NCBI GenBank assembly: GCA_944325665.1
Contig: CALVAY010000004.1
Location: 1-64,000, forward strand
Origin: Candidatus Gastranaerophilales bacterium
GTDB lineage: Bacteria; Cyanobacteriota; Vampirovibrionia; Gastranaerophilales; Gastranaerophilaceae
DNA length: 64,000 nucleotides
Reading direction: 5' to 3'
Part shown: positions 1 to 64,000 of the stretch, in pieces
Layout: every line of letters begins with the position of its first letter
How positions within the stretch are numbered: the first letter of the stretch is position 1
Made by a program: the position numbers and the translations under genes
Notes under the pieces: generated by a model
The model's database searches: none
Told to the model about the DNA's origin: nothing
What the model saw: only the letters and a program-made list of their open reading frames with translations

Positions 1-317
1 CAAGAAAAGTGCTCGAAATTATTTTAATTAATCTCATCTTTTTGCCTATTTAATCTTTAAATAGAAGCTTCTTTAAACTTACAACCGCATTAATTATAAA
101 AGAATCTGTATATCAGGAGTCTTGCTTGCTACAACAGTTCATTGTATAAAATTTCACCATATAGGTACCATCAACTAAGCATAAATTGACAAACCCGAGA
201 AAGTTTTAAAATAAGGGCGGTGTTCTACAATGTTTTTAATAAAAATACAATTTTAATAATCAAAAATTATAATTACATATAAATTGATTTGACACATATT
301 ACAAAACATGGTAGTGT
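1..317. other. Gene-free stretch at window start
   Basis: No convincing coding frame or structured RNA is visible. Two TTGACA hexamers occur on the plus strand, at 186-191 and 289-294. The first has a TAAAAT 15 bp downstream (207-212). The second lies just before the first gene, but only a weak -10 follows it. The stretch is very AT-rich and most likely holds upstream regulatory sequence. Confidence 0.4.
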
Positions 318-632
318 ATGCATAGCTGGTTATTTATGAATATACTCTCAAAACTTATTGCAATCTCTCTGGTTTTTCTCATTGTTTCAATAATATGGAC
401 CGTACCGTATTATGGTTTTTATACACTTATGAGATTTACCATAACTATAACTTCAATTTTTATAGCTTTAAAATACAAAGATAAACATGCAATTTCATTA
501 ATATACTGGGCAATAGCAATAATATTCAACCCATTAATACCTGTTTATTTGGACAAAGTTATATGGAAAATCATAGATTTTATAATTGCATGCATATACT
601 TAAAAGAACTCAAGGGTAGTGTAAATGACTGA
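318..632 (+). CDS. Small hydrophobic membrane protein (DUF6804-like)
   Basis: A 104-residue protein made almost entirely of hydrophobic helices: about residues 8-30, 34-50, 57-80 and 84-96. The FNPLIPVYLDKVIWKIID motif in the third/fourth helix region resembles the small DUF6804-type membrane proteins; that family call is from memory of the motif. It overlaps the following membrane protein gene by 8 nt, so the two are probably cotranscribed. A TTGACA box lies 24 bp upstream, but no clear Shine-Dalgarno sequence is present. The internal ATG at 336 is an alternative start. No function can be assigned. Confidence 0.7.
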   Translation: MHSWLFMNILSKLIAISLVFLIVSIIWTVPYYGFYTLMRFTITITSIFIALKYKDKHAISLIYWAIAIIFNPLIPVYLDKVIWKIIDFIIACIYLKELKGSVND

Positions 633-1323
633 AATAACAAACCCAAATGAAAACAAAAAAGTAGAAAACTTAAACCTGTTTTCGACAAAGGGAGTAATTG
701 GCAGAAAAACCTGCTTTATTTTTACAATATTAATTACAATTTTCAATCGTACGGTAGAATACTTATGGAACAGGGCCATTGAAAGCCATGCGCCTTTTGT
801 AGAGGGAGTGCTTTTTACTCTGTGCATAATCAGCATATATATTACAGTTGTAATGACAATAAAAAGATTAAAAGACATCGGTTGGTATAGGTGGCTTGGT
901 ATTTTTGGAATTTTGCCGATATTCTTATTAATTCTTTCGTTTATAAAATCCAAAGACCTGACAAACAACGGGCAAAAACCTTTCTTGGTTCAATTAAAAG
1001 ATTTTATTTCCACCACATTAACAATCATATTTGTAGCAGGCTACTTGGGGCTTGGCATTGTACAGTGGGCAGCTGTCTATGCGGGGGCATACTATGTTTT
1101 AAACAACTGGTTCTTGTCTTTGCTAATAGGAGGTTTTGTTGCGTATATTCCCATTATTGGAACAATTGCAGGAATCTATGGTGCACACAAGTATTGGGGG
1201 TTGCCTCTTTGGGTATCCATTTTAATATTCTGCACTCATTTTATAATTGCCATTCTATTAACTATTGCACAATTTGTTATTGAACTAATAGAAAGAAATA
1301 AAGCCGACCAATACTTACCTTAA
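625..1323 (+). CDS. DUF805-like integral membrane protein
   Basis: A 232-residue protein. An N-terminal segment of about 110 residues resembles DUF805: the start reads NLFSTKGVIGRKTCF, and the second helix is followed by the TIKRLKDIGWYRWLG motif typical of that family. It continues into two or three more hydrophobic segments (about residues 125-155, 160-185 and 195-222). DUF805 proteins are bacterial inner-membrane proteins of unknown role. Translation is probably coupled to the upstream gene, because the ATG overlaps its last codons; AAGGG lies 9 nt upstream. The 3' end overlaps the convergent nitroreductase gene by 9 nt, with no terminator between them. Confidence 0.8.
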   Translation: MTEITNPNENKKVENLNLFSTKGVIGRKTCFIFTILITIFNRTVEYLWNRAIESHAPFVEGVLFTLCIISIYITVVMTIKRLKDIGWYRWLGIFGILPIFLLILSFIKSKDLTNNGQKPFLVQLKDFISTTLTIIFVAGYLGLGIVQWAAVYAGAYYVLNNWFLSLLIGGFVAYIPIIGTIAGIYGAHKYWGLPLWVSILIFCTHFIIAILLTIAQFVIELIERNKADQYLP

Positions 1324-2181
1324 AAAGTTAGTTACGAACCTCTTTATTTTGCAGAAAATACAAGAGTCTTTTTTGTGAATCTCTTTTATTTCAGAAATTT
1401 TATAAGGCTCAGGTTGCACTGTTCTTTGGTATCTTACCTTTGGATTTCCAAAAAGCATAACATACACAGGCTTATACCCTGATGGGATTTCAAGCATTTC
1501 GCAAAGCTCAGGGAAGATTTTTAAACATGCCTGAGCAAAGCCGCACCAGCAAGTACCAAGCCCCAAATGTTGAGCATAAAGTTCAAAATAGCTAAGAGCA
1601 ATTATAGGGTCAACATTAGCGCAAGGTGCACTAAGAGGGGATGAAGCAACAATCATATGAGGAGCGCCTCTAAATATTACATCTTCACCCTTTAAAAAAG
1701 CGTCTTTATACCTTGAAAACTTATTCATAATTGGCGAAAGTGCTTTATATGACATTGTTTTAATCAATAAATCATTTACTTTTTTTCTGATTTCATCCAT
1801 TGCGGATTTTTTCTCAACGATTGAAAAATGAAGTGAGTGATTATTGCACCCCGTTGGAACATAAGGAAGCATCTGCTTTAGCTTGTCCATAATCTCAGGG
1901 GCAATTTCATCTTCCCCATATTGCCTTACGCTTCTTCTTGATTTTATCAGCCCTAAAATATCGCTATATTCAACAACTTGAGAGTCATTCGGATGTTTAT
2001 CACCAAAAGAAAGTGCGCCTGTCGGGCAAATTGCAAGACAGTGCTGACAAGATATGCATCTTTTTTCATCAACGGTTTTAGGGAAATTTTCACTGTCAAA
2101 ATCTATACACCCCGTTGTACAATCGCTTATGCACAAACCGCAATGAGTACACTTATCCTTATCAACACTAATTGTCTTCAT
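1315..2181 (-). CDS. Ferredoxin-nitroreductase fusion protein
   Basis: Residues 1-60 form a bacterial 2x[4Fe-4S] ferredoxin domain, with cysteines at 11, 14, 17, 21 and at 42, 45, 48, 52. A nitroreductase-family FMN domain follows (from about residue 76, SRRSVRQY being the usual phosphate/FMN-binding start). Such fusions are common in anaerobes and are thought to pass electrons from the clusters to FMN for reduction of nitro compounds, quinones or enoates; the substrate is unknown. A further CxxC (SCIFCKIK) sits near the C-terminus. The gene starts at ATG with AAGGGGGT upstream. It is the last gene of a five-gene minus-strand cluster, 75 bp after the flavoprotein gene. Confidence 0.9.
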   Translation of the reverse strand: MKTISVDKDKCTHCGLCISDCTTGCIDFDSENFPKTVDEKRCISCQHCLAICPTGALSFGDKHPNDSQVVEYSDILGLIKSRRSVRQYGEDEIAPEIMDKLKQMLPYVPTGCNNHSLHFSIVEKKSAMDEIRKKVNDLLIKTMSYKALSPIMNKFSRYKDAFLKGEDVIFRGAPHMIVASSPLSAPCANVDPIIALSYFELYAQHLGLGTCWCGFAQACLKIFPELCEMLEIPSGYKPVYVMLFGNPKVRYQRTVQPEPYKISEIKEIHKKDSCIFCKIKRFVTNFLR

Positions 2182-2256
2182 TTTACCCCCTTGTTTTTAT
2201 ACAAATAATTTTAAAGTAAAATCAAAAATTAAAAACCCCTAAAGGCATTAACTTTT

Positions 2257-2799
2257 TTATACACTCTTGCCCATATTATAAGCTTCAAGAAGGTAGTTGT
2301 TGTGCGCCTTTACTTCATTTGGAGAGGTTAAGCCGGTGCCTTCTATTGCTCCCATTAGCTTAACACCGCCAAAACAAGACATCCAACACTTAAGTGCGTC
2401 AAGCGTTCCTTTTATTGCGGATTTTGGGGCGTCCGCCGCAGTCGCAATTAAATAAATTTCTCTAAATTTATAATCAAGCGAATAAAGCGCATTCATTCTA
2501 TCCATAAGGGTTTTCATCTGTCCTGACATAGTGTAATAATAAACAGGTGTCGCCCAAACAAGAACATCCGCCTCTTTTACTTTTTCAATTATTTCATTCA
2601 CACTATCCTCAATAACGCATTTACCGAGCTTTTGGCAAGCAAGACAGCCTTTGCAGAAGGATATATTTTTGCCTTTAAGACTTATCTTTTCCACATCGTT
2701 TTGATTTTCAAGTGCGCCTTTTATGAACTCATCCGCAAGAATATCCGAATTAGCGTTTTCTCTTAAGCTTGTTGAAATTACAATAATTTTCTTAGGCAT
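2257..2799 (-). CDS. Iron-sulfur flavoprotein-like NAD(P)H:FMN oxidoreductase
   Basis: A 180-residue flavodoxin-fold protein. The FMN phosphate loop is at residues 9-20 (STSLRENANSD) and WATPVYYYTMSGQMK follows near residues 82-96. Cysteines 49, 52, 55 and 61 form the compact Cx2Cx2Cx5C pattern seen in iron-sulfur flavoproteins, where it binds a [4Fe-4S] cluster; cluster binding here is inferred. Homologues move electrons between ferredoxin, FMN and small acceptors. The gene sits between the hydrolase (10 bp upstream) and the ferredoxin-nitroreductase, which suggests a shared redox task. A strong GGGGG Shine-Dalgarno precedes the ATG. Confidence 0.85.
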   Translation of the reverse strand: MPKKIIVISTSLRENANSDILADEFIKGALENQNDVEKISLKGKNISFCKGCLACQKLGKCVIEDSVNEIIEKVKEADVLVWATPVYYYTMSGQMKTLMDRMNALYSLDYKFREIYLIATAADAPKSAIKGTLDALKCWMSCFGGVKLMGAIEGTGLTSPNEVKAHNNYLLEAYNMGKSV

Positions 2800-2809
2800 A
2801 TTTACCCCC

Positions 2810-3838
2810 TTATTTTAAATTTTCCTTAAAAAACAATTCTATCTTATCAAAAGGTATTTTATCAAGATTGTCGTACAAATCCACATGGTTTGCATCTTTA
2901 ACAATTAAAAGTTCTTTATTTTCGCCTTTTAATTTTTTAAAAGCGTCTTCACTAAAATATCTGCTGTGGGCATTTTCACCGTGTATCATTAAAATCGGCG
3001 TTCTTATTTCGTTAGCATAAGCTAAAATCGGCAGATTTATAAGCGAAAGGGTTGAGGTTGTATTCCACTTGCCGTTTGAGTTTATGGAATTTTTATGAAA
3101 TCCTCTTTTTGTTTTGTAATAATCCCAATAATCTTTTACAAATTGAGGCTCATCCCCTTTTAGTTTATCCGGTAAGCCTTGGGCTTTAGCGTAAGTGCCG
3201 TTTTTAAAATCTTTCGTTCTTTGTTCGTTTAAACTCTTTTTAAGCTCATAGCGCGCATCTTCATCAATTGTATCATTATAACCAAATGCACTTACTCTTG
3301 TCATATCATACATCGTTGAAGCTACCGCAGCTTTAATTCTTGTATCAATTTGAGCCGCATTTAGCGCAAAGCCGCCAAAACCGCAAATGCCAAGTATTCC
3401 GATTTTTTCTGCATCAACATTTTCTTCATTTGACAAAAAATCAACAGCAGCCGAAAAATCCTCTGTATTAATATCGGGGGATGCAACATCTCTTGGCGCA
3501 CCTTCACTTTCACCTGTATAGCTCGGGTCAAAAGCAAGAGTTATAAATCCTCTTTGAGCGAGCGTTTGGGCATATAGCCCCGAAGCCTGTTCTTTAACGG
3601 CACCAAACGGGCCTGAAATTGCAATAGCAGGATACTTCTCGCCCTTCTTTAAATCCTTTGGCAAATACATATCGCCCGCAAGAGTTATCCCAAAACGGTT
3701 TTTAAAGCGGACTTTTTTAACTTCTACTTTGTCGGATTTTTCAAAAACTTTATCCCAACTGTTTTCTTTTGCAAAACTCATATTACTTACTCCTACAATA
3801 AATATTAACAAAAATACAATAATAGTTGCTCTAAACAT
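2810..3838 (-). CDS. Exported alpha/beta hydrolase (YcjY/dienelactone hydrolase-like)
   Basis: A 342-residue protein with an N-terminal signal peptide (cleavage probably after SFA, residue 23), then an alpha/beta hydrolase fold. The nucleophile elbow reads LGICGFGG, with Cys152 at the usual serine position. A cysteine nucleophile is typical of dienelactone hydrolases and of YcjY-like proteins. His318 (DANHVDLYD) is the likely catalytic histidine. Export suggests action on a periplasmic ester or lactone. It lies 3 bp after the acetyltransferase gene in the LysR-flanked operon and starts with GAGGTG upstream. The substrate is unknown. Confidence 0.87.
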   Translation of the reverse strand: MFRATIIVFLLIFIVGVSNMSFAKENSWDKVFEKSDKVEVKKVRFKNRFGITLAGDMYLPKDLKKGEKYPAIAISGPFGAVKEQASGLYAQTLAQRGFITLAFDPSYTGESEGAPRDVASPDINTEDFSAAVDFLSNEENVDAEKIGILGICGFGGFALNAAQIDTRIKAAVASTMYDMTRVSAFGYNDTIDEDARYELKKSLNEQRTKDFKNGTYAKAQGLPDKLKGDEPQFVKDYWDYYKTKRGFHKNSINSNGKWNTTSTLSLINLPILAYANEIRTPILMIHGENAHSRYFSEDAFKKLKGENKELLIVKDANHVDLYDNLDKIPFDKIELFFKENLK

Positions 3839-3841
3839 AAC

Positions 3842-4411
3842 CTACACCTCAATTTCTTTAATAACCTTTGCAGGAACACCGCCTACAACAGTATTTTTTA
3901 AAACATTTTTCGCAACAACCGCACCGGCTGCTATTATTGCACCGTCTTGAATTTCAACCCCGCCCAAAATTACTGCATTAGAGCCTATCCAGACGTTATT
4001 GCCGATTTTAACCGATTTAGGCAAAATTGACGCCCTTTTTTCGGGATTTTGATTATGATTTAGCGTTGCGATTACTACATTATGCCCGATTAAGACATTA
4101 TCACCTATAACAATTCCCCCTTGATCTTGAAAATGGCAACAAGAGTTAATAAAAACATTTTTTCCAACCGTTATGTTTTTTCCGCAATCGGTATAAAAAG
4201 GCGGAAAGAGCTTGAAAGTATAATCAACAGGCTTGCCTATAAGCTTAAAAAATAACTCGCACACAACTTTTGGCGGATTGTATTTATGATTAAGCTTGTG
4301 TGATAATTTCATTGCCTCATCAGCCAAATAAGACATATACTTATGCTCTTCGCTATTGGCAACAACTTCTTTACCTGAATTTAAATGCTGTAAAAATTTT
4401 TCTAAATTCAT
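3842..4411 (-). CDS. Sugar O-acetyltransferase (LacA/Maa family)
   Basis: A 189-residue left-handed beta-helix acetyltransferase. The N-terminal maltose-acetyltransferase-type helical segment (about residues 1-60) is followed by hexapeptide repeats such as [28 protein letters not shown] and [15 protein letters not shown]. The histidine in [12 protein letters not shown] matches the catalytic histidine of LacA/Maa. The family moves an acetyl group from acetyl-CoA to sugar hydroxyls. It is 7 bp downstream of the CMD-cupin gene and 3 bp upstream of the hydrolase, so cotranscription is likely. Its link to redox genes is unclear. Confidence 0.9.
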
Positions 4412-4418
4412 TATTTAC

Positions 4419-5651
4419 CTACTTATATTCAACGTCTGAAACCTTCTCAAGCCAAGTTGTTTGATTGTTTGGAATATTTGTTTCTATTGAAATGTGCGCA
4501 AATTCACAATCAGGAGCTGCACCATGCCAGTGAACAACATCTTTTGGAATTTTTACCACATCGCCTGTTTTTAAAATTTGAATTTCCTTGCCTTTTTCTT
4601 GGTATCTGCCTTCACCTGCCGTTACAAGCAGAATTTGTCCGCCCGAGTGCTTGTGCCAGTTTGTTCTTGCACCTTTTTCAAAAGTAACGTTACCGATAGA
4701 GGAATTCCACATTTCATCCTTTTGAACAAGCATATTTAAGTGTGTTACGCCTGTAAAATATTCACTGTAAGGATTAATTTCGCCTTGACTAAAAGGTTGT
4801 TGCATAATATTTTCTCCTATTGCGTCTTTAAAAATGTATAATGCCTTAAAGGTTTTAGAAAAGCCTACGTATGGCATACACTGAATTATCGCAGATACAA
4901 TATCTTCTTTTGTATTACCGGCCTTTAAATTTCCTTTTATATGACTTTTAAGAGTATTTTCACTGCCGTCGGTTATCAAAATTGCTAAAACCAAAAGCTC
5001 TCTTGTTTTAAGGTCAAGCCCTTTTCTTGTATAAAAATCACCAAAACAAACCTCGCTTAAAAGGCGGGCGACTTTATCTCCGACGTTATTTGGTAAACCC
5101 TCCAGGGAATTTTTAATTTCATCACCATACAGAGGTTTTTGAATTTTAAGACCTTCTTTATACCTGTTATTTTCATTTGTTGTTGACGCGTTTTCAAGCG
5201 GGAGCGGGATTTTCCTTTCAACAAAGACTTCATTCATAACACTAATTGCATTAAGCGTTTTTGGAAAGCCAATAAAAGGTGCACATTGATAAATAACCTC
5301 TCTTACCTCATTTGGCGTTGCACCAGTATTCAAAAGAGCATTTATATGTGCTTTAAGCTGCGGCAAAGTTTGTTGAGCAGTAAGAGTTGTAACAGTTAGC
5401 ATTTCCCTTGTTTTGTTATCTAACTTACCGATTGTAAAGACCTCACCAAAAATATATTTTTGCAAAACAGACATCATCTCGGGGTCATCTCCGACATTTG
5501 GATTCCATTTTGTATTAAAAAGAGCTTCAAAATTATCTTTGCAAATTTGTTCTCTTGTCATTTTTTCCCTTTCCAAACTTATGGCACATAGCGTATTTGA
5601 CTGCATTAGGGCAACAATCAAAGCAAAAGTTACAACCTTTTTAAAATTCAT
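4419..5651 (-). CDS. Exported carboxymuconolactone decarboxylase-cupin protein
   Basis: A 410-residue protein with a signal peptide, two tandem carboxymuconolactone decarboxylase/AhpD-like domains (about residues 35-125 and 165-260; TREMLTV and TRELLVL helices), and a C-terminal cupin (about 300-395; NWHKHSGGQ and WHGAAPD give the metal-binding histidines). Bacterial CMD-cupin proteins occur in operons with reductases and are often linked to quinone or electrophile stress; the reaction is not established. I chose ATG 5651, with GAGGTG 7 nt upstream; the GTG three codons earlier lies inside that Shine-Dalgarno. It is the first gene of the LysR-divergent operon. Confidence 0.9.
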   Translation of the reverse strand: MNFKKVVTFALIVALMQSNTLCAISLEREKMTREQICKDNFEALFNTKWNPNVGDDPEMMSVLQKYIFGEVFTIGKLDNKTREMLTVTTLTAQQTLPQLKAHINALLNTGATPNEVREVIYQCAPFIGFPKTLNAISVMNEVFVERKIPLPLENASTTNENNRYKEGLKIQKPLYGDEIKNSLEGLPNNVGDKVARLLSEVCFGDFYTRKGLDLKTRELLVLAILITDGSENTLKSHIKGNLKAGNTKEDIVSAIIQCMPYVGFSKTFKALYIFKDAIGENIMQQPFSQGEINPYSEYFTGVTHLNMLVQKDEMWNSSIGNVTFEKGARTNWHKHSGGQILLVTAGEGRYQEKGKEIQILKTGDVVKIPKDVVHWHGAAPDCEFAHISIETNIPNNQTTWLEKVSDVEYK

Positions 5652-5712
5652 ATTTAACACCTCTGTTTTTATGATTATTTACCATGTTTTAATAAATAGC
5701 AAATACTTATAT

Positions 5713-5718
5713 AGTATA
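5713..5718 (-). promoter_or_regulatory. Putative -10 of the redox operon
   Basis: Read on the minus strand, TATACT lies at 5718-5713, about 60 bp before the start of the CMD-cupin gene, and is followed by ATATAAGT. The LysR-type operator lies just upstream of it, as expected for a LysR-activated promoter. There is no good -35, which also fits activation. Confidence 0.45.
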
Positions 5719-5719
5719 G

Positions 5720-5746
5720 TTTTATATGCTTGACAGGCATATAAAA
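5720..5746. promoter_or_regulatory. LysR-type operator between lysR and the redox operon
   Basis: A perfect 10-bp inverted repeat, TTTTATATGC (5720-5729) and GCATATAAAA (5737-5746), is separated by 7 bp. Its core TGC-N7-GCA is the classical T-N11-A box of LysR regulators. The spacer contains the -35 (TTGACA, 5730-5735) of the lysR gene, so binding would repress lysR and could activate the divergent operon. Confidence 0.8.
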
Positions 5747-5758
5747 TATATTTATTAT
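5730..5758 (+). promoter_or_regulatory. lysR promoter, predicted leaderless start
   Basis: TTGACA (5730-5735), a 17-bp spacer and TATTAT (5753-5758) form a near-consensus sigma-70 promoter. The -10 ends 6 nt before the ATG at 5765, so transcription should begin at or next to the start codon. No Shine-Dalgarno is present. Confidence 0.75.
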
Positions 5759-5764
5759 TAAACA

Positions 5765-6652
5765 ATGGAACTAAGGGTTTTAAAATATTTTTTAGCAACA
5801 GCGCAACAGGAAAGTATCTCAAAAGCGGCACAGGTACTGCACATAACACAGCCGACACTTTCTCGCCAACTAATGGATTTAGAAAACGAGCTTAAGACAA
5901 AACTTTTAATCCGCGGCAAAAGAAACAAAAAAATAACTCTCACCGATGAGGGCAAACTCCTTATGGCAAGGGCTCAAGAGATTATTGAACTTGCAGATAA
6001 AACAGAAAGTGAATTTTTGTATGATGAAAAAAATATAGCGGGAGAAATATATATTGGTGGCGGCGAAACAGACACTATGAGAGTTGTTGCCAGAGCAGCT
6101 AAAAAATTTACCCTAAAATATAAAAATATTAAATTTCACCTTTACAGCGGAAACGGTGAAGACGTTAAAGAAAAGCTGGATAAGGGCTTGTTGGACTTTG
6201 GGCTTTTTATCGAACCTTTTGATAAAAAAGAGTTTGACTTTATTAATCTTTCTCAAAAAGACAAGTGGGGTGTTTTAATGAGAAAAGATGCAGAGCTTGC
6301 CAAAAAAAATTTTATAACCCCAAAAGATTTAAAAGACATACCCATACTTTCTTCAAGACAATTTTTGGTCAAAAATTTAATCTCGGGCTGGCTTGGAGAT
6401 GACTTTGAAAAGCTAAACATAGTGGGCACTTATAATCTTTTATTCAACGCCTCAATTATGGTGGATGAAGGCTTTGGTTACGCCCTTTGTATAGACAAAC
6501 TGATTAATTTTACAGGCAAAAGCAATCTATGCTTTAAACCCCTAAAACCAACACTTGAAGCGGGAGTACTTTTTGCTTGGAGAAAAAATTCACCGCTTTC
6601 AAAATGTGCTAAGCTGTTTATAAAGGAGTTGCAAAATAGCATAAAAAACTAG
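5765..6652 (+). CDS. LysR-family transcriptional regulator
   Basis: A 295-residue LysR regulator. The N-terminal winged helix-turn-helix (MELRVLKYFLATAQ, then SISKAAQVLHITQPTLSRQ at about residues 19-37) is followed by a linker helix and a periplasmic-binding-protein-like effector domain (about 90-290). It is divergent from the five-gene redox operon, with a TGC-N7-GCA operator between them, so it very probably controls that operon and itself. The 3' end overlaps the convergent chromate transporter gene by 4 nt. The inducer cannot be read from the sequence. Confidence 0.93.
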   Translation: MELRVLKYFLATAQQESISKAAQVLHITQPTLSRQLMDLENELKTKLLIRGKRNKKITLTDEGKLLMARAQEIIELADKTESEFLYDEKNIAGEIYIGGGETDTMRVVARAAKKFTLKYKNIKFHLYSGNGEDVKEKLDKGLLDFGLFIEPFDKKEFDFINLSQKDKWGVLMRKDAELAKKNFITPKDLKDIPILSSRQFLVKNLISGWLGDDFEKLNIVGTYNLLFNASIMVDEGFGYALCIDKLINFTGKSNLCFKPLKPTLEAGVLFAWRKNSPLSKCAKLFIKELQNSIKN

Positions 6653-7215
6653 AACATTTTAACAATATAAACAACAACCCCTGCAAAAGCACCTAAAAGA
6701 AGGTAAGTTAGAGGGTCTTTTTTTACCCTTAGGCTTATTAAAATAAGAATTATAAGTAAAGTAACGCCACCAAAATCAACGGCGTTATTAAAATCTTTAA
6801 AATTGTGATTTAAAATCAAAGTATCAAAAAACAATCTGACCAAAACCGCCGTCAAAAGAGCTGCGGCAGTAGGGCGAAGAATGTATAAGACTGTATTTAA
6901 GTAAACATTATCTCTGAATTTTTTCAAAACCTTAGAAACAAGAATTACAAAAACAAAAGAAGGCAGCATAATCGCTAAAGATGCCAAAAGAGAACCCATT
7001 ATGCCCGATGTTTTAAAGCCCGCAAAAGTTGCAACATTTAAACCCACTGGCCCCGGGGTAATACTTGATATTGCAAGCATTTGTGTTAATTCTTGAATTG
7101 AAAACCAGCCGTATGTTTCACTCATATGATAAAGAAACGGCAAAGTCGCGTAACCGCCGCCAAAAGAAAATAGACCTATTTTTGCAAACTCGACAAACAA
7201 AAGTAAAAATATCAT
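6649..7215 (-). CDS. Chromate transporter, second half (CHR family)
   Basis: A 188-residue membrane protein with one CHR domain: FGGGYATLP near residues 18-26, then the conserved SSITPGPVGLNVATFAGF segment at about 50-67, and several hydrophobic helices. Short-chain CHR proteins work as pairs of 180-200 residue subunits encoded by adjacent genes, and both are present here. The family was described for chromate efflux, but many anaerobes carry it with no known chromate exposure, so the physiological substrate is uncertain. Its start overlaps the upstream gene by 4 nt (ATGA), with AAGGAG upstream. Confidence 0.88.
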   Translation of the reverse strand: MIFLLLFVEFAKIGLFSFGGGYATLPFLYHMSETYGWFSIQELTQMLAISSITPGPVGLNVATFAGFKTSGIMGSLLASLAIMLPSFVFVILVSKVLKKFRDNVYLNTVLYILRPTAAALLTAVLVRLFFDTLILNHNFKDFNNAVDFGGVTLLIILILISLRVKKDPLTYLLLGAFAGVVVYIVKMF

Positions 7216-7754
7216 TTTTTAAGGCTCCTTACTTTTGTTAAAATAACTCCGAATAATATTGCAAAAACTATAACCCAAGCGGGTGAAAGCCCAAAAATAC
7301 AAAGCAGAAAAGCAAATATAAAAAATAAAAACGTTAATTTATCAACTACCGAAGTTGACCAAACCTCTTTAATTGTAAGGAAAATAAGCACAATTATTGC
7401 AATATTAACGCCCCAAAATATATTTTTCATAATTGCTAAATTTGCAATTACGCTTATAAAAGAAGCCACAAGAAGTATAGCTGCAACAGGGGAAAGACAA
7501 AGTCCTAAAAGCGCCGCTATTGCACCAATTTTACCCCTTAGCTTGTAACCTAAAAACATTATCGTATTTGGAGCAATAATCCCCGGGACACACTGCCCCA
7601 GAGCATAAAAGTTTAAAACTTCCTCTTTTGTAAGCCATCTTTTTTTATCTACAAATTCACTGATTAAAAGCGGAACAATAACATAACCCCCGCCCAAAAG
7701 CAGCGCGCCGATTTTTGTACATATAAAAAACAGCTCTGATAATTTAACATTCAT
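7212..7754 (-). CDS. Chromate transporter, first half (CHR family)
   Basis: A 180-residue CHR-domain membrane protein. LLGGGYVIVPLL (about residues 19-30) and CVPGIIAPNTIMFLGYKL (about 54-71) match the two conserved CHR motifs. It pairs with the overlapping downstream gene to form a two-subunit transporter. There is no Shine-Dalgarno. On the minus strand TATAAT (7767-7762) ends 7 nt before the ATG, so the message is probably leaderless. Only 25 bp separate it from the upstream hypothetical gene. Confidence 0.88.
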   Translation of the reverse strand: MNVKLSELFFICTKIGALLLGGGYVIVPLLISEFVDKKRWLTKEEVLNFYALGQCVPGIIAPNTIMFLGYKLRGKIGAIAALLGLCLSPVAAILLVASFISVIANLAIMKNIFWGVNIAIIVLIFLTIKEVWSTSVVDKLTFLFFIFAFLLCIFGLSPAWVIVFAILFGVILTKVRSLKK

Positions 7755-7779
7755 CAGAGCTATTATATATCAAAAAAGA

Positions 7780-8655
7780 TTAAACTTTTACCAACTCGCC
7801 GCTCTCGTTTAGTTTATACAAAAGCTCTTGCACACAGGAGCCCTCAGGAGTACTTCTCAAGTTGCGGGAATATTGAACAAGTTTAGAGCCTTCAAAAAGA
7901 AAGGCGTCTGCTATATTAAAATTACCGTCAGGCTGAACTTCAACATCCTGAATAAGTGTTAAATTACCATCTCTCATTCTTTGGGCAAGCTTTTGTCCAA
8001 CCGAAACATCTCCGTCTTTCCTTATTCCTTCGGCAACATAAGAAACAGCACCCTCAAGATCTGTTTTTATAATTCGTGCAACATTACCATCGGGGGAGTA
8101 TTCTATTATATCATCGGGAATAAATCCGGAAATTGAAACTTCTCTTACCAAGTTGCCTGCTTCATTTGTTTCTCTCATTAAATATGGCATATCGTCATAA
8201 TCCATTCCGCGCATTTCAAATGTTCTTATTAAGCCGTTTTCTCTAACTTCATTAAAGTCATCAGCAGCACTTCTTTTTATGCATTCAGCAAGTTCATTAA
8301 CCTTCTTTTTTGCGCTTTCAAACATTTCGCAAGTGGCTTTATAGGCTTCATCAGCCTCTTTTTGAATTATGTGCACTTCAGATAGAACTTCATCAGCGCC
8401 TTTTCCTCTTTTTAACAATATCATGCCGGCAGCTAAAGCACCAAAGGCAACGGCAGCACCCAGAGCTATTTTTTTAGGGTTTGATTTTAAAGAGGAATTA
8501 TCTAATACCGAGTTTGGCTCTTTAACTTCAGCTGAAGAATTATTAACCTTAACGGCATTACTTGTCGGGGTTGCTTGCTGTGCATTTTGAATAGGCTTAA
8601 TAACACCGTTTGGCATTTTAAAAGAGCTAAACGCGTTTAATGAATTTACTTGCAT
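7780..8655 (-). CDS. Lineage-specific membrane-anchored protein with DG beta-repeats
   Basis: A 291-residue protein I do not recognise as a named family. A polar, low-complexity N-terminus (residues 1-62) leads to one hydrophobic segment (about 64-82, KIALGAAVAFGALAAGMIL), then a helical stretch (about 88-130). The C-terminal half has repeated strand-turn-strand units (EYSPDGNVARIIKTD, EVQPDGNFNIADAF, KLNESGELVKV). This layout recurs in the proteins at 11015 and 53670 and looks lineage-specific. GAGG lies 5 nt before the ATG. The hydrophobic segment suggests membrane anchoring; no function is known. Confidence 0.75.
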   Translation of the reverse strand: MQVNSLNAFSSFKMPNGVIKPIQNAQQATPTSNAVKVNNSSAEVKEPNSVLDNSSLKSNPKKIALGAAVAFGALAAGMILLKRGKGADEVLSEVHIIQKEADEAYKATCEMFESAKKKVNELAECIKRSAADDFNEVRENGLIRTFEMRGMDYDDMPYLMRETNEAGNLVREVSISGFIPDDIIEYSPDGNVARIIKTDLEGAVSYVAEGIRKDGDVSVGQKLAQRMRDGNLTLIQDVEVQPDGNFNIADAFLFEGSKLVQYSRNLRSTPEGSCVQELLYKLNESGELVKV

Positions 8656-8713
8656 AAAACCTCACAATAGTTACAAAAAAATAAAACATGAGAATGATTT
8701 TTTTTGCTTACAC

Positions 8714-8741
8714 TTGACTTTTATGTACAATCGTACATAAT
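8714..8741 (+). promoter_or_regulatory. Promoter of the lexA/umuD-like gene
   Basis: TTGACT (8714-8719), a 16-bp spacer and CATAAT (8736-8741). The -10 ends 6 nt before the ATG at 8748, so the transcript should be leaderless. The SOS-type palindrome covers the spacer and the -10. Confidence 0.75.
8721..8740. promoter_or_regulatory. SOS-box-like LexA operator of cyanobacterial type
   Basis: TTATGTACAATCGTACATAA is a perfect palindrome with 8-bp arms around AATC. It contains GTAC-N4-GTAC, the form described for cyanobacterial LexA boxes, and differs from the Bacillus (GAAC-N4-GTTC) and E. coli (CTG-N10-CAG) forms. It overlaps the promoter of the S24 protease gene, which implies autorepression. 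Confidence 0.78.
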
Positions 8742-8747
8742 AATATT

Positions 8748-9329
8748 ATGAAAGATTTAACCTTAAAACAAAACCAATTTTTTGAAGCACTAAAAGAAAA
8801 CTACGGAAAAGACGCGCTGCCAAGTTTGAGTGCCATAAAAGAGCTTTTAGGCTACAAGTCAAAAAACTCCGTTGCGCAGTACTTTAATGTTTTAAAAAAG
8901 AAAAATATCATTGAAGAAAAAAACTCAAGATACTACATATCGCAAGATTTTTTAGGGGCAAGGCTGTTTAGCTCAAAAGTAAGAGCAGGTTTTGCAAGCG
9001 CTATGGAAGATGAAGTTGAAAATCTTATTTCATTTGACAGAGAGCTTGAATTGAACAAAACAAATGTCTTTATCTTCAGAGTTTCGGGGGATTCAATGGT
9101 AGATTTGGGAATTTTTGAAGGGGATTATGTAAGCATTAAAAAAAGCTCTTATGCTCAGGATAAAGACATAGTGCTTGCAAATATCGACGGCGGTTTCACC
9201 CTTAAGACTTATCGAAACAAAAATAACAAAGTCTGGCTTGAACCTGCAAATAAAAATTACCCCAACCTTTACCCGAGAAGCTCTCTTGTAATTTTTGGAG
9301 TTGCACTTGGTATTATGAGGAAATTCTAA
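8748..9329 (+). CDS. LexA/UmuD-like S24 autoprotease with winged helix
   Basis: A 193-residue protein with an N-terminal LexA-type winged helix (about residues 1-65; SLSAIKELLGYKSKNSVAQY is the recognition region) and a C-terminal S24 peptidase domain. Ser116 (SGDSM) and Lys153 (GGFTLKTY) form the catalytic dyad. Ala80-Gly81 is the likely self-cleavage site. It is followed directly by umuC, so it may act both as an SOS repressor and, once cleaved, as the UmuD-like partner of the polymerase. A perfect LexA-type palindrome overlaps its own promoter. The stop codon and the umuC start overlap (TAATG). Confidence 0.9.
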   Translation: MKDLTLKQNQFFEALKENYGKDALPSLSAIKELLGYKSKNSVAQYFNVLKKKNIIEEKNSRYYISQDFLGARLFSSKVRAGFASAMEDEVENLISFDRELELNKTNVFIFRVSGDSMVDLGIFEGDYVSIKKSSYAQDKDIVLANIDGGFTLKTYRNKNNKVWLEPANKNYPNLYPRSSLVIFGVALGIMRKF

Positions 9330-10519
9330 TGCCAAAATACAATATAATAGCCCTTGTTGACTGCAATAACTTTTTTGCCTCATGTGAAATACTTTTTAAT
9401 CCCGAGTTAAAGGGCAAACCCGTATGCGTGCTTTCAAATAACGACGGCTGCATAATTGCCCGCTCAAACGAAGCAAAGGCACTTGGGGTAAAAATGGGAA
9501 TGCCGTATTTTATGGCAAAAAAGCAGTTTAAAAACGTAATATATCTGTCAGGAAACCACCCGAGATATAACGAAATTTCAAAAAGGGTTATGTCAAAGTT
9601 ATATGACTACACGCCAAGTGTTGAGGTTTATTCAATAGACGAGGCTTTTTTAGACCTTTGCGGAACAAGAAAGCTTTTCAGATGTTCTTATGAAGAATTA
9701 ATCGAAAAAATCCGAAAAGAAATAAAAGAAGACATAGGAATTGACGTATCAATCGGACTTTCTTATTCAAAAACTCTTGCAAAACTTGCTTGTGAAAAAG
9801 CAAAAGAAATCGGCAAGAAAAATCCCGACATCGGCACATATAAAATTGGCTTTAGGGAAATTAAAAACGAATTAAGACTTGCAAAAATAGAGGATATTTG
9901 GGGTATCGGGGCAAACACGGCAGCACTTTTAAGAAAGCACTACATCTCATCCGCTTACGATTTTACCTCTCAAAATGACGCTTGGATTAAAAGAGTTTTG
10001 GGTAAAGTCGGATTGGATCTTAAATATGAGCTTTTAGGCGAAGCGCAAAACCCTGTAAATCCTGAAAAAACACTGCCTAAAAGCATACAGAAAACCGCCT
10101 CGTTTGCAAATTTCACAAACAGTAAAGAATATATTATAAACGCCCTAAACTACCATACACACAGGGTTTGCAAGAAGCTAAGGCACCTTGATTTGGTTTC
10201 ATCGGGGGTTAGCATAATGCTAAGAACAAAAGATTTTTATATATTAAGTGCAAAAACAAACTTTGAAACACCCGTTAATTCAGAGTTTGAATTTAATTTA
10301 AAAGTAAAAGAGCTTTTTGAAGAGATATTTAACCCCAACCTGAATTACCGCTCCTGCGGTGTTTGTGCCTTAAAATTGACAAGCGGGAACAACTGTCAGC
10401 TTTCACTTTTTAACTCCGAGAGAATTGAAAAGGCCCAAAAATTATCAGACGCTTGGGATAAAATCGAAGAAAAATTCGGACGTGCAAAAATTCACCTTGG
10501 CACAAATGCACTTAATTAG
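9329..10519 (+). CDS. umuC: Y-family DNA polymerase (UmuC-like)
   Basis: A 396-residue translesion polymerase of the UmuC branch. The palm motifs are VDCNNFFASCE (Asp11 metal ligand) and YSIDEAFLDL (Asp104, Glu105). NNDGCIIARSNEAK and GIGANTAALL (helix-hairpin-helix, about residue 190) are typical. The little-finger domain lies at about 245-350. It inserts nucleotides opposite damaged bases during SOS and is usually activated by processed UmuD. It overlaps the S24 protease stop by one base, so both are expressed from the SOS-controlled promoter at 8714. Confidence 0.93.
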   Translation: MPKYNIIALVDCNNFFASCEILFNPELKGKPVCVLSNNDGCIIARSNEAKALGVKMGMPYFMAKKQFKNVIYLSGNHPRYNEISKRVMSKLYDYTPSVEVYSIDEAFLDLCGTRKLFRCSYEELIEKIRKEIKEDIGIDVSIGLSYSKTLAKLACEKAKEIGKKNPDIGTYKIGFREIKNELRLAKIEDIWGIGANTAALLRKHYISSAYDFTSQNDAWIKRVLGKVGLDLKYELLGEAQNPVNPEKTLPKSIQKTASFANFTNSKEYIINALNYHTHRVCKKLRHLDLVSSGVSIMLRTKDFYILSAKTNFETPVNSEFEFNLKVKELFEEIFNPNLNYRSCGVCALKLTSGNNCQLSLFNSERIEKAQKLSDAWDKIEEKFGRAKIHLGTNALN

Positions 10520-10542
10520 CTTATACTTTCTTAAAATAAATG

Positions 10543-10571
10543 TTGAAGTTAATTTTTGTTTCGTATAAAAT
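10543..10571 (+). promoter_or_regulatory. rpsO promoter
   Basis: TTGAAG (10543-10548), a 17-bp spacer and TAAAAT (10566-10571). The expected transcript start, near 10578, leaves a leader of about 45 nt before rpsO. S15 represses its own translation in several bacteria, so this leader could be a target; no clear fold is visible by eye. Confidence 0.6.
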
Positions 10572-10622
10572 AAACTCACCACCGATATTTAACGTTAGAT
10601 ACAAAAGCCAAAAGGATTAAAA

Positions 10623-10892
10623 ATGACAATTAATTTAAAAAACAAACAAGAATTAATCGAAAAATTCGGAAAAGATTCTAAAGACAGCGGCAGCATCGAA
10701 GTTCAAGTTGCTATGCTTTCTCAAAAAATTTCCGAACTTACAGAACACTTAAAAAATAATGCAAAAGACTTCCAAGCAAAACGCGGTCTTTTAATGATGG
10801 TAGGTAAAAGAAAAAGAATGCTTACTTACATTAAAAAATCTGATATTGAAAAATACAGAAAACTAATCAAAGTATTAAACATCAGAGGTTAG
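10623..10892 (+). CDS. rpsO: 30S ribosomal protein S15
   Basis: An 89-residue protein of the standard S15 length. It has the conserved GSIEVQVAMLSQKISELTEHLK helix (positions about 22-43) and the C-terminal RKRMLTYIKKSD region that contacts 16S rRNA helices 20-22. It binds early in assembly of the 30S platform. AAAGGA lies 6 nt upstream of the ATG. The gene has its own promoter and a strong terminator just after it, so it is monocistronic. The pnp gene, a frequent neighbour elsewhere, is absent. Confidence 0.98.
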   Translation: MTINLKNKQELIEKFGKDSKDSGSIEVQVAMLSQKISELTEHLKNNAKDFQAKRGLLMMVGKRKRMLTYIKKSDIEKYRKLIKVLNIRG

Positions 10893-10910
10893 GATTTAAA
10901 AACAATAACA

Positions 10911-10943
10911 AAAGAGGGTGTATGTTACTACACCCTCTTTTTT
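10911..10943 (+). terminator. rpsO terminator
   Basis: A 12-bp perfect stem, AAAGAGGGTGTA (10911-10922) with TACACCCTCTTT (10929-10940), around a 6-nt loop and ending in a run of T. It starts 18 bp after the rpsO stop codon. Confidence 0.93.
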
Positions 10944-11014
10944 GTGCATTTCAGGTGGGGCAATTTTTTTTCTTCATTTGTTTTATTAGCAATGCAAATG
11001 AAAGGGAAAAAATA

Positions 11015-12100
11015 ATGTCAATATCTGCGATTAACCAAGTAAAAAATGACGGCGGGGTTTATGCAAAAAGCGAACCAAAAATAACAAAAGCTGAAATCGA
11101 ACAAAATAACGTAAAGCCCGAAAAGATAATTGATGCAATGGACCTTGCAGGTCAAAACAATTTGTACGCAATTAAAAAAAGCGGTGTAAGTTTTGGTGCA
11201 AATATTGACGAGCCGACAACAACAAAAGCACAAGCACTTGATAAAGCAAGAGAAATGCAAAGAGTTTGCTTGCAGCACGAAACGGAAATAAGCAATGCCA
11301 TAAAAGACATAAAAGACAATAGTGTTTCAATTCAAAGAGAAGCACAACAAAAGCTTGCCGAAGTTACAAGATTGGCAAACGAAAAAGAAGATGCAGCGCC
11401 TCAAGACGGGACAACAAGAGAGATAATAAGATTTAAAAACGGTAGCGGACTATTAATGAGAGAATATAGGGAGGGCGAAACGGTACCGTATAGAATAACG
11501 GAATTTAACGGCAAAAGATGTATTATTAAAGAAGAAGTAGGCGAAGATAGCCTCAAGAGAAAATTCTACGGCAAAATGTATGAATTTAATAATGACAAAT
11601 TATACGTTTATCGCGAAAATTTTGAAGAAGTTGCAAACTCCCATATAAAAATAGGTAAAGCAATGACTTTTTCGGGCGACAAGCTTCAAAACTATACAGA
11701 AGGACTTGATAGAAGACAAAATGGCGAAAAAAGAGCGTTAGAAGTTCAACTTGGCTTTGCAGGCTTTAACTATTACAGTATAAACTCAAGCGGAACAACT
11801 AACGGTAACTACACTTGCGATGTATCAGCAAGATTTAATCAGGAAAGCGGAAGACTTGATCTTTATACTGAAGGTATCTCAAACGAAAGATACGGAGCAA
11901 AAAAAAGTGATGTAGAATTCTACTGTTTTGACGGCAACCTTATATTATACACGGAAGGTGAACAAAAACTCGGACCAAAAGGACAAAGGTACAAAAAAAG
12001 CATAGGCTATCAAGACGGCATCCCAAAGACATACAAAGAGGATGTTGCAGTGGATGTGTTTGGATTTGAAAAAGCAAATACAAATTACAAATTTGACTAG
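11015..12100 (+). CDS. Lineage-specific protein with beta-hairpin repeats
   Basis: A 361-residue protein of no family I recognise. I chose the ATG at 11015, with GGGA 10 nt upstream; the longer frame would start inside the rpsO terminator. Residues 1-60 are polar and contain GVSFGANID, an N-terminal motif type (FxG) also seen as PTFKGE in the protein at 39074. A helical segment follows (about 65-110). The remainder is strand-turn repeats with charged turns (FKNGSGLLMREY, FNGKRCIIKEE, FNNDKLYVYREN, FDGNLILYTEG). No signal peptide or membrane helix is visible. A strong terminator follows, so it is a single-gene unit. Confidence 0.72.
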   Translation: MSISAINQVKNDGGVYAKSEPKITKAEIEQNNVKPEKIIDAMDLAGQNNLYAIKKSGVSFGANIDEPTTTKAQALDKAREMQRVCLQHETEISNAIKDIKDNSVSIQREAQQKLAEVTRLANEKEDAAPQDGTTREIIRFKNGSGLLMREYREGETVPYRITEFNGKRCIIKEEVGEDSLKRKFYGKMYEFNNDKLYVYRENFEEVANSHIKIGKAMTFSGDKLQNYTEGLDRRQNGEKRALEVQLGFAGFNYYSINSSGTTNGNYTCDVSARFNQESGRLDLYTEGISNERYGAKKSDVEFYCFDGNLILYTEGEQKLGPKGQRYKKSIGYQDGIPKTYKEDVAVDVFGFEKANTNYKFD

Positions 12101-12102
12101 AT

Positions 12103-12128
12103 AAAAAGCACCAACTCGGTGCTTTTTT
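12103..12128 (+). terminator. Terminator of the beta-repeat protein gene
   Basis: AAAAAGCACC (12103-12112) pairs with GGTGCTTTTT (12118-12127) around a 5-nt loop, followed by T residues. It is 2 bp downstream of the stop codon. Confidence 0.92.
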
Positions 12129-12139
12129 TATTGCAATTA

Positions 12140-12148
12140 TGATATAAT
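12140..12148 (+). promoter_or_regulatory. Extended -10 promoter, leaderless start
   Basis: TGA followed by TATAAT (12143-12148) forms an extended -10 element. It ends 6 nt before the ATG at 12155. There is no Shine-Dalgarno and no good -35, which fits an extended -10 promoter giving a leaderless message. Confidence 0.7.
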
Positions 12149-12154
12149 CTTCCT

Positions 12155-13219
12155 ATGAGAGTATTACTTATAGGCACTTCAAACGCAACCTCGGACTTTG
12201 CGCAATATTTTACTCAAAACAGCGAAAACATTGTTTTTACGACAAAAGAAGGTACTGAGGCAAATTTTATAGATATAAACCCTGAAAATACGGAAGAATT
12301 AAAGGAGTTTGCTCTTGCAAACGAGATTAATTTAACGATTTTGTGCGATGAAAAAGCGATATTAAGTGAAATATCAAATGTTTTTTCATCCAATGGCTTA
12401 AGCGTTTTTGCGCCAGAGGGAGAAAGCTTAAAACTTATAAACTCAAAAATTTGGGCAAAAAAGTTCATCTATAAAAACAAAATTCCGACCCCGAGATTTC
12501 AGTTTTTTGAAAAACCGCAAGCTGCAATTGACGCTATAAGACAAGGACATTTCCCGATTGTTGTAAAGTCTGACGAGTATCAAAAAGACGGGGTAAGAAT
12601 TTGCGAAACGTTTAAAAAGGCAAAATTAGCAACAGAAGAGCTTTTTAGCTGCGGCTCAAAAAAAATTCTTATTGAGGATTATATTTGGGGAAAAGAATTT
12701 AGTGTTTATGCAATCTCTGACGGCTATAACCCGATATTTTTAAGCGAAGTAAGCACTTATCAAAACACTTTTGCAAAATTAGACGTGGATTTTTTAGACG
12801 ACAAACAAAAAGAAGAAATTTTAAACACAATTATAAAGCCGTTTTTGGGTGCATTAGCAAAGGAAAACGGTGAGTATATAGGAATTTTGGGCTTTAATTT
12901 TGTTCAAACAAAAGACAAAACGTATCTTATAAGCTGCGATGCTTTCATAAAAGATTTATGCTCAAATATGGTCATAAATTCCATAAAAGACAGTTGGGCA
13001 GAGCTTTTTGATGATGCGCTAAGCGGGGTTTTAACACAAGAATTTAAAGAAATAAAACACAAAGATTTACACGCTTTTAGTGCGCAAATATACAAAAATG
13101 GTGAAAAAATAAACTTCTGCGAATTTGGAAGGACTTATAACGAAGCAAAATCAAAGCTTTTGGAACAAGAAATTGAGCAAAAGGACTTAGAAGAGGCAAT
13201 TAAAGTATGGAAATATTAG
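12155..13219 (+). CDS. Degenerate PurD-like ATP-grasp protein
   Basis: A 354-residue protein whose domain order resembles GAR synthetase (PurD, usually about 420 aa): an N-terminal Rossmann-like domain (MRVLLIGTSNATSDFAQYF), an ATP-grasp domain (FPIVVKSDEYQKDGVRI; ILIEDYIWGKEFSVYAI) and a C-terminal lobe. Key PurD motifs are altered. The glycine-rich loop after the ATP-binding lysine is lost, GPNTGGMG is missing, and the EFNxRFGDPE metal site reads SCDAFIKDLC. It is therefore probably a repurposed or inactive paralogue rather than the purine enzyme. It overlaps the cytidylyltransferase gene by 13 nt. Calling it an unrelated ATP-grasp ligase is the main alternative. Confidence 0.65.
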   Translation: MRVLLIGTSNATSDFAQYFTQNSENIVFTTKEGTEANFIDINPENTEELKEFALANEINLTILCDEKAILSEISNVFSSNGLSVFAPEGESLKLINSKIWAKKFIYKNKIPTPRFQFFEKPQAAIDAIRQGHFPIVVKSDEYQKDGVRICETFKKAKLATEELFSCGSKKILIEDYIWGKEFSVYAISDGYNPIFLSEVSTYQNTFAKLDVDFLDDKQKEEILNTIIKPFLGALAKENGEYIGILGFNFVQTKDKTYLISCDAFIKDLCSNMVINSIKDSWAELFDDALSGVLTQEFKEIKHKDLHAFSAQIYKNGEKINFCEFGRTYNEAKSKLLEQEIEQKDLEEAIKVWKY

Positions 13220-13902
13220 CTGTAATCCCTGCCAGAGGCGGCTCCAAAGGTATCAAGAGAAAAAATCTGCGCCCTATTTTAGATAAGCCCCTTGTTGCCT
13301 ACTCAATTGAAGCCGGGCTTAATTCAAAATACATAACAAAAACCGTTGTTTCAAGCGAGGATGATGAAATTTGCGAAGTTTCAAAAAATTACGGTGCGCA
13401 AATTGTAAAAAGACCCAATGAACTTGCGCAAGACGAAACAAAAACAATACCCGTTGTAATTCACGCTCTTAAATATCTTGAAGAAAATGAAGGCTACAAG
13501 CCTGACTACGTTGTACTTTTGCAGCCGACTTGCCCGCTAAGGGATTCAAAATACATAGATGACGCTTTTGATTTTTACTTTGAAAAGGAAAAAGAAGGCT
13601 ATGACAGCTGCTTTAGCGCTTTTGATATAGGAACAACCCACGCTAAGTGGAAAATACTTCACAACGGACAAGCTCAGGGGCTTTACGATTACAGAGTTCG
13701 CCCAAGAAGACAGGATACTGCGGAGCATTACAAAATGGTTTGTGAAAACGGAGCATTTTATGCGCTTAAGCGAGATACAATTTTTGAAGTAAACGATTTT
13801 ATCGGCTATAATCCTGCAATCTATATTACACCAAGGGTTATAGACATCGACACACCCGAGGATATTTTATGCATAGAAAACCAACTCAAAGCGAAAAGTT
13901 AA
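13207..13902 (+). CDS. Acylneuraminate cytidylyltransferase family (NeuA-like)
   Basis: A 231-residue nucleotidyltransferase with the signature [15 protein letters not shown] (residues 7-21), QPTCPLRD (about 110-117) and IDIDTPEDI near the C-terminus. NeuA-type enzymes make CMP-activated nonulosonic acids (sialic, legionaminic or pseudaminic acid) for surface glycans. The specific sugar cannot be told, and no neuB-like synthase is in the window. It overlaps the PurD-like gene upstream and yidD downstream, so it is the middle gene of a tight three-gene unit. Confidence 0.88.
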
Positions 13903-14114
13903 ACCTTGGCCAGAAAATCTGCTTAAAATTAATTTCAATATACAGATTTTTCTCAAAATTCACACCTGCAACTTGCAGGTTTTACCCGACCTGCTCAAAA
14001 TACACTTACGAAGCAATTAAAAAATACGGCGTAATAAAAGGCGGTTTTTTGGGGCTTAAAAGAATTTTAAAGTGCCACCCCTTTCACCCAGGAGGATACG
14101 ACCCGCTGCCTTAG
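13869..14114 (+). CDS. yidD: Membrane protein insertion efficiency factor YidD
   Basis: An 81-residue protein with the conserved YidD core: [20 protein letters not shown] (about residues 31-50), [22 protein letters not shown] (about 57-78), and an amphipathic N-terminal helix. YidD sits at the inner membrane and assists YidC-dependent insertion. Its usual neighbours rnpA and yidC are absent here. It begins inside the end of the neuA-like gene (34-nt overlap), and its stop overlaps that of the convergent carbonic anhydrase gene. Confidence 0.95.
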
Positions 14115-14704
14115 TCCAAAAGCTCAACTTTACCGTTTTCAAGCGTAAAATAAGCCTTTTGAATTTTTAGTTTTCCTTCATCATATGCCTTTTTAATAAT
14201 TTGAGATTTAACCAAAAGTCTGTGCTTTGCAAAATCGCAGTAATGCTTTGCAAGCTCATTAAAGCAAGCTGTACCCATTTGCGTTTTTACACATTGAGCA
14301 TGGTGAATTAAATTTTCTAACTCATCATTGTATAAAGGCGCGTTTAGAGCGTATTTCATAACACCGCAGTCTTGATGAGCCAAAATTACAAGAAGTTTTA
14401 TTTTCAGATGTGCAACCCCGTATTCAAGAGTTTCCAAGACATTTGGCCCGATTGTTCCGCCTGCCGTTCTTGCAACAAACAGCTCGCCAAGTCCTGTATC
14501 AAAAATTATTTCAGGGCAAACTCTTGAATCCGAACAGCCTAAAATCATAGCATAGGGCTTTTGCCCGTTTGTCAAAGTTTCTTTCATTGCGCAAAAGCAG
14601 TGGTTTTTTACCCGAGGGGTGTTGTTTTGAAAACAAGCGTTCCCCTCAAGTAAAATATCCAAAAGTTCATCTGCGCTATAATTTTCGCTGTCAATTTTTT
14701 TCAT
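14111..14704 (-). CDS. Beta-class carbonic anhydrase
   Basis: A 197-residue beta carbonic anhydrase. Zinc ligands are Cys57, His110 and Cys113 (GCSDSR and AHQDCG), with the Asp59-Arg61 dyad and ARTAGG (78-83) in place. It interconverts CO2 and bicarbonate, supplying bicarbonate for carboxylations. The start codon overlaps the serS stop (TAATG), so it is translated with serS at the end of a pheT-rluB-serS-can run. The 3' end overlaps yidD by 4 nt. Confidence 0.95.
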
Positions 14705-15969
14705 TATATTTTATCGAAACCTGTGTATTTTCTAAGTACTTCAGGGATGATTATGTCGCCTTCGGGTGTTTGGTAATTTTCAACAATAGCGGCAAAAGTT
14801 CTGCCAACAGCAAGGCCTGAACCGTTAATTGTGTGAACAAAGCGAACCTTTCCGCTTTCTTTATCTCTGTATCTGATATTTGCCCTTCTTGCCTGATAAT
14901 CGCCGTAATTTGAGCAGCTTGAAATTTCCTTATAAGAATTATAAGAAGGCATCCAAACTTCTAAATCCCAACATTTATTTGCAGAAAAACCAATATCAGC
15001 AGAGCAAAGTGCTTCACGTCTGTATGGCAACTCAAGCATCTGTAACATTTTTTCGGCATCTTTTGTTAATTTATCATGTTCTTCGGGACTTTGCTCGGGT
15101 GTAGTCAATTTTACCAATTCAACCTTGTTAAACTGGTGTACCCTTATTAACCCTCTTGTATCTTTACCGGCAGAACCCGCTTCACGTCTAAAGCAAGGAG
15201 TATAAGCGCACATATACTTAGGCAAATCATCTTGTGATAAGATTTCACCGGCGTAGATATTTGTAACGGGAACTTCTGCTGTCGGTATTAAATACAAATC
15301 TTCATCAACGCACTTGTACATATCTTCCGCAAACTTTGGCAGCTGACCCGTACCTGTCATTGTAGCCGCATTTGCCATAAACGGGGGTAAAATTTCTTCG
15401 TAGCCTTGCTCTTCTGTATGAATATCAAGGAAAAAGTTAATAATTGCACGCTCTAGTCTTGCACCCTTGCCGCGATAAAGTGTAAAACGGCTTTGAGAAA
15501 GCTTTACACCACGCTCAAAATCTACAAGATTTTTTTCTTCGCACAAATCCCAGTGAGCCTTAAACTCAAAGTCAAATTTTCTTGGCTCACCCCACTTGTA
15601 AACTTCAACGTTATCATCTTCGGATGTTCCAACAGGAGTTGTTTCATCGGGTAAGTTTGGAATGTTTAAAAGAAGATTTCTTTGTTTTTCATCCAAAAGT
15701 GTTTGTTTGTCTTCCAACTCTTTTATTTCATCGCCGATTTTTTTAACTTCAGCTTGAATTTCATCGGTATTTTGCCCGTTTTTTTTCATCTCGCCGATTT
15801 TTTGAGATTCGTTTTTTCTTTTTGCACGAAGCTCATCAACACTGAATTGAATTTTTCTTCTTTCCTCGTCAACGGCAAGAACAGCGTCTATGCTCAATTC
15901 AGGATTTCTTCTTTTTAGAAATTCATTTACTTTATCGGGATTTTCTCTGATTAATTTTATATCAAGCAT
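14704..15969 (-). CDS. serS: Seryl-tRNA synthetase
   Basis: A 421-residue class II synthetase of standard length. The N-terminal antiparallel coiled coil (about residues 30-105) binds the long variable arm of tRNA-Ser. Motif 2 ([21 protein letters not shown]) and motif 3 ([18 protein letters not shown]) are intact. I chose ATG 15969 with GAGGT 6 nt upstream; a TTG lies one codon earlier. It overlaps the end of the pseudouridine synthase gene by 8 nt. Confidence 0.98.
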
Positions 15970-16699
15970 CAAATACCTCTTTCTCTTTGATTTTATCCAA
16001 ATATGCTTTTAATTCCTTAATTTGCTTGGGCTTTATCGGCTTTATCTGCCCTTTTTTAAGACCAATAATGTCAATTGTCGCATGTCTTATTCTTTTTAAG
16101 TGTACAACATTATGTCCCAAAAATTCAATCATACGTCTTATTTGACGATTAAGCCCCTGATAAAGAGTAACCTCAAGCAGAGTTTCGTCTTTTGTTCTTT
16201 CCAAAATTTCGCAATCACAGTATGCAATTTTACCCTTTTCAAGCTCAATTCCTCGAGCCAAAACCTCTAAATCTTCAACCTTTAAAAAGGCGTCAACCGT
16301 TACTCGATAAACCTTTGCAACCTTAATTGAAGGATGAGTAAGCTCATAGGTTAAATTGCCGTCATTTGTTAAGATTATCAGCCCTGATGAGTCTTTATCA
16401 AGCCTGCCCACAGGTTTTAGATGATGAAGTTCTTTTGGAATAATGTCATATATTGTCTTTCGACCTTTTTCATCATCACAAGTGGTAATGTAGCCCGTCG
16501 GCTTATAAAAACGGTAATATTCGAGTTTTAGATTTCTAAGAGGCTTGTTGTCAACAGACACTTTGTCTTTTACCCTGATTTCATAACCAAGCATAGTAAC
16601 AACTTCGCCATTAACTTTTACACGCCCTGCTTCAATCAGCTCATCTGCCTTACGGCGTGAGCAATATCCGCTTTGTGCAATGTATTTGTTAATTCTCAT
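15962..16699 (-). CDS. rRNA pseudouridine synthase, RsuA/RluB family
   Basis: A 245-residue protein with an N-terminal S4 RNA-binding domain (about residues 1-60; [21 protein letters not shown]) and an RsuA/RluB/E/F-type catalytic domain. The catalytic aspartate lies in [16 protein letters not shown] (about 98-113). [11 protein letters not shown] is the conserved C-terminal motif. It probably makes a pseudouridine in 23S rRNA (RluB-type) or 16S rRNA; I cannot tell which. It sits 3 bp after pheT, with AAGG before its ATG. Confidence 0.92.
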
Positions 16700-16702
16700 A
16701 TA

Positions 16703-19168
16703 CTACCTTAAAACTACATTTAAAGACTTTTGAAGCCCTTCACGGATTTTTGTCATTTCCTTATCAATAACTTCATCTGTAAGCGTTTGATTTTCATCAT
16801 GAAGGGTAATTCTGTATGCCATTGATTTTTTACCCTTTTCAATATGCTCGCCCTGATAAATATCAAACACTTTTGCTCCGCTGAAAAGATTTTTATCCGC
16901 AATCTTCTTAATAGCTATTAAGATTTGCTCGTTGGTAACATTTTCATCAACCGCAAAGGCAATATCCCTTTGAACAGGCAAGGAAGAAGAAAGCTTTTTA
17001 TACTTAACAAGAGTATTTGAAGCAGCTTCCAAAATCGCTTCAAGATTTAATTCAAAAACATATAAATCTTGATTAAATTTCATTTTATCTTTAAGTATCG
17101 GATGAATTTTACCCACATAGCCAAGATTTTGGAAATTTTTACCCAGCAAGGAAATTTTTGCGCTTTGAGCAGGATGCATAAAGCCCCAAGCTTGAACGTC
17201 ATTTTCATCAAAAGCAGACCAAACAATTCTCTTTGTAAGGTTTAATTCATCAAAAAGATTTTGAAGAACGCCTTTTAGTGTATAGAAGTCATCAGCCTTT
17301 TTGTTGTCCCACAACTGTGCGTTAACATTGCCAAAAATAGCGCCTGACAAGCGTCTTTGCTCGCTTACGCCCGTGTTGTCTTCATCAGGAGCAGAGCAGA
17401 CAAAAAATACTTTTCCGATTTCATACATTCTAAAGTTTTTCTGTCCGTTGTCAAAGTTGTTTTTAACTACATTCAACAATGACGGCATCAGAGCTTGTCT
17501 TAAAGTGGTATGCTCTTCGCTTTGCGGGTTTTTAACCTTAATTGCAACTTTATCATCAAGTTTTTGATAAAATTCGCTGCAAAGTTTATCGCCAACTAAA
17601 GAAGAGGTGATAATTTCGTCAAAACCTAAGTTTAAGAACATTTGATTAATTCTTTTTAAAGTTTTATTTTCAAAGCTTATATCCGCACCTTGCGCAATAG
17701 GAGGCAAGCAAGGAGTGATTTTATCATAGCCGTCAATTCTTGAAACTTCTTCAATCAAGTCAATTTCACGAGTAACATCATTTACCCTGTAACTTGGTAC
17801 TTTAAACTTCGCAGCAGCTTGATTTTTGCCCAAAAGTTCAAAACCGAGGTTTTCAAGAATTGAAACACATCTTTCCTGCTCGATTTCAATACCCAAAATT
17901 CTTTTGATTTCGCTGTTTCTAAGGGTAATTTCAATATCGGCAGCTTTAGCACTGCCAACTTCGCACATACCTTCAAACTCTGCATCAGCGTACTTTTCAA
18001 GCAATTCGACCGCACGTTTTTGAGCAAAGGGAACAAGCTCTATATCAATTCCTCTTTCGTATCTTGCACTTGCTTCGGAGCGATAACCCACCGAGCGGGC
18101 AGATTTTCTGTTAGTATGAGAAGTAAAATATGCAGCTTCAAGAGCAATATTTTTAGTATTGTCGTCGATTTCAGAGTTTAAGCCGCCAAAAACACCGCCA
18201 AGGCAAACCGGGGTATCTTTAGTTGAAATAACTACGCTTAAATCCGTTAACTTTCTTTCCACTTCGTCGATTGTAACAAGCTTTTCGCCTTCACGTGCGT
18301 ATCTTACACACAAATAATTATCTAATTTATCATAATCAAAAGCATGGAGCGGAGTGCCGTATTCAAGCAGAATATAGTTTGTGATATCAACAACGTTATT
18401 AATTGGCCTCATGCCGCAAGCTTCAATTCTTCTTTGCATAAAAGCAGGCGAGGGTTTTATTTTGATATTTTTCAAAACACCCACTGAGTAATATTTGCAA
18501 GCATCATCATTTAAAATTTCAACCTTAAAGTTGTCAGTCTTTTTAAGATTAAAATCTTTATTGATTTCTACTTTCATTTTTTTGTCAAACAAAGCACAAA
18601 GTTCTCTTGCAATTCCCACAACAGACATTTGATCGCCTCTGTTTGCGGTAGGAGCAACGTGGAATATAATCTCTTCAGACATATTCATAATTTTCTCCAA
18701 CGGCTCACCAAGAGGAATTGTGTCATACACTCTGTTTAGAATAAAAATGCCGTCTTCTTCCTGCATTCCTTCAATACCTAACTCATCACATGAGCAAAGC
18801 ATACCTTGAGATTCAACCCCTCTAATTACAGCAGGAGTAAGCTCAAATAATTCACCTGTTTTTCTTGAGAAAACTTGTGAACCTACACTTGCATAAGGGA
18901 TAATTTGCCCTTCTTCGATGTTTTGAGCACCGCAGACAACCTGTTTTTGTTCACTGCCGATATCAACGGTTACAAGGTGCAGCTTATCAGCATTCGGGTG
19001 ATTATCAATTTTTATGATTTTTGCTGTCCTGATATTTGTAAATTTTGGTTTTTTATACTCAATCTCTTCTACTTCAAGACCGCTCATAGTAAGTTTATGA
19101 GCAATTTGTTCAGGCTCAATCCCTGATAAATCAACAAATTCGTTTAACCACTCGTATGAAACTTGCAT
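16703..19168 (-). CDS. pheT: Phenylalanyl-tRNA synthetase beta subunit
   Basis: An 821-residue protein of normal bacterial length. It has an N-terminal tRNA-binding OB domain (about 40-150), B3/B4 editing and B5 domains, a catalytic-like core, and a C-terminal ferredoxin-fold anticodon-binding domain (about 725-821; SSLPVQRDIAFAVDENV). It forms an alpha2-beta2 enzyme with PheS and edits mischarged Tyr. pheS is not next to it and not in the window. GAGG precedes the ATG. It leads the pheT-rluB-serS-can run. Confidence 0.98.
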   Translation of the reverse strand: MQVSYEWLNEFVDLSGIEPEQIAHKLTMSGLEVEEIEYKKPKFTNIRTAKIIKIDNHPNADKLHLVTVDIGSEQKQVVCGAQNIEEGQIIPYASVGSQVFSRKTGELFELTPAVIRGVESQGMLCSCDELGIEGMQEEDGIFILNRVYDTIPLGEPLEKIMNMSEEIIFHVAPTANRGDQMSVVGIARELCALFDKKMKVEINKDFNLKKTDNFKVEILNDDACKYYSVGVLKNIKIKPSPAFMQRRIEACGMRPINNVVDITNYILLEYGTPLHAFDYDKLDNYLCVRYAREGEKLVTIDEVERKLTDLSVVISTKDTPVCLGGVFGGLNSEIDDNTKNIALEAAYFTSHTNRKSARSVGYRSEASARYERGIDIELVPFAQKRAVELLEKYADAEFEGMCEVGSAKAADIEITLRNSEIKRILGIEIEQERCVSILENLGFELLGKNQAAAKFKVPSYRVNDVTREIDLIEEVSRIDGYDKITPCLPPIAQGADISFENKTLKRINQMFLNLGFDEIITSSLVGDKLCSEFYQKLDDKVAIKVKNPQSEEHTTLRQALMPSLLNVVKNNFDNGQKNFRMYEIGKVFFVCSAPDEDNTGVSEQRRLSGAIFGNVNAQLWDNKKADDFYTLKGVLQNLFDELNLTKRIVWSAFDENDVQAWGFMHPAQSAKISLLGKNFQNLGYVGKIHPILKDKMKFNQDLYVFELNLEAILEAASNTLVKYKKLSSSLPVQRDIAFAVDENVTNEQILIAIKKIADKNLFSGAKVFDIYQGEHIEKGKKSMAYRITLHDENQTLTDEVIDKEMTKIREGLQKSLNVVLR

Positions 19169-19226
19169 TTTTTATCCTCATTTATTACTTTTTAACAAAA
19201 ATATTTTATTACAAACAAAAGAAAAA

Positions 19227-20810
19227 CTAAATTACAATTTCTTTTTCGTTTTTGTAGATTACATACCCCAAAACTCCTCCCGGGGGTTTCTTTAAATTTT
19301 TCCTCTCTGTGTAAATTATCGAGGCTTTTGTAGAGTTTTTAAGAGGCGAATTTTCTTTTACAAGTCTTGCACAATACTCAAGAACCTCTGCCTTAGGGTA
19401 CTTTTGGTCGTTTTTAATTTTCAATAAAACATGGGAAGATGGGCAATTATACGCATGAAACCAAAGGTCTTTGGGGTTTGAAGCCTTTGAAATTAAATAA
19501 TCGTTTTGCTTATTATTTTTGCCTAAATAAATCTCGTAACCATCAAAGTTAAAGGTTGTAAGGTTGATTTTTAAATCTTTTTTCTTCTCGTTTATCTTTA
19601 AAAGATTACATTCAAAAAGCTCTTGCTCAATTTCATCCAATTCCTGATAAGTTTTTGAGTTGGCAAGGTTAAACAAAATTGTTTCGTAATAATCGCTTAA
19701 ACTCTTTGCCTGCTCTTTTTTCTTTTGTGCGTATTCAAATGCACCTTTTGCTTTTGAGTAGAGTTTATAATATTTTTGGGCATTTTGAGAGGGTGAAAGC
19801 GTTTTGTCCAGCTCAATAACTGTGCCGCAAGGGGTTAAAAATTCTTCCTCGCCTGATTTTATAAGATAGATGTAAGTTAAAATTAAATCTCCCTTTTGTT
19901 TGTATTTTTCAACTTTATCTTCATCGACGGGGGAATTTAAAATTTTTGAATATTTTTTGATTTCGTTTTTTAAAATCCTTGTATAAGAAGCTTTCTGAGC
20001 CTCTGTGATGTCATTAAAGATAATGTTTGAAAAGTAATTATCGATATTTTTATTAAAATCCTCATCATCACCCCACAAAGAATTTAAAATATTATTTTCA
20101 AGCGCAGCGGTGCTTTGAAGGTTTTTAAACAACTCTTGTTCATCATTTGAAATAGAGAGGATTTTTTTCACAAGAGGATTTGAAAAATAGTAATATTCGC
20201 AGCTTACAGTTCTTATAAGGTCATTTGAATTTTTAATTTTTTCGCAAAAAGCAGCAAAACTTGTTTTTAGAATATCTGTTTTTATTTGTCTTGGAGGGTA
20301 GATGTATTTTATTCCGCCATAGATTTCTCTTACCGAGCTTTTCTCAAAAGAAACGTTATGCGCACTTCCTAAGATAATTTTTGACCTAAAATCATACAGG
20401 ATAATATTTGAATATTTACCCATAAGCTCAACTGCCAAGCATAAATTAACAAGCTGACCGCACTCATCAAAAACTTCAAAATGAAATTCTAAAATTCTTT
20501 CGTAATCAGGCAAAGTAATTTCTTTTATTCTTGAGCCCTCGAGGTATTTTCTTAGCTGCATACAAAACATCGGAGGCATTTTAGGCACACTGAGCCTTCT
20601 TTTTTGAATTGTATCTTCACTGACAAAGCAGAGGTGAGGATACTTTGGGTTAATATTTACGTACAGTTTTTTACTTACACCGGATGAGCGCAAATTAAAG
20701 ATAAACTCTCTTCTTGAGAGTTGTTGAATTTTTTGAACTGAGGCATTTTTCAAAAAATCATAATTATCGATAAAAATTTTTTTTAAACTCAAGGAATCAA
20801 AATTGTACAT
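19227..20810 (-). CDS. rqcH: Ribosome quality control protein RqcH (NEMF/Rqc2 homologue)
   Basis: A 527-residue NFACT protein. The NFACT-N domain comes first (MYNFDSLSLKKIFIDN; KLYVNINPKYPHLCF), then a coiled-coil region (about 330-420) and the C-terminal NFACT-R domain (DLWFHAYNCPSSHVLLKI). RqcH binds 60S/50S-peptidyl-tRNA complexes and directs alanine tailing of stalled chains; older annotations call it a fibronectin-binding protein. I chose ATG 20810, where family similarity begins; a longer frame would run into the divergent nadD gene. There is no Shine-Dalgarno, and an AATAAT hexamer lies 7 nt upstream. Confidence 0.92.
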   Translation of the reverse strand: MYNFDSLSLKKIFIDNYDFLKNASVQKIQQLSRREFIFNLRSSGVSKKLYVNINPKYPHLCFVSEDTIQKRRLSVPKMPPMFCMQLRKYLEGSRIKEITLPDYERILEFHFEVFDECGQLVNLCLAVELMGKYSNIILYDFRSKIILGSAHNVSFEKSSVREIYGGIKYIYPPRQIKTDILKTSFAAFCEKIKNSNDLIRTVSCEYYYFSNPLVKKILSISNDEQELFKNLQSTAALENNILNSLWGDDEDFNKNIDNYFSNIIFNDITEAQKASYTRILKNEIKKYSKILNSPVDEDKVEKYKQKGDLILTYIYLIKSGEEEFLTPCGTVIELDKTLSPSQNAQKYYKLYSKAKGAFEYAQKKKEQAKSLSDYYETILFNLANSKTYQELDEIEQELFECNLLKINEKKKDLKINLTTFNFDGYEIYLGKNNKQNDYLISKASNPKDLWFHAYNCPSSHVLLKIKNDQKYPKAEVLEYCARLVKENSPLKNSTKASIIYTERKNLKKPPGGVLGYVIYKNEKEIVI

Positions 20811-20843
20811 AACAAAAATTATTGTAATATAATAATTTGTAAT

Positions 20844-21437
20844 ATGAAATGTTATTTTTTTGGAACATTTAACCCCATACACAAAGGGCATACTCAAATG
20901 GCAAGTCAAATAAGGGAAAAGCTCGACTTTGACAGCATAATTTTTGTGCCCGCATTTAACCCGCCGCATAAAATTCCAAATTGCACTTTCTATGACAGGT
21001 TAAAGATGGCAAAGCTTGCACTGGGAGATGAAAACGTAAGCGACATAGAGCTTAAACTGCCCACACCGAGCTTTAGTTATAGGACGATAAAAGAATTAAA
21101 AAAACAAGACAAAAGCGACAAAATAAATTTCATAATCGGCTATGATGCTTTTGCTAAAATTGAAAGCTGGAAAATGCCACAAGAGCTTAAAAAAGATACG
21201 AAATTTATTGTAATTCCAAGAAAATATGACGGCAGGCTTTTAAATCCTTTTGAACATCTAAAGCAAAGAGGGTGGGATTTTCAAATTGTCGAGGCTGATT
21301 TTATTGATATTTCATCAAATGAGATAAGAAATAAAGTAGAAAAAGATGAAAGCATAGAAGGCTTAGTGGATAAAAAAGTAGAGGAATATATCTATGAACA
21401 CGGACTGTATAAAAAACAAGCTCAAAGAGTGTCTTAG
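20844..21437 (+). CDS. nadD: Nicotinate-nucleotide adenylyltransferase
   Basis: A 197-residue nucleotidyltransferase. The motif FFGTFNPIHKGH (residues 5-16) and the C-terminal ISSNEIRNKV match NadD. It adenylates nicotinate mononucleotide to deamido-NAD in NAD synthesis. It is divergent from rqcH with only 33 bp between them; a TATAAT lies 10 nt before the ATG. It overlaps yqeK by 44 nt, a well-known gene pair. rsfS, which often completes this cluster, is missing. Confidence 0.95.
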   Translation: MKCYFFGTFNPIHKGHTQMASQIREKLDFDSIIFVPAFNPPHKIPNCTFYDRLKMAKLALGDENVSDIELKLPTPSFSYRTIKELKKQDKSDKINFIIGYDAFAKIESWKMPQELKKDTKFIVIPRKYDGRLLNPFEHLKQRGWDFQIVEADFIDISSNEIRNKVEKDESIEGLVDKKVEEYIYEHGLYKKQAQRVS

Positions 21438-21984
21438 TGAAGAAAGATACCTTCACACGCTCGGGGTGGCCGATTGTGCTAAAGAGCTTGCGCAGATATA
21501 TAATGAAGACGAGGAAAAAGCATACCTTGCGGGACTTTTGCACGACTGTGCCAAATGCAAGCCTAACGAAGAACTTTTAAAGATTATAAAAGAAGAGCTA
21601 AAAGACGTTGATGAAGGTGAACTTCAAAACTATAAAACACTGCATGCTCCCGTTGGAGCTTATTTTGCAAAGACTATATACAATGTCGATGATGATAAAA
21701 TTATTAGTGCAATTCGCTGTCATACAATCGGCAAAGTCGGTATGAGCCTTTTTGAAAAAATAATTTTTCTTGCCGATAAAATTGAAGCGAACACAAGAGA
21801 AAAGGCATATAGGGACGAGATTTGGGAAATTCTCAGAAAAAACTCGGGAGAATACGGGCTCAATTTAGCACTTTTTCGCTGCTTTTGCGAAACCATTAAA
21901 AGCCTTGTAAAAAGAGAGTTGAAAATCTGCAAAACCACAATAGATGTGTATAATGAACTTCTTGAAAAAATAAAGAATATATAA
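21394..21984 (+). CDS. yqeK: HD-domain hydrolase YqeK (diadenosine tetraphosphatase type)
   Basis: A 196-residue HD-superfamily phosphohydrolase. Likely metal ligands are His21 (RYLHTLGVA), His50-Asp51 (LLHDCAK), the histidine in LHAPVGA (about 84) and the aspartate in FLADKIE. YqeK proteins hydrolyse Ap4A symmetrically and are usually encoded next to nadD, as here. The ATG lies inside the end of nadD in another frame, so translation is probably coupled. Confidence 0.93.
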   Translation: MNTDCIKNKLKECLSEERYLHTLGVADCAKELAQIYNEDEEKAYLAGLLHDCAKCKPNEELLKIIKEELKDVDEGELQNYKTLHAPVGAYFAKTIYNVDDDKIISAIRCHTIGKVGMSLFEKIIFLADKIEANTREKAYRDEIWEILRKNSGEYGLNLALFRCFCETIKSLVKRELKICKTTIDVYNELLEKIKNI

Positions 21985-22056
21985 AGACAAACAAAAATTT
22001 ATATTTTTGTAATAGAATTAAAAAATCGGTTTATTTTACCAACTTTGGAGAGATTT

Positions 22057-23397
22057 TTGAACAATACCAAGCTGACAACATTCATATTCGCAGCACTTGT
22101 CGCAGGCATTCTCTTTGGCTGGCTTGTGCCCGAGTGGGCATCAAAGATGCAGCCTTTGGCGGACGTCTTTTTAAAAATGGTAAAAATGATAATCGCACCT
22201 TTGATTTTTGCAACTCTTGTTGTAGGGATTGCAGGGCACGGTGATGTCAAAAACCTTGGTAAAATCGGGCTAAAAACCATAATTTATTTTGAAATTGCAA
22301 CAACCTTGGCTCTTTTTATAGGCCTTATAACCGCAAACGTTTTAAAACCGGGGGCGGGGTTTAATATAGATTTATCAAATGTTTCAATGACAGCAGTAGA
22401 GCAAATGCAGAGCGTTAAAATTGACCACTCTTTTTCGCACATGCTTTTAGACTTAGTCCCCACAAGTATTTTTCAAGCACTTGCAGAGGGAAGTTTGCTT
22501 CAAATAGTTGTTTTTGCAATATTCTTTTCTCTTGCAATTTGTGCAGTCGGTCAAAAAGCACGTCCTGTTTTAGATTTTATGCAAAGCACTTGCGATATTA
22601 TGTTTAAATTTACCGAACTTGTTATGTACTTTGCTCCAATGGGCGTATTTGGTGCAATATCGGCAACAATCGGCAAAAACGGGGTCGGAATTTTGGCAAG
22701 TTATGCAAAATTAATTTTTGTTACATACACTGCCTTAGTCTTGTTTGTTATTGTAACCCTTCTTGTGGTGTGCAAAATTATAAAAGTTCCGTTTTTTGGG
22801 CTTTTAAAGGCAGTTAAAGACCCTGCACTTTTGGCTTTTTCAACCGCAAGCTCAGAAGCAGCGCTGCCTAAGGCAATGAGCGCAATGGAAAAATTCGGTG
22901 TACCTAAGAACATTGTCAGCTTTGTAATGCCAACAGGTTACACATTTAACCTGGACGGTTCAACTCTTTATTTAACCCTTACCACACTTTTTTGCGCACA
23001 AATTGCAGGCATAAACCTTGGCTTTGAGCAGCAATTAATGATTATGTTAACTCTAATGCTTACCTCAAAAGGTATAGCAGGTGTTCCAAGGGTTGCTCTT
23101 GTAGTTTTAACAGGAACGCTTCACAGTTTTGGTTTGCCAACGGTAGGTGTTGCAATACTTTTGGGCATAGACCAGTTCTTGGATATGGGCAGAACAACCG
23201 TTAACCTAATCGGGAACTGCGTTGCAACAACCGTTATTGCAAGGTGGGAAGATGAGTTTGATGATGAGAAAATGAAAAAATTCCTAAATCTTAATAAGCC
23301 TCAGAAATCAAAAAGCGACAAAAACGTTATTGAAGGTAAAAATATCGTGTATGGAAAAAATACCCTTCAAGACATTGCCCAAAAGGAGCATGTATAA
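22057..23397 (+). CDS. Dicarboxylate/amino acid:cation symporter (DAACS family)
   Basis: A 446-residue transporter with the DctA/GltP fold: eight membrane helices and two hairpins. The HP1 motif STASSEAALP (about 265-274), the TM7 region TGYTFNLDGSTLYLT and the TM8 region GNCVATTVIARWE are conserved. It imports glutamate, aspartate or C4-dicarboxylates with Na+ or H+. I prefer the TTG at 22057, because GGAGAG (22047-22052) lies just upstream; a TTG at 22045 would sit before that Shine-Dalgarno. A charged C-terminal tail of about 45 residues is predicted. Confidence 0.93.
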   Translation: MNNTKLTTFIFAALVAGILFGWLVPEWASKMQPLADVFLKMVKMIIAPLIFATLVVGIAGHGDVKNLGKIGLKTIIYFEIATTLALFIGLITANVLKPGAGFNIDLSNVSMTAVEQMQSVKIDHSFSHMLLDLVPTSIFQALAEGSLLQIVVFAIFFSLAICAVGQKARPVLDFMQSTCDIMFKFTELVMYFAPMGVFGAISATIGKNGVGILASYAKLIFVTYTALVLFVIVTLLVVCKIIKVPFFGLLKAVKDPALLAFSTASSEAALPKAMSAMEKFGVPKNIVSFVMPTGYTFNLDGSTLYLTLTTLFCAQIAGINLGFEQQLMIMLTLMLTSKGIAGVPRVALVVLTGTLHSFGLPTVGVAILLGIDQFLDMGRTTVNLIGNCVATTVIARWEDEFDDEKMKKFLNLNKPQKSKSDKNVIEGKNIVYGKNTLQDIAQKEHV

Positions 23398-23424
23398 ACT
23401 CATATACGCCTTTAAACTTAGAGT

Positions 23425-24420
23425 ATGAAGGCTTTATTTTTTGATACTTTCCCATACGAAGAAAAATATTTAAAAGAAAACTCACCAAAAGAAATTGAGC
23501 TGTCCTTTAGAAAAGATTCCCTGAATAACTCTTATAACGGGGATTTTAGCCCTGAAATCATAAGCGTTTTTATATCATCCAATCTGGATAATAAGGTTTT
23601 GGAAAAATTTTCTAATTTAAAATATGTTCTTACAAGGAGTGTAGGCTTTAGCCACATTGACCTAAATTATTGCAAACAAAGAGATATTAAAGTATTTAAC
23701 ACCCCACATTACGGCGATTATACGGTGGCCGAATTTACTTTCGGTATTTTATTGAACGCAATAAGAAAAATAGCCCATGGCATATACGGCATTAAAACCA
23801 ATAACATAAAGATGAATCAGTATGAAGGTGTTGAGCTTTTTAACAAAACCCTTGGCGTAATTGGCGCAGGAGCAATAGGCAAAAGGGTTTTAGACATTGC
23901 AAAAGGCTTTGGTATGAACACAATTGCCTACGATACAATAAAAGACGATAACTACACTTACGTTGAGTTAGATGAATTATTTAAAAGGTCGGATGTAATT
24001 TCGATAAATTGCTGTTTAAACGAAGAAACACATCATCTTATAAGAAAAGAAAATATAGAAAAAATGAAAGACGGCGTGATTATAGTAAACGTTGCAAGAG
24101 GTGAAATTATTGACACACAGGCGCTTTATGATGCACTGATAAGCAAAAAGGTAAGCTATGCGGCTTTAGACGTAATCGAATGCGAAGAAATGCTCTGCTC
24201 AAATAATACTCTTTGCGAAGATTTAGGCAATATTAAAGAAATTTGCCTCAGAAAGTTTTATCTTAACCAAAGGCTTATGCAGCTTGATAATGTCATAATA
24301 ACTCCGCATATGGCTTACAACACATACGAAGCCACCATGAGAATATTAAAAATGACGGTTGAAAATCTTAATTCCTGTTTAAATTTTAAAGCTGGCGTAA
24401 ACAATCTTGTTTTGCTATAA
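23425..24420 (+). CDS. D-isomer-specific 2-hydroxyacid dehydrogenase
   Basis: A 331-residue NAD-dependent dehydrogenase. The Rossmann motif is GVIGAGAIGKRVLDIAKGFG (about residues 145-164). Catalytic residues appear in NVARGEIID (Arg), in the LDVIE segment (Glu) and in ITPHMAYNT (His). The overall layout resembles D-lactate dehydrogenases, so pyruvate reduction during fermentation is a fair guess. There is no Shine-Dalgarno; a TAAACT hexamer ends 6 nt before the ATG, suggesting a leaderless mRNA. deoC follows after 8 bp with its own extended -10. Confidence 0.9.
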   Translation: MKALFFDTFPYEEKYLKENSPKEIELSFRKDSLNNSYNGDFSPEIISVFISSNLDNKVLEKFSNLKYVLTRSVGFSHIDLNYCKQRDIKVFNTPHYGDYTVAEFTFGILLNAIRKIAHGIYGIKTNNIKMNQYEGVELFNKTLGVIGAGAIGKRVLDIAKGFGMNTIAYDTIKDDNYTYVELDELFKRSDVISINCCLNEETHHLIRKENIEKMKDGVIIVNVARGEIIDTQALYDALISKKVSYAALDVIECEEMLCSNNTLCEDLGNIKEICLRKFYLNQRLMQLDNVIITPHMAYNTYEATMRILKMTVENLNSCLNFKAGVNNLVLL

Positions 24421-24421
24421 T
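24413..24421 (+). promoter_or_regulatory. Extended -10 promoter of deoC, leaderless start
   Basis: TGC followed by TATAAT (24416-24421) forms an extended -10 overlapping the end of the dehydrogenase gene. It ends 7 nt before the deoC ATG at 24429, and no Shine-Dalgarno is present. Confidence 0.7.
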
Positions 24422-24428
24422 TATTTTT

Positions 24429-25076
24429 ATGGAACTTAACAGATACATAGAACACACTTTATTAAAACCGACAGCAACACAAGAAGAGATTGAAACACTT
24501 GTAAGACAAGCTTGTGAAAATAATTTTCTTGGCGTTTGCATAAATCCCAATTACGTTAAATTGGCGAAAAAATTGACACAAGGGACGAATGTCAAAGTTG
24601 TAACCGTGGTAAATTTTCCGCTTGCCTCAAATACACTTGAAACGGTCATTTATCAAACAAAAGAGGCTCTTGAAAACGGTGCTGATGAAATTGATACCGT
24701 TGTAAATTTGGCTGCAATTAAGGAAAACGATTACAAAAAAGTTGAATACGACGTAAAAGAAACCAAAAAAGCTTGTTTAAATAACAATCTTAAGGTTATA
24801 TTGGAAACAGATTTAATAACAAAAGATGAAATACAAAAGGCTTGTCTTGCCTGTGCAAATGCGGGTGCAAACTTTGTAAAAACTTCAACAGGTTTTACAA
24901 AAGGCGGTGTAGGGGCAAAGGTTGAAGACGTTGCACTTATGGCTCAAACAGTTGAACCTTACGGTCTTGAAGTTAAAGCCAGCGGCGGAATTAAAACCAA
25001 AGACGGTGCAATTAAACTCATCGAAGCAGGTGCAACAAGACTTGGAACATCAAGCGGTATAGAACTTGTGAATTAA
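24429..25076 (+). CDS. deoC: Deoxyribose-phosphate aldolase
   Basis: A 215-residue class I aldolase of normal length. The Schiff-base lysine is in FVKTSTGFTKGGV (about residues 152-164), the second lysine in VKASGGIK (about 184-191), and the aspartate in EIDTVVN (about 90). It splits 2-deoxyribose 5-phosphate into glyceraldehyde 3-phosphate and acetaldehyde during deoxynucleoside use. It is the first of four closely spaced genes, followed after 17 bp by the 61-aa protein. Confidence 0.97.
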   Translation: MELNRYIEHTLLKPTATQEEIETLVRQACENNFLGVCINPNYVKLAKKLTQGTNVKVVTVVNFPLASNTLETVIYQTKEALENGADEIDTVVNLAAIKENDYKKVEYDVKETKKACLNNNLKVILETDLITKDEIQKACLACANAGANFVKTSTGFTKGGVGAKVEDVALMAQTVEPYGLEVKASGGIKTKDGAIKLIEAGATRLGTSSGIELVN

Positions 25077-25093
25077 TTCAAGAAAGGCAGAAA

Positions 25094-25279
25094 ATGGACA
25101 AAATAACAATCCGTTCAGACAGAAGCACAGATTATACTTTTTTATACAAAGGCGAAGAAACAACACTTAAGGCAGGGAGCGTTATAAGCATTTCTGACGG
25201 ACTTGAACATGTTGTTTTGCCTACTGTTGCAATGAAAATAATGAACAACTTAATCGTTATTAAGGAAGATGTAAAATGA
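25094..25279 (+). CDS. Unknown 61-residue protein
   Basis: A small protein with an all-beta look: strands around TIRSDRSTDYTFLY, EETTLKAGSVISIS and LIVIKED, suggesting a small barrel. No signal peptide, membrane helix or known motif is visible. AAAGGC is positioned before the ATG. Its stop overlaps the start of the ACT-domain gene by 4 nt (ATGA), so it is translationally coupled to that gene. Its place between deoC and the ACT/UPF0210 pair gives no clear clue to function. Confidence 0.75.
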   Translation: MDKITIRSDRSTDYTFLYKGEETTLKAGSVISISDGLEHVVLPTVAMKIMNNLIVIKEDVK

Positions 25280-25554
25280 GCAAAGATAAGATTTTAATTA
25301 CAATTTCGGGTCTGGATAAAGTGGGTATCGTAGCGAAGATATCTGCAACGCTTGCACAATTAAGCGTTAACATTGAAGACATCAAACAAACAATTATGCA
25401 GGATCACTTTGTTATGATGATGCTTTGCGATATATCATCAAGCAAGGAAAATTTTAAATTAATTAAAGAAGAGCTCATCAAATCAGGTGAAGAACTTGGT
25501 ATGGAAGTTTGGGTTCAAAGAAAAGAAATTTTTGACAAAATGCACACTATATAA
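25276..25554 (+). CDS. ACT-domain protein (UPF0237)
   Basis: A 92-residue single ACT domain (residues 4-75; LITISGLDKVGIVAKISATLA is the ligand-binding helix-strand unit). UPF0237 proteins are often encoded immediately upstream of UPF0210 proteins, as here with 8 bp between them, and the two are thought to act together, probably sensing an amino acid. It overlaps the 61-aa gene by 4 nt. Confidence 0.93.
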   Translation: MSKDKILITISGLDKVGIVAKISATLAQLSVNIEDIKQTIMQDHFVMMMLCDISSSKENFKLIKEELIKSGEELGMEVWVQRKEIFDKMHTI

Positions 25555-25562
25555 GGTAAAAA

Positions 25563-26930
25563 ATGGCTGATTTTAACGAAAAAGATATTATCGAAACAAT
25601 TCAGATGATTAAAGTTCATCATCTTGATATAAGAACAACAACCCTTGCTCTTTCGCTTAGAGATTGCATAAGCGAAGATATCAAAGTAACGGGCGATAAA
25701 ATATACAATAAAATCATAAAATATGCCAAAAACCTTAAAAAGTATGCGGACGATTTGGAAAACGAATTTTCTATACCGATTATAAATAAAAGAATTGCAA
25801 TAACCCCAATTTCGCTAATCGGTGAGGCAGCAAAAAATCCTGATTATGTTTATCTTGCAAAAGTCTTGGATGAAGCTGCAAATGAAGTCGGGGTCGATTT
25901 TATAGGCGGATATTCAGCCTTGGTTGAAAAAGGCTGTACAAGAGGGGATGAGATATTTTTAGAATCAATCCCCGAAGCTCTTGCAAGCACTCAAAAGCTT
26001 TGCTCAAGCGTAAATTTGGCAAGTTCAAAAGCCGGAATTAATATGAAAGGCGTCTTAAAAGTTGCCGACATTATTAAAAAAACGGCAGAACTAACTGCAG
26101 ATAAAGACGGCTTGGGTGCGGCTAAATTTGTTTGCTTCTGTAACTCCGTATCCGACAACCCTTTTATGGCGGGTGCATATTGCGGCATTAACGAACCCGA
26201 GTGCGCTCTTAACATTGGTGTTAGCGGCCCGGGGGTTGTAAGATGGGCGATTGAAAATATACCAAAAGATGCAGACTTGGGCGAAGTAGCAAATATAATC
26301 AAAAAAACCGCATTTAAAATCACAACAACAGGAGAGTTAATCGGAAGAGAGCTTGCTTCAAGATTAAACATCCCATTTGGAGTTATAGACTTGTCTTTAG
26401 CACCCACGCCTGCTGAAGGCGACAGTGTAGCGGGTATTTTCCAAGCTATGGGCTTAGAGCAAGCAGGCGCACACGGCACAACTGCGGCACTTGCAATGTT
26501 AAACGATGCGGTTAAAAAAGGCGGCACAATGGCATCAAGCTATGTTGGCGGATTATCGGGCGCTTTTATTCCCGTGTCTGAAGATGCTCAAATGATTGAG
26601 GCCGCAAAAAGAGGTGTTCTGACAATTGACAAACTTGAAGCTATGACTTGCGTTTGCTCAGTCGGGCTTGATATGATAGCAATCCCCGGAGATACGCCAA
26701 AAAGCACTATTGCAGGCTTAATCGCGGATGAAATGGCAATCGGTATGATAAACAAAAAGACAACCGCTGTGCGTGTCATACCTGTTCCTAACAAAAAAGA
26801 AGGCGAATGGGTTAAATTTGGTGGGCTTTTAGGTGAAGCGCCGATTATGTCTCTAAGCAAACTTGATTCTTCGGTATTTGTAAACAGGAGCGGAAGAATT
26901 CCCGCCCCCATTCACAGTCTTAATAACTAA
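25563..26930 (+). CDS. UPF0210 (DUF711/PFL) family protein
   Basis: A 455-residue protein of the conserved DUF711 family: [20 protein letters not shown] near the start, [15 protein letters not shown] (about 116-130), [13 protein letters not shown] and [15 protein letters not shown]. The fold is related to glycyl radical enzyme-like barrels, but no reaction is established. The ACT-domain gene just upstream is its usual partner. AAGG lies 6 nt before the ATG. The stop overlaps that of the convergent protease gene by 4 nt. Confidence 0.95.
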
Positions 26931-28174
26931 TTTTTAATTTCAACTTTTAATTCTTTGCTTTGAGCACTCTTTGCAACAGCTTTATCCTTTTGCAAGATTT
27001 CTACTGCTTTTGCAAGCTGCGGGTCGCGTTCTTTTTTAACGTCCTCTTCGGTAATTTCAACTTCGTAATCAGGCATTATACCTTTTTTGTTAATATCGGT
27101 ACCGTTTGGAGTTAAGTATTTTTGAATGGTAATGTGCATAGCGCTTCCGCCCGGTAAACGGTTAATTTCCTGAACAAGCCCTTTACCGAAGGATTTTTTA
27201 CCGACAATTATTGCTCTGTTGTTATCTTTTAAGGCACCGCTTAGAATTTCACTTGCAGAAGCAGAACCGCCGTTAATTAAAACAACAATCGGCTGATCGG
27301 TAACAAGTCTTTGTGTTGCACGAGTTGTGTCTTTATAACCGTCTCTATCCACCGTTGAAACAATTACTTTTGAGTCCAAAAGCATATCGGCAATGTAGAT
27401 AGCATTAGTCAAAAGACCACCGGGGTTGGAGCGAAGGTCAATAATAAGACCGTCTTTGTTGCAGTTTTCAACTAAAGCAGCTTCAAATTCGGAAGTAGCA
27501 TTTCTGCTTATAAAAGAGCTTAGTCTGATATATCCGATATTTTCAGGGATTTTAACAAACTTTGGTGCTTTTGTTGAAACTGATTTTATTTCAATTTTTT
27601 CCCTTGTAATTTTATAAGTTTTTGCAGGTTCACTTCCTCTTTTAACCAAAAGAGTTACTTGAGTACCCTCAGGTCCTCTGATTTTATCGGCAGCTGCCTC
27701 AACAGTTATACCTTTTGTGCTTTGACCGTCAATTTCAAGAATTTCATCCTCAGCTTTAAGACCTGCACGCTCACCCGGAGTATCTTCAATAGGAGCTATT
27801 ACAAGCAATTTGCCCTCTCTTACACCGATTTGAACACCAATACCTTGAAGTGAGCCTTGAATTGAGTCGTTTTCTTCCTTGAAATCTTTAGGATTTAAGA
27901 ATTTTGTATAAACATCATTCAAGCTTGAAATCATAGTGTCTATTGCAACGTAAGCGTCTTCATCGTCTTTAATTACGTTATCATAGCGATGACGCCACCT
28001 TGACCAGTCTTGTTCATTATTTGTTTGGTCAACAAACTTTGTATTAATAAGCTTCCAAGCCCTGTCGTATAACGACTGAGGTGTTTGAGCCAACACAGGA
28101 TTTAAAAAAGCGCTTACGTAAAATAATAACGCCATTAAGCCCAAAACAGTTATTCTTTTAAACAAATCTTTCAT
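26927..28174 (-). CDS. C-terminal processing peptidase (S41, CtpA-like)
   Basis: A 415-residue exported serine protease. A signal peptide (residues 1-29, ending VLA) is followed by a helical region, a PDZ domain (about 95-180; [26 protein letters not shown]) and an S41 catalytic domain. The serine lies in [14 protein letters not shown] and the lysine in GKKSFGKG. CtpA-type proteases trim or degrade periplasmic proteins from their C-terminal ends. It has an extended -10 promoter and a GAGGAG Shine-Dalgarno. The mature protein has a charged lysine-rich tail. Confidence 0.95.
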
Positions 28175-28195
28175 ATCTTCTCCTCTTTAATAGAT

Positions 28196-28223
28196 ATTAT
28201 AGCAAAGTATTTTTGTTTTTCAA
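28196..28223 (-). promoter_or_regulatory. Promoter of the S41 protease gene
   Basis: On the minus strand TTGAAA (28223-28218), a 16-bp spacer and TATAAT (28201-28196), preceded by TGC as an extended -10. The predicted start near 28189 leaves a leader of about 15 nt that carries the GAGGAG ribosome-binding site. Confidence 0.75.
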
Positions 28224-28287
28224 AAAAATGTTAATCCCATATTAATTATGTATTTCATTTTATAAGGTTATAAAGTAAAATAAGACC

Positions 28288-30243
28288 ATGGTGATATCGC
28301 AGAAAAAATCATTAATACTTTTGACGTTTGCTTCAATCTTGATATTTTTTATTGTCTATTTGGTTGGGGTGTCTATTTTTGAGCCAAAATCTTATAATTT
28401 TCTTGTAAAGATGACAACTCAAAGCGCAAAAGCCTCTGATGATATTGTCCTTGTTGTAATTGATGATAAATCACTCCACGAGCTTGGACGTTGGCCTTGG
28501 AAGAGAACGAAATATTCAGAGATTTTTGAATATCTAACAAATTACACGCAAGCAAAACAAATAGGTTATGATGCAATTGTTGTAGCGCCTGACATTGAGC
28601 ACCCAAAAGCCGACAGAGAATTTTTTGAAGACATTAAAAAATATACCAATTTAAGCGCCGGTGTAGGTTTTGCAAACAATGAATTTGAGAAAAAAATTAA
28701 TAAAAAAGAATATGAAGATTTGCTTTTTGAAAAAAATAAAATAATAATTGAAGACAAAAGAAGTGAAAAATACAAAAAAGAAAGCCCCTACAAGAGTTTT
28801 AGCGCATTTCAAAAGGACTACTTAAAAAATGTGCAAAACCTTGGCTCTGTTAATACAAATCTTGATAATGACGGATATATAAGAAAAATTGACCAGATAA
28901 TAAATTACAAAGGCAAGCTTTATCCCTCTTTAGGGCTTGTAATGTATTCAAAACATACAGGTATTAATAACTTCACACTTACCGACAAATACCTTCTTGC
29001 AAAAAATAATGAATACAAGCTAAAGATGCCTATTGTAAATAAATATGGAATAGCATACTCAAATGTTTACTACTATAAGACCGATGATGGCGTATATTCC
29101 CACAAAAAAGTATCCGCTTCGGATGTTATAAATTCCCTTAATGCAATTAAAAAGGGTGAAAAGCCGGTTTTAGATTCTGAAATATTCAAAGATAAAATTG
29201 TTTTTGTAGGTGCAAATGCAAACGCACAAGCACTTCAAGACGTTAAAAGAACCCCTATATCAGACACTTTTTCAGGTGTTGATATTCAAGCAACAAATCT
29301 GGATAACATTTTAAATAACGAGTTTTATAAGTCCACAAGCGACCTGTATAATATTCTAAATGTTGTTTTAGTTTTTATGCTCGCTTTTATCATTGTCTGC
29401 ACACTGCCTATACCGCTTGCAATCTTATCCTGCTCGTGCTTAATGTTTATGCACATAATTTTTTCAATATTTATGTTTGCAAACAAAATTGCAGTAAATC
29501 TTGTTATGCCTGAAGTCTTTATTCTTTTTGCAATAGGTTGTGCTTATTCTTACAGATACTTAAACGAGGGCAGAAAAAAAGAGAAAATTCAGTCTGCAAT
29601 GAGCAAATATTTATCAAAAGACGTTATGAAAAACGTTGTAGATAATATTGATTCGGTTAAACTTGGCGGCAAAAGAGCAAATGTAACAGTTCTTTTTGCG
29701 GATATAAGAGGCTTTACCTCAATCAGCGAAAGGCTTAGTGCCGAAGAAGTTACAAAAATTTTAAACGAATATTTTACGGCAATTGTACCCATTATTGAAA
29801 AACACAACGGAATTTTAAATAAATTTATGGGCGATGCGGTTTTGGCGGTTTTTGGCGAGCCTATTAAAAATGAACATCACGCACTAGATGCAATCCTTTG
29901 CGCTGATGCAATGCTTAAAAAAGTAAAACACTTGCAAGAAAAGTGGCTTGAAGAAGGCAAACCGAAAATTGAAATCGGAATAGGTATTTCAACAGGCGAA
30001 GCTTTTGTCGGCAACATCGGTTCGGAAGAGCGTCTTGAATACACGGTTATTGGGGATACCGTAAACACAGCCTCAAGAATAGAAAACTATAACAAGGTTT
30101 ACAGAACAAAGTTTTTAATCAGCCAAGAAACCTTTGAGCAGGTGCAAAAACACGTTGATGTTATTAAAATCAGAGAAGTAAGCATAAGAGGTAAAGCAAA
30201 AAAAATAAATATTTACGAAGTTCTTCGTCTTTTGAATGTATAA
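28288..30243 (+). CDS. CHASE2-domain adenylate/guanylate cyclase
   Basis: A 651-residue membrane signalling enzyme. One N-terminal helix (about 12-32) precedes an extracytoplasmic CHASE2 sensor domain (about 40-340; DDKSLHELGRWPWKR, KDKIVFVGANA). Three membrane helices (about 350-430) and a class III cyclase domain (about 455-640) follow. LFADIRGFTSISERL carries a metal aspartate, NKFMGDAVLAVFGEP a lysine and second aspartate, and YTVIGDTVNTASRIE the transition-state residues. The pattern favours cAMP synthesis, and this architecture is common in Cyanobacteria. A TAAAAT hexamer ends 6 nt before the ATG. recG follows after 9 bp. Confidence 0.92.
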   Translation: MVISQKKSLILLTFASILIFFIVYLVGVSIFEPKSYNFLVKMTTQSAKASDDIVLVVIDDKSLHELGRWPWKRTKYSEIFEYLTNYTQAKQIGYDAIVVAPDIEHPKADREFFEDIKKYTNLSAGVGFANNEFEKKINKKEYEDLLFEKNKIIIEDKRSEKYKKESPYKSFSAFQKDYLKNVQNLGSVNTNLDNDGYIRKIDQIINYKGKLYPSLGLVMYSKHTGINNFTLTDKYLLAKNNEYKLKMPIVNKYGIAYSNVYYYKTDDGVYSHKKVSASDVINSLNAIKKGEKPVLDSEIFKDKIVFVGANANAQALQDVKRTPISDTFSGVDIQATNLDNILNNEFYKSTSDLYNILNVVLVFMLAFIIVCTLPIPLAILSCSCLMFMHIIFSIFMFANKIAVNLVMPEVFILFAIGCAYSYRYLNEGRKKEKIQSAMSKYLSKDVMKNVVDNIDSVKLGGKRANVTVLFADIRGFTSISERLSAEEVTKILNEYFTAIVPIIEKHNGILNKFMGDAVLAVFGEPIKNEHHALDAILCADAMLKKVKHLQEKWLEEGKPKIEIGIGISTGEAFVGNIGSEERLEYTVIGDTVNTASRIENYNKVYRTKFLISQETFEQVQKHVDVIKIREVSIRGKAKKINIYEVLRLLNV

Positions 30244-30252
30244 TTGGTGAGT

Positions 30253-32682
30253 ATGGGAACACTTAGAACTTTTGACGAAATACACAGGCAAATTTTAACC
30301 TCGTGTAAAGTCGAAATGGAGCATAAATACATAAACATAACGGGCAAAAAAAGCACTTTTTCAAAGTTTGTTTTAGACACCCTTAGACTTATGCTGAAAA
30401 AAATCAACAAAACCGAGCGCCACAGGGTAGAAAAACTGATTGCGCATTTTGAACAATATCATATTGACTCACCCCCCTCAAGAGCGCACAGTGTAGAGCT
30501 TTTAGTTGATACTTTTGCATATTTTAAAAAGCTGATTAAACCTCAAGTTAGAGTTCAAAAAAAAGAAGACACTATACAGGCAAAAAAGCCTTTTACAAAT
30601 GATATTTCTGAAATTGAAGTGCAATTTGTAAAAGGAGTCGGGCCAAAAACCGCATTATTATTTAATAAGCTTGGAATTTATACGGTTAAAGAGCTGCTTG
30701 AATACTACCCGAAACGCTACATTGACTACCAAGGAAGGGTAAAAATCTCTAACTTAAAGCTTGGCGAGCAGGTAACGGTTTTTGGAACAATTAAAAAGAC
30801 AAGAGCTTATCAAACACTTAAAAAACTGACCGTTATGAATGTCGTTATTTCAGACGGTACAGGGGAAGTTACGCTTAATTATTTTTATAAGCTAAAAAAC
30901 AGAAAAATGCTTGAAAGATACAAAGCGCAGTTCCCGCAAGGCGCAAGCGTTATTGTCTTTGGTGAAGTAAAAAGAGACAACTATACGGGTAAAATTACCA
31001 TAGATAAACCGGAAGTACAGGTTATGACTTGCGATTTTTGCTATGAGGATGATAAGTTAATCTCTTTGGGTAAAGTTGTTCCGATATATCCTCTGTGCGA
31101 GAATTTAAGCTCAAAAGTCTTAAGCGGAGCAATCAGGAGTGCGATTGAAAAGTATTGTCCGAAAATAGAAGATTTCATGCCTGACTTTATAAAAGAAAAA
31201 TATAATTTAATAGACAAAAAAGAGGCAATAGAAAAAATTCACCTGCCGCAGACACTTGAAGATGTTGAGAAAGCAAGATACAGAATAGTTTTTGAGGAGC
31301 TTTTCACTCTTCAGCTCAACTTAGCACTAACAAGAGAAGCTAACCGAAAAAATACCTCAATACAGCTTAAAATCAAGCAAGAAGGGCTTGTAAGAAAATT
31401 TATCGAAAGCTTGCCTTTTGAACTTACAAATGCTCAAAAAAACGCGGTAGAAGAAATAATAAATGATTTAAATTCAAAAGAGCCAATGCAAAGGTTGCTT
31501 CAAGGTGATGTCGGTAGCGGAAAAACCGTTGTAGCCTGCATTATGTTATTGTGCGCAATTGAAAACGGCTATCAGGGGGCAATTATGGCACCTACCGAAA
31601 TATTGGCAACACAGCACTATAAAAATTTTGTGCAGTGGCTAACTCCGCTAAATATAAGCGTTGGGCTATTTTTAGGCAAACACGGAACAAAAATCAGAAA
31701 CGAAATGCTGACCTCGCTTAAAAACGGTCAAATGCACATTGCAGTAGGAACTCACGCTCTAATTCAAGAAGGAGTGGAGTTTAACAACCTTGGGGCAGTC
31801 GTAATCGATGAGCAGCACCGCTTTGGGGTAAAACAACGCTCAAAACTCTTGACTAAAGGCGAATTCCCGCAAATGCTTACCATGACTGCAACCCCAATAC
31901 CAAGAACTTTGGCTCTTACAATGCATGGCGACCTTGATATAACAACAATAGATGAGCTTCCAAAAGGCAGATTGCCGATTATTACAACCCTTGTCGGGGC
32001 TTTTGGAAGAAGGGAAGCTTATCAAAAAATCAAAGAAGAAATTTCAAAAGGACATCAGGCATACATTGTCTATCCTCTAATTGATGAAAGCGAAGCAATA
32101 AGCGCCAAAAACGCTACTCAAGAGGCTCAAAAACTTCAAGAGGGCGAATTTAAGGATTATAAAATCGGGCTTTTGCACGGAAAATTAAAACCGCAGGAAA
32201 AAGAGCAGGTAATGCTTGATTTTAAAGAAAAAAAATACGATATTTTAGTTTCCACAACCGTTGTTGAGGTTGGCGTAGATGTGCCCAATGCAACGATTAT
32301 GATTATAGAAAACGCCGAAAGATTTGGACTTTCACAGCTTCACCAGCTAAGAGGACGTGTAGGCAGATCGGACAAGCAGTCTTATTGCATTTTAGTCAGT
32401 ACATCAGCATCAAAACAGGTTAAAAACAGGCTTAAGATTATGACACAGACAAATAACGGCTTTGTTGTGGCGCAAAAAGACCTTGAACTAAGAGGCCCCG
32501 GAGAATTTTTGGGCACAAGACAAAGCGGCATTCCCGATTTTGGTCTTGCTGATTTGGTTAATGATGTTGAAATTCTTGAAAAAGCAAGAGAGTGCGCTCT
32601 TGATTTTGTTAAAAACAACGATATTGATAAGTGGAATAAACTCTACAAGGAAGTATTAAAACACAATATCTTTAGAGGTTAA
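30253..32682 (+). CDS. recG: ATP-dependent DNA helicase RecG
   Basis: An 809-residue branch-migration helicase that reverses stalled forks. About 110 extra N-terminal residues precede the usual start (VQFVKGVGPKTALLFNKLG), a length found in cyanobacterial and plant RecG. A wedge OB domain (about 170-260) follows. Motifs are LLQGDVGSGKTVVA (Walker A), DEQHRFG (Walker B), TATPIPRTLA and QLRGRVGRS. The start is uncertain: TTG 30244, GTG 30247 and ATG 30253 are in frame. I prefer the ATG, because a TATAAT (30239-30244) lies 8 nt before it and no Shine-Dalgarno is present. Confidence 0.95.
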   Translation: MGTLRTFDEIHRQILTSCKVEMEHKYINITGKKSTFSKFVLDTLRLMLKKINKTERHRVEKLIAHFEQYHIDSPPSRAHSVELLVDTFAYFKKLIKPQVRVQKKEDTIQAKKPFTNDISEIEVQFVKGVGPKTALLFNKLGIYTVKELLEYYPKRYIDYQGRVKISNLKLGEQVTVFGTIKKTRAYQTLKKLTVMNVVISDGTGEVTLNYFYKLKNRKMLERYKAQFPQGASVIVFGEVKRDNYTGKITIDKPEVQVMTCDFCYEDDKLISLGKVVPIYPLCENLSSKVLSGAIRSAIEKYCPKIEDFMPDFIKEKYNLIDKKEAIEKIHLPQTLEDVEKARYRIVFEELFTLQLNLALTREANRKNTSIQLKIKQEGLVRKFIESLPFELTNAQKNAVEEIINDLNSKEPMQRLLQGDVGSGKTVVACIMLLCAIENGYQGAIMAPTEILATQHYKNFVQWLTPLNISVGLFLGKHGTKIRNEMLTSLKNGQMHIAVGTHALIQEGVEFNNLGAVVIDEQHRFGVKQRSKLLTKGEFPQMLTMTATPIPRTLALTMHGDLDITTIDELPKGRLPIITTLVGAFGRREAYQKIKEEISKGHQAYIVYPLIDESEAISAKNATQEAQKLQEGEFKDYKIGLLHGKLKPQEKEQVMLDFKEKKYDILVSTTVVEVGVDVPNATIMIIENAERFGLSQLHQLRGRVGRSDKQSYCILVSTSASKQVKNRLKIMTQTNNGFVVAQKDLELRGPGEFLGTRQSGIPDFGLADLVNDVEILEKARECALDFVKNNDIDKWNKLYKEVLKHNIFRG

Positions 32683-34138
32683 CAACCAAAACCACATCAA
32701 CAGGGCGAGAAATAAAACCGTGTGAAGGCGGCTTCATATATGCAAAAGTTTCTGAAATACTCTTTTTGATAATATCATCAATCGGCTCAGAGCCTGAACC
32801 TTGTAAAACTTTCATTTCAATAATATCACCGCTGCTTGCAATTCTTATACTGATTTTTATAACATTATTTTTTGCAAAATCGCTTGATAATAATAAATCG
32901 TTTTGCAAGTTTAGCTTGATACTTTTTCCTGCCAGCTGCAAGAATTTTGTATAATTTGCTTTGTTGGCAAGATTTTCAGGAATTTCCCAAGACACTTTAT
33001 TAATGGTTGCAACTAAAGGCTCGCCGGTTGTTTGCCCCGCAAGAGCATAGTCAGGCGTGCTTTGAGAGCCATAAACTTCTTGAGGAAGCGTGTGCGATGA
33101 GGCAAAATCTTCTTGGGCAGATTCATCATAATATTCTTGAGAAGAATAATCATCAATATCTGAAATTGAAGATACATCTTGACTTGAGCTTTTGTAGGCA
33201 ATAAAAAGCGATAAGAGAATAAACACAAAAACAACAACCGCGCTAATTGTAAATTTCTTTTTTGTGTCAGATGCAGCAGAGTTTGAAGCCGAGAATATAT
33301 CTGCTTTTTCAGTTTTATTAAATATTGCGTCTATTATACCCTTGATAAAATGTTCCTTATTTTCTTGTCCGCCGTCAGCATCAATTGTAGCCCTTATAGA
33401 CTCGTAAGCTTCATCGGGATTTTTCAGGGGAGATACATATTTTTGCATGTAATGAGAGGCATTGGGGATATTTTTTACCGATTTATCAAAACTTATAATG
33501 TCTGCAAGCTTTCTTGTGCAAGCAGGACAAGTTGCAAGGTGGTTAATTAAAAGTTTTTTATTGTTAAAGGAAAGTTCTTTATCTATAAATCTTAAAAACA
33601 GCGCCATACATTCAGTATGCTTACCAAAAACAGGTTTAACCTGAGCAGGTTTTAGCAAACTTTCTTCCAAAGTTGCAATGCTTTTAAGATAGTAAGTGTC
33701 AACTTCAATGTAGCCCTCTTGAGACTGAATAAAAGCTATGTCTTGAGGTTTAATATAGCCAGCAATTTTAACGTCCTTTAGTCTCGGGGTCATCTGCACA
33801 ACAACATAGTAATCAGGCAGACACTCGTACTCTCTTGTTCTGTCGGGAATTTTTATTTTATCTTCTCTAAATTGGGAAATAATATCTATTCTGTAATTGT
33901 TTATGTAAATATCTGTTATTCTGAATTCTTCAAAAATTTCCGGGATAGCGTGCAAGCTGCGTGCGATATTAACTTTAAACCCTTGTTTTGTAAAATAATC
34001 AGCAGCACAAATGACACCTAAAAGGTCAATTAAACCTTCTCTTCGTATCGCAGGTTTAGACAAGGCAGCACTGATTTTTCTTGCGTAGTCTCCCTGTTCG
34101 TCATTTATTTTAAGTATAGAAGTGTCATTTTGCGACAT
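32672..34138 (-). CDS. DUF1822-like / zinc-finger / TonB C-terminal membrane protein
   Basis: A 488-residue protein in four parts. Residues about 25-185 resemble cyanobacterial DUF1822 proteins (ITDIYINNYRIDI, EYECLPDYYVVVQM, IAGYIKPQDI); this match is tentative. Residues about 190-235 hold an anti-sigma-like zinc finger (NHLATCPACTRKL). A membrane helix lies at about 300-320. A linker rich in Ser, Asp and Gln leads to a TonB C-terminal-like domain (about 390-488; ISIRIASSGDIIEMKVLQGSG). Topology would put the first half in the cytoplasm and the TonB-like domain outside. I chose ATG 34138 with AGGGGAAG upstream. It overlaps recG by 11 nt. Confidence 0.72.
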   Translation of the reverse strand: MSQNDTSILKINDEQGDYARKISAALSKPAIRREGLIDLLGVICAADYFTKQGFKVNIARSLHAIPEIFEEFRITDIYINNYRIDIISQFREDKIKIPDRTREYECLPDYYVVVQMTPRLKDVKIAGYIKPQDIAFIQSQEGYIEVDTYYLKSIATLEESLLKPAQVKPVFGKHTECMALFLRFIDKELSFNNKKLLINHLATCPACTRKLADIISFDKSVKNIPNASHYMQKYVSPLKNPDEAYESIRATIDADGGQENKEHFIKGIIDAIFNKTEKADIFSASNSAASDTKKKFTISAVVVFVFILLSLFIAYKSSSQDVSSISDIDDYSSQEYYDESAQEDFASSHTLPQEVYGSQSTPDYALAGQTTGEPLVATINKVSWEIPENLANKANYTKFLQLAGKSIKLNLQNDLLLSSDFAKNNVIKISIRIASSGDIIEMKVLQGSGSEPIDDIIKKSISETFAYMKPPSHGFISRPVDVVLVVNL

Positions 34139-34241
34139 TAAAATACTTCCCCTCATACTCTATAAGATGACATATATTTGCAACAAATTCAAATCGAGGC
34201 TATATCCTAAACAAAACTTAACATTTATTTTTCTCATCACC

Positions 34242-34271
34242 TTGCTTTTAAAACTTTTTTTGTAATAAAAT
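34242..34271 (+). promoter_or_regulatory. glyS promoter, possible leaderless start
   Basis: TTGCTT (34242-34247), an 18-bp spacer and TAAAAT (34266-34271). The -10 ends 6 nt before the ATG at 34278. An AAGG lies between, but is too close to the ATG to be a good ribosome-binding site. Confidence 0.6.
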
Positions 34272-34277
34272 AAGGCT

Positions 34278-36338
34278 ATGAGTGATTTTTTATTTGAAAT
34301 ATTGGTACAGGAATTACCTTATAAATTTATTCCGGATGCACAAAAACAATTAAAAGAGGCTTTTGAAAAACTCTTTGGCGAATACGGCATAGAGTACAAA
34401 AAGCTTGATGTTCAGGCTACGCCAAGACGCTTGAGTGTTATGGTACATGAACTTAGCGATAAGCAAAAAGACATACAAAAGGAGGCAAAAGGGCCTATTT
34501 TAAACATAGCACTTGATGCAAACGGCAACTATACCCCCGCTGCACTTGGTTTTGCAAAGAAAAACGGGGTAGAAGAAAAAGATTTAATCCAAAAAGACAA
34601 CTATATTTGGGCAAAAATAGAAATCAAAGGTAAAACAACAAAGGAAATTTTATCTCAAAATATTGAAAATATTATTTTCAAGCTTCAAGGTCCGCACTTT
34701 ATGAGATGGGGCAACCATGAGCAAAAATTCTCCCGCCCGATTGAAAATGTTTTAGCTCTTTACAACGAAGAAGTCTTGCCTTTGACGATTTTAGACAAAA
34801 CTTCAACAAATAAAACTCAAGGACACAGGTTTTCAAAAAACAGAGAAGTAACCGTAAAATCGCTTAAAACATACCTTGATGACTTAAGAAATGCAAATGT
34901 AATTTTAGATGTTGAAGAGAGAAAAAATCTTATTGTAAAAACTGCAAAAGAATGTGCAGAAAAGATTGACACCTATATCGACTTTGACAACTTAGACGAC
35001 TTACTTGAAGAGGTTACATATATAACGGAATATCCGATTCCTGTTTTATGCGACTTTGATAAAAAATATCTTGAAATTCCTGATATTGTTACAACAACGG
35101 TTATGTCTAAACACCAAAGATATTTCCCTTTGTGGCAAAAAGACGGAAAATTATCCAACCACTTTATTACAATGGCAAATTTTGTCGGAGTTGATGAAGA
35201 ATCAATAAAAAACATTAAAGCCGGAAACCAAAGAGTGGTAAGCGCAAGACTTGAAGACGGGATATTCTTCTACAAAGAGGACACAAAAACTCCTCTTGAA
35301 GCTAAAGTTGAAGCCCTTAAAGGTATGACTTTCCAAAAAGGCTTAGGAACGCTTTTTGATAAAACTCAAAGAATAATTAAGTTAAGCGAAGAAATTTGTT
35401 CTCAACTTAGTGTTAAAAAAGACGACGTTGTACGTTGCGCAAAATTATGCAAGGCGGATTTAAGCACACAGCTTGTATTTGAGTTTACCGAACTTCAAGG
35501 CTTTATTGGTGAAAATTACGCTCTTAAGTCAGGTGAAGCTAAAAATGTTGCTCTTGGAATTAAAGAACACTATTTCCCGCTGAATGCAAACAGCGAAACA
35601 CCAAGTGCCATTGAGGGGCAAATTGTTTCAATAGCAGATAAAATCGACACAATTTGCGCTTTATTTATTTCAACACAAGGCAAAAACAAAAAGAAACGTC
35701 CGACAGGCTCTAACGACCCTCTTGGTGCAAGAAGAAGTGCTATCGGTATATTAAGAATAGTTATAAACAACAACTTGAAGTTAAATTTAAAAAGTTTAAT
35801 TGACAATTCTCTTAATATGCTCTCAAAAGAGTTTAATGTTGAGCTTGAAAAAGAATGTGCTCAAGATGTTTACGATTTCATCTTAAACAGACTTTCAATT
35901 ATGTATGAAAAAGAATACTCTCAAGACATACTAAAAGCCTGTGCAACGGCAAATCCTCTTGAGAACTTGGATGAGTTCTTAAAAAGAGCAAGCTTTATTA
36001 AAGAAGAAATTCAAAACGAAAACTTTAAAAAGCTTATTGAAGCTGCAAAAAGAGTTTATCGAATAACAAAAGAAGAAGTTGACGCTAAGGTTGAAAAATC
36101 GCTTTTAGTTTTAGCCGAAGAAAAAGAGTTATTTGAGGCAATAGCTAAGCAGGATATTGAAAACAAGGGCTTAAAAGAAGCTGCAAAATCATTAGAAGAG
36201 CTTGTTGAACCGATTGAAAAATTCTTTGACAAGGTTCTTGTTATGGATAAAGATGAAAAAATTAAAAATAACAGAATTGCTCTTCTTGACTTACTAAAGG
36301 AAAAATTCTCAACAGTTTGCGATTTTCAATATTTATAA
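34278..36338 (+). CDS. glyS: Glycyl-tRNA synthetase beta subunit
   Basis: A 686-residue beta subunit of the bacterial alpha2-beta2 glycyl-tRNA synthetase. The N-terminus FLFEILVQELPYKFIPDA is typical (usually EIGTEELP), followed by TPRRLSVMV, MRWG and TTVMSKHQRYFPL. An HD-like region and a C-terminal DALR-type anticodon domain follow. The beta subunit binds the tRNA; the alpha subunit (glyQ) is not in the window, so the two are split in this genome. The glycosyltransferase gene starts 2 nt after its stop. Confidence 0.97.
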   Translation: MSDFLFEILVQELPYKFIPDAQKQLKEAFEKLFGEYGIEYKKLDVQATPRRLSVMVHELSDKQKDIQKEAKGPILNIALDANGNYTPAALGFAKKNGVEEKDLIQKDNYIWAKIEIKGKTTKEILSQNIENIIFKLQGPHFMRWGNHEQKFSRPIENVLALYNEEVLPLTILDKTSTNKTQGHRFSKNREVTVKSLKTYLDDLRNANVILDVEERKNLIVKTAKECAEKIDTYIDFDNLDDLLEEVTYITEYPIPVLCDFDKKYLEIPDIVTTTVMSKHQRYFPLWQKDGKLSNHFITMANFVGVDEESIKNIKAGNQRVVSARLEDGIFFYKEDTKTPLEAKVEALKGMTFQKGLGTLFDKTQRIIKLSEEICSQLSVKKDDVVRCAKLCKADLSTQLVFEFTELQGFIGENYALKSGEAKNVALGIKEHYFPLNANSETPSAIEGQIVSIADKIDTICALFISTQGKNKKKRPTGSNDPLGARRSAIGILRIVINNNLKLNLKSLIDNSLNMLSKEFNVELEKECAQDVYDFILNRLSIMYEKEYSQDILKACATANPLENLDEFLKRASFIKEEIQNENFKKLIEAAKRVYRITKEEVDAKVEKSLLVLAEEKELFEAIAKQDIENKGLKEAAKSLEELVEPIEKFFDKVLVMDKDEKIKNNRIALLDLLKEKFSTVCDFQYL

Positions 36339-36339
36339 T

Positions 36340-37446
36340 ATGAATATTCTTTTAATTACAGACTTATACCCGCTTTTTGAAGAACAAAAAAATGTTCCAA
36401 AGGCAATAGAGGACTTTGTTTTAGCAATTAGCGAGCTTGGGCATAATATATTTGTATATCGTCCCGATCTTGTTATAAACACAATTATAAGAGGGCGAAA
36501 GCCGCAAAAGAGCGGGCTTTACTATAATAAAGGGGTAAAAATATACAATAAAAATTTTCTTTTTTGCAATTTCTCAAATGAAAACTTTTTAAAAAATGAA
36601 AATTTTGACGTAATAATTTCACATATGCCCACAGGCAACATTTGCGCAAGAAAAATAGCAAAAAAATATAATAAGCCCTATATTACAATAGTTCACTCCA
36701 GCGACCTTGAAGTAATTAAAAATCCGCTTTATAAAATATATTTTAAAAACAAGCTTTTAAATTCGCTAAATGAGGCAAAATTAGTTGGCGCAAGGTCTTT
36801 TTGGCTAAAGGAAGAAATAGAAAAAATATTACAAAAAGAAACTTTTGTGCTGCCGTCGGGAATTAAGGCTGAACTTGTTGCAAAAGATGAAATTACGGAA
36901 AAGTTTAAAAACAAAAAGCCCTTTAAAATTGTAGCAACCGCACAGTTAATAAAAAGAAAAAATTTAAAAAACCTTCTTTTAGCATTGTCTCAAATAAAAG
37001 AATTTGACTGGGAACTAAGCATTTTTGGAGAAGGAAAAGAAAAAAGAAAGCTTGAAAAAATAGCCGAGTTGCATAAGCTCAACGTAGTTTTTGAAGGCAA
37101 AAAAACCCGAGATAAAGTCATAGAGAAGCTAAAATCGGCACATCTTTTTATTTTACCTTCTATAAAAGAAACCTTTGGGATAAGCTTACTTGAAGGACTT
37201 TCGCAAGGTTGTGTCTGTGCATGCCTTAAAAACAGTGCAATGAGCGGTTTTATACAAGATGAAATTAACGGCTTCTTATGCAATAAGGAAATAGAGGATA
37301 TTAAGGGCACTATTAAAAAAATTTATTTTAAAGATGAAAAAGAGCTTATAAAAATTGCACAAAAGGGGCTTAAAACAGCAAGAGAACTTGAATATTACGA
37401 ATGTGCAAAAAAATATCTCGAAAATATCAAAAAAATATTTCAATGA
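36340..37446 (+). CDS. Glycosyltransferase, GT4-like
   Basis: A 368-residue GT-B fold glycosyltransferase. The N-terminal acceptor domain (MNILLITDLYPLFEEQKNVP) is followed by a nucleotide-sugar domain with IVATAQLIKRKNLKNLLLAL (about 195-214) and the GT4 signature PSIKETFGISLLEGLSQG (about 274-291), where two glutamates bind the donor. It probably adds a hexose to a lipid or surface polysaccharide. It is closely linked to glyS, with no ribosome-binding site in the 1-nt gap. Confidence 0.88.
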   Translation: MNILLITDLYPLFEEQKNVPKAIEDFVLAISELGHNIFVYRPDLVINTIIRGRKPQKSGLYYNKGVKIYNKNFLFCNFSNENFLKNENFDVIISHMPTGNICARKIAKKYNKPYITIVHSSDLEVIKNPLYKIYFKNKLLNSLNEAKLVGARSFWLKEEIEKILQKETFVLPSGIKAELVAKDEITEKFKNKKPFKIVATAQLIKRKNLKNLLLALSQIKEFDWELSIFGEGKEKRKLEKIAELHKLNVVFEGKKTRDKVIEKLKSAHLFILPSIKETFGISLLEGLSQGCVCACLKNSAMSGFIQDEINGFLCNKEIEDIKGTIKKIYFKDEKELIKIAQKGLKTARELEYYECAKKYLENIKKIFQ

Positions 37447-37494
37447 AAAATTTTTCTACTATAATTAAAATACAAGATTAAAAAGGAAATAAAA

Positions 37495-38148
37495 ATGCAA
37501 GCAAGAAGAGCTTCAAGAGAATTAACGCTAATATTATTTTCACAATTGGAAAAAAATATTGATAAATATAAACCGGAAGATTTTGAAAAAATAGTTTTAA
37601 AATCCGTAAGAACACTTATCAGCTCCTCACAAGAGGAACTAAATTTGGCTACCAGCGGGCTTTTAGAGGTCAGCGAGTTTATCGAAGATTACGAAAACAA
37701 TCACCCTGACAACTTAAAACGCCCAATCGAAGCAAATAATATACCTGTTCAAATACCGCTTACAAGCGATATGGCAGGCAGAATAAAAAATATTCTAAGC
37801 GTATGCGACAAAACTTTAAACGCTCTTGAGATAGCCGAAATAAGCACATTATCTCAAAAAGAAGAGGTTAAAGACTACATTAACAAAATTGCCGAAACGT
37901 TTAGAGAAAAGAAACAAGATATTGATAACATTATCCGCGAGCTGGCTTTTGGCTGGGATTTAGAAAGATTATTTAAAATAGATAAGGATATTTTAAGAAT
38001 ATCAATCGCAGAGCTTGTATTTATAAAAGATGCACCACATAAAGTTGTAATTGACGAAGCGCTTGAGCTTGCAAAAAAATACTCAACTGATGATTCACCT
38101 TCTTTTATAAACGGCATCCTTGCAAAAGTAGTTGAAAGATATGTTTAA
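37495..38148 (+). CDS. nusB: Transcription antitermination factor NusB, long form
   Basis: A 217-residue NusB. The start MQARRASRELTLILFSQLEK matches the form seen in Cyanobacteria, where NusB is about 70 residues longer than the E. coli protein (139 aa). The extra material sits between the first helices and the core (about residues 40-110). The core carries FGWDLERLFKIDKDILRISIAEL and VVIDEALELAKKYSTDDSPSFINGIL. It binds boxA RNA with S10 (NusE). AAAAAGGA is a clear Shine-Dalgarno. ftsY starts inside its last codons. Confidence 0.96.
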   Translation: MQARRASRELTLILFSQLEKNIDKYKPEDFEKIVLKSVRTLISSSQEELNLATSGLLEVSEFIEDYENNHPDNLKRPIEANNIPVQIPLTSDMAGRIKNILSVCDKTLNALEIAEISTLSQKEEVKDYINKIAETFREKKQDIDNIIRELAFGWDLERLFKIDKDILRISIAELVFIKDAPHKVVIDEALELAKKYSTDDSPSFINGILAKVVERYV

Positions 38149-39073
38149 TTTTTTCAAAAAACAAGAAAACCGAGCACAAAACAGCTTTGAAGCGCTTAAA
38201 TCAGCTCTTTCAAAAACTTCAAAAGCTCTTGTGGGCAACGTCCTTGAAGTTATCTCATCAAACGAAGAGCTTGATGAATTTACCCTGGAAGATATTGAAG
38301 CAACTTTAATAAAGGCGGATCTTGGGGTAGATTTGAGCGTTGAATTAATTGAAAAAATTAAAAGCGAAAACATAAAACCCTCTAGGCTAAAGGATTTCCT
38401 TAAAAGTGAATTTGAACAAATTCTTGCCCTTGCAGGCTCAAACGAGCTAAAATACGAGGAAGGCAAGTTAAACATTTACTTTGTTGCAGGCGTTAACGGT
38501 GCCGGCAAAACAACTCTTATAGGTAAACTCGCAAAAAAATTCAAAGACGAGAACAAAAAAGTCCTTCTTGCAGCGGGAGATACCTTTAGAGCGGCAGCTG
38601 AAGAACAGCTTGACATCTGGGCACAAAGGGCAGAGGTCGAGATTGTAAGAAAAGACAAAGCAGACGCCGCAAGCGTTGTGTGGGAAGCCATTGACAAAGC
38701 AAAAAAAGAAAATTTTGACGTGCTTATTATTGACACAGCCGGCAGATTGCAAAACAAATTTAACCTAATTGAAGAACTAAAAAAGATTAAAGGCGTAATT
38801 GATAAATGTGCCAAAGAAAACCTTATGGAGTGCATTTTGGTTTTAGATGCCAATTTAGGTCAAAACGGACTTTCGCAAGCAAAAGTATTCAAAGAAGCAC
38901 TTGATTTAACCTCTTGTGCCATAACAAAACTGGACGGTTCAGCTAAGGGCGGAATAATTATATCTATTGCAAAAGAATTTAATTTGCCCGCAAAATTAAT
39001 CGGTATAGGTGAAAAGGCAGAAGATTTAAAAAGCTTCGACAAAAAAGAATTCATCGAAGCTATTTTCAACTAA
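38141..39073 (+). CDS. ftsY: Signal recognition particle receptor FtsY
   Basis: A 310-residue SRP receptor with only a short N-terminal segment before the N domain; the acidic A domain of E. coli FtsY is missing. The GTPase motifs are GVNGAGKTTLIGKLA (G1), DTFRAAAEEQL, DTAGRLQNK (G3) and TKLDGSAKGG (G4). The MFNFFKK start is typical. I prefer ATG 38141, which overlaps the nusB stop by 8 nt, over the TTG at 38132. It docks ribosome-SRP complexes at the membrane. Confidence 0.96.
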   Translation: MFNFFKKQENRAQNSFEALKSALSKTSKALVGNVLEVISSNEELDEFTLEDIEATLIKADLGVDLSVELIEKIKSENIKPSRLKDFLKSEFEQILALAGSNELKYEEGKLNIYFVAGVNGAGKTTLIGKLAKKFKDENKKVLLAAGDTFRAAAEEQLDIWAQRAEVEIVRKDKADAASVVWEAIDKAKKENFDVLIIDTAGRLQNKFNLIEELKKIKGVIDKCAKENLMECILVLDANLGQNGLSQAKVFKEALDLTSCAITKLDGSAKGGIIISIAKEFNLPAKLIGIGEKAEDLKSFDKKEFIEAIFN

Positions 39074-39964
39074 TTACCAAGGCATACCGTTTGCAACATC
39101 AAGGGCGATTTCAAAAGTTGACCTTGTGTCATCCGGAGCATTTTCAGCATACCATCTTTCATTTACAATTCTGCGCCAGTAATCATCATATCTGTCCTCA
39201 AGGCTCTTTGGTTCAGAGAAGTAAACCTTCTTTTTCTTTTCAAGAATATCGAGCATATCTTTTGAGTCTTGAGCTTCTTCCAACATTTTGAAATATTCAC
39301 TTCTTCTGCCTTCCCTTTGAGCACTCTCCGAAACGGCTCTTTTAATTGTTTGTGCAGTTTTATCCTTGTAAACCGCATCTGCAAATCTTGCTACGGAAGC
39401 TTCATCTCGAACATTTATTCCATATCTTTTCTTACCATAAACCTTAATAGCCCTTGCAAAGTCTTCTCTTATAAGTTTTCTTATATCTTCAGTTCTTGCA
39501 TATTCCTTCTTTTTCAATATTTCAGGCGTGATAAACTTCTCGGCGGGACTGCCGTCTTCTCCTTTGCTCTCCCTGTAAAGAGAACCTATAATTTCTCGAA
39601 ATTCATCTTTATTCGGATATTTATCATATCCTCCTGTCGGCGAATAAGTAGAAGAGGAGCAAGCGCAAAGAAGGAAAAATCTTTCAAAACCTTCATCAAT
39701 ATCGCTGTTTAAAGGCATCTTTCGTCCGTTTGCATAACCGCAAGAACGGACATAGACAGCCAAGTTTTTAATTAAACCAAATTTACCCTCTGAAACCACC
39801 AGCTCATTTACTTCATCCAACTCACCCTTAAAAGTCGGCTGTGATTTAACAAAACTGTCCGAAGTAACTTTTGAAGTATAATTTAAAGGCGAGCTAAACG
39901 AAGAATTTACTTTAGTTGTAAACATCTTTTTTGGCATATATGCCGTCTGGAAATTAACTTTCAT
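39074..39964 (-). CDS. Lineage-specific protein of unknown function
   Basis: A 296-residue protein I do not recognise. The N-terminus (residues 1-50) is polar, Ser/Thr-rich and ends in QPTFKGELDEV, similar in style to GVSFGANID in the protein at 11015. The rest is mostly helical and strongly charged, with many Arg/Lys/Glu residues. Cysteines cluster at about 84 and 95-97. No signal peptide or membrane helix is visible. The start overlaps a GAGAG purine run. It is convergent with ftsY, with adjacent stop codons. Confidence 0.7.
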   Translation of the reverse strand: MKVNFQTAYMPKKMFTTKVNSSFSSPLNYTSKVTSDSFVKSQPTFKGELDEVNELVVSEGKFGLIKNLAVYVRSCGYANGRKMPLNSDIDEGFERFFLLCACSSSTYSPTGGYDKYPNKDEFREIIGSLYRESKGEDGSPAEKFITPEILKKKEYARTEDIRKLIREDFARAIKVYGKKRYGINVRDEASVARFADAVYKDKTAQTIKRAVSESAQREGRRSEYFKMLEEAQDSKDMLDILEKKKKVYFSEPKSLEDRYDDYWRRIVNERWYAENAPDDTRSTFEIALDVANGMPW

Positions 39965-40075
39965 CTCTCAACATCCTTACATCAAACTTGGGGTAACAAT
40001 ACAAGAAAATATTAACAGGGAAAACTAATATATACAATTATATTTGTCAAGATTTTAACAAAGCTTAACCCAATT

Positions 40076-41713
40076 TTATTTTCTCTCTAAAAGCTCTTTG
40101 GCTAGAGAAACGGATGCTTCGCTTATTTCACCGGAGGCAAGAGAGGCAAGAGCCTGAAGTTTTTCTTCTTCTGTTTGAAGCTTTCTTGCGGACACGTTTG
40201 TTTTTTCATCCTGAACTTTTTCAACCTTAAAATGCGCATTTGCTTTTGAAGCAATTATAGGCTGGTGAGTAATAGCGAAAACTTGCATATTTTGGGCTAA
40301 ATCACATATTGCATCGGCAACGGCACCTGAGGCTTTGCCTGATATACCCGTATCTATTTCATCGAATATAACTGTTGAGAGTAAATCAACAGTTGCAAAG
40401 ACAGTTTTAATTGCAAGCATAACTCTTGAAATTTCACCGCCCGAGGCAACTTTAGCAAGCGGCATAAGAGGGGAAGAAACGTTTGTTGTAATCAAAAATT
40501 CAACATCGTCTTTCCCTTGCGAACAGTTAGGTTTATCTTTAATTGCAATTTCAAATTTTGCACAAGGAAGCTCAAGCTTAATCAGCTTTTCAACAATTAG
40601 TGATGATAATTTTTCAGCATAAACTTTTCTTTTTTGAGAAAGTTTTTCACTAAGCTCATCTACTTCTCTTTTTAGGATAATTTCTTGTTTTTCAAGCTCT
40701 TCTTGAGATTCACTATCTCCCTCAATCTGCTCCAGTTGCTGCGCAAGTTTTTGCCTTGTTTCAAAAATATCTCCGTATTTTCTTTTTAATTTTAAAATCA
40801 GAGAAATTCTTTCGTTAATTTCATCCAGCCTTTGCGGATTAGCCTCAAGATTTTGTGAATACTCCCTTAAAAAGTCCGAGCAGTATTTGAAATTTTCATA
40901 ACCTTCTATAAAGGAGTTTTGCGCCTCTTCAATTTTATTATCAAACTCAGACGCGCGATTCAGCGCCGCTTTCATTTTTGAAAGTGCATCAATTACACCG
41001 CCATCAGCTCCAAGAGAGTAATATACGCCGTAGGTAAGCTCTTTTAATTCCTGTATATTTGATAATTTTTCAAGCTCAATATTAAGCTGCTCTTCTTCAC
41101 CTTCCAGAATTTGAGCCGAATCAATCTCATTAAGCTGGAATTTAAGAAAATCAATTTCTTGAAGATTTTTTGAATTTGTTTCTCTGATTTGAGTTAATTT
41201 TTTCTGAACGAAATTGTAAGTCAAAAAAGCATCTTTATATTTTTCTAAATTACTTTTAAACTCTTCATCCACGCTTTTTGAATACTCATCCAAAAGCTCA
41301 ATATGATACTTTGGAGCAACATAGGTATAGCTTTGGTTTTGGGAGTGAATATCAACAAGTGCCTCACGCAAACTTTTAATAGTTTCAAGATTTACCATTG
41401 CCCCGTTAAGTCGATATTTTTGCGAGCTTTGGGTAATTTCTCTTGAGATTACAATTTCATCTTCCAAAGAAAGTTCAGCGAATTTCTCTTTTTGTTCGGG
41501 AGAAATCAAAAAAGTAATTTCAATTAGGGCGTTTTTTGTTTTATCAAAAATAACATCTTTTTGAACCCTTGCACCCATAACACAGTCAATAGCTTTTAAA
41601 ATAATACTTTTGCCGGAGCCTGTTTCACCCGTAAGGACATTAAAGCCCTTATCAAATTCTAAAAAAAGCTCGTCAATCAGTATAAAATTTTTAATTAACA
41701 GTGATTTTATCAT
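40076..41713 (-). CDS. recN: DNA repair protein RecN
   Basis: A 545-residue SMC-like ATPase. Walker A is GETGSGKSIILKAIDCVMGA (residues 30-49), followed by two coiled-coil arms (about 150-360). The C-terminal half holds VASGGEISRVMLAIK (signature) and TVIFDEIDTGISGKAS (Walker B). RecN tethers DNA ends in double-strand-break repair and is a classical SOS gene, but I see no GTAC-type box in front of it. Its start overlaps the nadK stop by 4 nt (ATGA), so it is expressed with nadK. Confidence 0.96.
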   Translation of the reverse strand: MIKSLLIKNFILIDELFLEFDKGFNVLTGETGSGKSIILKAIDCVMGARVQKDVIFDKTKNALIEITFLISPEQKEKFAELSLEDEIVISREITQSSQKYRLNGAMVNLETIKSLREALVDIHSQNQSYTYVAPKYHIELLDEYSKSVDEEFKSNLEKYKDAFLTYNFVQKKLTQIRETNSKNLQEIDFLKFQLNEIDSAQILEGEEEQLNIELEKLSNIQELKELTYGVYYSLGADGGVIDALSKMKAALNRASEFDNKIEEAQNSFIEGYENFKYCSDFLREYSQNLEANPQRLDEINERISLILKLKRKYGDIFETRQKLAQQLEQIEGDSESQEELEKQEIILKREVDELSEKLSQKRKVYAEKLSSLIVEKLIKLELPCAKFEIAIKDKPNCSQGKDDVEFLITTNVSSPLMPLAKVASGGEISRVMLAIKTVFATVDLLSTVIFDEIDTGISGKASGAVADAICDLAQNMQVFAITHQPIIASKANAHFKVEKVQDEKTNVSARKLQTEEEKLQALASLASGEISEASVSLAKELLERK

Positions 41714-42513
41714 TTATTCGGTGCAATACCCCAGTGTAGTTTTTCTCTTAATGTGTCGTAAAAATTTGTTCCCTCACCGTTTAAAAGTAAAAGCTTTGAG
41801 TATTTTTGGGATTTTTCTATACAAACACTACCCTTAATAATTTTGGCGTCCTGTCCGTCAGCCGTAATTTGAAAATCCTTTGGCGCTTCAGATGTTGTTA
41901 TTTTTATCTTTGAATCGCTCGGGACAACAATTGGTCTGGCATTTAGCGTATGAGGACAAATAGGAACTACCACAAAACATTCTAAATTAGGAGCAACAAT
42001 CGGGCCTCCTGCCGAAAGCGAGTAGGCAGTTGAGCCTGTCGGAGTTGAAATTATCAAACCATCCGCCAAATAAGAGCAAAGCTTAATGTCATTTATATAA
42101 AGGTTTAGGGTGGAAGTGCGTGAAAACTCTGCCCCCTTCATCACCATATCATTAAGCGCAAGTGTTTTTGTTGTCGGGGAATAGAGCATAATCCTTTTTT
42201 CAATTCTAAAGTCCCCGTTTTTTATTTTATATGCAACTTTTGAAATTTCATCCGGCTTTGCTTGAGCCAAATATCCGAGCCTGCCCATGTTAAAGCCAAA
42301 CAACGGAACATCAAGCTCGCCATATCTTCTTGCACATTTTAAAAGCGTGCCGTCTCCGCCTACCACAACTACAAAAGAAGGGTTTTCGGGCATTTCAAAG
42401 ATACTTGAAACACTTGAGTTTGGGATATTTTTTGAAATCTCAAGTGCTAAGTTGTGAGCCTGCTCAATGTCAGGATTGTATATTATAGAAACTTTATCTA
42501 AACTTAATTGCAT
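41710..42513 (-). CDS. nadK: NAD kinase
   Basis: A 267-residue NAD kinase. The GGDGTLL motif lies in VVVGGDGTLLKCARRYG (about residues 49-65), with GFNMGRLGYLA, TPTGSTAYSLSAGGPIV and ICPHTLNARPIVV following. It makes NADP from NAD using ATP. The nadK-recN order with overlapping ends is common in bacteria. One base separates it from the yajQ stop upstream. Confidence 0.97.
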   Translation of the reverse strand: MQLSLDKVSIIYNPDIEQAHNLALEISKNIPNSSVSSIFEMPENPSFVVVVGGDGTLLKCARRYGELDVPLFGFNMGRLGYLAQAKPDEISKVAYKIKNGDFRIEKRIMLYSPTTKTLALNDMVMKGAEFSRTSTLNLYINDIKLCSYLADGLIISTPTGSTAYSLSAGGPIVAPNLECFVVVPICPHTLNARPIVVPSDSKIKITTSEAPKDFQITADGQDAKIIKGSVCIEKSQKYSKLLLLNGEGTNFYDTLREKLHWGIAPNK

Positions 42514-42514
42514 A

Positions 42515-43015
42515 CTATCTGTAATTTACGAACTGCAAAGGAATATCAAACTCGTCTTCTTTAGACTTTAAAAGTTTAATAACATCTTGTAGGTCATCCT
42601 TGCTTTTTCCGCTTACTCTTACTTGTTCACCCTGAATTGAGGCTTGAACTTTAAGTTTTGAGTCTTTAATTGCAGCGGTAATTTTCTTTGCTAATTCTTG
42701 TGTTAAACCTTTTTTAAGATTAAAAACTTGTCTTACATTTCCGCCAAGCGCAGCTTCGGGAGTTTTGCCGTCCAAAATTTTAATGCTTAAATTTCTTTTA
42801 ATCATTTTTGTTTGAAGAATATCGATAATATTTCTCAATTTCAAGTCATCACTTGTAGTAATGGTAATTGTTTTATCCGCTTCAAGTTCAATATCAGAAT
42901 TTGAGCCCTTTAGGTCAAACCTTGAATTAAGTTCACGTTTAACCTGATCAACAGCATTAAGTAATTCTTGTCTGTCGAACTCGGAAACAATATCAAAACT
43001 GCAATCTTTTGCCAT
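42515..43015 (-). CDS. YajQ family nucleotide-binding protein (UPF0234)
   Basis: A 166-residue protein of the YajQ family: CSFDIVSEFDRQELLNAVDQ at the start, the ELNSRFDLKGS motif (about 31-41), and the C-terminal IQGEQVRVSGKSKDDLQ region. YajQ proteins bind nucleotides or RNA; one homologue binds cyclic di-GMP. AAGGGG precedes the ATG by 6 nt. It lies just after the rpsU terminator, so it leads the yajQ-nadK-recN unit. Confidence 0.95.
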   Translation of the reverse strand: MAKDCSFDIVSEFDRQELLNAVDQVKRELNSRFDLKGSNSDIELEADKTITITTSDDLKLRNIIDILQTKMIKRNLSIKILDGKTPEAALGGNVRQVFNLKKGLTQELAKKITAAIKDSKLKVQASIQGEQVRVSGKSKDDLQDVIKLLKSKEDEFDIPLQFVNYR

Positions 43016-43030
43016 ATTATACCCCTTTTT

Positions 43031-43053
43031 AAAAAGGGGGATTAAAATCCCCC
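43031..43053 (-). terminator. rpsU terminator
   Basis: On the minus strand GGGGGAT pairs with ATCCCCC (43053-43036), followed by TTTTT (43035-43031). A second palindrome, CCCCTTTTT/AAAAAGGGG (43022-43039), overlaps it and could form an alternative fold. Confidence 0.82.
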
Positions 43054-43059
43054 AAAAAA

Positions 43060-43233
43060 TTAAACTCTTCTTTTACGCGCAGCTTCTGATTTGCGTTTTC
43101 TTTTTACAGAAGGTTTTTCATACCTTTCTCTGCGTTTGATTTCAGATAAAATTCCTGCTTTTTGAATTTTTTTCTTAAATCTTTTAAGAGCGCTTTCGAT
43201 ACTTTCGTTTTCACGAACTCTTACTTCAGGCAT
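43060..43233 (-). CDS. rpsU: 30S ribosomal protein S21
   Basis: A 57-residue basic protein that starts [20 protein letters not shown] and ends in a run of Arg/Lys ([11 protein letters not shown]), the standard S21 layout. S21 binds near the anti-Shine-Dalgarno end of 16S rRNA and helps select messages. A perfect GGAGGTG ribosome-binding site lies 7 nt before the ATG. The gene has its own strong promoter (43273-43301) and terminator. Confidence 0.97.
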
Positions 43234-43272
43234 ATTTTCACCTCCTTCTGAGACTTTTCTACTTGTGAGCTT

Positions 43273-43301
43273 AATATAACACGCTCATATAGCTTCGTCA
43301 A
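43273..43301 (-). promoter_or_regulatory. rpsU promoter
   Basis: On the minus strand TTGACG (43301-43296), a 17-bp spacer and TATATT (43278-43273). The leader is about 33 nt and carries the GGAGGTG ribosome-binding site. Confidence 0.82.
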
Positions 43302-43316
43302 GTTCAAGAGGCTAAA

Positions 43317-44690
43317 TTAAAGCTGTTTTGTAACAAGGGCGAAAATATCGTTAAAAACAACATATACCATAAGCAGTATCAAAAGCATAAAGAACACTTT
43401 TGATACACCTTCAACAATCTTCTCATCAAGCTCTCTGCCTACGATTTTCTCAAGAACAAGAAACATCAAGTGTCCGCCATCAAGTGCGGGAATAGGTAGA
43501 AGGTTGATTATTGCAAGGTTTATGCTTATTATTGCGCTCAATAAAAGTCCTTTAAACATGCCTGAATTTTCAATAATGTCGCCGCCAACCTTTGTAATTG
43601 CAACAATACCGTGCATATCACTTAGAGGAATTTTACCGCTAATAAGTTGCCAAAGTCCAAGCAGCATTAGCTTTGTACTGTCATACAAATAATTGCAAGA
43701 GGTAATAATAGCACCACCAAAGGTTTTAACCGGCACAAATATCTCAACGACTTTTAATTTTACGCCCAATACACCGTCTTTTGTTGTTTTGAGATTATCA
43801 AAGACGTAAGTTTTTCCATCTCTTAAAACTTCTATTTTTATAGGCTTAAAACTGTCTGATAGAGCATATGCTATATCATTAAGGGAATATTTATTATCGG
43901 ATACAAATTCACTTTTTCCTTCTAATTTATATGAAAGTTCTTTTTGTGTTTTTGTAAGTTCAACCTCGCCTGAAACATACTTTTCAAGCCCCATTAAAAT
44001 TTTGTCGTTTACATAGGGTCTGGCTTCAGGTGTCATTTTTGGAAGTTTAACTTTTTCACCCTTAGATACCGTATCTTTTATATTTGGATTAAGCTTTTTT
44101 AACTCCGCAAGCTTTGTTTTATAAGTTTCATCAGATACAAAACCGTCAAGATACCTGCTTTTTTGAACAACATATATAAATTGATAAGAAGATGCAACAC
44201 TAAAGTCATTAACCTTAACTATTTTGTCATTTTGTTTAATGCCTGAATTTTCTATCGCCGAAGATGCATTTGGGGCAAAACCGTCAATGAATACATCGTA
44301 CTTGCCGCTCGGTAATTTATGATAATAAAGTGCACAAAAAATTACCAAAAGTATTGCAAAAACAACGTTTGCAAACACGCCCGCACTAACAACAATCGCT
44401 TTTTGCCAAGGTTTTTTATTTCTGAACCTTTTTGGAGAATCAAGCGGAAGAGTTTTTAAAAGTTCTTCGTCATCCTCATCATCCGGAAAAGAAACGTAGC
44501 CGCCCAATAAAAAAGCGTGGATTGTAAGTTTTGTTTCCCCGATTTTTGTTTCAAACAAAGTCGGCCCGATTGGCAAACCTATGCCAAAATGAGAAACTTG
44601 TATTCCAAAAGCTCTTGCTGCAAGGTAGTGTCCAAGTTCATGTACCAGCACTAAAAGGCTTATTAAAATGAGCATTATAATAATATTCAT
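43317..44690 (-). CDS. rseP: Site-2 metalloprotease RseP (M50)
   Basis: A 457-residue membrane protease. The zinc site HELGH lies in LVLVHELGHYLAARAFG (about residues 13-29) and the third ligand in NLLPIPALDGGHL (about 398-410). PDZ-like material sits between the membrane helices (about 125-310), interrupted by a long loop (about 180-270) that is bigger than usual. RseP cleaves anti-sigma factors and remnant signal peptides within the membrane. The gene follows the coiled-coil protein gene by 5 bp. Confidence 0.95.
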   Translation of the reverse strand: MNIIIMLILISLLVLVHELGHYLAARAFGIQVSHFGIGLPIGPTLFETKIGETKLTIHAFLLGGYVSFPDDEDDEELLKTLPLDSPKRFRNKKPWQKAIVVSAGVFANVVFAILLVIFCALYYHKLPSGKYDVFIDGFAPNASSAIENSGIKQNDKIVKVNDFSVASSYQFIYVVQKSRYLDGFVSDETYKTKLAELKKLNPNIKDTVSKGEKVKLPKMTPEARPYVNDKILMGLEKYVSGEVELTKTQKELSYKLEGKSEFVSDNKYSLNDIAYALSDSFKPIKIEVLRDGKTYVFDNLKTTKDGVLGVKLKVVEIFVPVKTFGGAIITSCNYLYDSTKLMLLGLWQLISGKIPLSDMHGIVAITKVGGDIIENSGMFKGLLLSAIISINLAIINLLPIPALDGGHLMFLVLEKIVGRELDEKIVEGVSKVFFMLLILLMVYVVFNDIFALVTKQL

Positions 44691-44695
44691 ATATT

Positions 44696-45544
44696 TTATT
44701 TTTTCTTCTTAGCTTTTCTCTTAACAAATTTATAAAGTCCAAACAATGTCGGCTTGTATGAATTAAGATTTTTGTTTGACTCAAGTAATAAAATTTTTAG
44801 TTTCTTGTTTTCATCCTCAAGGGCTGAGATTTTATTTTCTAATTCTTTATTATGGTTTTGAGCTTCAATTAGTTTTGTATTATTGCTTTGCTCGCTTACC
44901 AACAGCAAACTAACCTGTTGTGCAATTTTTTTAGCAAGAGCCTTTGCAACCATGCTTATTGTTTTTTCAGAAATATCAAGCTTGAAGGCATTTTCAACAT
45001 TTTGCGCCGAAAACTCGGGATTTTTCTTCTCAAGCTGGCTTATGACGTAATTTTTAAATTTTTCTTGCGCCTGAAAAGAATCAGACAATAACTCCATATC
45101 GTCAAAGTCCTCTTCTTGTGTTTCTTGAGGTAGCTGTGGCTCACTATTTTCTTCTTTAACATCGGCATCATTTTGAACCTGTTGAGCGTCTGCCTCTTTA
45201 TTTTCTTCCTTTTGAGCATTTTTTAGCGGCAATAAATCAGAAGAAACTTCATTCCAGCTTTTCCAGTCAATATTTTCAAGTTCACCTTTTTTCTGTTCAA
45301 ACAGCTCTTGAGCTTCAAGCTCTTTTTCTCCCGCAGAAACATTTTTACCCTTAGAGGGAGCAAGCTTACTTGTTATAATTTCAAGTGCAGTCTTATCAAA
45401 AAGCTCATTTCCGTCTTTATCTTCAAATATTGCTTGGATTTTAAAATCTTTGATAAAATCACTCAATGTCAAAAGGTCAACAAAGTAACCTTCTTGAGAT
45501 AATTTTTCTACTATTTCCTCTTTTGTAAAAATCCCTGAACTCAT
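44696..45544 (-). CDS. Coiled-coil cytoplasmic protein of unknown function
   Basis: A 282-residue acidic protein I cannot assign. Residues 1-60 look like a compact helical domain (FTKEEIVEKLSQEGYFVDLL). Residues 70-155 are low-complexity and rich in Glu/Gln/Asp. Residues 160-205 are helical. A coiled coil runs from about 215 to 262 (NKELENKISALEDENKKLK), ending in a very basic tail (KFVKRKAKKKK). No export signal is seen. The 5-bp gap to rseP suggests shared expression. GGAT lies before the ATG. Confidence 0.7.
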   Translation of the reverse strand: MSSGIFTKEEIVEKLSQEGYFVDLLTLSDFIKDFKIQAIFEDKDGNELFDKTALEIITSKLAPSKGKNVSAGEKELEAQELFEQKKGELENIDWKSWNEVSSDLLPLKNAQKEENKEADAQQVQNDADVKEENSEPQLPQETQEEDFDDMELLSDSFQAQEKFKNYVISQLEKKNPEFSAQNVENAFKLDISEKTISMVAKALAKKIAQQVSLLLVSEQSNNTKLIEAQNHNKELENKISALEDENKKLKILLLESNKNLNSYKPTLFGLYKFVKRKAKKKK

Positions 45545-45604
45545 AATTACATCCGCATCGTATAAAAAAAATTATAGCTTAAAAATCGTTTCAAAACAAT
45601 ATAT

Positions 45605-45628
45605 AAAAAAATGCCTCATAATTGAGGC
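45605..45628 (-). terminator. Terminator of the AMIN-domain protein gene
   Basis: GCCTCA (45613-45618) and TGAGGC (45623-45628) form a 6-bp stem with a 4-nt loop. On the minus strand it is followed by a run of seven T, about 33 bp past the stop codon of the upstream gene. Confidence 0.85.
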
Positions 45629-45660
45629 TTATTGGTTGAGTATTATATTTACATTAAAAT

Positions 45661-46797
45661 TTAAACCGCAGTTTTGCGTTTATGGACTCCCTCTCTGAGC
45701 CCCTGAGCCAAATCGGCTCTTCCGCTTTGTTCGTATATCTTTGTAACAGACTCAAGAAATTTAATATTGTCGGCAGAAACATTTGCTTTGGGAGAAGACA
45801 CGTTTGTTGCCCTTACTTGAGGTTTTGTTACAAATGAATTTGAGGATTGAGCGAAAGAGCCTGCTCTGTTTGGGTATTTTAAAGGTTGCGCATTGTGCGT
45901 CTTTGTAATGTAAGGATTTTTTTGTGAATTTTGATAAGCACCAAGTGCATAGTTTTGTTTAATTGCATTAGTATTAGCCATTCTTGGTTTTTGCTTAGGC
46001 AAAATTGACGAATAATTATTTGAAGCATATTTAAGTGCAGGGTTAACTTGCGGCTGCATTTGTTTTGATGGTTTATTTAAAGCAGGCATTTGCTTAATTT
46101 CTTCAGTTTGTTCAAAATCTTTTTGATAAGCGGAAGATAGACCGATTAACGGTTCTTCCTGAAGTTTAATTTTTGCAAAAACTTTCTTTGAAATAACAAT
46201 TGATAAAACCAATAATGACAAGCAAACCATAAGTGTCATATCGGCCTTGCCTTCAAAAAGTCCAAAGAAGGACGCTAAAAGATGCTCTGGATTAAAAGAA
46301 TTTTCATCCCAGTTTATATTCTCATCAAACACTTCTTCAGTATCTACAACGGGCATATACTCTCTTAACGGACGGTTAAGAACAACTTCGTTTTTTGGAG
46401 CGGATACATTTTGTTGAGCCGTTTTAAACACAAGCTTTGTATTTTGAGTATTTAAACCGTTAACGTAAATTCTTACTTTATTTTCTAACTGTTGAACAAT
46501 AACTCCGTCAATATCTGAAACATCGTCATAAATTGTGTCTAAATTATCAACAGTAACAGCATTTTTAAGGTCAAAATAAATACTGTCTTGAGATTTTACT
46601 TTTGTTTTGTATTCAATAGGAGCATCGGCCTTAATTGTAAGCTGATAAGCACCGTCTAACTCAGCGGGTTTTGAAAGCGAAACCGACTTAACTGATATTT
46701 CTTGTGCCAAAGCACCTGTTGCAAATGCTAAAAGCGTAAAAATTGTTGTTACTACTTTTTTAACTCCGAACTTAAAAGTTCCTCTCATAATACTCAA
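45661..46797 (-). CDS. Exported membrane protein with AMIN-like domain
   Basis: A 378-residue protein. A signal peptide (ending ALAQ, about residue 32) is followed by an AMIN-like beta domain (about 33-130; SVKSVSLSKPAELDGAYQL, VRIYVNGLNTQNTKLVF). A membrane helix at about 185-203 leads into a long disordered cytoplasmic tail rich in Asn, Gln, Lys and Pro. AMIN domains target envelope machines such as amidases and secretins. The start is either TTG 46797, with AGGGAG 5 nt upstream, or ATG 46788. It resembles FliO-type topology, but no flagellar genes are nearby. The specific function is unknown. Confidence 0.75.
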   Translation of the reverse strand: MSIMRGTFKFGVKKVVTTIFTLLAFATGALAQEISVKSVSLSKPAELDGAYQLTIKADAPIEYKTKVKSQDSIYFDLKNAVTVDNLDTIYDDVSDIDGVIVQQLENKVRIYVNGLNTQNTKLVFKTAQQNVSAPKNEVVLNRPLREYMPVVDTEEVFDENINWDENSFNPEHLLASFFGLFEGKADMTLMVCLSLLVLSIVISKKVFAKIKLQEEPLIGLSSAYQKDFEQTEEIKQMPALNKPSKQMQPQVNPALKYASNNYSSILPKQKPRMANTNAIKQNYALGAYQNSQKNPYITKTHNAQPLKYPNRAGSFAQSSNSFVTKPQVRATNVSSPKANVSADNIKFLESVTKIYEQSGRADLAQGLREGVHKRKTAV

Positions 46798-46887
46798 AAA
46801 CTCTCCCTAATCAGTTTTAATATAGTTAAATATTAATTCCTTTCAGGAAGAGTATCATCAATCTTGAGGTTTAAAATATATCTAGAT

Positions 46888-47361
46888 CTAAAGGTTGATT
46901 TTTTTAGACAAATTTGCCATTTCAATTGCGGCTTTTGCAGCCTCTGAACCTTTATTTCCGGCTTTTGTACCAGCTCTTTCAATCGCTTGTTCAATATTGT
47001 CGGTAGTTAATACACCAAAGATAACAGGAATATTTTCAGACAATGACACAGAAGCAACGCCTTTTGATACTTCAGCGCAAACGTAGTCATAATGAGAAGT
47101 TGAGCCTTTAATAACAGCACCGAGCGTAACAATGGCACTGTATTTATTTGTTTTAGCAAGTTTTTTTGCAATTAAAGGTATTTCAAAAGCCCCGGGAACC
47201 CAAACAACGTCAATATTTGCCTCATCAACTCCCAATCTTACAAAAGAGTCAACAGCGCCCGATAAAAGTTTTGAGCCTATAAACTCGTTAAATCTTGCAA
47301 TCACGATACAGAATTTATCTTCTTTTTGTGCGTATAAATTACCTTCAATTGTGTTTGGCAT
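46888..47361 (-). CDS. ribH: 6,7-dimethyl-8-ribityllumazine synthase
   Basis: A 157-residue lumazine synthase. Motifs include [20 protein letters not shown] (substrate binding), [34 protein letters not shown] and [20 protein letters not shown]. It makes the last riboflavin precursor and assembles as an icosahedron or decamer. I chose ATG 47361 with GGGGG 10 nt upstream. No other rib gene is adjacent, and I see no FMN riboswitch in front of it. Confidence 0.97.
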
Positions 47362-47420
47362 AAAATATCCCCCAAAGTAGTTACAAAAGGATATTAGCAC
47401 AAAAATAATTTTACATAAAG

Positions 47421-47450
47421 AAAAAGGCTTTTGAAAAAATCAAAAGCCTT
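47421..47450 (-). terminator. Hairpin terminator in the ribH-sigma intergenic region
   Basis: AAGGCTTTTG (47424-47433) and CAAAAGCCTT (47441-47450) form a perfect 10-bp stem with a 7-nt loop. On the minus strand it is followed by T-rich sequence. No annotated gene ends here, so it would terminate a transcript arising within the intergenic region. Confidence 0.75.
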
Positions 47451-47545
47451 AGGAATACTTGTTTAGTAATTCCCCGTGTGTGAAGTGAAGGTTAGTGTGT
47501 GTTGGTTAGAAAGTATATCTTTTATGAATTTATATCTTATATATC
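47424..47545 (-). ncRNA. Candidate small RNA
   Basis: On the minus strand a conserved AT-rich element (47571-47546) is followed by about 100 nt without an ATG. A C/A-rich stretch with little apparent pairing (47510-47480) and a small GGAAT/ATTCC hairpin precede the terminator at 47450-47421. The upstream element is shared with the 58-aa gene at 61076, which suggests a promoter or regulator site. This is an inference from layout only. Confidence 0.4.
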
Positions 47546-47571
47546 GCTTACATATATATAAAGTATTTCAA
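47546..47571 (-). repeat. Shared AT-rich element, copy B
   Basis: On the minus strand TTGAAA is followed by a 21-bp block ending TATATATATGTAAGC (47566-47546). The same 21 bp occur on the plus strand at 61029-61049. It lies just upstream of the candidate small RNA. Confidence 0.6.
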
Positions 47572-47753
47572 CTTTAAAAAATTGCGCGGTTGATATAAAT
47601 GTGTTACAAAAGTTAATAATTTTTAAAAGTGGTTGATTTTATTGGATTATATCAAATTTAATATATTAAGTTATGTTAAAAAACTATCATTTTTTAGAAA
47701 TTATCTTAATATTTCTTAAAATAAGGGTTGAGTTTTTTTATGTCAAATGATAT

Positions 47754-47775
47754 ATTGAGTATATATCCTATATAT
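47754..47775 (+). repeat. Shared AT-rich element, copy C (diverged)
   Basis: ATTGAGTATATA followed by three differing bases and TATATAT matches the first 22 bp of the copy at 61020 with three mismatches. It lies about 170 bp upstream of the sigma factor gene. Confidence 0.45.
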
Positions 47776-47943
47776 CATATTGTTTTTGCTTACCTGTTTT
47801 TAGTTAAAGATTTTATGAATTAACCAATTCAAAAGTCTTAATTGTTGTGTCTTTTTTCGTTTTTTCAAAATACGCCAAAAAGCATTACTTGGCGTGCAAA
47901 TTTAAAGTGCAGATTATGGTTTAGAAATATTGAGGTGTCTTTT

Positions 47944-48840
47944 ATGAAAAATTCAGCTGTTAGTGTTAAAAAACAAAATCAAAACAATGGTACAAAAATT
48001 ATCAACTTTGACGAAAATCTAAATGCTTACGTCAAAAAAATTGCAAAGTACGCTGTCTTAAATTCCAAAGAAGAAAAACAACTTGCAAAAGCGGCTCAAG
48101 AAGGCGACTTAGAGGCAAAGAAAAAACTTGTTCAAGCAAACTTAAAGCTTGTGTTTAATATTGCTAAAAAATCTATCCACACAACAACGCTCAGTATGAG
48201 CGATTTAATCCAAGAAGGAAATATGGGGCTTATGGTCGCCATTGATAAATTTAACTGGCGTTTGGGTTATAAGTTCTCAACTTATGCAAGCTGGTGGATA
48301 AAACAGGCAATGTTTAAGGCAATTTCCGAGCAGTCATATTGTATGAAAATACCTGTGTATATTCAAGAAACGCTTTCAAAATATAAAAAAGTTAAATCCT
48401 CGCTTGAACAAAAATACGGTTGCAGCGTGAAAAATTCACAAGTTGCAAAATATGTAGGTTACAGCGAAGAAAAAATTGACCAATTCTTAAATGCATACAA
48501 TAAGGCTCTTTCTCTTGATACAGGCTTTGAAACACAAGATTCAAAGGAAATGAGCTTAAGTGAAATTATTGAAGATGAAAAACAAAACATAGAAAGAACA
48601 ATTTTGGATAAGCAGCTTAAAAACGATATTCAAAGTGCTCTTGAATGTTTAAAAGACAGAGAAAAAGAAGTTATTACGCTTCGCTTTGGCTTAGGTGAAA
48701 ACGCTAAAAAAACCTTGGAAGAAATCGGAAATATTTACGGCGTTACAAAAGAATGTATAAGACAAATTGAAAAAAGGGCAATTCAAAAAATCAACTCAAC
48801 TAAAAAAGTTCACGATATGCTCTTAAGCTACGTTATTTAG
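47944..48840 (+). CDS. Group 2 RNA polymerase sigma-70 family factor
   Basis: A 298-residue sigma factor with regions 1.2 (NLNAYVKKIAKYAVLN), 2 (SDLIQEGNMGLMVAIDKFNWR, YKFSTYASWWIKQAM), 3, and 4 (LKDREKEVITLRFGLGE, TLEEIGNIYGVTKECIRQIE). It lacks region 1.1 and is shorter than a housekeeping RpoD, so it is a group 2 (alternative, RpoD-like) factor of the kind common in Cyanobacteria. I chose ATG 47944 with GAGGTG 6 nt upstream. A hairpin (ACGCCAA/TTGGCGT, 47871-47895) sits in the leader. Its stop overlaps the convergent bioC gene by 8 nt. Confidence 0.93.
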   Translation: MKNSAVSVKKQNQNNGTKIINFDENLNAYVKKIAKYAVLNSKEEKQLAKAAQEGDLEAKKKLVQANLKLVFNIAKKSIHTTTLSMSDLIQEGNMGLMVAIDKFNWRLGYKFSTYASWWIKQAMFKAISEQSYCMKIPVYIQETLSKYKKVKSSLEQKYGCSVKNSQVAKYVGYSEEKIDQFLNAYNKALSLDTGFETQDSKEMSLSEIIEDEKQNIERTILDKQLKNDIQSALECLKDREKEVITLRFGLGENAKKTLEEIGNIYGVTKECIRQIEKRAIQKINSTKKVHDMLLSYVI

Positions 48841-49543
48841 CAACCGCAAGAACATAAACAGGGTTATAAGTCAAGCAATAGCCGTTTTCATCATAGTATT
48901 CTTCCTTGTATCTTTTCTCAAAATTCTTATAATCCTCTTTTGTCCAAACTTTATCCGACTTAACCAAAGCGCCTGTATGTTTAATGTGCTTTAAAACGTC
49001 CTGAAAGCGTTTAAAATATACGCTGTCTATCTCACACTCATAGTGAATAACTTCATAACCTGCAAGGTTCAAGAGCTCTTCGTAGTTAGGATACTTTAGC
49101 CCCAGTCCCAAAATTTTCCTAAACTGCAAACAATTATCATCCCCAAAACTTGAAAAGGCCAAAACTCCGTTTTTGTTTAAACTCCCCTTTAATTTTACAA
49201 AAAAATCCAAAGGATTATTAATCCACTGAAAACAGGCCCCTGAGACAATTAAATCGCACATTTTAGGAAGATCAATCTCTTCAACGTTACCCTTTAAAAA
49301 AGTGAAGTCAAAGTTAGTATAATTTTTCGTCAAATCATTTAAAATCAGCTCTTTATAAGTTAAATTATTAACAATATTTTCCGTTAAAAGCCCTGTGCCT
49401 GAGCCTATTTCAAAAATTTTTTCAAAATTCGTGCCAAAATTTTTACTCAACAAAAAACAAAGGTCGCTTGCCATTTTCTTCTGCACAATGGCATTTTGTT
49501 TATACGTTGCTGCCGCATTTGAAAAATCAGCTTCTTTTGACAT
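48833..49543 (-). CDS. bioC: Malonyl-ACP O-methyltransferase BioC
   Basis: A 236-residue SAM-dependent methyltransferase. FSNAAATYKQNAIVQKKMA at the start is the BioC signature, and FEIGSGTGLLTENI (about residues 43-56) binds SAM. BioC methylates malonyl-ACP so that fatty acid synthesis can build the pimeloyl chain for biotin. The adjacent bioG, 2 bp upstream, supplies the esterase, supporting the call. GAAGG lies 6 nt before the ATG. Confidence 0.93.
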   Translation of the reverse strand: MSKEADFSNAAATYKQNAIVQKKMASDLCFLLSKNFGTNFEKIFEIGSGTGLLTENIVNNLTYKELILNDLTKNYTNFDFTFLKGNVEEIDLPKMCDLIVSGACFQWINNPLDFFVKLKGSLNKNGVLAFSSFGDDNCLQFRKILGLGLKYPNYEELLNLAGYEVIHYECEIDSVYFKRFQDVLKHIKHTGALVKSDKVWTKEDYKNFEKRYKEEYYDENGYCLTYNPVYVLAVAK

Positions 49544-49545
49544 AA

Positions 49546-50208
49546 TTAACCTTCAAGAATTTCATCAAAATCTCTAAATTCAAAAAACGGAAAATGCCCG
49601 CACTCAAGTTCAAGTTTATTATTATGCGCAGCCCAGAAATTAGACTGGGAAGAATACGGGAAAATTCTGTCCTTCTTTGTTAAAACAACTTTTTCGAAAG
49701 GAAAATTTTTCTTAAACCAAGAATGTTTTGACGTCATTTTAATATTCAACAACTCAGCTGCCAGATTTTCAATTTTCCTGTTTGCAGGTTTAATATTTAG
49801 CGGGGAAGATGAGCCTATTGCCATTTTCTTCTCAAATTTTTCAATTGTATCAGAGTTAAGTGAATTTAGCATAAGGTCATAAATTTTTTCATTAACCCCG
49901 TATTCATTATCCACCGGACAAAAAGTTCCGCATAGGGCACAGCTTTTATTAATTTCGGGCAATAAGTCCATATTATAAGTATAATTAAGCGCCCAAACAC
50001 CGTATGAATAAGCAATAACATTTACTTCGGTATATGGAGTAAAGTCAAAATATTCAAGCGGGTTATTTTCCATATCCGAGTAATCATAAACAAAAAGCAA
50101 ATCGCTTTTGTTGTTATCAAACTCTATAAAACAATTGGCATCAGTATAAAATCCGCAGAAAAAGATTATCAAAGATGTCTTATTGTGTGATATAAATTCG
50201 GTTTTCAT
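49546..50208 (-). CDS. bioG: Pimeloyl-ACP methyl ester esterase BioG
   Basis: A 220-residue DUF452/BioG protein. The nucleophile serine is in IAYSYGVWAL (about residues 65-74), the acid probably Asp in LTKKDRIFP, and the histidine in ECGHFPFFEF near the end. BioG removes the methyl group from pimeloyl-ACP methyl ester, ending the BioC-started route. No bioF, bioA, bioD or bioB is in the window. GAGGAA precedes the ATG. The TPR gene diverges from here. Confidence 0.93.
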   Translation of the reverse strand: MKTEFISHNKTSLIIFFCGFYTDANCFIEFDNNKSDLLFVYDYSDMENNPLEYFDFTPYTEVNVIAYSYGVWALNYTYNMDLLPEINKSCALCGTFCPVDNEYGVNEKIYDLMLNSLNSDTIEKFEKKMAIGSSSPLNIKPANRKIENLAAELLNIKMTSKHSWFKKNFPFEKVVLTKKDRIFPYSSQSNFWAAHNNKLELECGHFPFFEFRDFDEILEG

Positions 50209-50323
50209 AAATTCCTCAACTGCTACAAATAAAATAATACCAAAAACAACATATAACGGGTATGAAAAAAAGCTCGATTGTATTATAATTCTTTTAAGAT
50301 TTAGAGGGCGAAAGGTAAAACCA

Positions 50324-52486
50324 ATGAAAAAAAGACTGGTTATTTTGTTTGCAACATTCTTGTTTTTAACAAATATTTCTTACTCTCAAGCCCCGACTCA
50401 GGAAGAAATTCAAAGATATAATTTATACTACAATAACGGTGTTTCATACCTTAAAAACAAAAGATATTCTTCCGCAATTGTTGAATTTAAAAAGGTTTTA
50501 AGATACCAGCCAAATGATGCCGCCGTAAAAGAGGCTCTTTGCACCTCTTATCTTGCACGTGCGGATTATTTTTTAAATGAAGAAAAAAATCCTAAAAAAG
50601 CAATTAACGACTTAAGAAGCGCTCTTTTTTATATGAAATATTGGAACAGCGACCAAAATACACCGGAGCTTTCCAATATGATAAATTCAACCCTTAATTC
50701 TCTTGTAACGCTTGAGAAAAAACACGAAGGCAACCTAAGCGCCACACAAAGACTTCAAAGGGCGAAAGATTTAAGAGTTCAGGGCGAACTTCCCGCAGCG
50801 GGATATATTTTGATGAGCATTTCAAACAATTCTCAGTACGCAAAGGAAGCAAATGAAACCGCAGGAGATATTTTTAAAACCTTAAATAATCCCCTTGAAG
50901 CACTCAAATGTTACAGAGAAGCTATAAATGCGGATAAGAAAAATGCAAAACTGCACTTTAAATACGCGGTTATTTTAGATGAAGCCAATAACCAAGACGC
51001 CGCAATTGAAGAGTATAGTCTTGCACTAAAGTATGGAGAAAAAAATCCTGAATTATTGGATATTCTTGAAAATTTATGGCGCTCAAGAACAATCAACAAT
51101 CCAAATGACACTCAAGCATATATAAATATGGGTACTGTTCTTCAAACAAAAGGTGATTTAGCAGGCGCAAAAGCTCAATATTTAAAAGCTCTTTCAATTA
51201 ACCCTAACGATAAGACGGCAATATTAAACCTAAGCTCGCTATACATTGCGCAAGGTTCAGCAAGTCAGGCAATAGCACTTTATGATAAACTGCTTGCCAA
51301 AAATCCAAACAATATTGAGATAATTAAATATAAAGCGGCCGCTTATGAAGCGCAGAAAAATTACAAAAATGCACTTTTGCAGTATCAGGCTATACTTGAT
51401 ATAAACCCTGACAATCAAGATGCAAAAGCTGCAATATCGGATATTATTGCAAATAAATTTACCCCTGAAGAAAAGTATAATTATATGCTTTTGCAGGCAA
51501 ATTCAAATCCGCAAAACTATGACTTGCAGTATGCTTACGCTTATGAAATGCACAAACAAAAAAGATACGACGAGGCAATTTCATACTATAAAAAAGCTCT
51601 TTCGCTAAACCCGAGACGCGAAGAAACTTATATTAACATTGCGCAAATTTACGCCCTTAAAAATGACTTCGATAATGCACTTTTAACTTTAAATAAAGGT
51701 ATTGCAAATATACCTTACAGTGCGCAGCTACTCAAAGAAAAAGATGAGCTTGAAGCAAGTCAGGCAGGACAAGTTTGGGAAAATGCAACTAAGTTTTACG
51801 AGCAGAAAGACTACAAAACCGCCCTTGCAAATTATTTAAAAATTCAAAACCAAACACCCGAGGTTCAACTTGCCATTGCAGCTTGCTATTGGGAACTAAA
51901 AGATTATAAAAATGCAATTATTTACTATGAAAAATATTTGCAAAAAGAACCCAAAAACGAAGAAGTGCTTTACCTTTGCGCTATGTCTTATGACGAATTA
52001 GGCAATGAAACAAAATCTGTGGAAATTTTAAATAAGATTTTATCAATCAATCCTCAAAACGAAAATGCCAAACAGGCACTTTTAGCTCTTAAGGAAAATC
52101 AAAACGCAAAAAATTTAGACAACGCTATTTCAATGTATGAGAAAAAACAATACAAGGAATCTCTTGCGCTTTTAGATAAGGTGTTGGAAAAAGACAACAA
52201 AAATTACTACGCCTACTATTACAAAGGCTTAGCATTAGAAGAAGAGAAAAATCTACCGAAGGCAATTGAAAATTACAAAGCTGCAATTGCTAATAATGGC
52301 GATTTTTCACCCGCTTATTATTCATACGCACTTGCACTTGATAACAGTGAAAAATATCAAGAGGCAGTTACATATTATGATAAATATCTTGAGTTAAGAC
52401 TTAAAGAAGGTACTCAAGATGAGTACAGCAAATTTGCAAAAGAAAGAGTAGCTCAACTGAGAGAATTTTTAAATTCTAAACAATGA
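50324..52486 (+). CDS. Exported TPR-repeat protein
   Basis: A 720-residue protein with an N-terminal signal peptide (MKKRLVILFATFLFLTNISYSQA) and about 14 or more tetratricopeptide repeats through nearly the whole chain (for example YINMGTVLQTKGDLAGAKAQ, AISYYKKALSLNPRREETY). TPR arrays bind partner proteins, so it is probably an envelope scaffold. I chose ATG 50324 because the signal peptide starts there and AAAGG lies upstream; a TATAAT is at 50284-50289. dus follows with a 4-nt overlap. Confidence 0.9.
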   Translation: MKKRLVILFATFLFLTNISYSQAPTQEEIQRYNLYYNNGVSYLKNKRYSSAIVEFKKVLRYQPNDAAVKEALCTSYLARADYFLNEEKNPKKAINDLRSALFYMKYWNSDQNTPELSNMINSTLNSLVTLEKKHEGNLSATQRLQRAKDLRVQGELPAAGYILMSISNNSQYAKEANETAGDIFKTLNNPLEALKCYREAINADKKNAKLHFKYAVILDEANNQDAAIEEYSLALKYGEKNPELLDILENLWRSRTINNPNDTQAYINMGTVLQTKGDLAGAKAQYLKALSINPNDKTAILNLSSLYIAQGSASQAIALYDKLLAKNPNNIEIIKYKAAAYEAQKNYKNALLQYQAILDINPDNQDAKAAISDIIANKFTPEEKYNYMLLQANSNPQNYDLQYAYAYEMHKQKRYDEAISYYKKALSLNPRREETYINIAQIYALKNDFDNALLTLNKGIANIPYSAQLLKEKDELEASQAGQVWENATKFYEQKDYKTALANYLKIQNQTPEVQLAIAACYWELKDYKNAIIYYEKYLQKEPKNEEVLYLCAMSYDELGNETKSVEILNKILSINPQNENAKQALLALKENQNAKNLDNAISMYEKKQYKESLALLDKVLEKDNKNYYAYYYKGLALEEEKNLPKAIENYKAAIANNGDFSPAYYSYALALDNSEKYQEAVTYYDKYLELRLKEGTQDEYSKFAKERVAQLREFLNSKQ

Positions 52487-53448
52487 AAAAGATAACTAAA
52501 GACATAAAAGTAATACAAGCGCCCCTTGCAGGGATATCAGACACTGTATATAGAAAGCTCATAAGAAAATATTCAAAAGAAACGCTTTTAATGACAGAGA
52601 TGATATCATCTGAAGCACTTGTTAACAATCAAAAAACACTTATAACAAAGTTCGACAAAGAAGAATATCCTCTTGGCTTTCAGCTAAGCGGTCATAAACC
52701 TCACATTATGGCACGTGCCGCAAAAATACTCAACGAGTGGGCAAGCTGCATAGATTTAAACTTTGGTTGTCCCGTAAACAAAGTGGTTAAAGGCACTGAC
52801 GGAAGCGCTATGATGCGAAATGTAGAGCTTGCAAAGGAAATAGCACTTGCCGTAAAAGAAGTTATTGATGTTCCTCTAAGTGCAAAATTTCGTCTGGGCT
52901 GGAGCTTGGATGAAATAAATTTTGTTGAATTTGCAAAAGAGTTAGAAAGCGTTGGGGTTGATTTTGTTACAATACATGGCAGAACAAGGTCGCAGATGTA
53001 CTCAGGTAATGCCGATTGGGAAAAAATCGGCCTTTTAAAAAACGAACTTAAAATACCCTATTATGCTAACGGGGATGTAAAAACACTTCAAGATGCCAAA
53101 AAATGCTTAGAGCTTAGCGGTGCAAACGGTCTGAGCATAGGCAGAGGGTTTATGGGCAACCCGACTTTTGCTCAAGCATTGGAAAATTATTTTAAAGACG
53201 GCGAAATTAATAAAGAAAGCTCGCTTGAAGAAAAGATTGAAATATTAAAAGAACACATAAACGGCGAAGTTGAGCTTAGGGGCGAAGTTAACGGCATAAA
53301 ATTTATGAGAAAATTTTATAATTTCTATATCTCATCAGTTAGAGATGCCTCAAAATACAGACAGGTTCTGGTTAGAATAGAAAGCCAAAAAGAAATTTTA
53401 AAGGTTTTAGATGAAATATTATCTCTACATCTTGCTAACTGTGGATAA
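52483..53448 (+). CDS. dus: tRNA-dihydrouridine synthase
   Basis: A 321-residue FMN enzyme of the Dus family. APLAGISDTVYRKLIRKY (about residues 14-31) binds FMN, NFGCPVNKVVKGTDGSAMMRN carries the catalytic cysteine, and TIHGRTRSQMYSGNADW and IGRGFMGNP complete the barrel. It reduces uridines in tRNA D-loops. The subclass (DusA, B or C) is unclear, though the order is most like the NifR3/DusB type. It overlaps the TPR gene by 4 nt and the GIY-YIG gene by 38 nt. Confidence 0.95.
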   Translation: MKKITKDIKVIQAPLAGISDTVYRKLIRKYSKETLLMTEMISSEALVNNQKTLITKFDKEEYPLGFQLSGHKPHIMARAAKILNEWASCIDLNFGCPVNKVVKGTDGSAMMRNVELAKEIALAVKEVIDVPLSAKFRLGWSLDEINFVEFAKELESVGVDFVTIHGRTRSQMYSGNADWEKIGLLKNELKIPYYANGDVKTLQDAKKCLELSGANGLSIGRGFMGNPTFAQALENYFKDGEINKESSLEEKIEILKEHINGEVELRGEVNGIKFMRKFYNFYISSVRDASKYRQVLVRIESQKEILKVLDEILSLHLANCG

Positions 53449-53656
53449 TACCTTATACTGCGGTATTGCGCGCGACGTTGAAAAGCGCTTTATGGAGCAT
53501 ATAAGCGGCAAAGGGGCAAAATACACCCGCTCTCATAAACCGCTTAAAATTGTTTATACAAAAGAATTTGAAAATAAAAGCGAAGCACTTAGAGAAGAAA
53601 TCCGCATAAAAAAACTTTCAAAAAAAGAAAAACAACGGCTTATTGATAACCAATAA
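53411..53656 (+). CDS. GIY-YIG nuclease family protein (UPF0213)
   Basis: An 81-residue single GIY-YIG domain. YYLYILLTVDNTLYCGIARDVEKR gives the two conserved strands and the arginine, with HISGKGAKYTRSHKP and a later glutamate (ALREEIRIK). These YhbQ-type proteins resemble UvrC nuclease domains; their role is unclear, possibly DNA repair. The start lies inside the end of dus. The stop codon sits inside the terminator stem. Confidence 0.92.
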   Translation: MKYYLYILLTVDNTLYCGIARDVEKRFMEHISGKGAKYTRSHKPLKIVYTKEFENKSEALREEIRIKKLSKKEKQRLIDNQ

Positions 53657-53664
53657 GCCGCTTT
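53636..53664 (+). terminator. Terminator of the TPR-dus-GIY unit
   Basis: CGGCTTATTG (53636-53645) and CAATAAGCCG (53651-53660) form a perfect 10-bp stem with a 5-nt loop, followed by T-rich sequence. It overlaps the last codons of the GIY-YIG gene and could also stop minus-strand transcription. Confidence 0.85.
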
Positions 53665-53669
53665 ATTTC

Positions 53670-55061
53670 TTAAAATTTCATTTCAAACTTACCTTTTTTT
53701 GACATGATGTTTTCCATGGCTTCTTCTTGTACTTGTTCTATATCAATTCCGATGCCGAAGAAATCCCTGAATTGCTCAATTATACTTAAAACTTTTGATT
53801 TTATATTACCTGAAACAAGTGAAATGTCGCCAGTTGCAATTTCTGATTCAATCTTACTTTTAATTTTTGCCTTAGCATCTTTTACTTCAGCGTCACTTGC
53901 CTTACGCATTTTTATTTCTTCTTCTACGCCATCTTCCTTGGCTTCTTTGCGCTCGGTTTTTCCGCCTATACTTTTTGTTTCCGTGCCTTTGTACACTTCT
54001 TTATTGCCATCAGGCGCTATTGTAGTAATTTCAACATCATACCTGCTTTGATTTACAGTGTTTGTTTTTCTGTAATTTGAATAATGTGTGCGCTCTACAG
54101 TGCCGTCTTGGTCATATCTTACAGTTTTGCTGTCATCTAAGACACCGTTTTTATCGTAGCTATTTTTTCCTTTTAGAACTACGTTGCCTTGCTCATTTTT
54201 TCTTTCGAATTTTTTTACCTTGTCGTTTTTGTTTAAGGTTTGCTCTTCTGTGAAGTTCCTTTCGTTACCATTAGCATCCCTGCTTATAATTTTAAGACTT
54301 CTTGTTTTTGTTCCGTCTTTTTGTATTTGATAATTGTCGTAAATAAATTCTTTGGTAGAACCGTCAGAACTTACGGCAACTTTTGATTTTAAATTATTAT
54401 TTTTATCATATTTATATTCTGTTTTTTTAACCAGAGTGTCTTCGCCCTCGCCCGTTGTAACAACTTTTACAATCGGTTTTGAAGTTTTCGGGTCATATTC
54501 TATTGTTTTTAAAGTGGGTACGCCATCATTTGATGATTTTATGGTTTTTGCCACTTTTTTACCATTATCATATTTAAGCTCAGTAACAACCTGGTTGTCC
54601 CCTTTGCCCGAAGTTACTGTTTTAGAAGTTTTTTCACCTGCTTTATAGTCAATAGTTGTTGTAACTTTATTTTCACCCTTGCCGGTTTCTATTTCTTTTT
54701 GCACTACCTTACCGTTTTTATTAACGGTTTGAACGACTTGCTTTCCGTTAGGGTAAGTTTTGATAATCTGATTGCCTTTTGCTTTTACTTTTACATTTGA
54801 ATTATTTTTCGCAGCACGCTCTTTAATCCGTTGTGCTTTCTTCTTTGCTTCTGCTTTTGCCTCTTTTTGAGCTTTAGCTTTTGCCTGTTTTTGCGCCTCT
54901 GCCCTAGCAGCCTCTACCTTTGCCTGTTTTTGTGCTTGTGCTTTCTTCTTTGCTTCTGCCTTTGCCTGTTTTTGTGCCTGAGCTCTCTTTTGTTCATCCG
55001 CCTTTTTAGCTTTGTTTGCTTTGTTAGCTTTTTTTGCACTCAGTGCACCAATCTTTGCCAT
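53670..55061 (-). CDS. Lys/Ala-rich protein with YD-like beta-repeats
   Basis: A 463-residue protein with no known family. Residues 1-90 are an extreme Lys/Ala/Gln/Glu low-complexity helix (AQAQKQAKAEAKKKAQ units). From about 95 to 375 there are roughly a dozen strand-turn-strand units with DG, NG or KNG turns (YPNGKQVVQTVNKNGKVVQ, YDNGKKVAKTIKSS, YDQDGTVERTHYSN), like a degenerate YD/RHS repeat array. The end is helical. No signal peptide or membrane helix is visible. I prefer the second of two adjacent ATGs (55061), 6 nt after AAGGAG. It is probably lineage-specific. Confidence 0.72.
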   Translation of the reverse strand: MAKIGALSAKKANKANKAKKADEQKRAQAQKQAKAEAKKKAQAQKQAKVEAARAEAQKQAKAKAQKEAKAEAKKKAQRIKERAAKNNSNVKVKAKGNQIIKTYPNGKQVVQTVNKNGKVVQKEIETGKGENKVTTTIDYKAGEKTSKTVTSGKGDNQVVTELKYDNGKKVAKTIKSSNDGVPTLKTIEYDPKTSKPIVKVVTTGEGEDTLVKKTEYKYDKNNNLKSKVAVSSDGSTKEFIYDNYQIQKDGTKTRSLKIISRDANGNERNFTEEQTLNKNDKVKKFERKNEQGNVVLKGKNSYDKNGVLDDSKTVRYDQDGTVERTHYSNYRKTNTVNQSRYDVEITTIAPDGNKEVYKGTETKSIGGKTERKEAKEDGVEEEIKMRKASDAEVKDAKAKIKSKIESEIATGDISLVSGNIKSKVLSIIEQFRDFFGIGIDIEQVQEEAMENIMSKKGKFEMKF

Positions 55062-55154
55062 CATCTACTCCTTATATACAAATCAGACAAGTATATATAC
55101 GGACGATATTTGAATATATTTATATTTAAAAAGCAAAAATTTACAAAAGTACAT

Positions 55155-55182
55155 AAAAAAAAGGGAGTTTAACAAAACCCCC
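55155..55182 (-). terminator. cobO terminator
   Basis: On the minus strand GGGGGTTT (55182-55175) pairs with AAACTCCC (55170-55163), including one G-U pair, around a 4-nt loop. A run of eight T follows (55162-55155). It is about 60 bp past the cobO stop. Confidence 0.85.
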
Positions 55183-55244
55183 ATTTCCCCATTAAAAAAA
55201 CTTTTTCAATAAGATTGTATCATAAACAAAAGATACATCAAATA

Positions 55245-55778
55245 TTAATATTCAATACCGCGTCTTGCCATAACGCCGATGTCAAAATAGTGCTTAATAG
55301 GCTGCATTTCAGTTACCAAGTGTGCCATTGCAACGAGCTCTTGGTGTGCACGTCTGCCTGTAAGTACAATTTCCAAATTCTTTGGCTTATTTAAAAGAGT
55401 ATTTTTAACATCTTGAACTTTTAGCATGCCTAAATCTATGCAAATGTTAATTTCGTCTAAAATAATAAGTCCGTATTTTCCGCTCATAATAGCTTCTTTT
55501 GCATATTCCCAACCCTGTTTTGCTTCTTTGTAATCATCGATATTCATATTGTGAGAATAGCAAACTCTATCCAAGCCAAATTGCTTAACTTCAAGGTTGT
55601 CGCTGAAGCGGTGAGATGAAGCAATTTCACCGTAAGTAGTGCCTTGATCACCTTTGGCAAATTGAATAATTAAAACTTTCCATCCATGACCCAATGCTCT
55701 TAGAGCTAGACCCAAAGATGCCGTTGTTTTTCCTTTACCGTCGCCTGTGTAAATCTGAATGTAACCGTTTTCTAACAA
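55245..55778 (-). CDS. cobO: Cob(I)yrinic acid a,c-diamide adenosyltransferase
   Basis: A 177-residue CobO/BtuR-type enzyme. YTGDGKGKTTASLGLALRA (about residues 8-26) is the P-loop, followed by VLIIQFAKG and IILDEINICID. It adds the adenosyl group to corrinoids, for B12 synthesis or salvage. I prefer a TTG start at 55778, because a perfect GGAGG lies 5 nt upstream and the family usually begins here; the upstream GTG at 55817 would add 13 residues with only a weak AGG before it. No other cobalamin gene is adjacent. Confidence 0.93.
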   Translation of the reverse strand: MLENGYIQIYTGDGKGKTTASLGLALRALGHGWKVLIIQFAKGDQGTTYGEIASSHRFSDNLEVKQFGLDRVCYSHNMNIDDYKEAKQGWEYAKEAIMSGKYGLIILDEINICIDLGMLKVQDVKNTLLNKPKNLEIVLTGRRAHQELVAMAHLVTEMQPIKHYFDIGVMARRGIEY

Positions 55779-55847
55779 ATCTGCCTCCACAAGGTACTTA
55801 GACCTTACCGCAATCACCTAAATAATTAATGTTTTAACTACACTTAT

Positions 55848-55877
55848 ATAGTAAAACAAAACTTACGATTTAGGCAA
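55848..55877 (-). promoter_or_regulatory. cobO promoter
   Basis: On the minus strand TTGCCT (55877-55872), an 18-bp spacer and TACTAT (55853-55848). The 12-bp string TACTATATAAGT at this -10 also occurs on the same strand at 5716-5705, near the -10 of the redox operon. I see no B12 riboswitch signature in the short leader. Confidence 0.55.
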
Positions 55878-56100
55878 TGATTAAATTCATTTTTTCCCTT
55901 TTTTATACATTTTACACTTGTAGAAGTTGGCTTTCATCGTATTTTTAAAGGATTTTATAAAATACAACAAAATTAACATAAACAATTCTTCAACATTCTT
56001 AAAGAATACTTGAATAGCTTGCTACAAGCCAATATTACCAAACTTACAAAAAATAATCATATATAGTTTTGTTAAGTCATCAGGCAACTTTTCCATGCCA
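55878..56100. other. AT-rich intergenic region between prepilin and cobO
   Basis: About 220 bp with no coding frame. Only weak hairpins are visible (GCTTG/CAAGC near 56020). No convincing terminator for the prepilin operon can be seen by eye. Confidence 0.35.
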
Positions 56101-57057
56101 CTAATATGGAAGTGAAAAAATCGGCGAAGTTACAGGTCTAGCTTGTCGAACAAAGCAGTATGTCTGTGGTTCAAGACATCTGTCAAGTGGCTCATACCCC
56201 ATCGCACTACACTGAGTTCTTGTCAAAATATTTCCTCTTGAAAGACAATCCGCTTTTGCAAAACTCACATCCTGTTCTATAATCTGCGTTACAAAATCTC
56301 CTACTCGGTACGTACCTGCATCAATTTCTGCACCGGTAGGCTCCCTTGTAACGTATAAGTTGTATGCAAACGGATAATTTTCATCAATAAATTTTGTATT
56401 ATTAGAGCCACACAAAGGATGCCTTATCAAGCTTGGATTATTAAATGATGCCGAAGTACACTCTGATGGTCTTGCACCCGGTGCAATATTTGCACAAGTT
56501 CCGGGAAAAACTTCACCTGTTTGCATAAGTTTTAGAGGGAATTGGTCTTTACCCACTTCATTATCGCCCTCATCACCATTAATATCAATCATTACATCTT
56601 TCATGCCAACCTCAGCCGTTGCACATTTTTGAGCATCTATCGCAGCGCCTCTATAAGTTACCGTAAAATCCTTTTCAAGTCCTGAATATGTAATCATATT
56701 TGATGTCTGAAAATTCGGAACGCCTGTATTCCCTTCGCCGCTGGCAGGGTGTGTTTCAACGGTAGTAACACAAGTATAATCTCCCACTAAACTAAATGCT
56801 TCTGCTAATCCTACACAAGTTTTATTTGAATCTGCTACGGGCATATCAATAATCTCATCAGATAATTTATCTGTTGCATTATCGTACATAACAGACTTTG
56901 CAGCCTTATTCAGGTTTAAAATCGAAGCATAAGCATAGGGCTTTGCTTTCATTCTCACAGGCTTGATAACCTGAATTGAAAGAGAAGCCAATATAGCTAA
57001 TACAACCATCGCCATTACAACTTCAGCCATAGTCCATGCTTTTTTATATCTTTTCAT
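56101..57057 (-). CDS. Type IV pilin-like prepilin
   Basis: A 318-residue protein with a type III signal sequence: a short basic leader (MKRYKKA) followed by WTMAEVVMAMVVLAILASL, with the key glutamate at position 5 of the mature form. Cleavage would fall after Ala7, leaving Trp as the first residue, which is unusual (Phe or Met is normal). The globular part is cysteine-rich (about 14 Cys) and low in charge. It probably forms part of a pilus or type II-like secretion fibre. I chose ATG 57057 with AAGG upstream. It follows the DUF3326 gene by 7 bp. No pilus assembly gene is nearby. Confidence 0.85.
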   Translation of the reverse strand: MKRYKKAWTMAEVVMAMVVLAILASLSIQVIKPVRMKAKPYAYASILNLNKAAKSVMYDNATDKLSDEIIDMPVADSNKTCVGLAEAFSLVGDYTCVTTVETHPASGEGNTGVPNFQTSNMITYSGLEKDFTVTYRGAAIDAQKCATAEVGMKDVMIDINGDEGDNEVGKDQFPLKLMQTGEVFPGTCANIAPGARPSECTSASFNNPSLIRHPLCGSNNTKFIDENYPFAYNLYVTREPTGAEIDAGTYRVGDFVTQIIEQDVSFAKADCLSRGNILTRTQCSAMGYEPLDRCLEPQTYCFVRQARPVTSPIFSLPY

Positions 57058-57064
57058 ATCTACC

Positions 57065-58021
57065 TTAACCCTTTTTAATTTTATCAAGACATTCTTGATA
57101 TGTATCAAAAACAAGTATATCACTACATTTTAGCTTGCTACATCCTACATCTAAACTAGAAGGATTATTTACGGCACATATTTTTATATTATTTTCTAAA
57201 GCTCCTAAAACCGCCTTTGAGCCAAGAGCTGTACTTGGAACAATAAGATACTCAATTTCTTTATTTGATAAATCACCGCATTCTGCAAGCCTCGGAGCAT
57301 ATTCAAGCCCCATTAAAACGCAAGGCAGATATGTTGATGAAATACACTCTGATGACACCTTAGGATTTTCAATCTTTTGAGAAATATCAACATCAAAAAA
57401 AGCAGGGGCATGAGCGCAAATCAGATTTAATTCTTTAACAACCAAGTGTGAAATTATTGCTTCAACGCCGCCAATCGGGTCAATTCCAACCCCGTTCGAA
57501 TAATTTTCATCATCGGCATCTTCACCAAAGTAACAAACGCACGCTATGGCGTCTGCGCCATTTTCCTTTGATAATTTACAAGCCTCAAGAAGGGTATTGG
57601 GATTTAAAATTGTGCCTGATGAGATATTATTTTTAATTGAAAACTCAACTCCGACGGGCTCTTTTGTATAAACAGGCTCTAAAACATTAAGTCCCATGAC
57701 ATATTTTAGGGCATTAATCGTATTTATATGTACATTTAAAATGTTTTCAGGAATTTCGCAATCAAAAACAACGCCGATTTTATTTGGCTTTTGAGCCAAA
57801 TTTAAGTTAATATTCCCACAGATAAACTCATCAAAAGCATAGCCTTCAAGGTATATCATATTTTGGTTAATGGCACTTAAAATACCGCCGTTAACAGCGT
57901 TTGGGTTAACTATTACTTTAAAGTATTTTGAAAACTCTCGAACAATATGCCCAATATCGCCTGCATATCCGCCAATCTTCGCCCCAATTCCCGTTGGAAG
58001 AGAAAAAGCAATGTGCCTCAT
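57065..58021 (-). CDS. DUF3326 protein
   Basis: A 318-residue protein of the DUF3326 family, known mainly from Cyanobacteria and plants. The family start (LPTGIGAKIGGYAGDIGHIV), the VNPNAVNGGILSAINQNMIYLEGYAFDEF region and the GVGIDPIGGVEAIISHLV segment are clear. No reaction is established. It overlaps holB by 4 nt (ATGA) and is followed by the prepilin gene. Its presence supports a cyanobacterial-lineage host. Confidence 0.9.
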   Translation of the reverse strand: MRHIAFSLPTGIGAKIGGYAGDIGHIVREFSKYFKVIVNPNAVNGGILSAINQNMIYLEGYAFDEFICGNINLNLAQKPNKIGVVFDCEIPENILNVHINTINALKYVMGLNVLEPVYTKEPVGVEFSIKNNISSGTILNPNTLLEACKLSKENGADAIACVCYFGEDADDENYSNGVGIDPIGGVEAIISHLVVKELNLICAHAPAFFDVDISQKIENPKVSSECISSTYLPCVLMGLEYAPRLAECGDLSNKEIEYLIVPSTALGSKAVLGALENNIKICAVNNPSSLDVGCSKLKCSDILVFDTYQECLDKIKKG

Positions 58022-58968
58022 AGACTACTCCTTGCAAATTTTAAATACAGAGCCTCAAGCACTATTTTTATATTAATTGAAGCCAAAAGCTGCCTTTTTG
58101 CGTCGGATATATAGCTAATATCCTGAGATATTTTTGAATACAAAGGCTCATTTGAATTAAGTTTTAGCATATTTATGAAATATAAAAGCATATCATCAAG
58201 AAGAACTTCGGGTGCAATCTCGTTTTCTCGAAGATAATTTTGAACATCTAAAGACAAATCAAAAGCACTTGCATAGCTGATTTTAGGGTAATTACCGATA
58301 AAGTTTTTAATATATGAAACATCGTTTTTAGCACACAAGGAAGGAAGTTTAAATACTTGAGAGCGAGAGACGATTGTGTTTAAAAGGTCAGAGCGGTTTT
58401 TTGTTAAAAACACAAATGTAGTTCTTTTAGGCGGTTCTTCAACCGACTTTAAAAGAACGTTAATAGAGGCAGGATTAAAAGTTTTCGAATTAATATGATT
58501 TAAAACCCAGTCCTCATCAGGAAAAATATTATATCCTTTCGGTGAATACATTTGAATAGACTTTTTTTGCAGCTCATCTTGCGGGGCATTTTTTGCATCA
58601 AAAAAGATGAAAAATCTGTGGTAGTCAGAGGTTTCTCTCAAAGATTTTTCAATTTCTTTTGCCTGTTTAGTTGAAATTGTTGTTTTTGAATCATCATCAG
58701 AGGGTTTAAAATGAATTTGCGAAACAAAATTAATCGCAGGATGCTTATTTTCCCTAATCCAGCGACAGTTTAAGCACTCGCAGTTTTCATCCTTTGTGCC
58801 CGTGCAATTTAAAATTCTTGCAAGCTCAAGAGCATAAAAACACTGTGCATAAGCGTCAAGCCCTTCAAAAACAATTGCTTGCGGAAACTTTTCAAGATTG
58901 TTTTCAAAAATAAGATTAAAATATTTACTTGTAAGGCTAAAAGCGTTTAAAAGGTTATCTGCAATCAT
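58018..58968 (-). CDS. holB: DNA polymerase III delta' subunit
   Basis: A 316-residue clamp-loader subunit. As is usual for delta', the P-loop is degenerate (IVFEGLDAYAQCFYALELAR). A zinc-binding cysteine cluster follows (CTGTKDENCECLNC, about 51-64), then LLKSVEEPPKRTTFVFLT and IVSRSQVFKLP. I chose ATG 58968 because GGAGG lies 5 nt upstream; the longer frame starts inside the holA end. It overlaps holA by 14 nt. Confidence 0.9.
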   Translation of the reverse strand: MIADNLLNAFSLTSKYFNLIFENNLEKFPQAIVFEGLDAYAQCFYALELARILNCTGTKDENCECLNCRWIRENKHPAINFVSQIHFKPSDDDSKTTISTKQAKEIEKSLRETSDYHRFFIFFDAKNAPQDELQKKSIQMYSPKGYNIFPDEDWVLNHINSKTFNPASINVLLKSVEEPPKRTTFVFLTKNRSDLLNTIVSRSQVFKLPSLCAKNDVSYIKNFIGNYPKISYASAFDLSLDVQNYLRENEIAPEVLLDDMLLYFINMLKLNSNEPLYSKISQDISYISDAKRQLLASINIKIVLEALYLKFARSSL

Positions 58969-59947
58969 TACAACCTCCGAACATAGCTTTTGAAAAGGCA
59001 AGAATAGGGTCGCTTTGAGAAGTTTTTAGCAAAAATTCCGCCTCAAGCAAATTAAGTTTGAAATTAAGAACATCTTCAAATGGCACTTTTGCAAGCTTTT
59101 CCAAGTTTTTTTTCACGACAAATTCATGCTGCCCCACTTTTTGTGAAATTTCATAAGGAGAGAGCGAATTTGAAAAAACTTTAATCTTTAGCAAATTTGA
59201 AAACGAAGTTTGCAGAAAGGATAAGACTTCTAAATAGTGCGATTTTTGTATAATTTTTGAGATTTGCTCAAGAGCTTGCGTGTAATCTTTTTTAAGGATT
59301 AAATCCTGCAAAGCAAATATATCTTCTCCCGCAAGGCAAATGTCCCTTATATTTTGAGGAGTAACATTTTCCTGAGGGTAAATCGAGAGTTTAATTTTCT
59401 CAAGCTGAGAATCCAAAACCCTGATAGAAGGGCCGCAAATCTGAACCAAAAGACAAGCGGTGTCTGTTTTTAAGGTGAGTTTTTTTTCTTTTGCAAGCTC
59501 AATTAAAACAGGGGCGATTTTGTAATCTTCATAAGCCTTAAACGAAGGAAAATGTTTAATTTGAGCAACTTTTGCAAGCTCTTTATATATTTTTTTTCTG
59601 CTGTCAGGTTTTTTCGTTTCACCTTTAGCAATAGGGCACAAAAGGATAACATGGATTCTATCCGAAACACTTTTAAATGAGTCGCAAAGTGCTGATATTT
59701 GGTCATCTTCAAGCTTTATTTTGCTTTTTGTTTCAAGAAAATATTTATCACATTTAATCAGATACAAGACATCTCCAAAAAACATTGGAGATGTCCTTAA
59801 AGCTTCATCAAAAGTTGCAAAATCAGGATTATCAAGGCTTCTGAAGTTAAGAGCATCATAGTTATCGCCCAAGACCTCTTTTTTAAGCCTTTTTACCTCT
59901 TTTTCAATTAAATAATCCTCATCACCCCAAATAAAATGCAAGGGCAT
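58955..59947 (-). CDS. holA: DNA polymerase III delta subunit
   Basis: A 330-residue HolA. The start MPLHFIWGDEDYLIEKEVKRLK is typical, LDSQLEKIKLSIYP marks the second domain, and a C-terminal helical collar ends ELLEAEFLLKTSQSDPILAF-like. Delta opens the beta clamp in the clamp loader. The gene is 22 bp after the ROK kinase gene and overlaps holB, giving a holA-holB pair. AAGGT lies 7 nt before the ATG. Confidence 0.92.
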   Translation of the reverse strand: MPLHFIWGDEDYLIEKEVKRLKKEVLGDNYDALNFRSLDNPDFATFDEALRTSPMFFGDVLYLIKCDKYFLETKSKIKLEDDQISALCDSFKSVSDRIHVILLCPIAKGETKKPDSRKKIYKELAKVAQIKHFPSFKAYEDYKIAPVLIELAKEKKLTLKTDTACLLVQICGPSIRVLDSQLEKIKLSIYPQENVTPQNIRDICLAGEDIFALQDLILKKDYTQALEQISKIIQKSHYLEVLSFLQTSFSNLLKIKVFSNSLSPYEISQKVGQHEFVVKKNLEKLAKVPFEDVLNFKLNLLEAEFLLKTSQSDPILAFSKAMFGGCNDCR

Positions 59948-59969
59948 AAGATTTTACCTTAACTTTCTA

Positions 59970-60920
59970 TTAACTTTCAATCAATAAGCTTGCACCAATA
60001 ACACCTGCTGTATTGCCAAGCTCAGCATGAACAATTTCAACGCTTGAAGCTTGAATTGGCATAGCTCTTTTTGCTACCGTTTCTCTTATCGGGTCAAATA
60101 AAATATCACCCGCATCAGCCACACCGCCGCCGATTATAACTCTTTCAGGGTTAAGAAGGTTAATAACGGAAGTTAAGCCAAGGCCGATTATTTCACCCAT
60201 TTTTGTATAAATTCTTCTTGCAACAACATCACCTTGAAGAGCAGCTTGAGCAACTATATAAGGGCTTAATTCTTCCGTGGCAAGCTCTTTAAATTTAGAT
60301 GATTTACCGCCTTTAATATATTCTTTTGCCATTGCTACAATAGCGGGGCCTGAAGCGTAAGCTTCAAAACATCCGAAATCACCGCAACCGCAAAGAGGGC
60401 CTTCACCCATAGTCATTTTAATATGTCCGATTTCGCCTGCCGCATTTTTTGCACCACGAACCAATTTGCCGTTTAGGACAAGCCCTGAACCGATACCGGT
60501 TCCAACAGTAATACAAACAAGGTTTTGACAACCCTTGCCCGCACCGTATTTTAATTCGCCCAAAGTTGCCACACGAACGTCATTGTCAAGGCGGGTAGGA
60601 ATTTTAAACTCGTCTTCCATAATTTTTGCAACAGGAATTTCAACCCAGCCGGGCATATTTGGCAAAAGCCTTACAATACCTGCTTGATAGTCAATTTGAC
60701 CGGGGAAACCAAAACCGATTGCTTCAACTGTTGTTTTGTCGGAATTTGTTTCCTTCATTAAGTCTTTAATTGCTTGTTTAATATTTGCAATTGTATATTC
60801 ATAACCCATATCAGCACGGGTTGGAGTAGTGTTTGAATAAACGATTTTGCCTTGCATGTCAACAAGAGCTATTTTTATATTTGTACCGCCAATATCCACA
60901 CCAATTCTGTATTTTTTCAT
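59970..60920 (-). CDS. ROK-family glucokinase
   Basis: A 316-residue sugar kinase. The ATP phosphate loop is GVDIGGTNIKIALVD (residues 7-21). A zinc site lies in GEIGHIKM and the cysteines of CGCGDFGCFEAYASG (about 178-192). It lacks the DNA-binding domain of ROK repressors, so it is an enzyme, most likely glucokinase feeding glycolysis. It leads the holA-holB-DUF3326-prepilin run, with AAGGGTGG before the ATG. Confidence 0.94.
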   Translation of the reverse strand: MKKYRIGVDIGGTNIKIALVDMQGKIVYSNTTPTRADMGYEYTIANIKQAIKDLMKETNSDKTTVEAIGFGFPGQIDYQAGIVRLLPNMPGWVEIPVAKIMEDEFKIPTRLDNDVRVATLGELKYGAGKGCQNLVCITVGTGIGSGLVLNGKLVRGAKNAAGEIGHIKMTMGEGPLCGCGDFGCFEAYASGPAIVAMAKEYIKGGKSSKFKELATEELSPYIVAQAALQGDVVARRIYTKMGEIIGLGLTSVINLLNPERVIIGGGVADAGDILFDPIRETVAKRAMPIQASSVEIVHAELGNTAGVIGASLLIES

Positions 60921-60953
60921 AATGCCACCCTTTAATCGTCTTACAATAAGGCA

Positions 60954-60983
60954 ATTTTAGCACAAAGAAAAAATATTTGTAAA
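60954..60983 (-). promoter_or_regulatory. Promoter of the ROK kinase gene
   Basis: On the minus strand TTTACA (60983-60978), an 18-bp spacer and TAAAAT (60959-60954), preceded by TGC as an extended -10. The leader is about 25-30 nt. Confidence 0.7.
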
Positions 60984-61019
60984 GGAATGTAACATTATTT
61001 AATCAACTTGAAATTGTGC

Positions 61020-61049
61020 ATTGAGTATATACTTTATATATATGTAAGC
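61020..61049 (+). repeat. Shared AT-rich element, copy A
   Basis: ATTGAGTATAT followed by a block that ends TATATATATGTAAGC. Positions 61029-61049 are identical over 21 bp to the minus strand at 47566-47546. It lies 26 bp before the 58-aa gene. It could be a promoter for an alternative sigma factor or an operator. Confidence 0.6.
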
Positions 61050-61075
61050 AGTGAGTAATCAAGAAAGAAGATAAA

Positions 61076-61252
61076 ATGAGATTAGCAGCAGCAAACGATT
61101 TAGACGCAAAATTAGCAGAGTTATACTACTCAAAAGTTACAGTTAATCTTGAAGCAAAATCTACACTTTCACCAAACGAGTTCTGGAGCTCAATGGAATT
61201 AATCGCAATCAACAACAAAGCGGTTATGAACTTTAAAAGCAAAAGAGCTTAA
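61076..61252 (+). CDS. Unknown 58-residue protein
   Basis: A small protein starting MRLAAANDLDAKLAELYYSK and ending in a basic tail (NFKSKRA). It is probably helical at both ends (DLDAKLAELYYSKVTVN; NEFWSSMELIAINNK). No known motif, signal peptide or membrane helix is visible. A weak AAGAAG lies before the ATG. The AT-rich element upstream and a strong terminator downstream make it a separate transcription unit, which supports it being real. Codon use is like that of its neighbours. Confidence 0.65.
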   Translation: MRLAAANDLDAKLAELYYSKVTVNLEAKSTLSPNEFWSSMELIAINNKAVMNFKSKRA

Positions 61253-61307
61253 TAAAAAAAATTAGCTGACAAAACATTAAAGCACGATGATGGATTAAGG
61301 AGTTTTA

Positions 61308-61336
61308 CCCCGATACAAAAACAGTATCGGGGTTTT
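61308..61336 (+). terminator. Terminator of the 58-aa gene
   Basis: CCCCGATAC (61308-61316) and GTATCGGGG (61324-61332) form a perfect 9-bp stem with a 7-nt loop followed by TTTT. It is about 55 bp after the stop codon. Confidence 0.92.
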
Positions 61337-61365
61337 AAATTTTTCTTTATATTAAATAGTGTTGG

Positions 61366-61374
61366 TGGTAAAAT
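61366..61374 (+). promoter_or_regulatory. thrS extended -10 promoter
   Basis: TGG followed by TAAAAT (61369-61374). The predicted leader of about 25 nt carries GAGGAAG before the thrS ATG. It is too short for a T-box or an operator-type threonine control element. Confidence 0.5.
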
Positions 61375-61405
61375 TTTTTTATAAACACAATAAAATGAGG
61401 AAGTT

Positions 61406-63178
61406 ATGGAAAAACACGAAGAATTACAAATTTTAAGGCACTCAACTTCACACATTATGGCACAAGCCGTACAAAACCTTTTCCCGAGTGCAAAGCTTGC
61501 AATAGGCCCTGCTATTGAAAACGGTTTTTATTACGACTTTGACATTGAAAATATAACGCTTAACGAAGACAACCTAAAAGACATTGAAAAAGAGATGAGA
61601 AGGCTTGTTGAGCAAAATTTGACCTTTGAAAAATACGTAATTCCCGATGTGCAAAAACAAATTGACGAATTTAAAGCTCAAGGTGAAATCTACAAAGCTG
61701 AGCTGCTTGAAGAACACAGAAACGACAACCCGACTTTGTACTTAACAAAAGATAAAGACGGAAATGTACTTTTTAACGACCTTTGCGCAGGCCCACACCT
61801 TGAAAACACTAAGAAAATCAGAGCGTTTAAACTTCTCTCCGTTGCAGGAGCATATTGGAGAGGGGATGTGAAAAATAAAATGCTTCAAAGAATTTATGCA
61901 ACGGCATTTTTCACAAAAGAAGAATTAAATGAATATTTAACCATGCTTGAAGAAGCAAAAAAACGTGATCACAGAAAATTAGGTGCAACGCTTGATTTAT
62001 TCTCCGTAAGAGATGAAATAGGCGGCGGTCTTGTACTTTGGCACCCTAATTTAGCTGTTGTAAGAGAAGAAATTGAAAACTATTGGAGAGAGGAGCACAG
62101 AAAAAGAGGTTATGTAATTGTTAACACTCCTCAAATTGCCAAATCAAAACTTTGGGAACTATCAGGACACATTGACCACTACAAGGAAAATATGTTCTTT
62201 ATTCAAAAAGAAAATGAGGAAGATGACCAATATATTGTAAAACCAATGAACTGCCCGTTCCATATTCTTATTTATCAGGCAAACAGACACTCTTACCGCT
62301 CATTGCCGCTTAGAATGGCTGAATTGGGAACTGTTTACAGAAAAGAAAAATCAGGAGCGCTTTCCGGTCTTACTCGTGTACAAGGCTTTACACAAGATGA
62401 TGCACACATTTTCTGCACGCCCGAGCAGCTTGTGAGTGAAATTAATGCCATTATCGACTTTGTAGCCGACACTATGGACATTTTCAATATGAAATTTGAA
62501 GTAGAATTATCTACTCGTCCCGAAAGCTATGTTGGCGACCTTAAAAACTGGGAATTAGCCGAAGCAGGGCTAAAAGAGGCAATGGACAGACGTGGCATGA
62601 AATATGAAATTAACGAAGGCGACGGAGCGTTTTACGGCCCTAAAATCGACTTTAAAGTAAAAGATGCCATTGGAAGAACTTGGCAGTGTGCAACCATTCA
62701 GCTTGATTTCAACTTGCCCGAAAGGTTTGAGATTAAATACCAAGACAAAGACGGACAACTAAAAACTCCCGTTATGTTGCACAGAGTAATTTTCGGCTCA
62801 ATGGAAAGATTCCACGGCATATTAATCGAGCACTACGCAGGTGCGTTCCCGACTTGGCTTGCACCTCATCAGGTAGCTATTGTTCCGATTGCAGACAGAC
62901 ACGCTGACGCTGCGGCTGAAATTGCAAACAAAATAAAAGCACTTGGAATAAGAGCATTGCTTGACGACAGGTCAGAAAGTATGAATTACAAGATTAGAGA
63001 AAATCTTCAACAGAAAAAAATCCCCTATGTCCTTGTTGTGGGCGATAAGGAAATTGAAGATAAAACAGTTGCAATTCGTGCAAGAGGAAGAGGACAAATC
63101 GGCACAAAACCGCTTGACGAGTTTATTTCAATGCTCGAAGAGGAAATAAAAACCAAAGGTAAAAAAATCGTTGAATAA
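61406..63178 (+). CDS. thrS: Threonyl-tRNA synthetase lacking the TGS domain
   Basis: A 590-residue class II synthetase. It starts directly in the editing domain (RHSTSHIMAQAVQNLF; His12 and His16), so the roughly 60-residue TGS domain of E. coli ThrS (642 aa) is absent. The catalytic core has MNCPFHI (zinc cysteine), RKEKSGALSGLTRVQGFTQD (motif 2) and MLHRVIFGSMERF. The anticodon domain starts near residue 490 (PHQVAIVPI). GAGGAAG lies just upstream of the ATG, and no in-frame start exists before it. Confidence 0.97.
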   Translation: MEKHEELQILRHSTSHIMAQAVQNLFPSAKLAIGPAIENGFYYDFDIENITLNEDNLKDIEKEMRRLVEQNLTFEKYVIPDVQKQIDEFKAQGEIYKAELLEEHRNDNPTLYLTKDKDGNVLFNDLCAGPHLENTKKIRAFKLLSVAGAYWRGDVKNKMLQRIYATAFFTKEELNEYLTMLEEAKKRDHRKLGATLDLFSVRDEIGGGLVLWHPNLAVVREEIENYWREEHRKRGYVIVNTPQIAKSKLWELSGHIDHYKENMFFIQKENEEDDQYIVKPMNCPFHILIYQANRHSYRSLPLRMAELGTVYRKEKSGALSGLTRVQGFTQDDAHIFCTPEQLVSEINAIIDFVADTMDIFNMKFEVELSTRPESYVGDLKNWELAEAGLKEAMDRRGMKYEINEGDGAFYGPKIDFKVKDAIGRTWQCATIQLDFNLPERFEIKYQDKDGQLKTPVMLHRVIFGSMERFHGILIEHYAGAFPTWLAPHQVAIVPIADRHADAAAEIANKIKALGIRALLDDRSESMNYKIRENLQQKKIPYVLVVGDKEIEDKTVAIRARGRGQIGTKPLDEFISMLEEEIKTKGKKIVE

Positions 63179-63186
63179 TAAATTTT

Positions 63187-63218
63187 AATCCCGACAAGAA
63201 AAATCCTGTCGGGATTTT
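63187..63218 (+). terminator. thrS terminator
   Basis: AATCCCGACA (63187-63196) and TGTCGGGATT (63207-63216) form a perfect 10-bp stem with a 10-nt loop, then T residues. It starts 8 bp past the stop codon. Confidence 0.93.
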
Positions 63219-63240
63219 ATTTCCAGATGTCTCAGAGTTT

Positions 63241-63298
63241 TTAAAATTTTTGTGCAAAACTTAATTGTAGCAAATTAACCTTTGTACAAAAATTTTAA
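63241..63298. repeat. 18-bp imperfect inverted repeat
   Basis: TTAAAATTTTTGTGCAAA (63241-63258) is the reverse complement, with one mismatch, of TTTGTACAAAAATTTTAA (63281-63298). The arms are separated by 22 nt. It has no GC-rich stem or T-tail, so it looks more like an operator or cruciform than a terminator. Confidence 0.7.
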
Positions 63299-63342
63299 CA
63301 CGTATTTTTACGCTTATGAAGCTGGGAAAACTAACCCCAATT

Positions 63343-63364
63343 TTCACGTGTAAATTCACGTGTA
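63343..63364. promoter_or_regulatory. Tandem TTCACGTGTA repeats, probable operator
   Basis: Two exact copies of TTCACGTGTA (63343-63352 and 63355-63364) are spaced 12 bp apart, about one helical turn. Each holds the palindrome CACGTG. They lie about 60 bp before the ribbon-helix-helix gene; such regulators often bind short tandem sites in their own promoters. Confidence 0.6.
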
Positions 63365-63423
63365 TATACCCCAGTAGAATTTCTTTTAAATTAATGAGAT
63401 ATTTATACTCGGAATTAAAATTT

Positions 63424-63627
63424 ATGCACAAACTTGAAAAAATTCGTCGCTTAACAAGCTATAAGACAAAGCAATTCACGCTAACACTAAATCCTGAATT
63501 GGTCAGTCTTTTTAAAATAGCTTGCAATAAAAATAAAATCAATATGACAAATGTTGTCGAAACTTTTATGATAACTTACATCGACAACAACAAACTACTT
63601 GAAACTAAAAGTGGTCAGGATTATTAA
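63424..63627 (+). CDS. Ribbon-helix-helix-like small DNA-binding protein
   Basis: A 67-residue protein (ATG 63424). KTKQFTLTLNPELVSLFKIAC is a beta-strand then helix, and NMTNVVETFMITYI a second helix, the order of a ribbon-helix-helix domain such as CopG, Arc or ParG. A longer frame from ATG 63316 would cover the tandem repeats upstream and has a cysteine/aromatic-rich start unlike the family, so I reject it. It is probably a regulator or partition-type protein. No toxin gene follows; the next gene is convergent. No Shine-Dalgarno is clear. Confidence 0.65.
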   Translation: MHKLEKIRRLTSYKTKQFTLTLNPELVSLFKIACNKNKINMTNVVETFMITYIDNNKLLETKSGQDY

Positions 63628-63628
63628 C

Positions 63629-64000
63629 TCACTCTTTAAGCTCATCTATTTCCTGTAACTTTTGCAAACCTTCAATAAAATAAAGCGCAAGGGACAAGTT
63701 TTTAGGGCTTAAGTTCATTTTAACGGCAAGCAACTCTCTTAACTCGTCATAACAATCTGTTTTATTTTCTTTTTTATTCACTGAAAAATCGGGCAAATCA
63801 GCCAAAATAAACAACTCATTATTTTCAAACTTAAGAGCAAGGCTCAACTGCTCAAGAGTGAGGCGTTTTGGAAAGTTGGGCATTTGAGCGTTTTCAAGTT
63901 TTGCTATAAGAGCAGGGCTGACATTTGAAGCAGCCGAAAGCCCTCGCATTGTAAGCCCCAAGGACTGCCTTCTGTTTCTTATCATTATACCCAATTTTTT
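63629..64000 (-). CDS. XRE-family helix-turn-helix regulator, 5' end outside window
   Basis: At least 119 residues. An N-terminal XRE/Cro-type helix-turn-helix (IRNRRQSLGLTMRGLSAASNVSPALIAKLE, shown by its parts RRQSLGLT and SNVSPALIAKLE) is followed by a short linker and a helical C-terminus (LSLALYFIEGLQKLQEIDE). Family members usually begin a few residues before LGxxIRxRR. The frame is open to the window edge, so the true start is probably outside. ATG 63985 and TTG 63994 are the only starts visible. The stop is 1 bp from that of the convergent ribbon-helix-helix gene. Confidence 0.8.
   Translation of the reverse strand, partial: KKLGIMIRNRRQSLGLTMRGLSAASNVSPALIAKLENAQMPNFPKRLTLEQLSLALKFENNELFILADLPDFSVNKKENKTDCYDELRELLAVKMNLSPKNLSLALYFIEGLQKLQEIDELKE

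Follow-up and report, generated by a model that had tools for sequence, protein, structure and literature searches.

Features between ribH and the sigma-70 family gene

The window, that is, the whole 64,000-nucleotide stretch analyzed here, belongs to a genome of 1.65 Mb in 30 contigs. On the minus strand, the interval from ribH to a gene of the sigma-70 family contains, in this order, an HLR1-like box, a GCAATT element, a promoter block, an unpaired 5′ part, a hairpin (hairpin 1), and a terminator. Together they delimit a putative small RNA (sRNA) gene (Table 1), whose transcription would start near 47551–47544.

Table 1 Features of the putative sRNA gene and its surroundings in the window.
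Feature	Position	Strand	Basis or remark
ribH (lumazine synthase, PF00885)	starts at 47361	-	Pfam match
Terminator T-rich tail TTTCTTTA	47416..47423	-	Terminator scan and alignment
Intrinsic terminator stem-loop	47424..47450	-	11 pairs, loop 5, tail TTTCTTTATG
Hairpin 1 GGAATTACTAAACAAGTATTCC	47452..47473	-	Predicted fold
C/A-rich stretch, ~40 nt, unpaired	~47511-47474	-	Predicted fold
Unpaired tandem seed region CTAACCAACACACACTAACCTTC	47487..47509	-	Conservation and complementarity to target leaders
Putative sRNA gene, ~125-136 nt	47416..47551	-	Inferred from promoter and terminator
Core promoter block AAATACTTTATATATATGTAAG	47547..47568	-	Common to nine genome sites
GCAATT element	47576..47587	-	Upstream of the core promoter block
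HLR1-like box, candidate RpaB site (+ strand reading GTTACAAAAGTTAATAAT)	47603..47620	-	Consensus KTTACAWW-N2-KTTACAWW (PMC13421787)
Sigma-70 family gene	starts at ~47944	+	Divergent from the sRNA gene

The initial annotation had proposed a trans-acting sRNA at 47424–47545, limits that agree well with the transcript drawn from promoter and terminator, starting from a minus-strand terminator (47450–47421) said to have no gene to terminate. The terminator itself was confirmed, its stem (47450–47424) being the longest among eight terminator-like sites in 45000–50000, where shuffled sequences lead one to expect 2.5. For the minus strand of 47416–47530, the predicted folding energy is −22.0 kcal/mol; shuffles average −8.3 (z −5.2), and none of 200 equaled it. 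Both the terminator and the fold lie beyond chance. In this predicted fold, the C/A-rich part stays single-stranded, as had been described, and a small second hairpin is added at 47473–47452. Conversely, the absence of a gene behind the terminator did not hold: ribH begins on the same strand 62 nt beyond it, and a leader or attenuator reading therefore had to be weighed.

No open reading frame (ORF) of at least 40 aa overlaps 47424–47545. The ~100 nt reported to be free of ATG were indeed so, and the whole 136-nt minus strand (47551–47416) is free of GTG as well, though one TTG occurs. The promoter-like element noted as shared also recurs: AATACTTTATWWATATGTAAG, allowing up to three mismatches, was found at nine genome sites, the sRNA site included, where a reversed control pattern gave none. 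Another element, GATATATARGATATA (at most one mismatch; one match for its control pattern), has two genome sites, both in this intergenic region, one just 3′ of the sRNA promoter (47531–47545) and the other before the divergent sigma-factor gene (47762–47776).

Conservation and distribution of the element

Conservation of the hairpin in close relatives had been set in advance as a check on the proposal, which it passed. The element was present in all 15 genomes of the genus searched (Candidatus Gastranaerophilales), the 14 others carrying it at 84–93% identity. Over the 13 genus loci with both parts complete, mean identity was 99% for the seed stretch, 99% for the promoter block, 98% for hairpin 1, and 90% for the terminator, compared with 83% for the first 60 bases of ribH and 76% for the far upstream region. 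Within 47474–47511, 35 of the 38 positions were invariant in these 13 loci.

To follow the element further, a covariance model (R1) in which hairpin 1 alone was paired was built from 21 copies; these include the window's own, and the 21 thus match by construction. ACACACTAACCT is invariant in all 21 aligned copies. On the window copy, itself part of the model, R1 covers 47416–47515 (E 2.6e-15). Under the stricter Infernal filters used, which can miss weak matches, 278 of the 288 family genomes matched at E ≤ 0.1, in 40 of 41 genera and with one to six copies each. This distribution suggests that the sRNA likely matters to its hosts. The ten genomes of the family with no match include both genomes of genus g9 (G022 and G082). 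At the level of the order, 95 of 117 sampled genomes matched at E ≤ 0.01, and among the order-sample matches listed, a single genome (G048) came from another family, with a weak match (E 0.006). In the phylum sample, 84 of 194 genomes matched, all 84 from family f1.

A scan of species genomes with the core pattern yielded at least 112 stretches. Among the 80 matches listed, the named lineages were Gastranaerophilales, Melainabacteria, or Cyanobacteria, with the exception of Brachyspira, Heliobacteriaceae, and Fusobacterium sp. CAG:439, whose records we take to be misnamed bins; many further titles read "uncultured bacterium" and are uninformative on lineage. The exact core pattern had no match in viral_contigs, and a phage origin was rejected.

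The model search returned 103 matches. Manual curation removed 13 of them: six truncated at a contig end, six lying so close to one that the upstream part was missing, and one duplicate, which left 90 copies. As the terminator had been left unpaired in the model, its survey tests the unit in part independently. A stem with a T tract behind it was found in 84 of the 90 copies, as 61 distinct stem-loops, against 4 of 450 shuffles, the terminator being kept while its sequence changed; the remaining six showed by eye a terminator stem with a mismatch. Hairpin 1 had 99.1% of its cells paired over 94 distinct copies, with a double change in one cell only, too little variation for its covariation to be decided.

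The core promoter block lay in range in 77 of the 90 copies, which were used for the ORF survey; the promoter survey drew on 79 distinct block-carrying promoters. Eleven of the 90 copies had no recognizable block or too little upstream sequence. Closed ORFs of at least 10 codons occurred in 2 of the 77 copies and an ATG in 18, and the median length, with ends placed from promoter and terminator, was 135 nt. The proteins flanking the 74 loci with flanks fall into 49 clusters, which makes the sRNA a free-standing unit in other genera, and an ORF of at least 100 aa overlapped it in one locus. Some copies have extra C/A repeats (L020, for example), and tandem sRNA pairs 228–274 nt apart were seen in L021 (the same place as L089), L119, L120, L129, and L085.

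Complementarity to translation start regions

From 5′ to 3′, the sRNA carries CTAACC or CTACC and then ACTAACCTT, the latter complementary to AAGGTTAGT in the leader of target A, a 186-aa gene for a predicted coiled-coil protein. In at least 12 of the 15 genus genomes, target A is preceded by AAGGTTAGGAGG-N-ATG. Because this site includes a Shine-Dalgarno sequence, its conservation can be explained in part without any sRNA. A similar site, AAGGTTAGGA, stands before a gene of 219 aa in at least 11 of the 15.

Homologs of target A were found in 24 of the 30 genera tested. In 19 of 22 genomes, the final 130 nt of the leader of target A contain an exact AAGGTTAG (0.4% for mononucleotide shuffles), and GGTAGGAG or GGTTAGGAG stands before the start codon in 16 of 22 leaders (a slightly different set), the rest having mostly variants. 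The second seed (CTAACC or CTACC) can pair at the Shine-Dalgarno region, and since it precedes ACTAACCTT in the sRNA, both leader sites can pair in antiparallel order. The initial annotation had foreseen that the C/A-rich stretch could pair with ribosome-binding sites; complementarity to translation start regions does occur and holds across genera, but the sites are AAGGTTAG and GGTAGG/GGTTAGG and not the GGTGTG-like ones it had suggested.

At least eight contiguous Watson-Crick pairs can form in 18 of 22 sRNA-leader pairs, against 8% for shuffled leaders. A permutation test was run on 21 of the 24 target A genomes plus G000 (G061, G070, and G072 were omitted, having no pair or a weak match), with one sRNA copy chosen in genomes with several. 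At the Shine-Dalgarno region, own pairs reached −14.9 kcal/mol and swapped pairs −13.7 (p = 0.0008, uncorrected for kinship); over the whole leader, p was 0.02, likewise uncorrected. By longest match, swapped sRNAs did nearly as well as own ones (8.4 vs 8.5) because the main seed is invariant. The gain in duplex energy over shuffled sRNAs was modest, with a mean z of −1.15 over the 22 and values above zero in G030, G034, and G063. In G030, the leader lacks AAGGTTAG, and the sRNA copy compared, one of two, lacks CTAACC. In G000, target A ranked first of 63 leaders, the other 62 coming from the window. The best of the window leaders lies at ~3838 on the minus strand (−17.9 kcal/mol), and that of a methyltransferase at 49543 was also seen.

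The bipartite site AAGGTTAG-N5-35-GGTAGG was then searched in 97 genomes and, among the matches listed, occurred 81 times against 15 for a control pattern. Of 30 bipartite matches read, 20 are followed within 2–11 nt by the start codon of an ORF measuring 170 aa or more (13 target A homologs, five members of a second protein family, and two other ORFs), eight are the other strand of sRNA genes, and two have no ORF. The second family, with the site before its start codon in L306, L307, L309, L310, and L311, measures 258–284 aa, and its L309 member had no Pfam or NCBIfam match above cut-off. The single-seed site AAGGTTAG-N0-16-ATG was hardly enriched in the genus (159 vs 140 for the control over 15 genomes), which would mean that the target set is small or that more than the AAGGTTAG-pairing seed is needed.

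For target A itself, NCBIfam gave no match and Pfam none above cut-off. Its AlphaFold2 model (mean pLDDT 87.5) consists of helices only, a Foldseek search with this model gave no PDB match at E ≤ 0.001, and the best PDB match by sequence was a coiled coil (E 0.007).

By sequence, then, the element has its own promoter and terminator, independent of its neighbors, is noncoding, and has conserved complementarity to mRNAs encoded elsewhere. The layout of a trans-acting sRNA put forward at the outset is supported by the core being kept in other genera without ribH, by the different terminator stems found there, and by the start-region complementarity. We are highly confident that this is a real sRNA gene. 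As a whole, the likely explanation is an independently transcribed, trans-acting antisense sRNA of ~130 nt that would block translation of a small set of mRNAs, possibly under RpaB. It would be transcribed from its own promoter with the HLR1-like box and end at the intrinsic terminator, and its two seeds would pair antiparallel with AAGGTTAG and GGTAGG/GGTTAGG just before the start codon, in the leaders of target A and of at least one further protein family. That it acts by pairing on target A appears very likely. The paired leader would mostly block ribosome entry, as the site abuts or overlaps the Shine-Dalgarno sequence; repression, though less certain than pairing, is probable.

The C/A repeats might instead titrate a single-strand RNA-binding protein and not pair with mRNA, and the repeated CACAC/CTAACC units, of which copies such as L020 have more, would suit such a role, as would strong conservation without structure. 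Titration would predict neither the conserved leader complementarity in antiparallel order nor the co-variation of the Shine-Dalgarno-proximal pairing, and we find it improbable.

A cis-acting ribH leader or attenuator, with a transcription start on the upstream side of the C/A-rich stretch and a terminator that controls read-through into ribH, would fit the closeness of the terminator to ribH, both being on one strand. In all 15 genus loci, the sRNA has ribH, the sigma gene, or both beside it, and ribH itself was present in 13, the other two loci being cut by contig ends or too short. However, copies from other genera adjoin other genes (glutamine synthetase-like, TsaD-like, and GAPDH-like by sequence reading), no ribH match was found in L016–L030 (loci of ~1.7–3.1 kb), and no linkage to riboflavin genes was seen across genera. 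The single predicted fold also shows no alternative to the terminator, and no FMN riboswitch or other Rfam family matched the window at the gathering score. As the gene contexts differ between genera, we consider a ribH leader very unlikely.

Further Rfam searches gave weak matches only (best E 1.2 in one of them). Over 12 homologous loci, the best was Trp_leader, which at 31.4 bits (E 0.0015) stayed below its cut-off of 41, overlapping the G062 copy on the same strand, and a Phe_leader match (E 0.64) overlapped the copy in L279. Both were rejected as identities, and we take them as a resemblance of hairpin plus terminator.

HLR1-like box and relation to known small RNAs

The HLR1-like box of the window matches 14 of 16 informative positions and is thus not a perfect site. 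At least 13 of 16 matched in all 79 distinct homologous promoters, which had been chosen for carrying the TACTTTAT block, a level that 13% of mononucleotide shuffles reach; 27 boxes were perfect (16/16), and 76 lay at one of two adjacent offsets. GCAATT stands at a fixed distance in the 79 promoters, with each of its six positions conserved in 97% of them or more. HLR1 is described as the binding motif of phosphorylated RpaB, activating from about −66 to −45 (PMC13421787), and given a start at 47551–47544, the box would lie at roughly −76 to −52, overlapping this range. Both features looked for in an RpaB regulon were found, the KTTACAWW-N2-KTTACAWW consensus upstream of the promoter and RpaB encoded by the genome (equivalog NF045944, 364.8 bits against a cut-off of 330).

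At target A in G000, the spacing of box, GCAATT, and core block is that of the sRNA within 1 nt. A clear HLR1 box is lacking in several of the target A leaders (11–13/16). Among 22 loci, of which most extend over no more than ~1.5 kb, five have rpaB after target A. In one of these (L034, G000:C14), target A occupies 1470–2030 and rpaB 2221–2967, and this RpaB is 88–94% identical to that of the four other loci where target A and rpaB adjoin. RpaB control of the sRNA is somewhat more plausible than its absence. More weakly, RpaB may activate both the sRNA and the target mRNA, in a feed-forward loop such as RpaB and PsrR1 form in Synechocystis. The host group is described as non-photosynthetic, and its RpaA, RpaB, and NblS homologs may have another function (PMC3787301); the conserved box, sRNA, and target offer concrete sequences for probing the role of RpaB in such bacteria.

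In Synechocystis PCC 6803, PsrR1 is an sRNA of the RpaB regulon that blocks translation by pairing within a feed-forward loop (PMC13421787). We likened the present sRNA to it by description; PsrR1 acts on photosystem I and phycobilisome transcripts, whereas the host here is of a group described as non-photosynthetic (PMC3787301). Yfr1, a short RNA present almost throughout its clade, combines an unpaired, ultraconserved C/A-rich motif with a 3′ terminator. It base-pairs mostly at translation initiation regions, and of 11 targets tested in Nostoc it repressed 10 (PMC2190773, PMC6778093, PMC6974561). Like Yfr1/Yfr10 of cyanobacteria, the present sRNA has an unpaired C/A-rich motif, a 3′ terminator, a clade-wide distribution, and start-region complementarity. 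It differs in its motif (ACACACTAACCT here, ACUCCUCACAC in Yfr1), in its two collinear seeds, in the HLR1-like box upstream, in being often multicopy, and in its length (~130 nt with inferred ends, against 54–69 nt). RsaE and the csRNAs of Firmicutes have several unpaired C-rich seeds facing Shine-Dalgarno regions, a feature that the sRNA shares, again by description.

A diverged ortholog of Yfr1 would account for the common phylum, the unpaired C/A-rich core before a 3′ terminator, the near-universality in a clade, and the complementarity at translation starts (PMC2190773, PMC6974561), but is highly unlikely, as the ultraconserved ACUCCUCACAC by which Yfr1 is defined (PMC2190773) is absent from the alignment of 21 copies, the 5′ stem-loop of 6–10 bp before the motif is missing (the window copy folds with no stable pairing 5′ of the motif), and the matching genomes of the phylum sample are confined to one family. 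Yfr1 was also not among the Rfam matches of the window or of the homologous loci. Rfam does hold a Yfr1 model.

The sRNA would work like Yfr1 and PsrR1 but lacks those defining features of Yfr1 for which it was examined. It would represent a new family within a known kind, the trans-acting sRNAs. The sRNA in the window belongs to no Rfam family at the gathering score, and no paper on a small RNA of Melainabacteria or Gastranaerophilales was found by title and start of abstract, in a collection with few subscription papers and no preprints.

A second sRNA-like gene lies beyond the window at G000:C4:71664–71837 on the minus strand (L032:6165–6338), at ~50 nt distance from a gene for tRNA-Leu. 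It shares the promoter block and carries CACACACTAACCAAACTTCCTAACCTTCCC, a terminator, and two CTAACC seeds. Its type was matched in all 15 genus genomes, and look-alikes occur in five loci of other genera (L302–L304, L318, and L320). One may speculate, tentatively, on a family-wide regulon run by RpaB in these non-photosynthetic bacteria, with at least two paralogous sRNAs (this type included), the same type of promoter at sRNAs and targets, and two collinear seeds shutting the targets off. If so, the feed-forward scheme of RpaB and PsrR1, described for light acclimation, would reflect how RpaB circuits work in general, and would either predate photosynthesis or be independent of it.

The promoter block also occurs, with one mismatch, at 61028–61048 of the window (plus strand), before a small ORF (MRLAAANDLDAKLAELYYSK...), which is followed by a threonyl-tRNA synthetase-like gene of 590 aa. 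At G000:C6:367–387 (minus strand, L036), the promoter type, with three mismatches, precedes a stretch without an obvious ORF, ending in a terminator-like hairpin, possibly another noncoding RNA.
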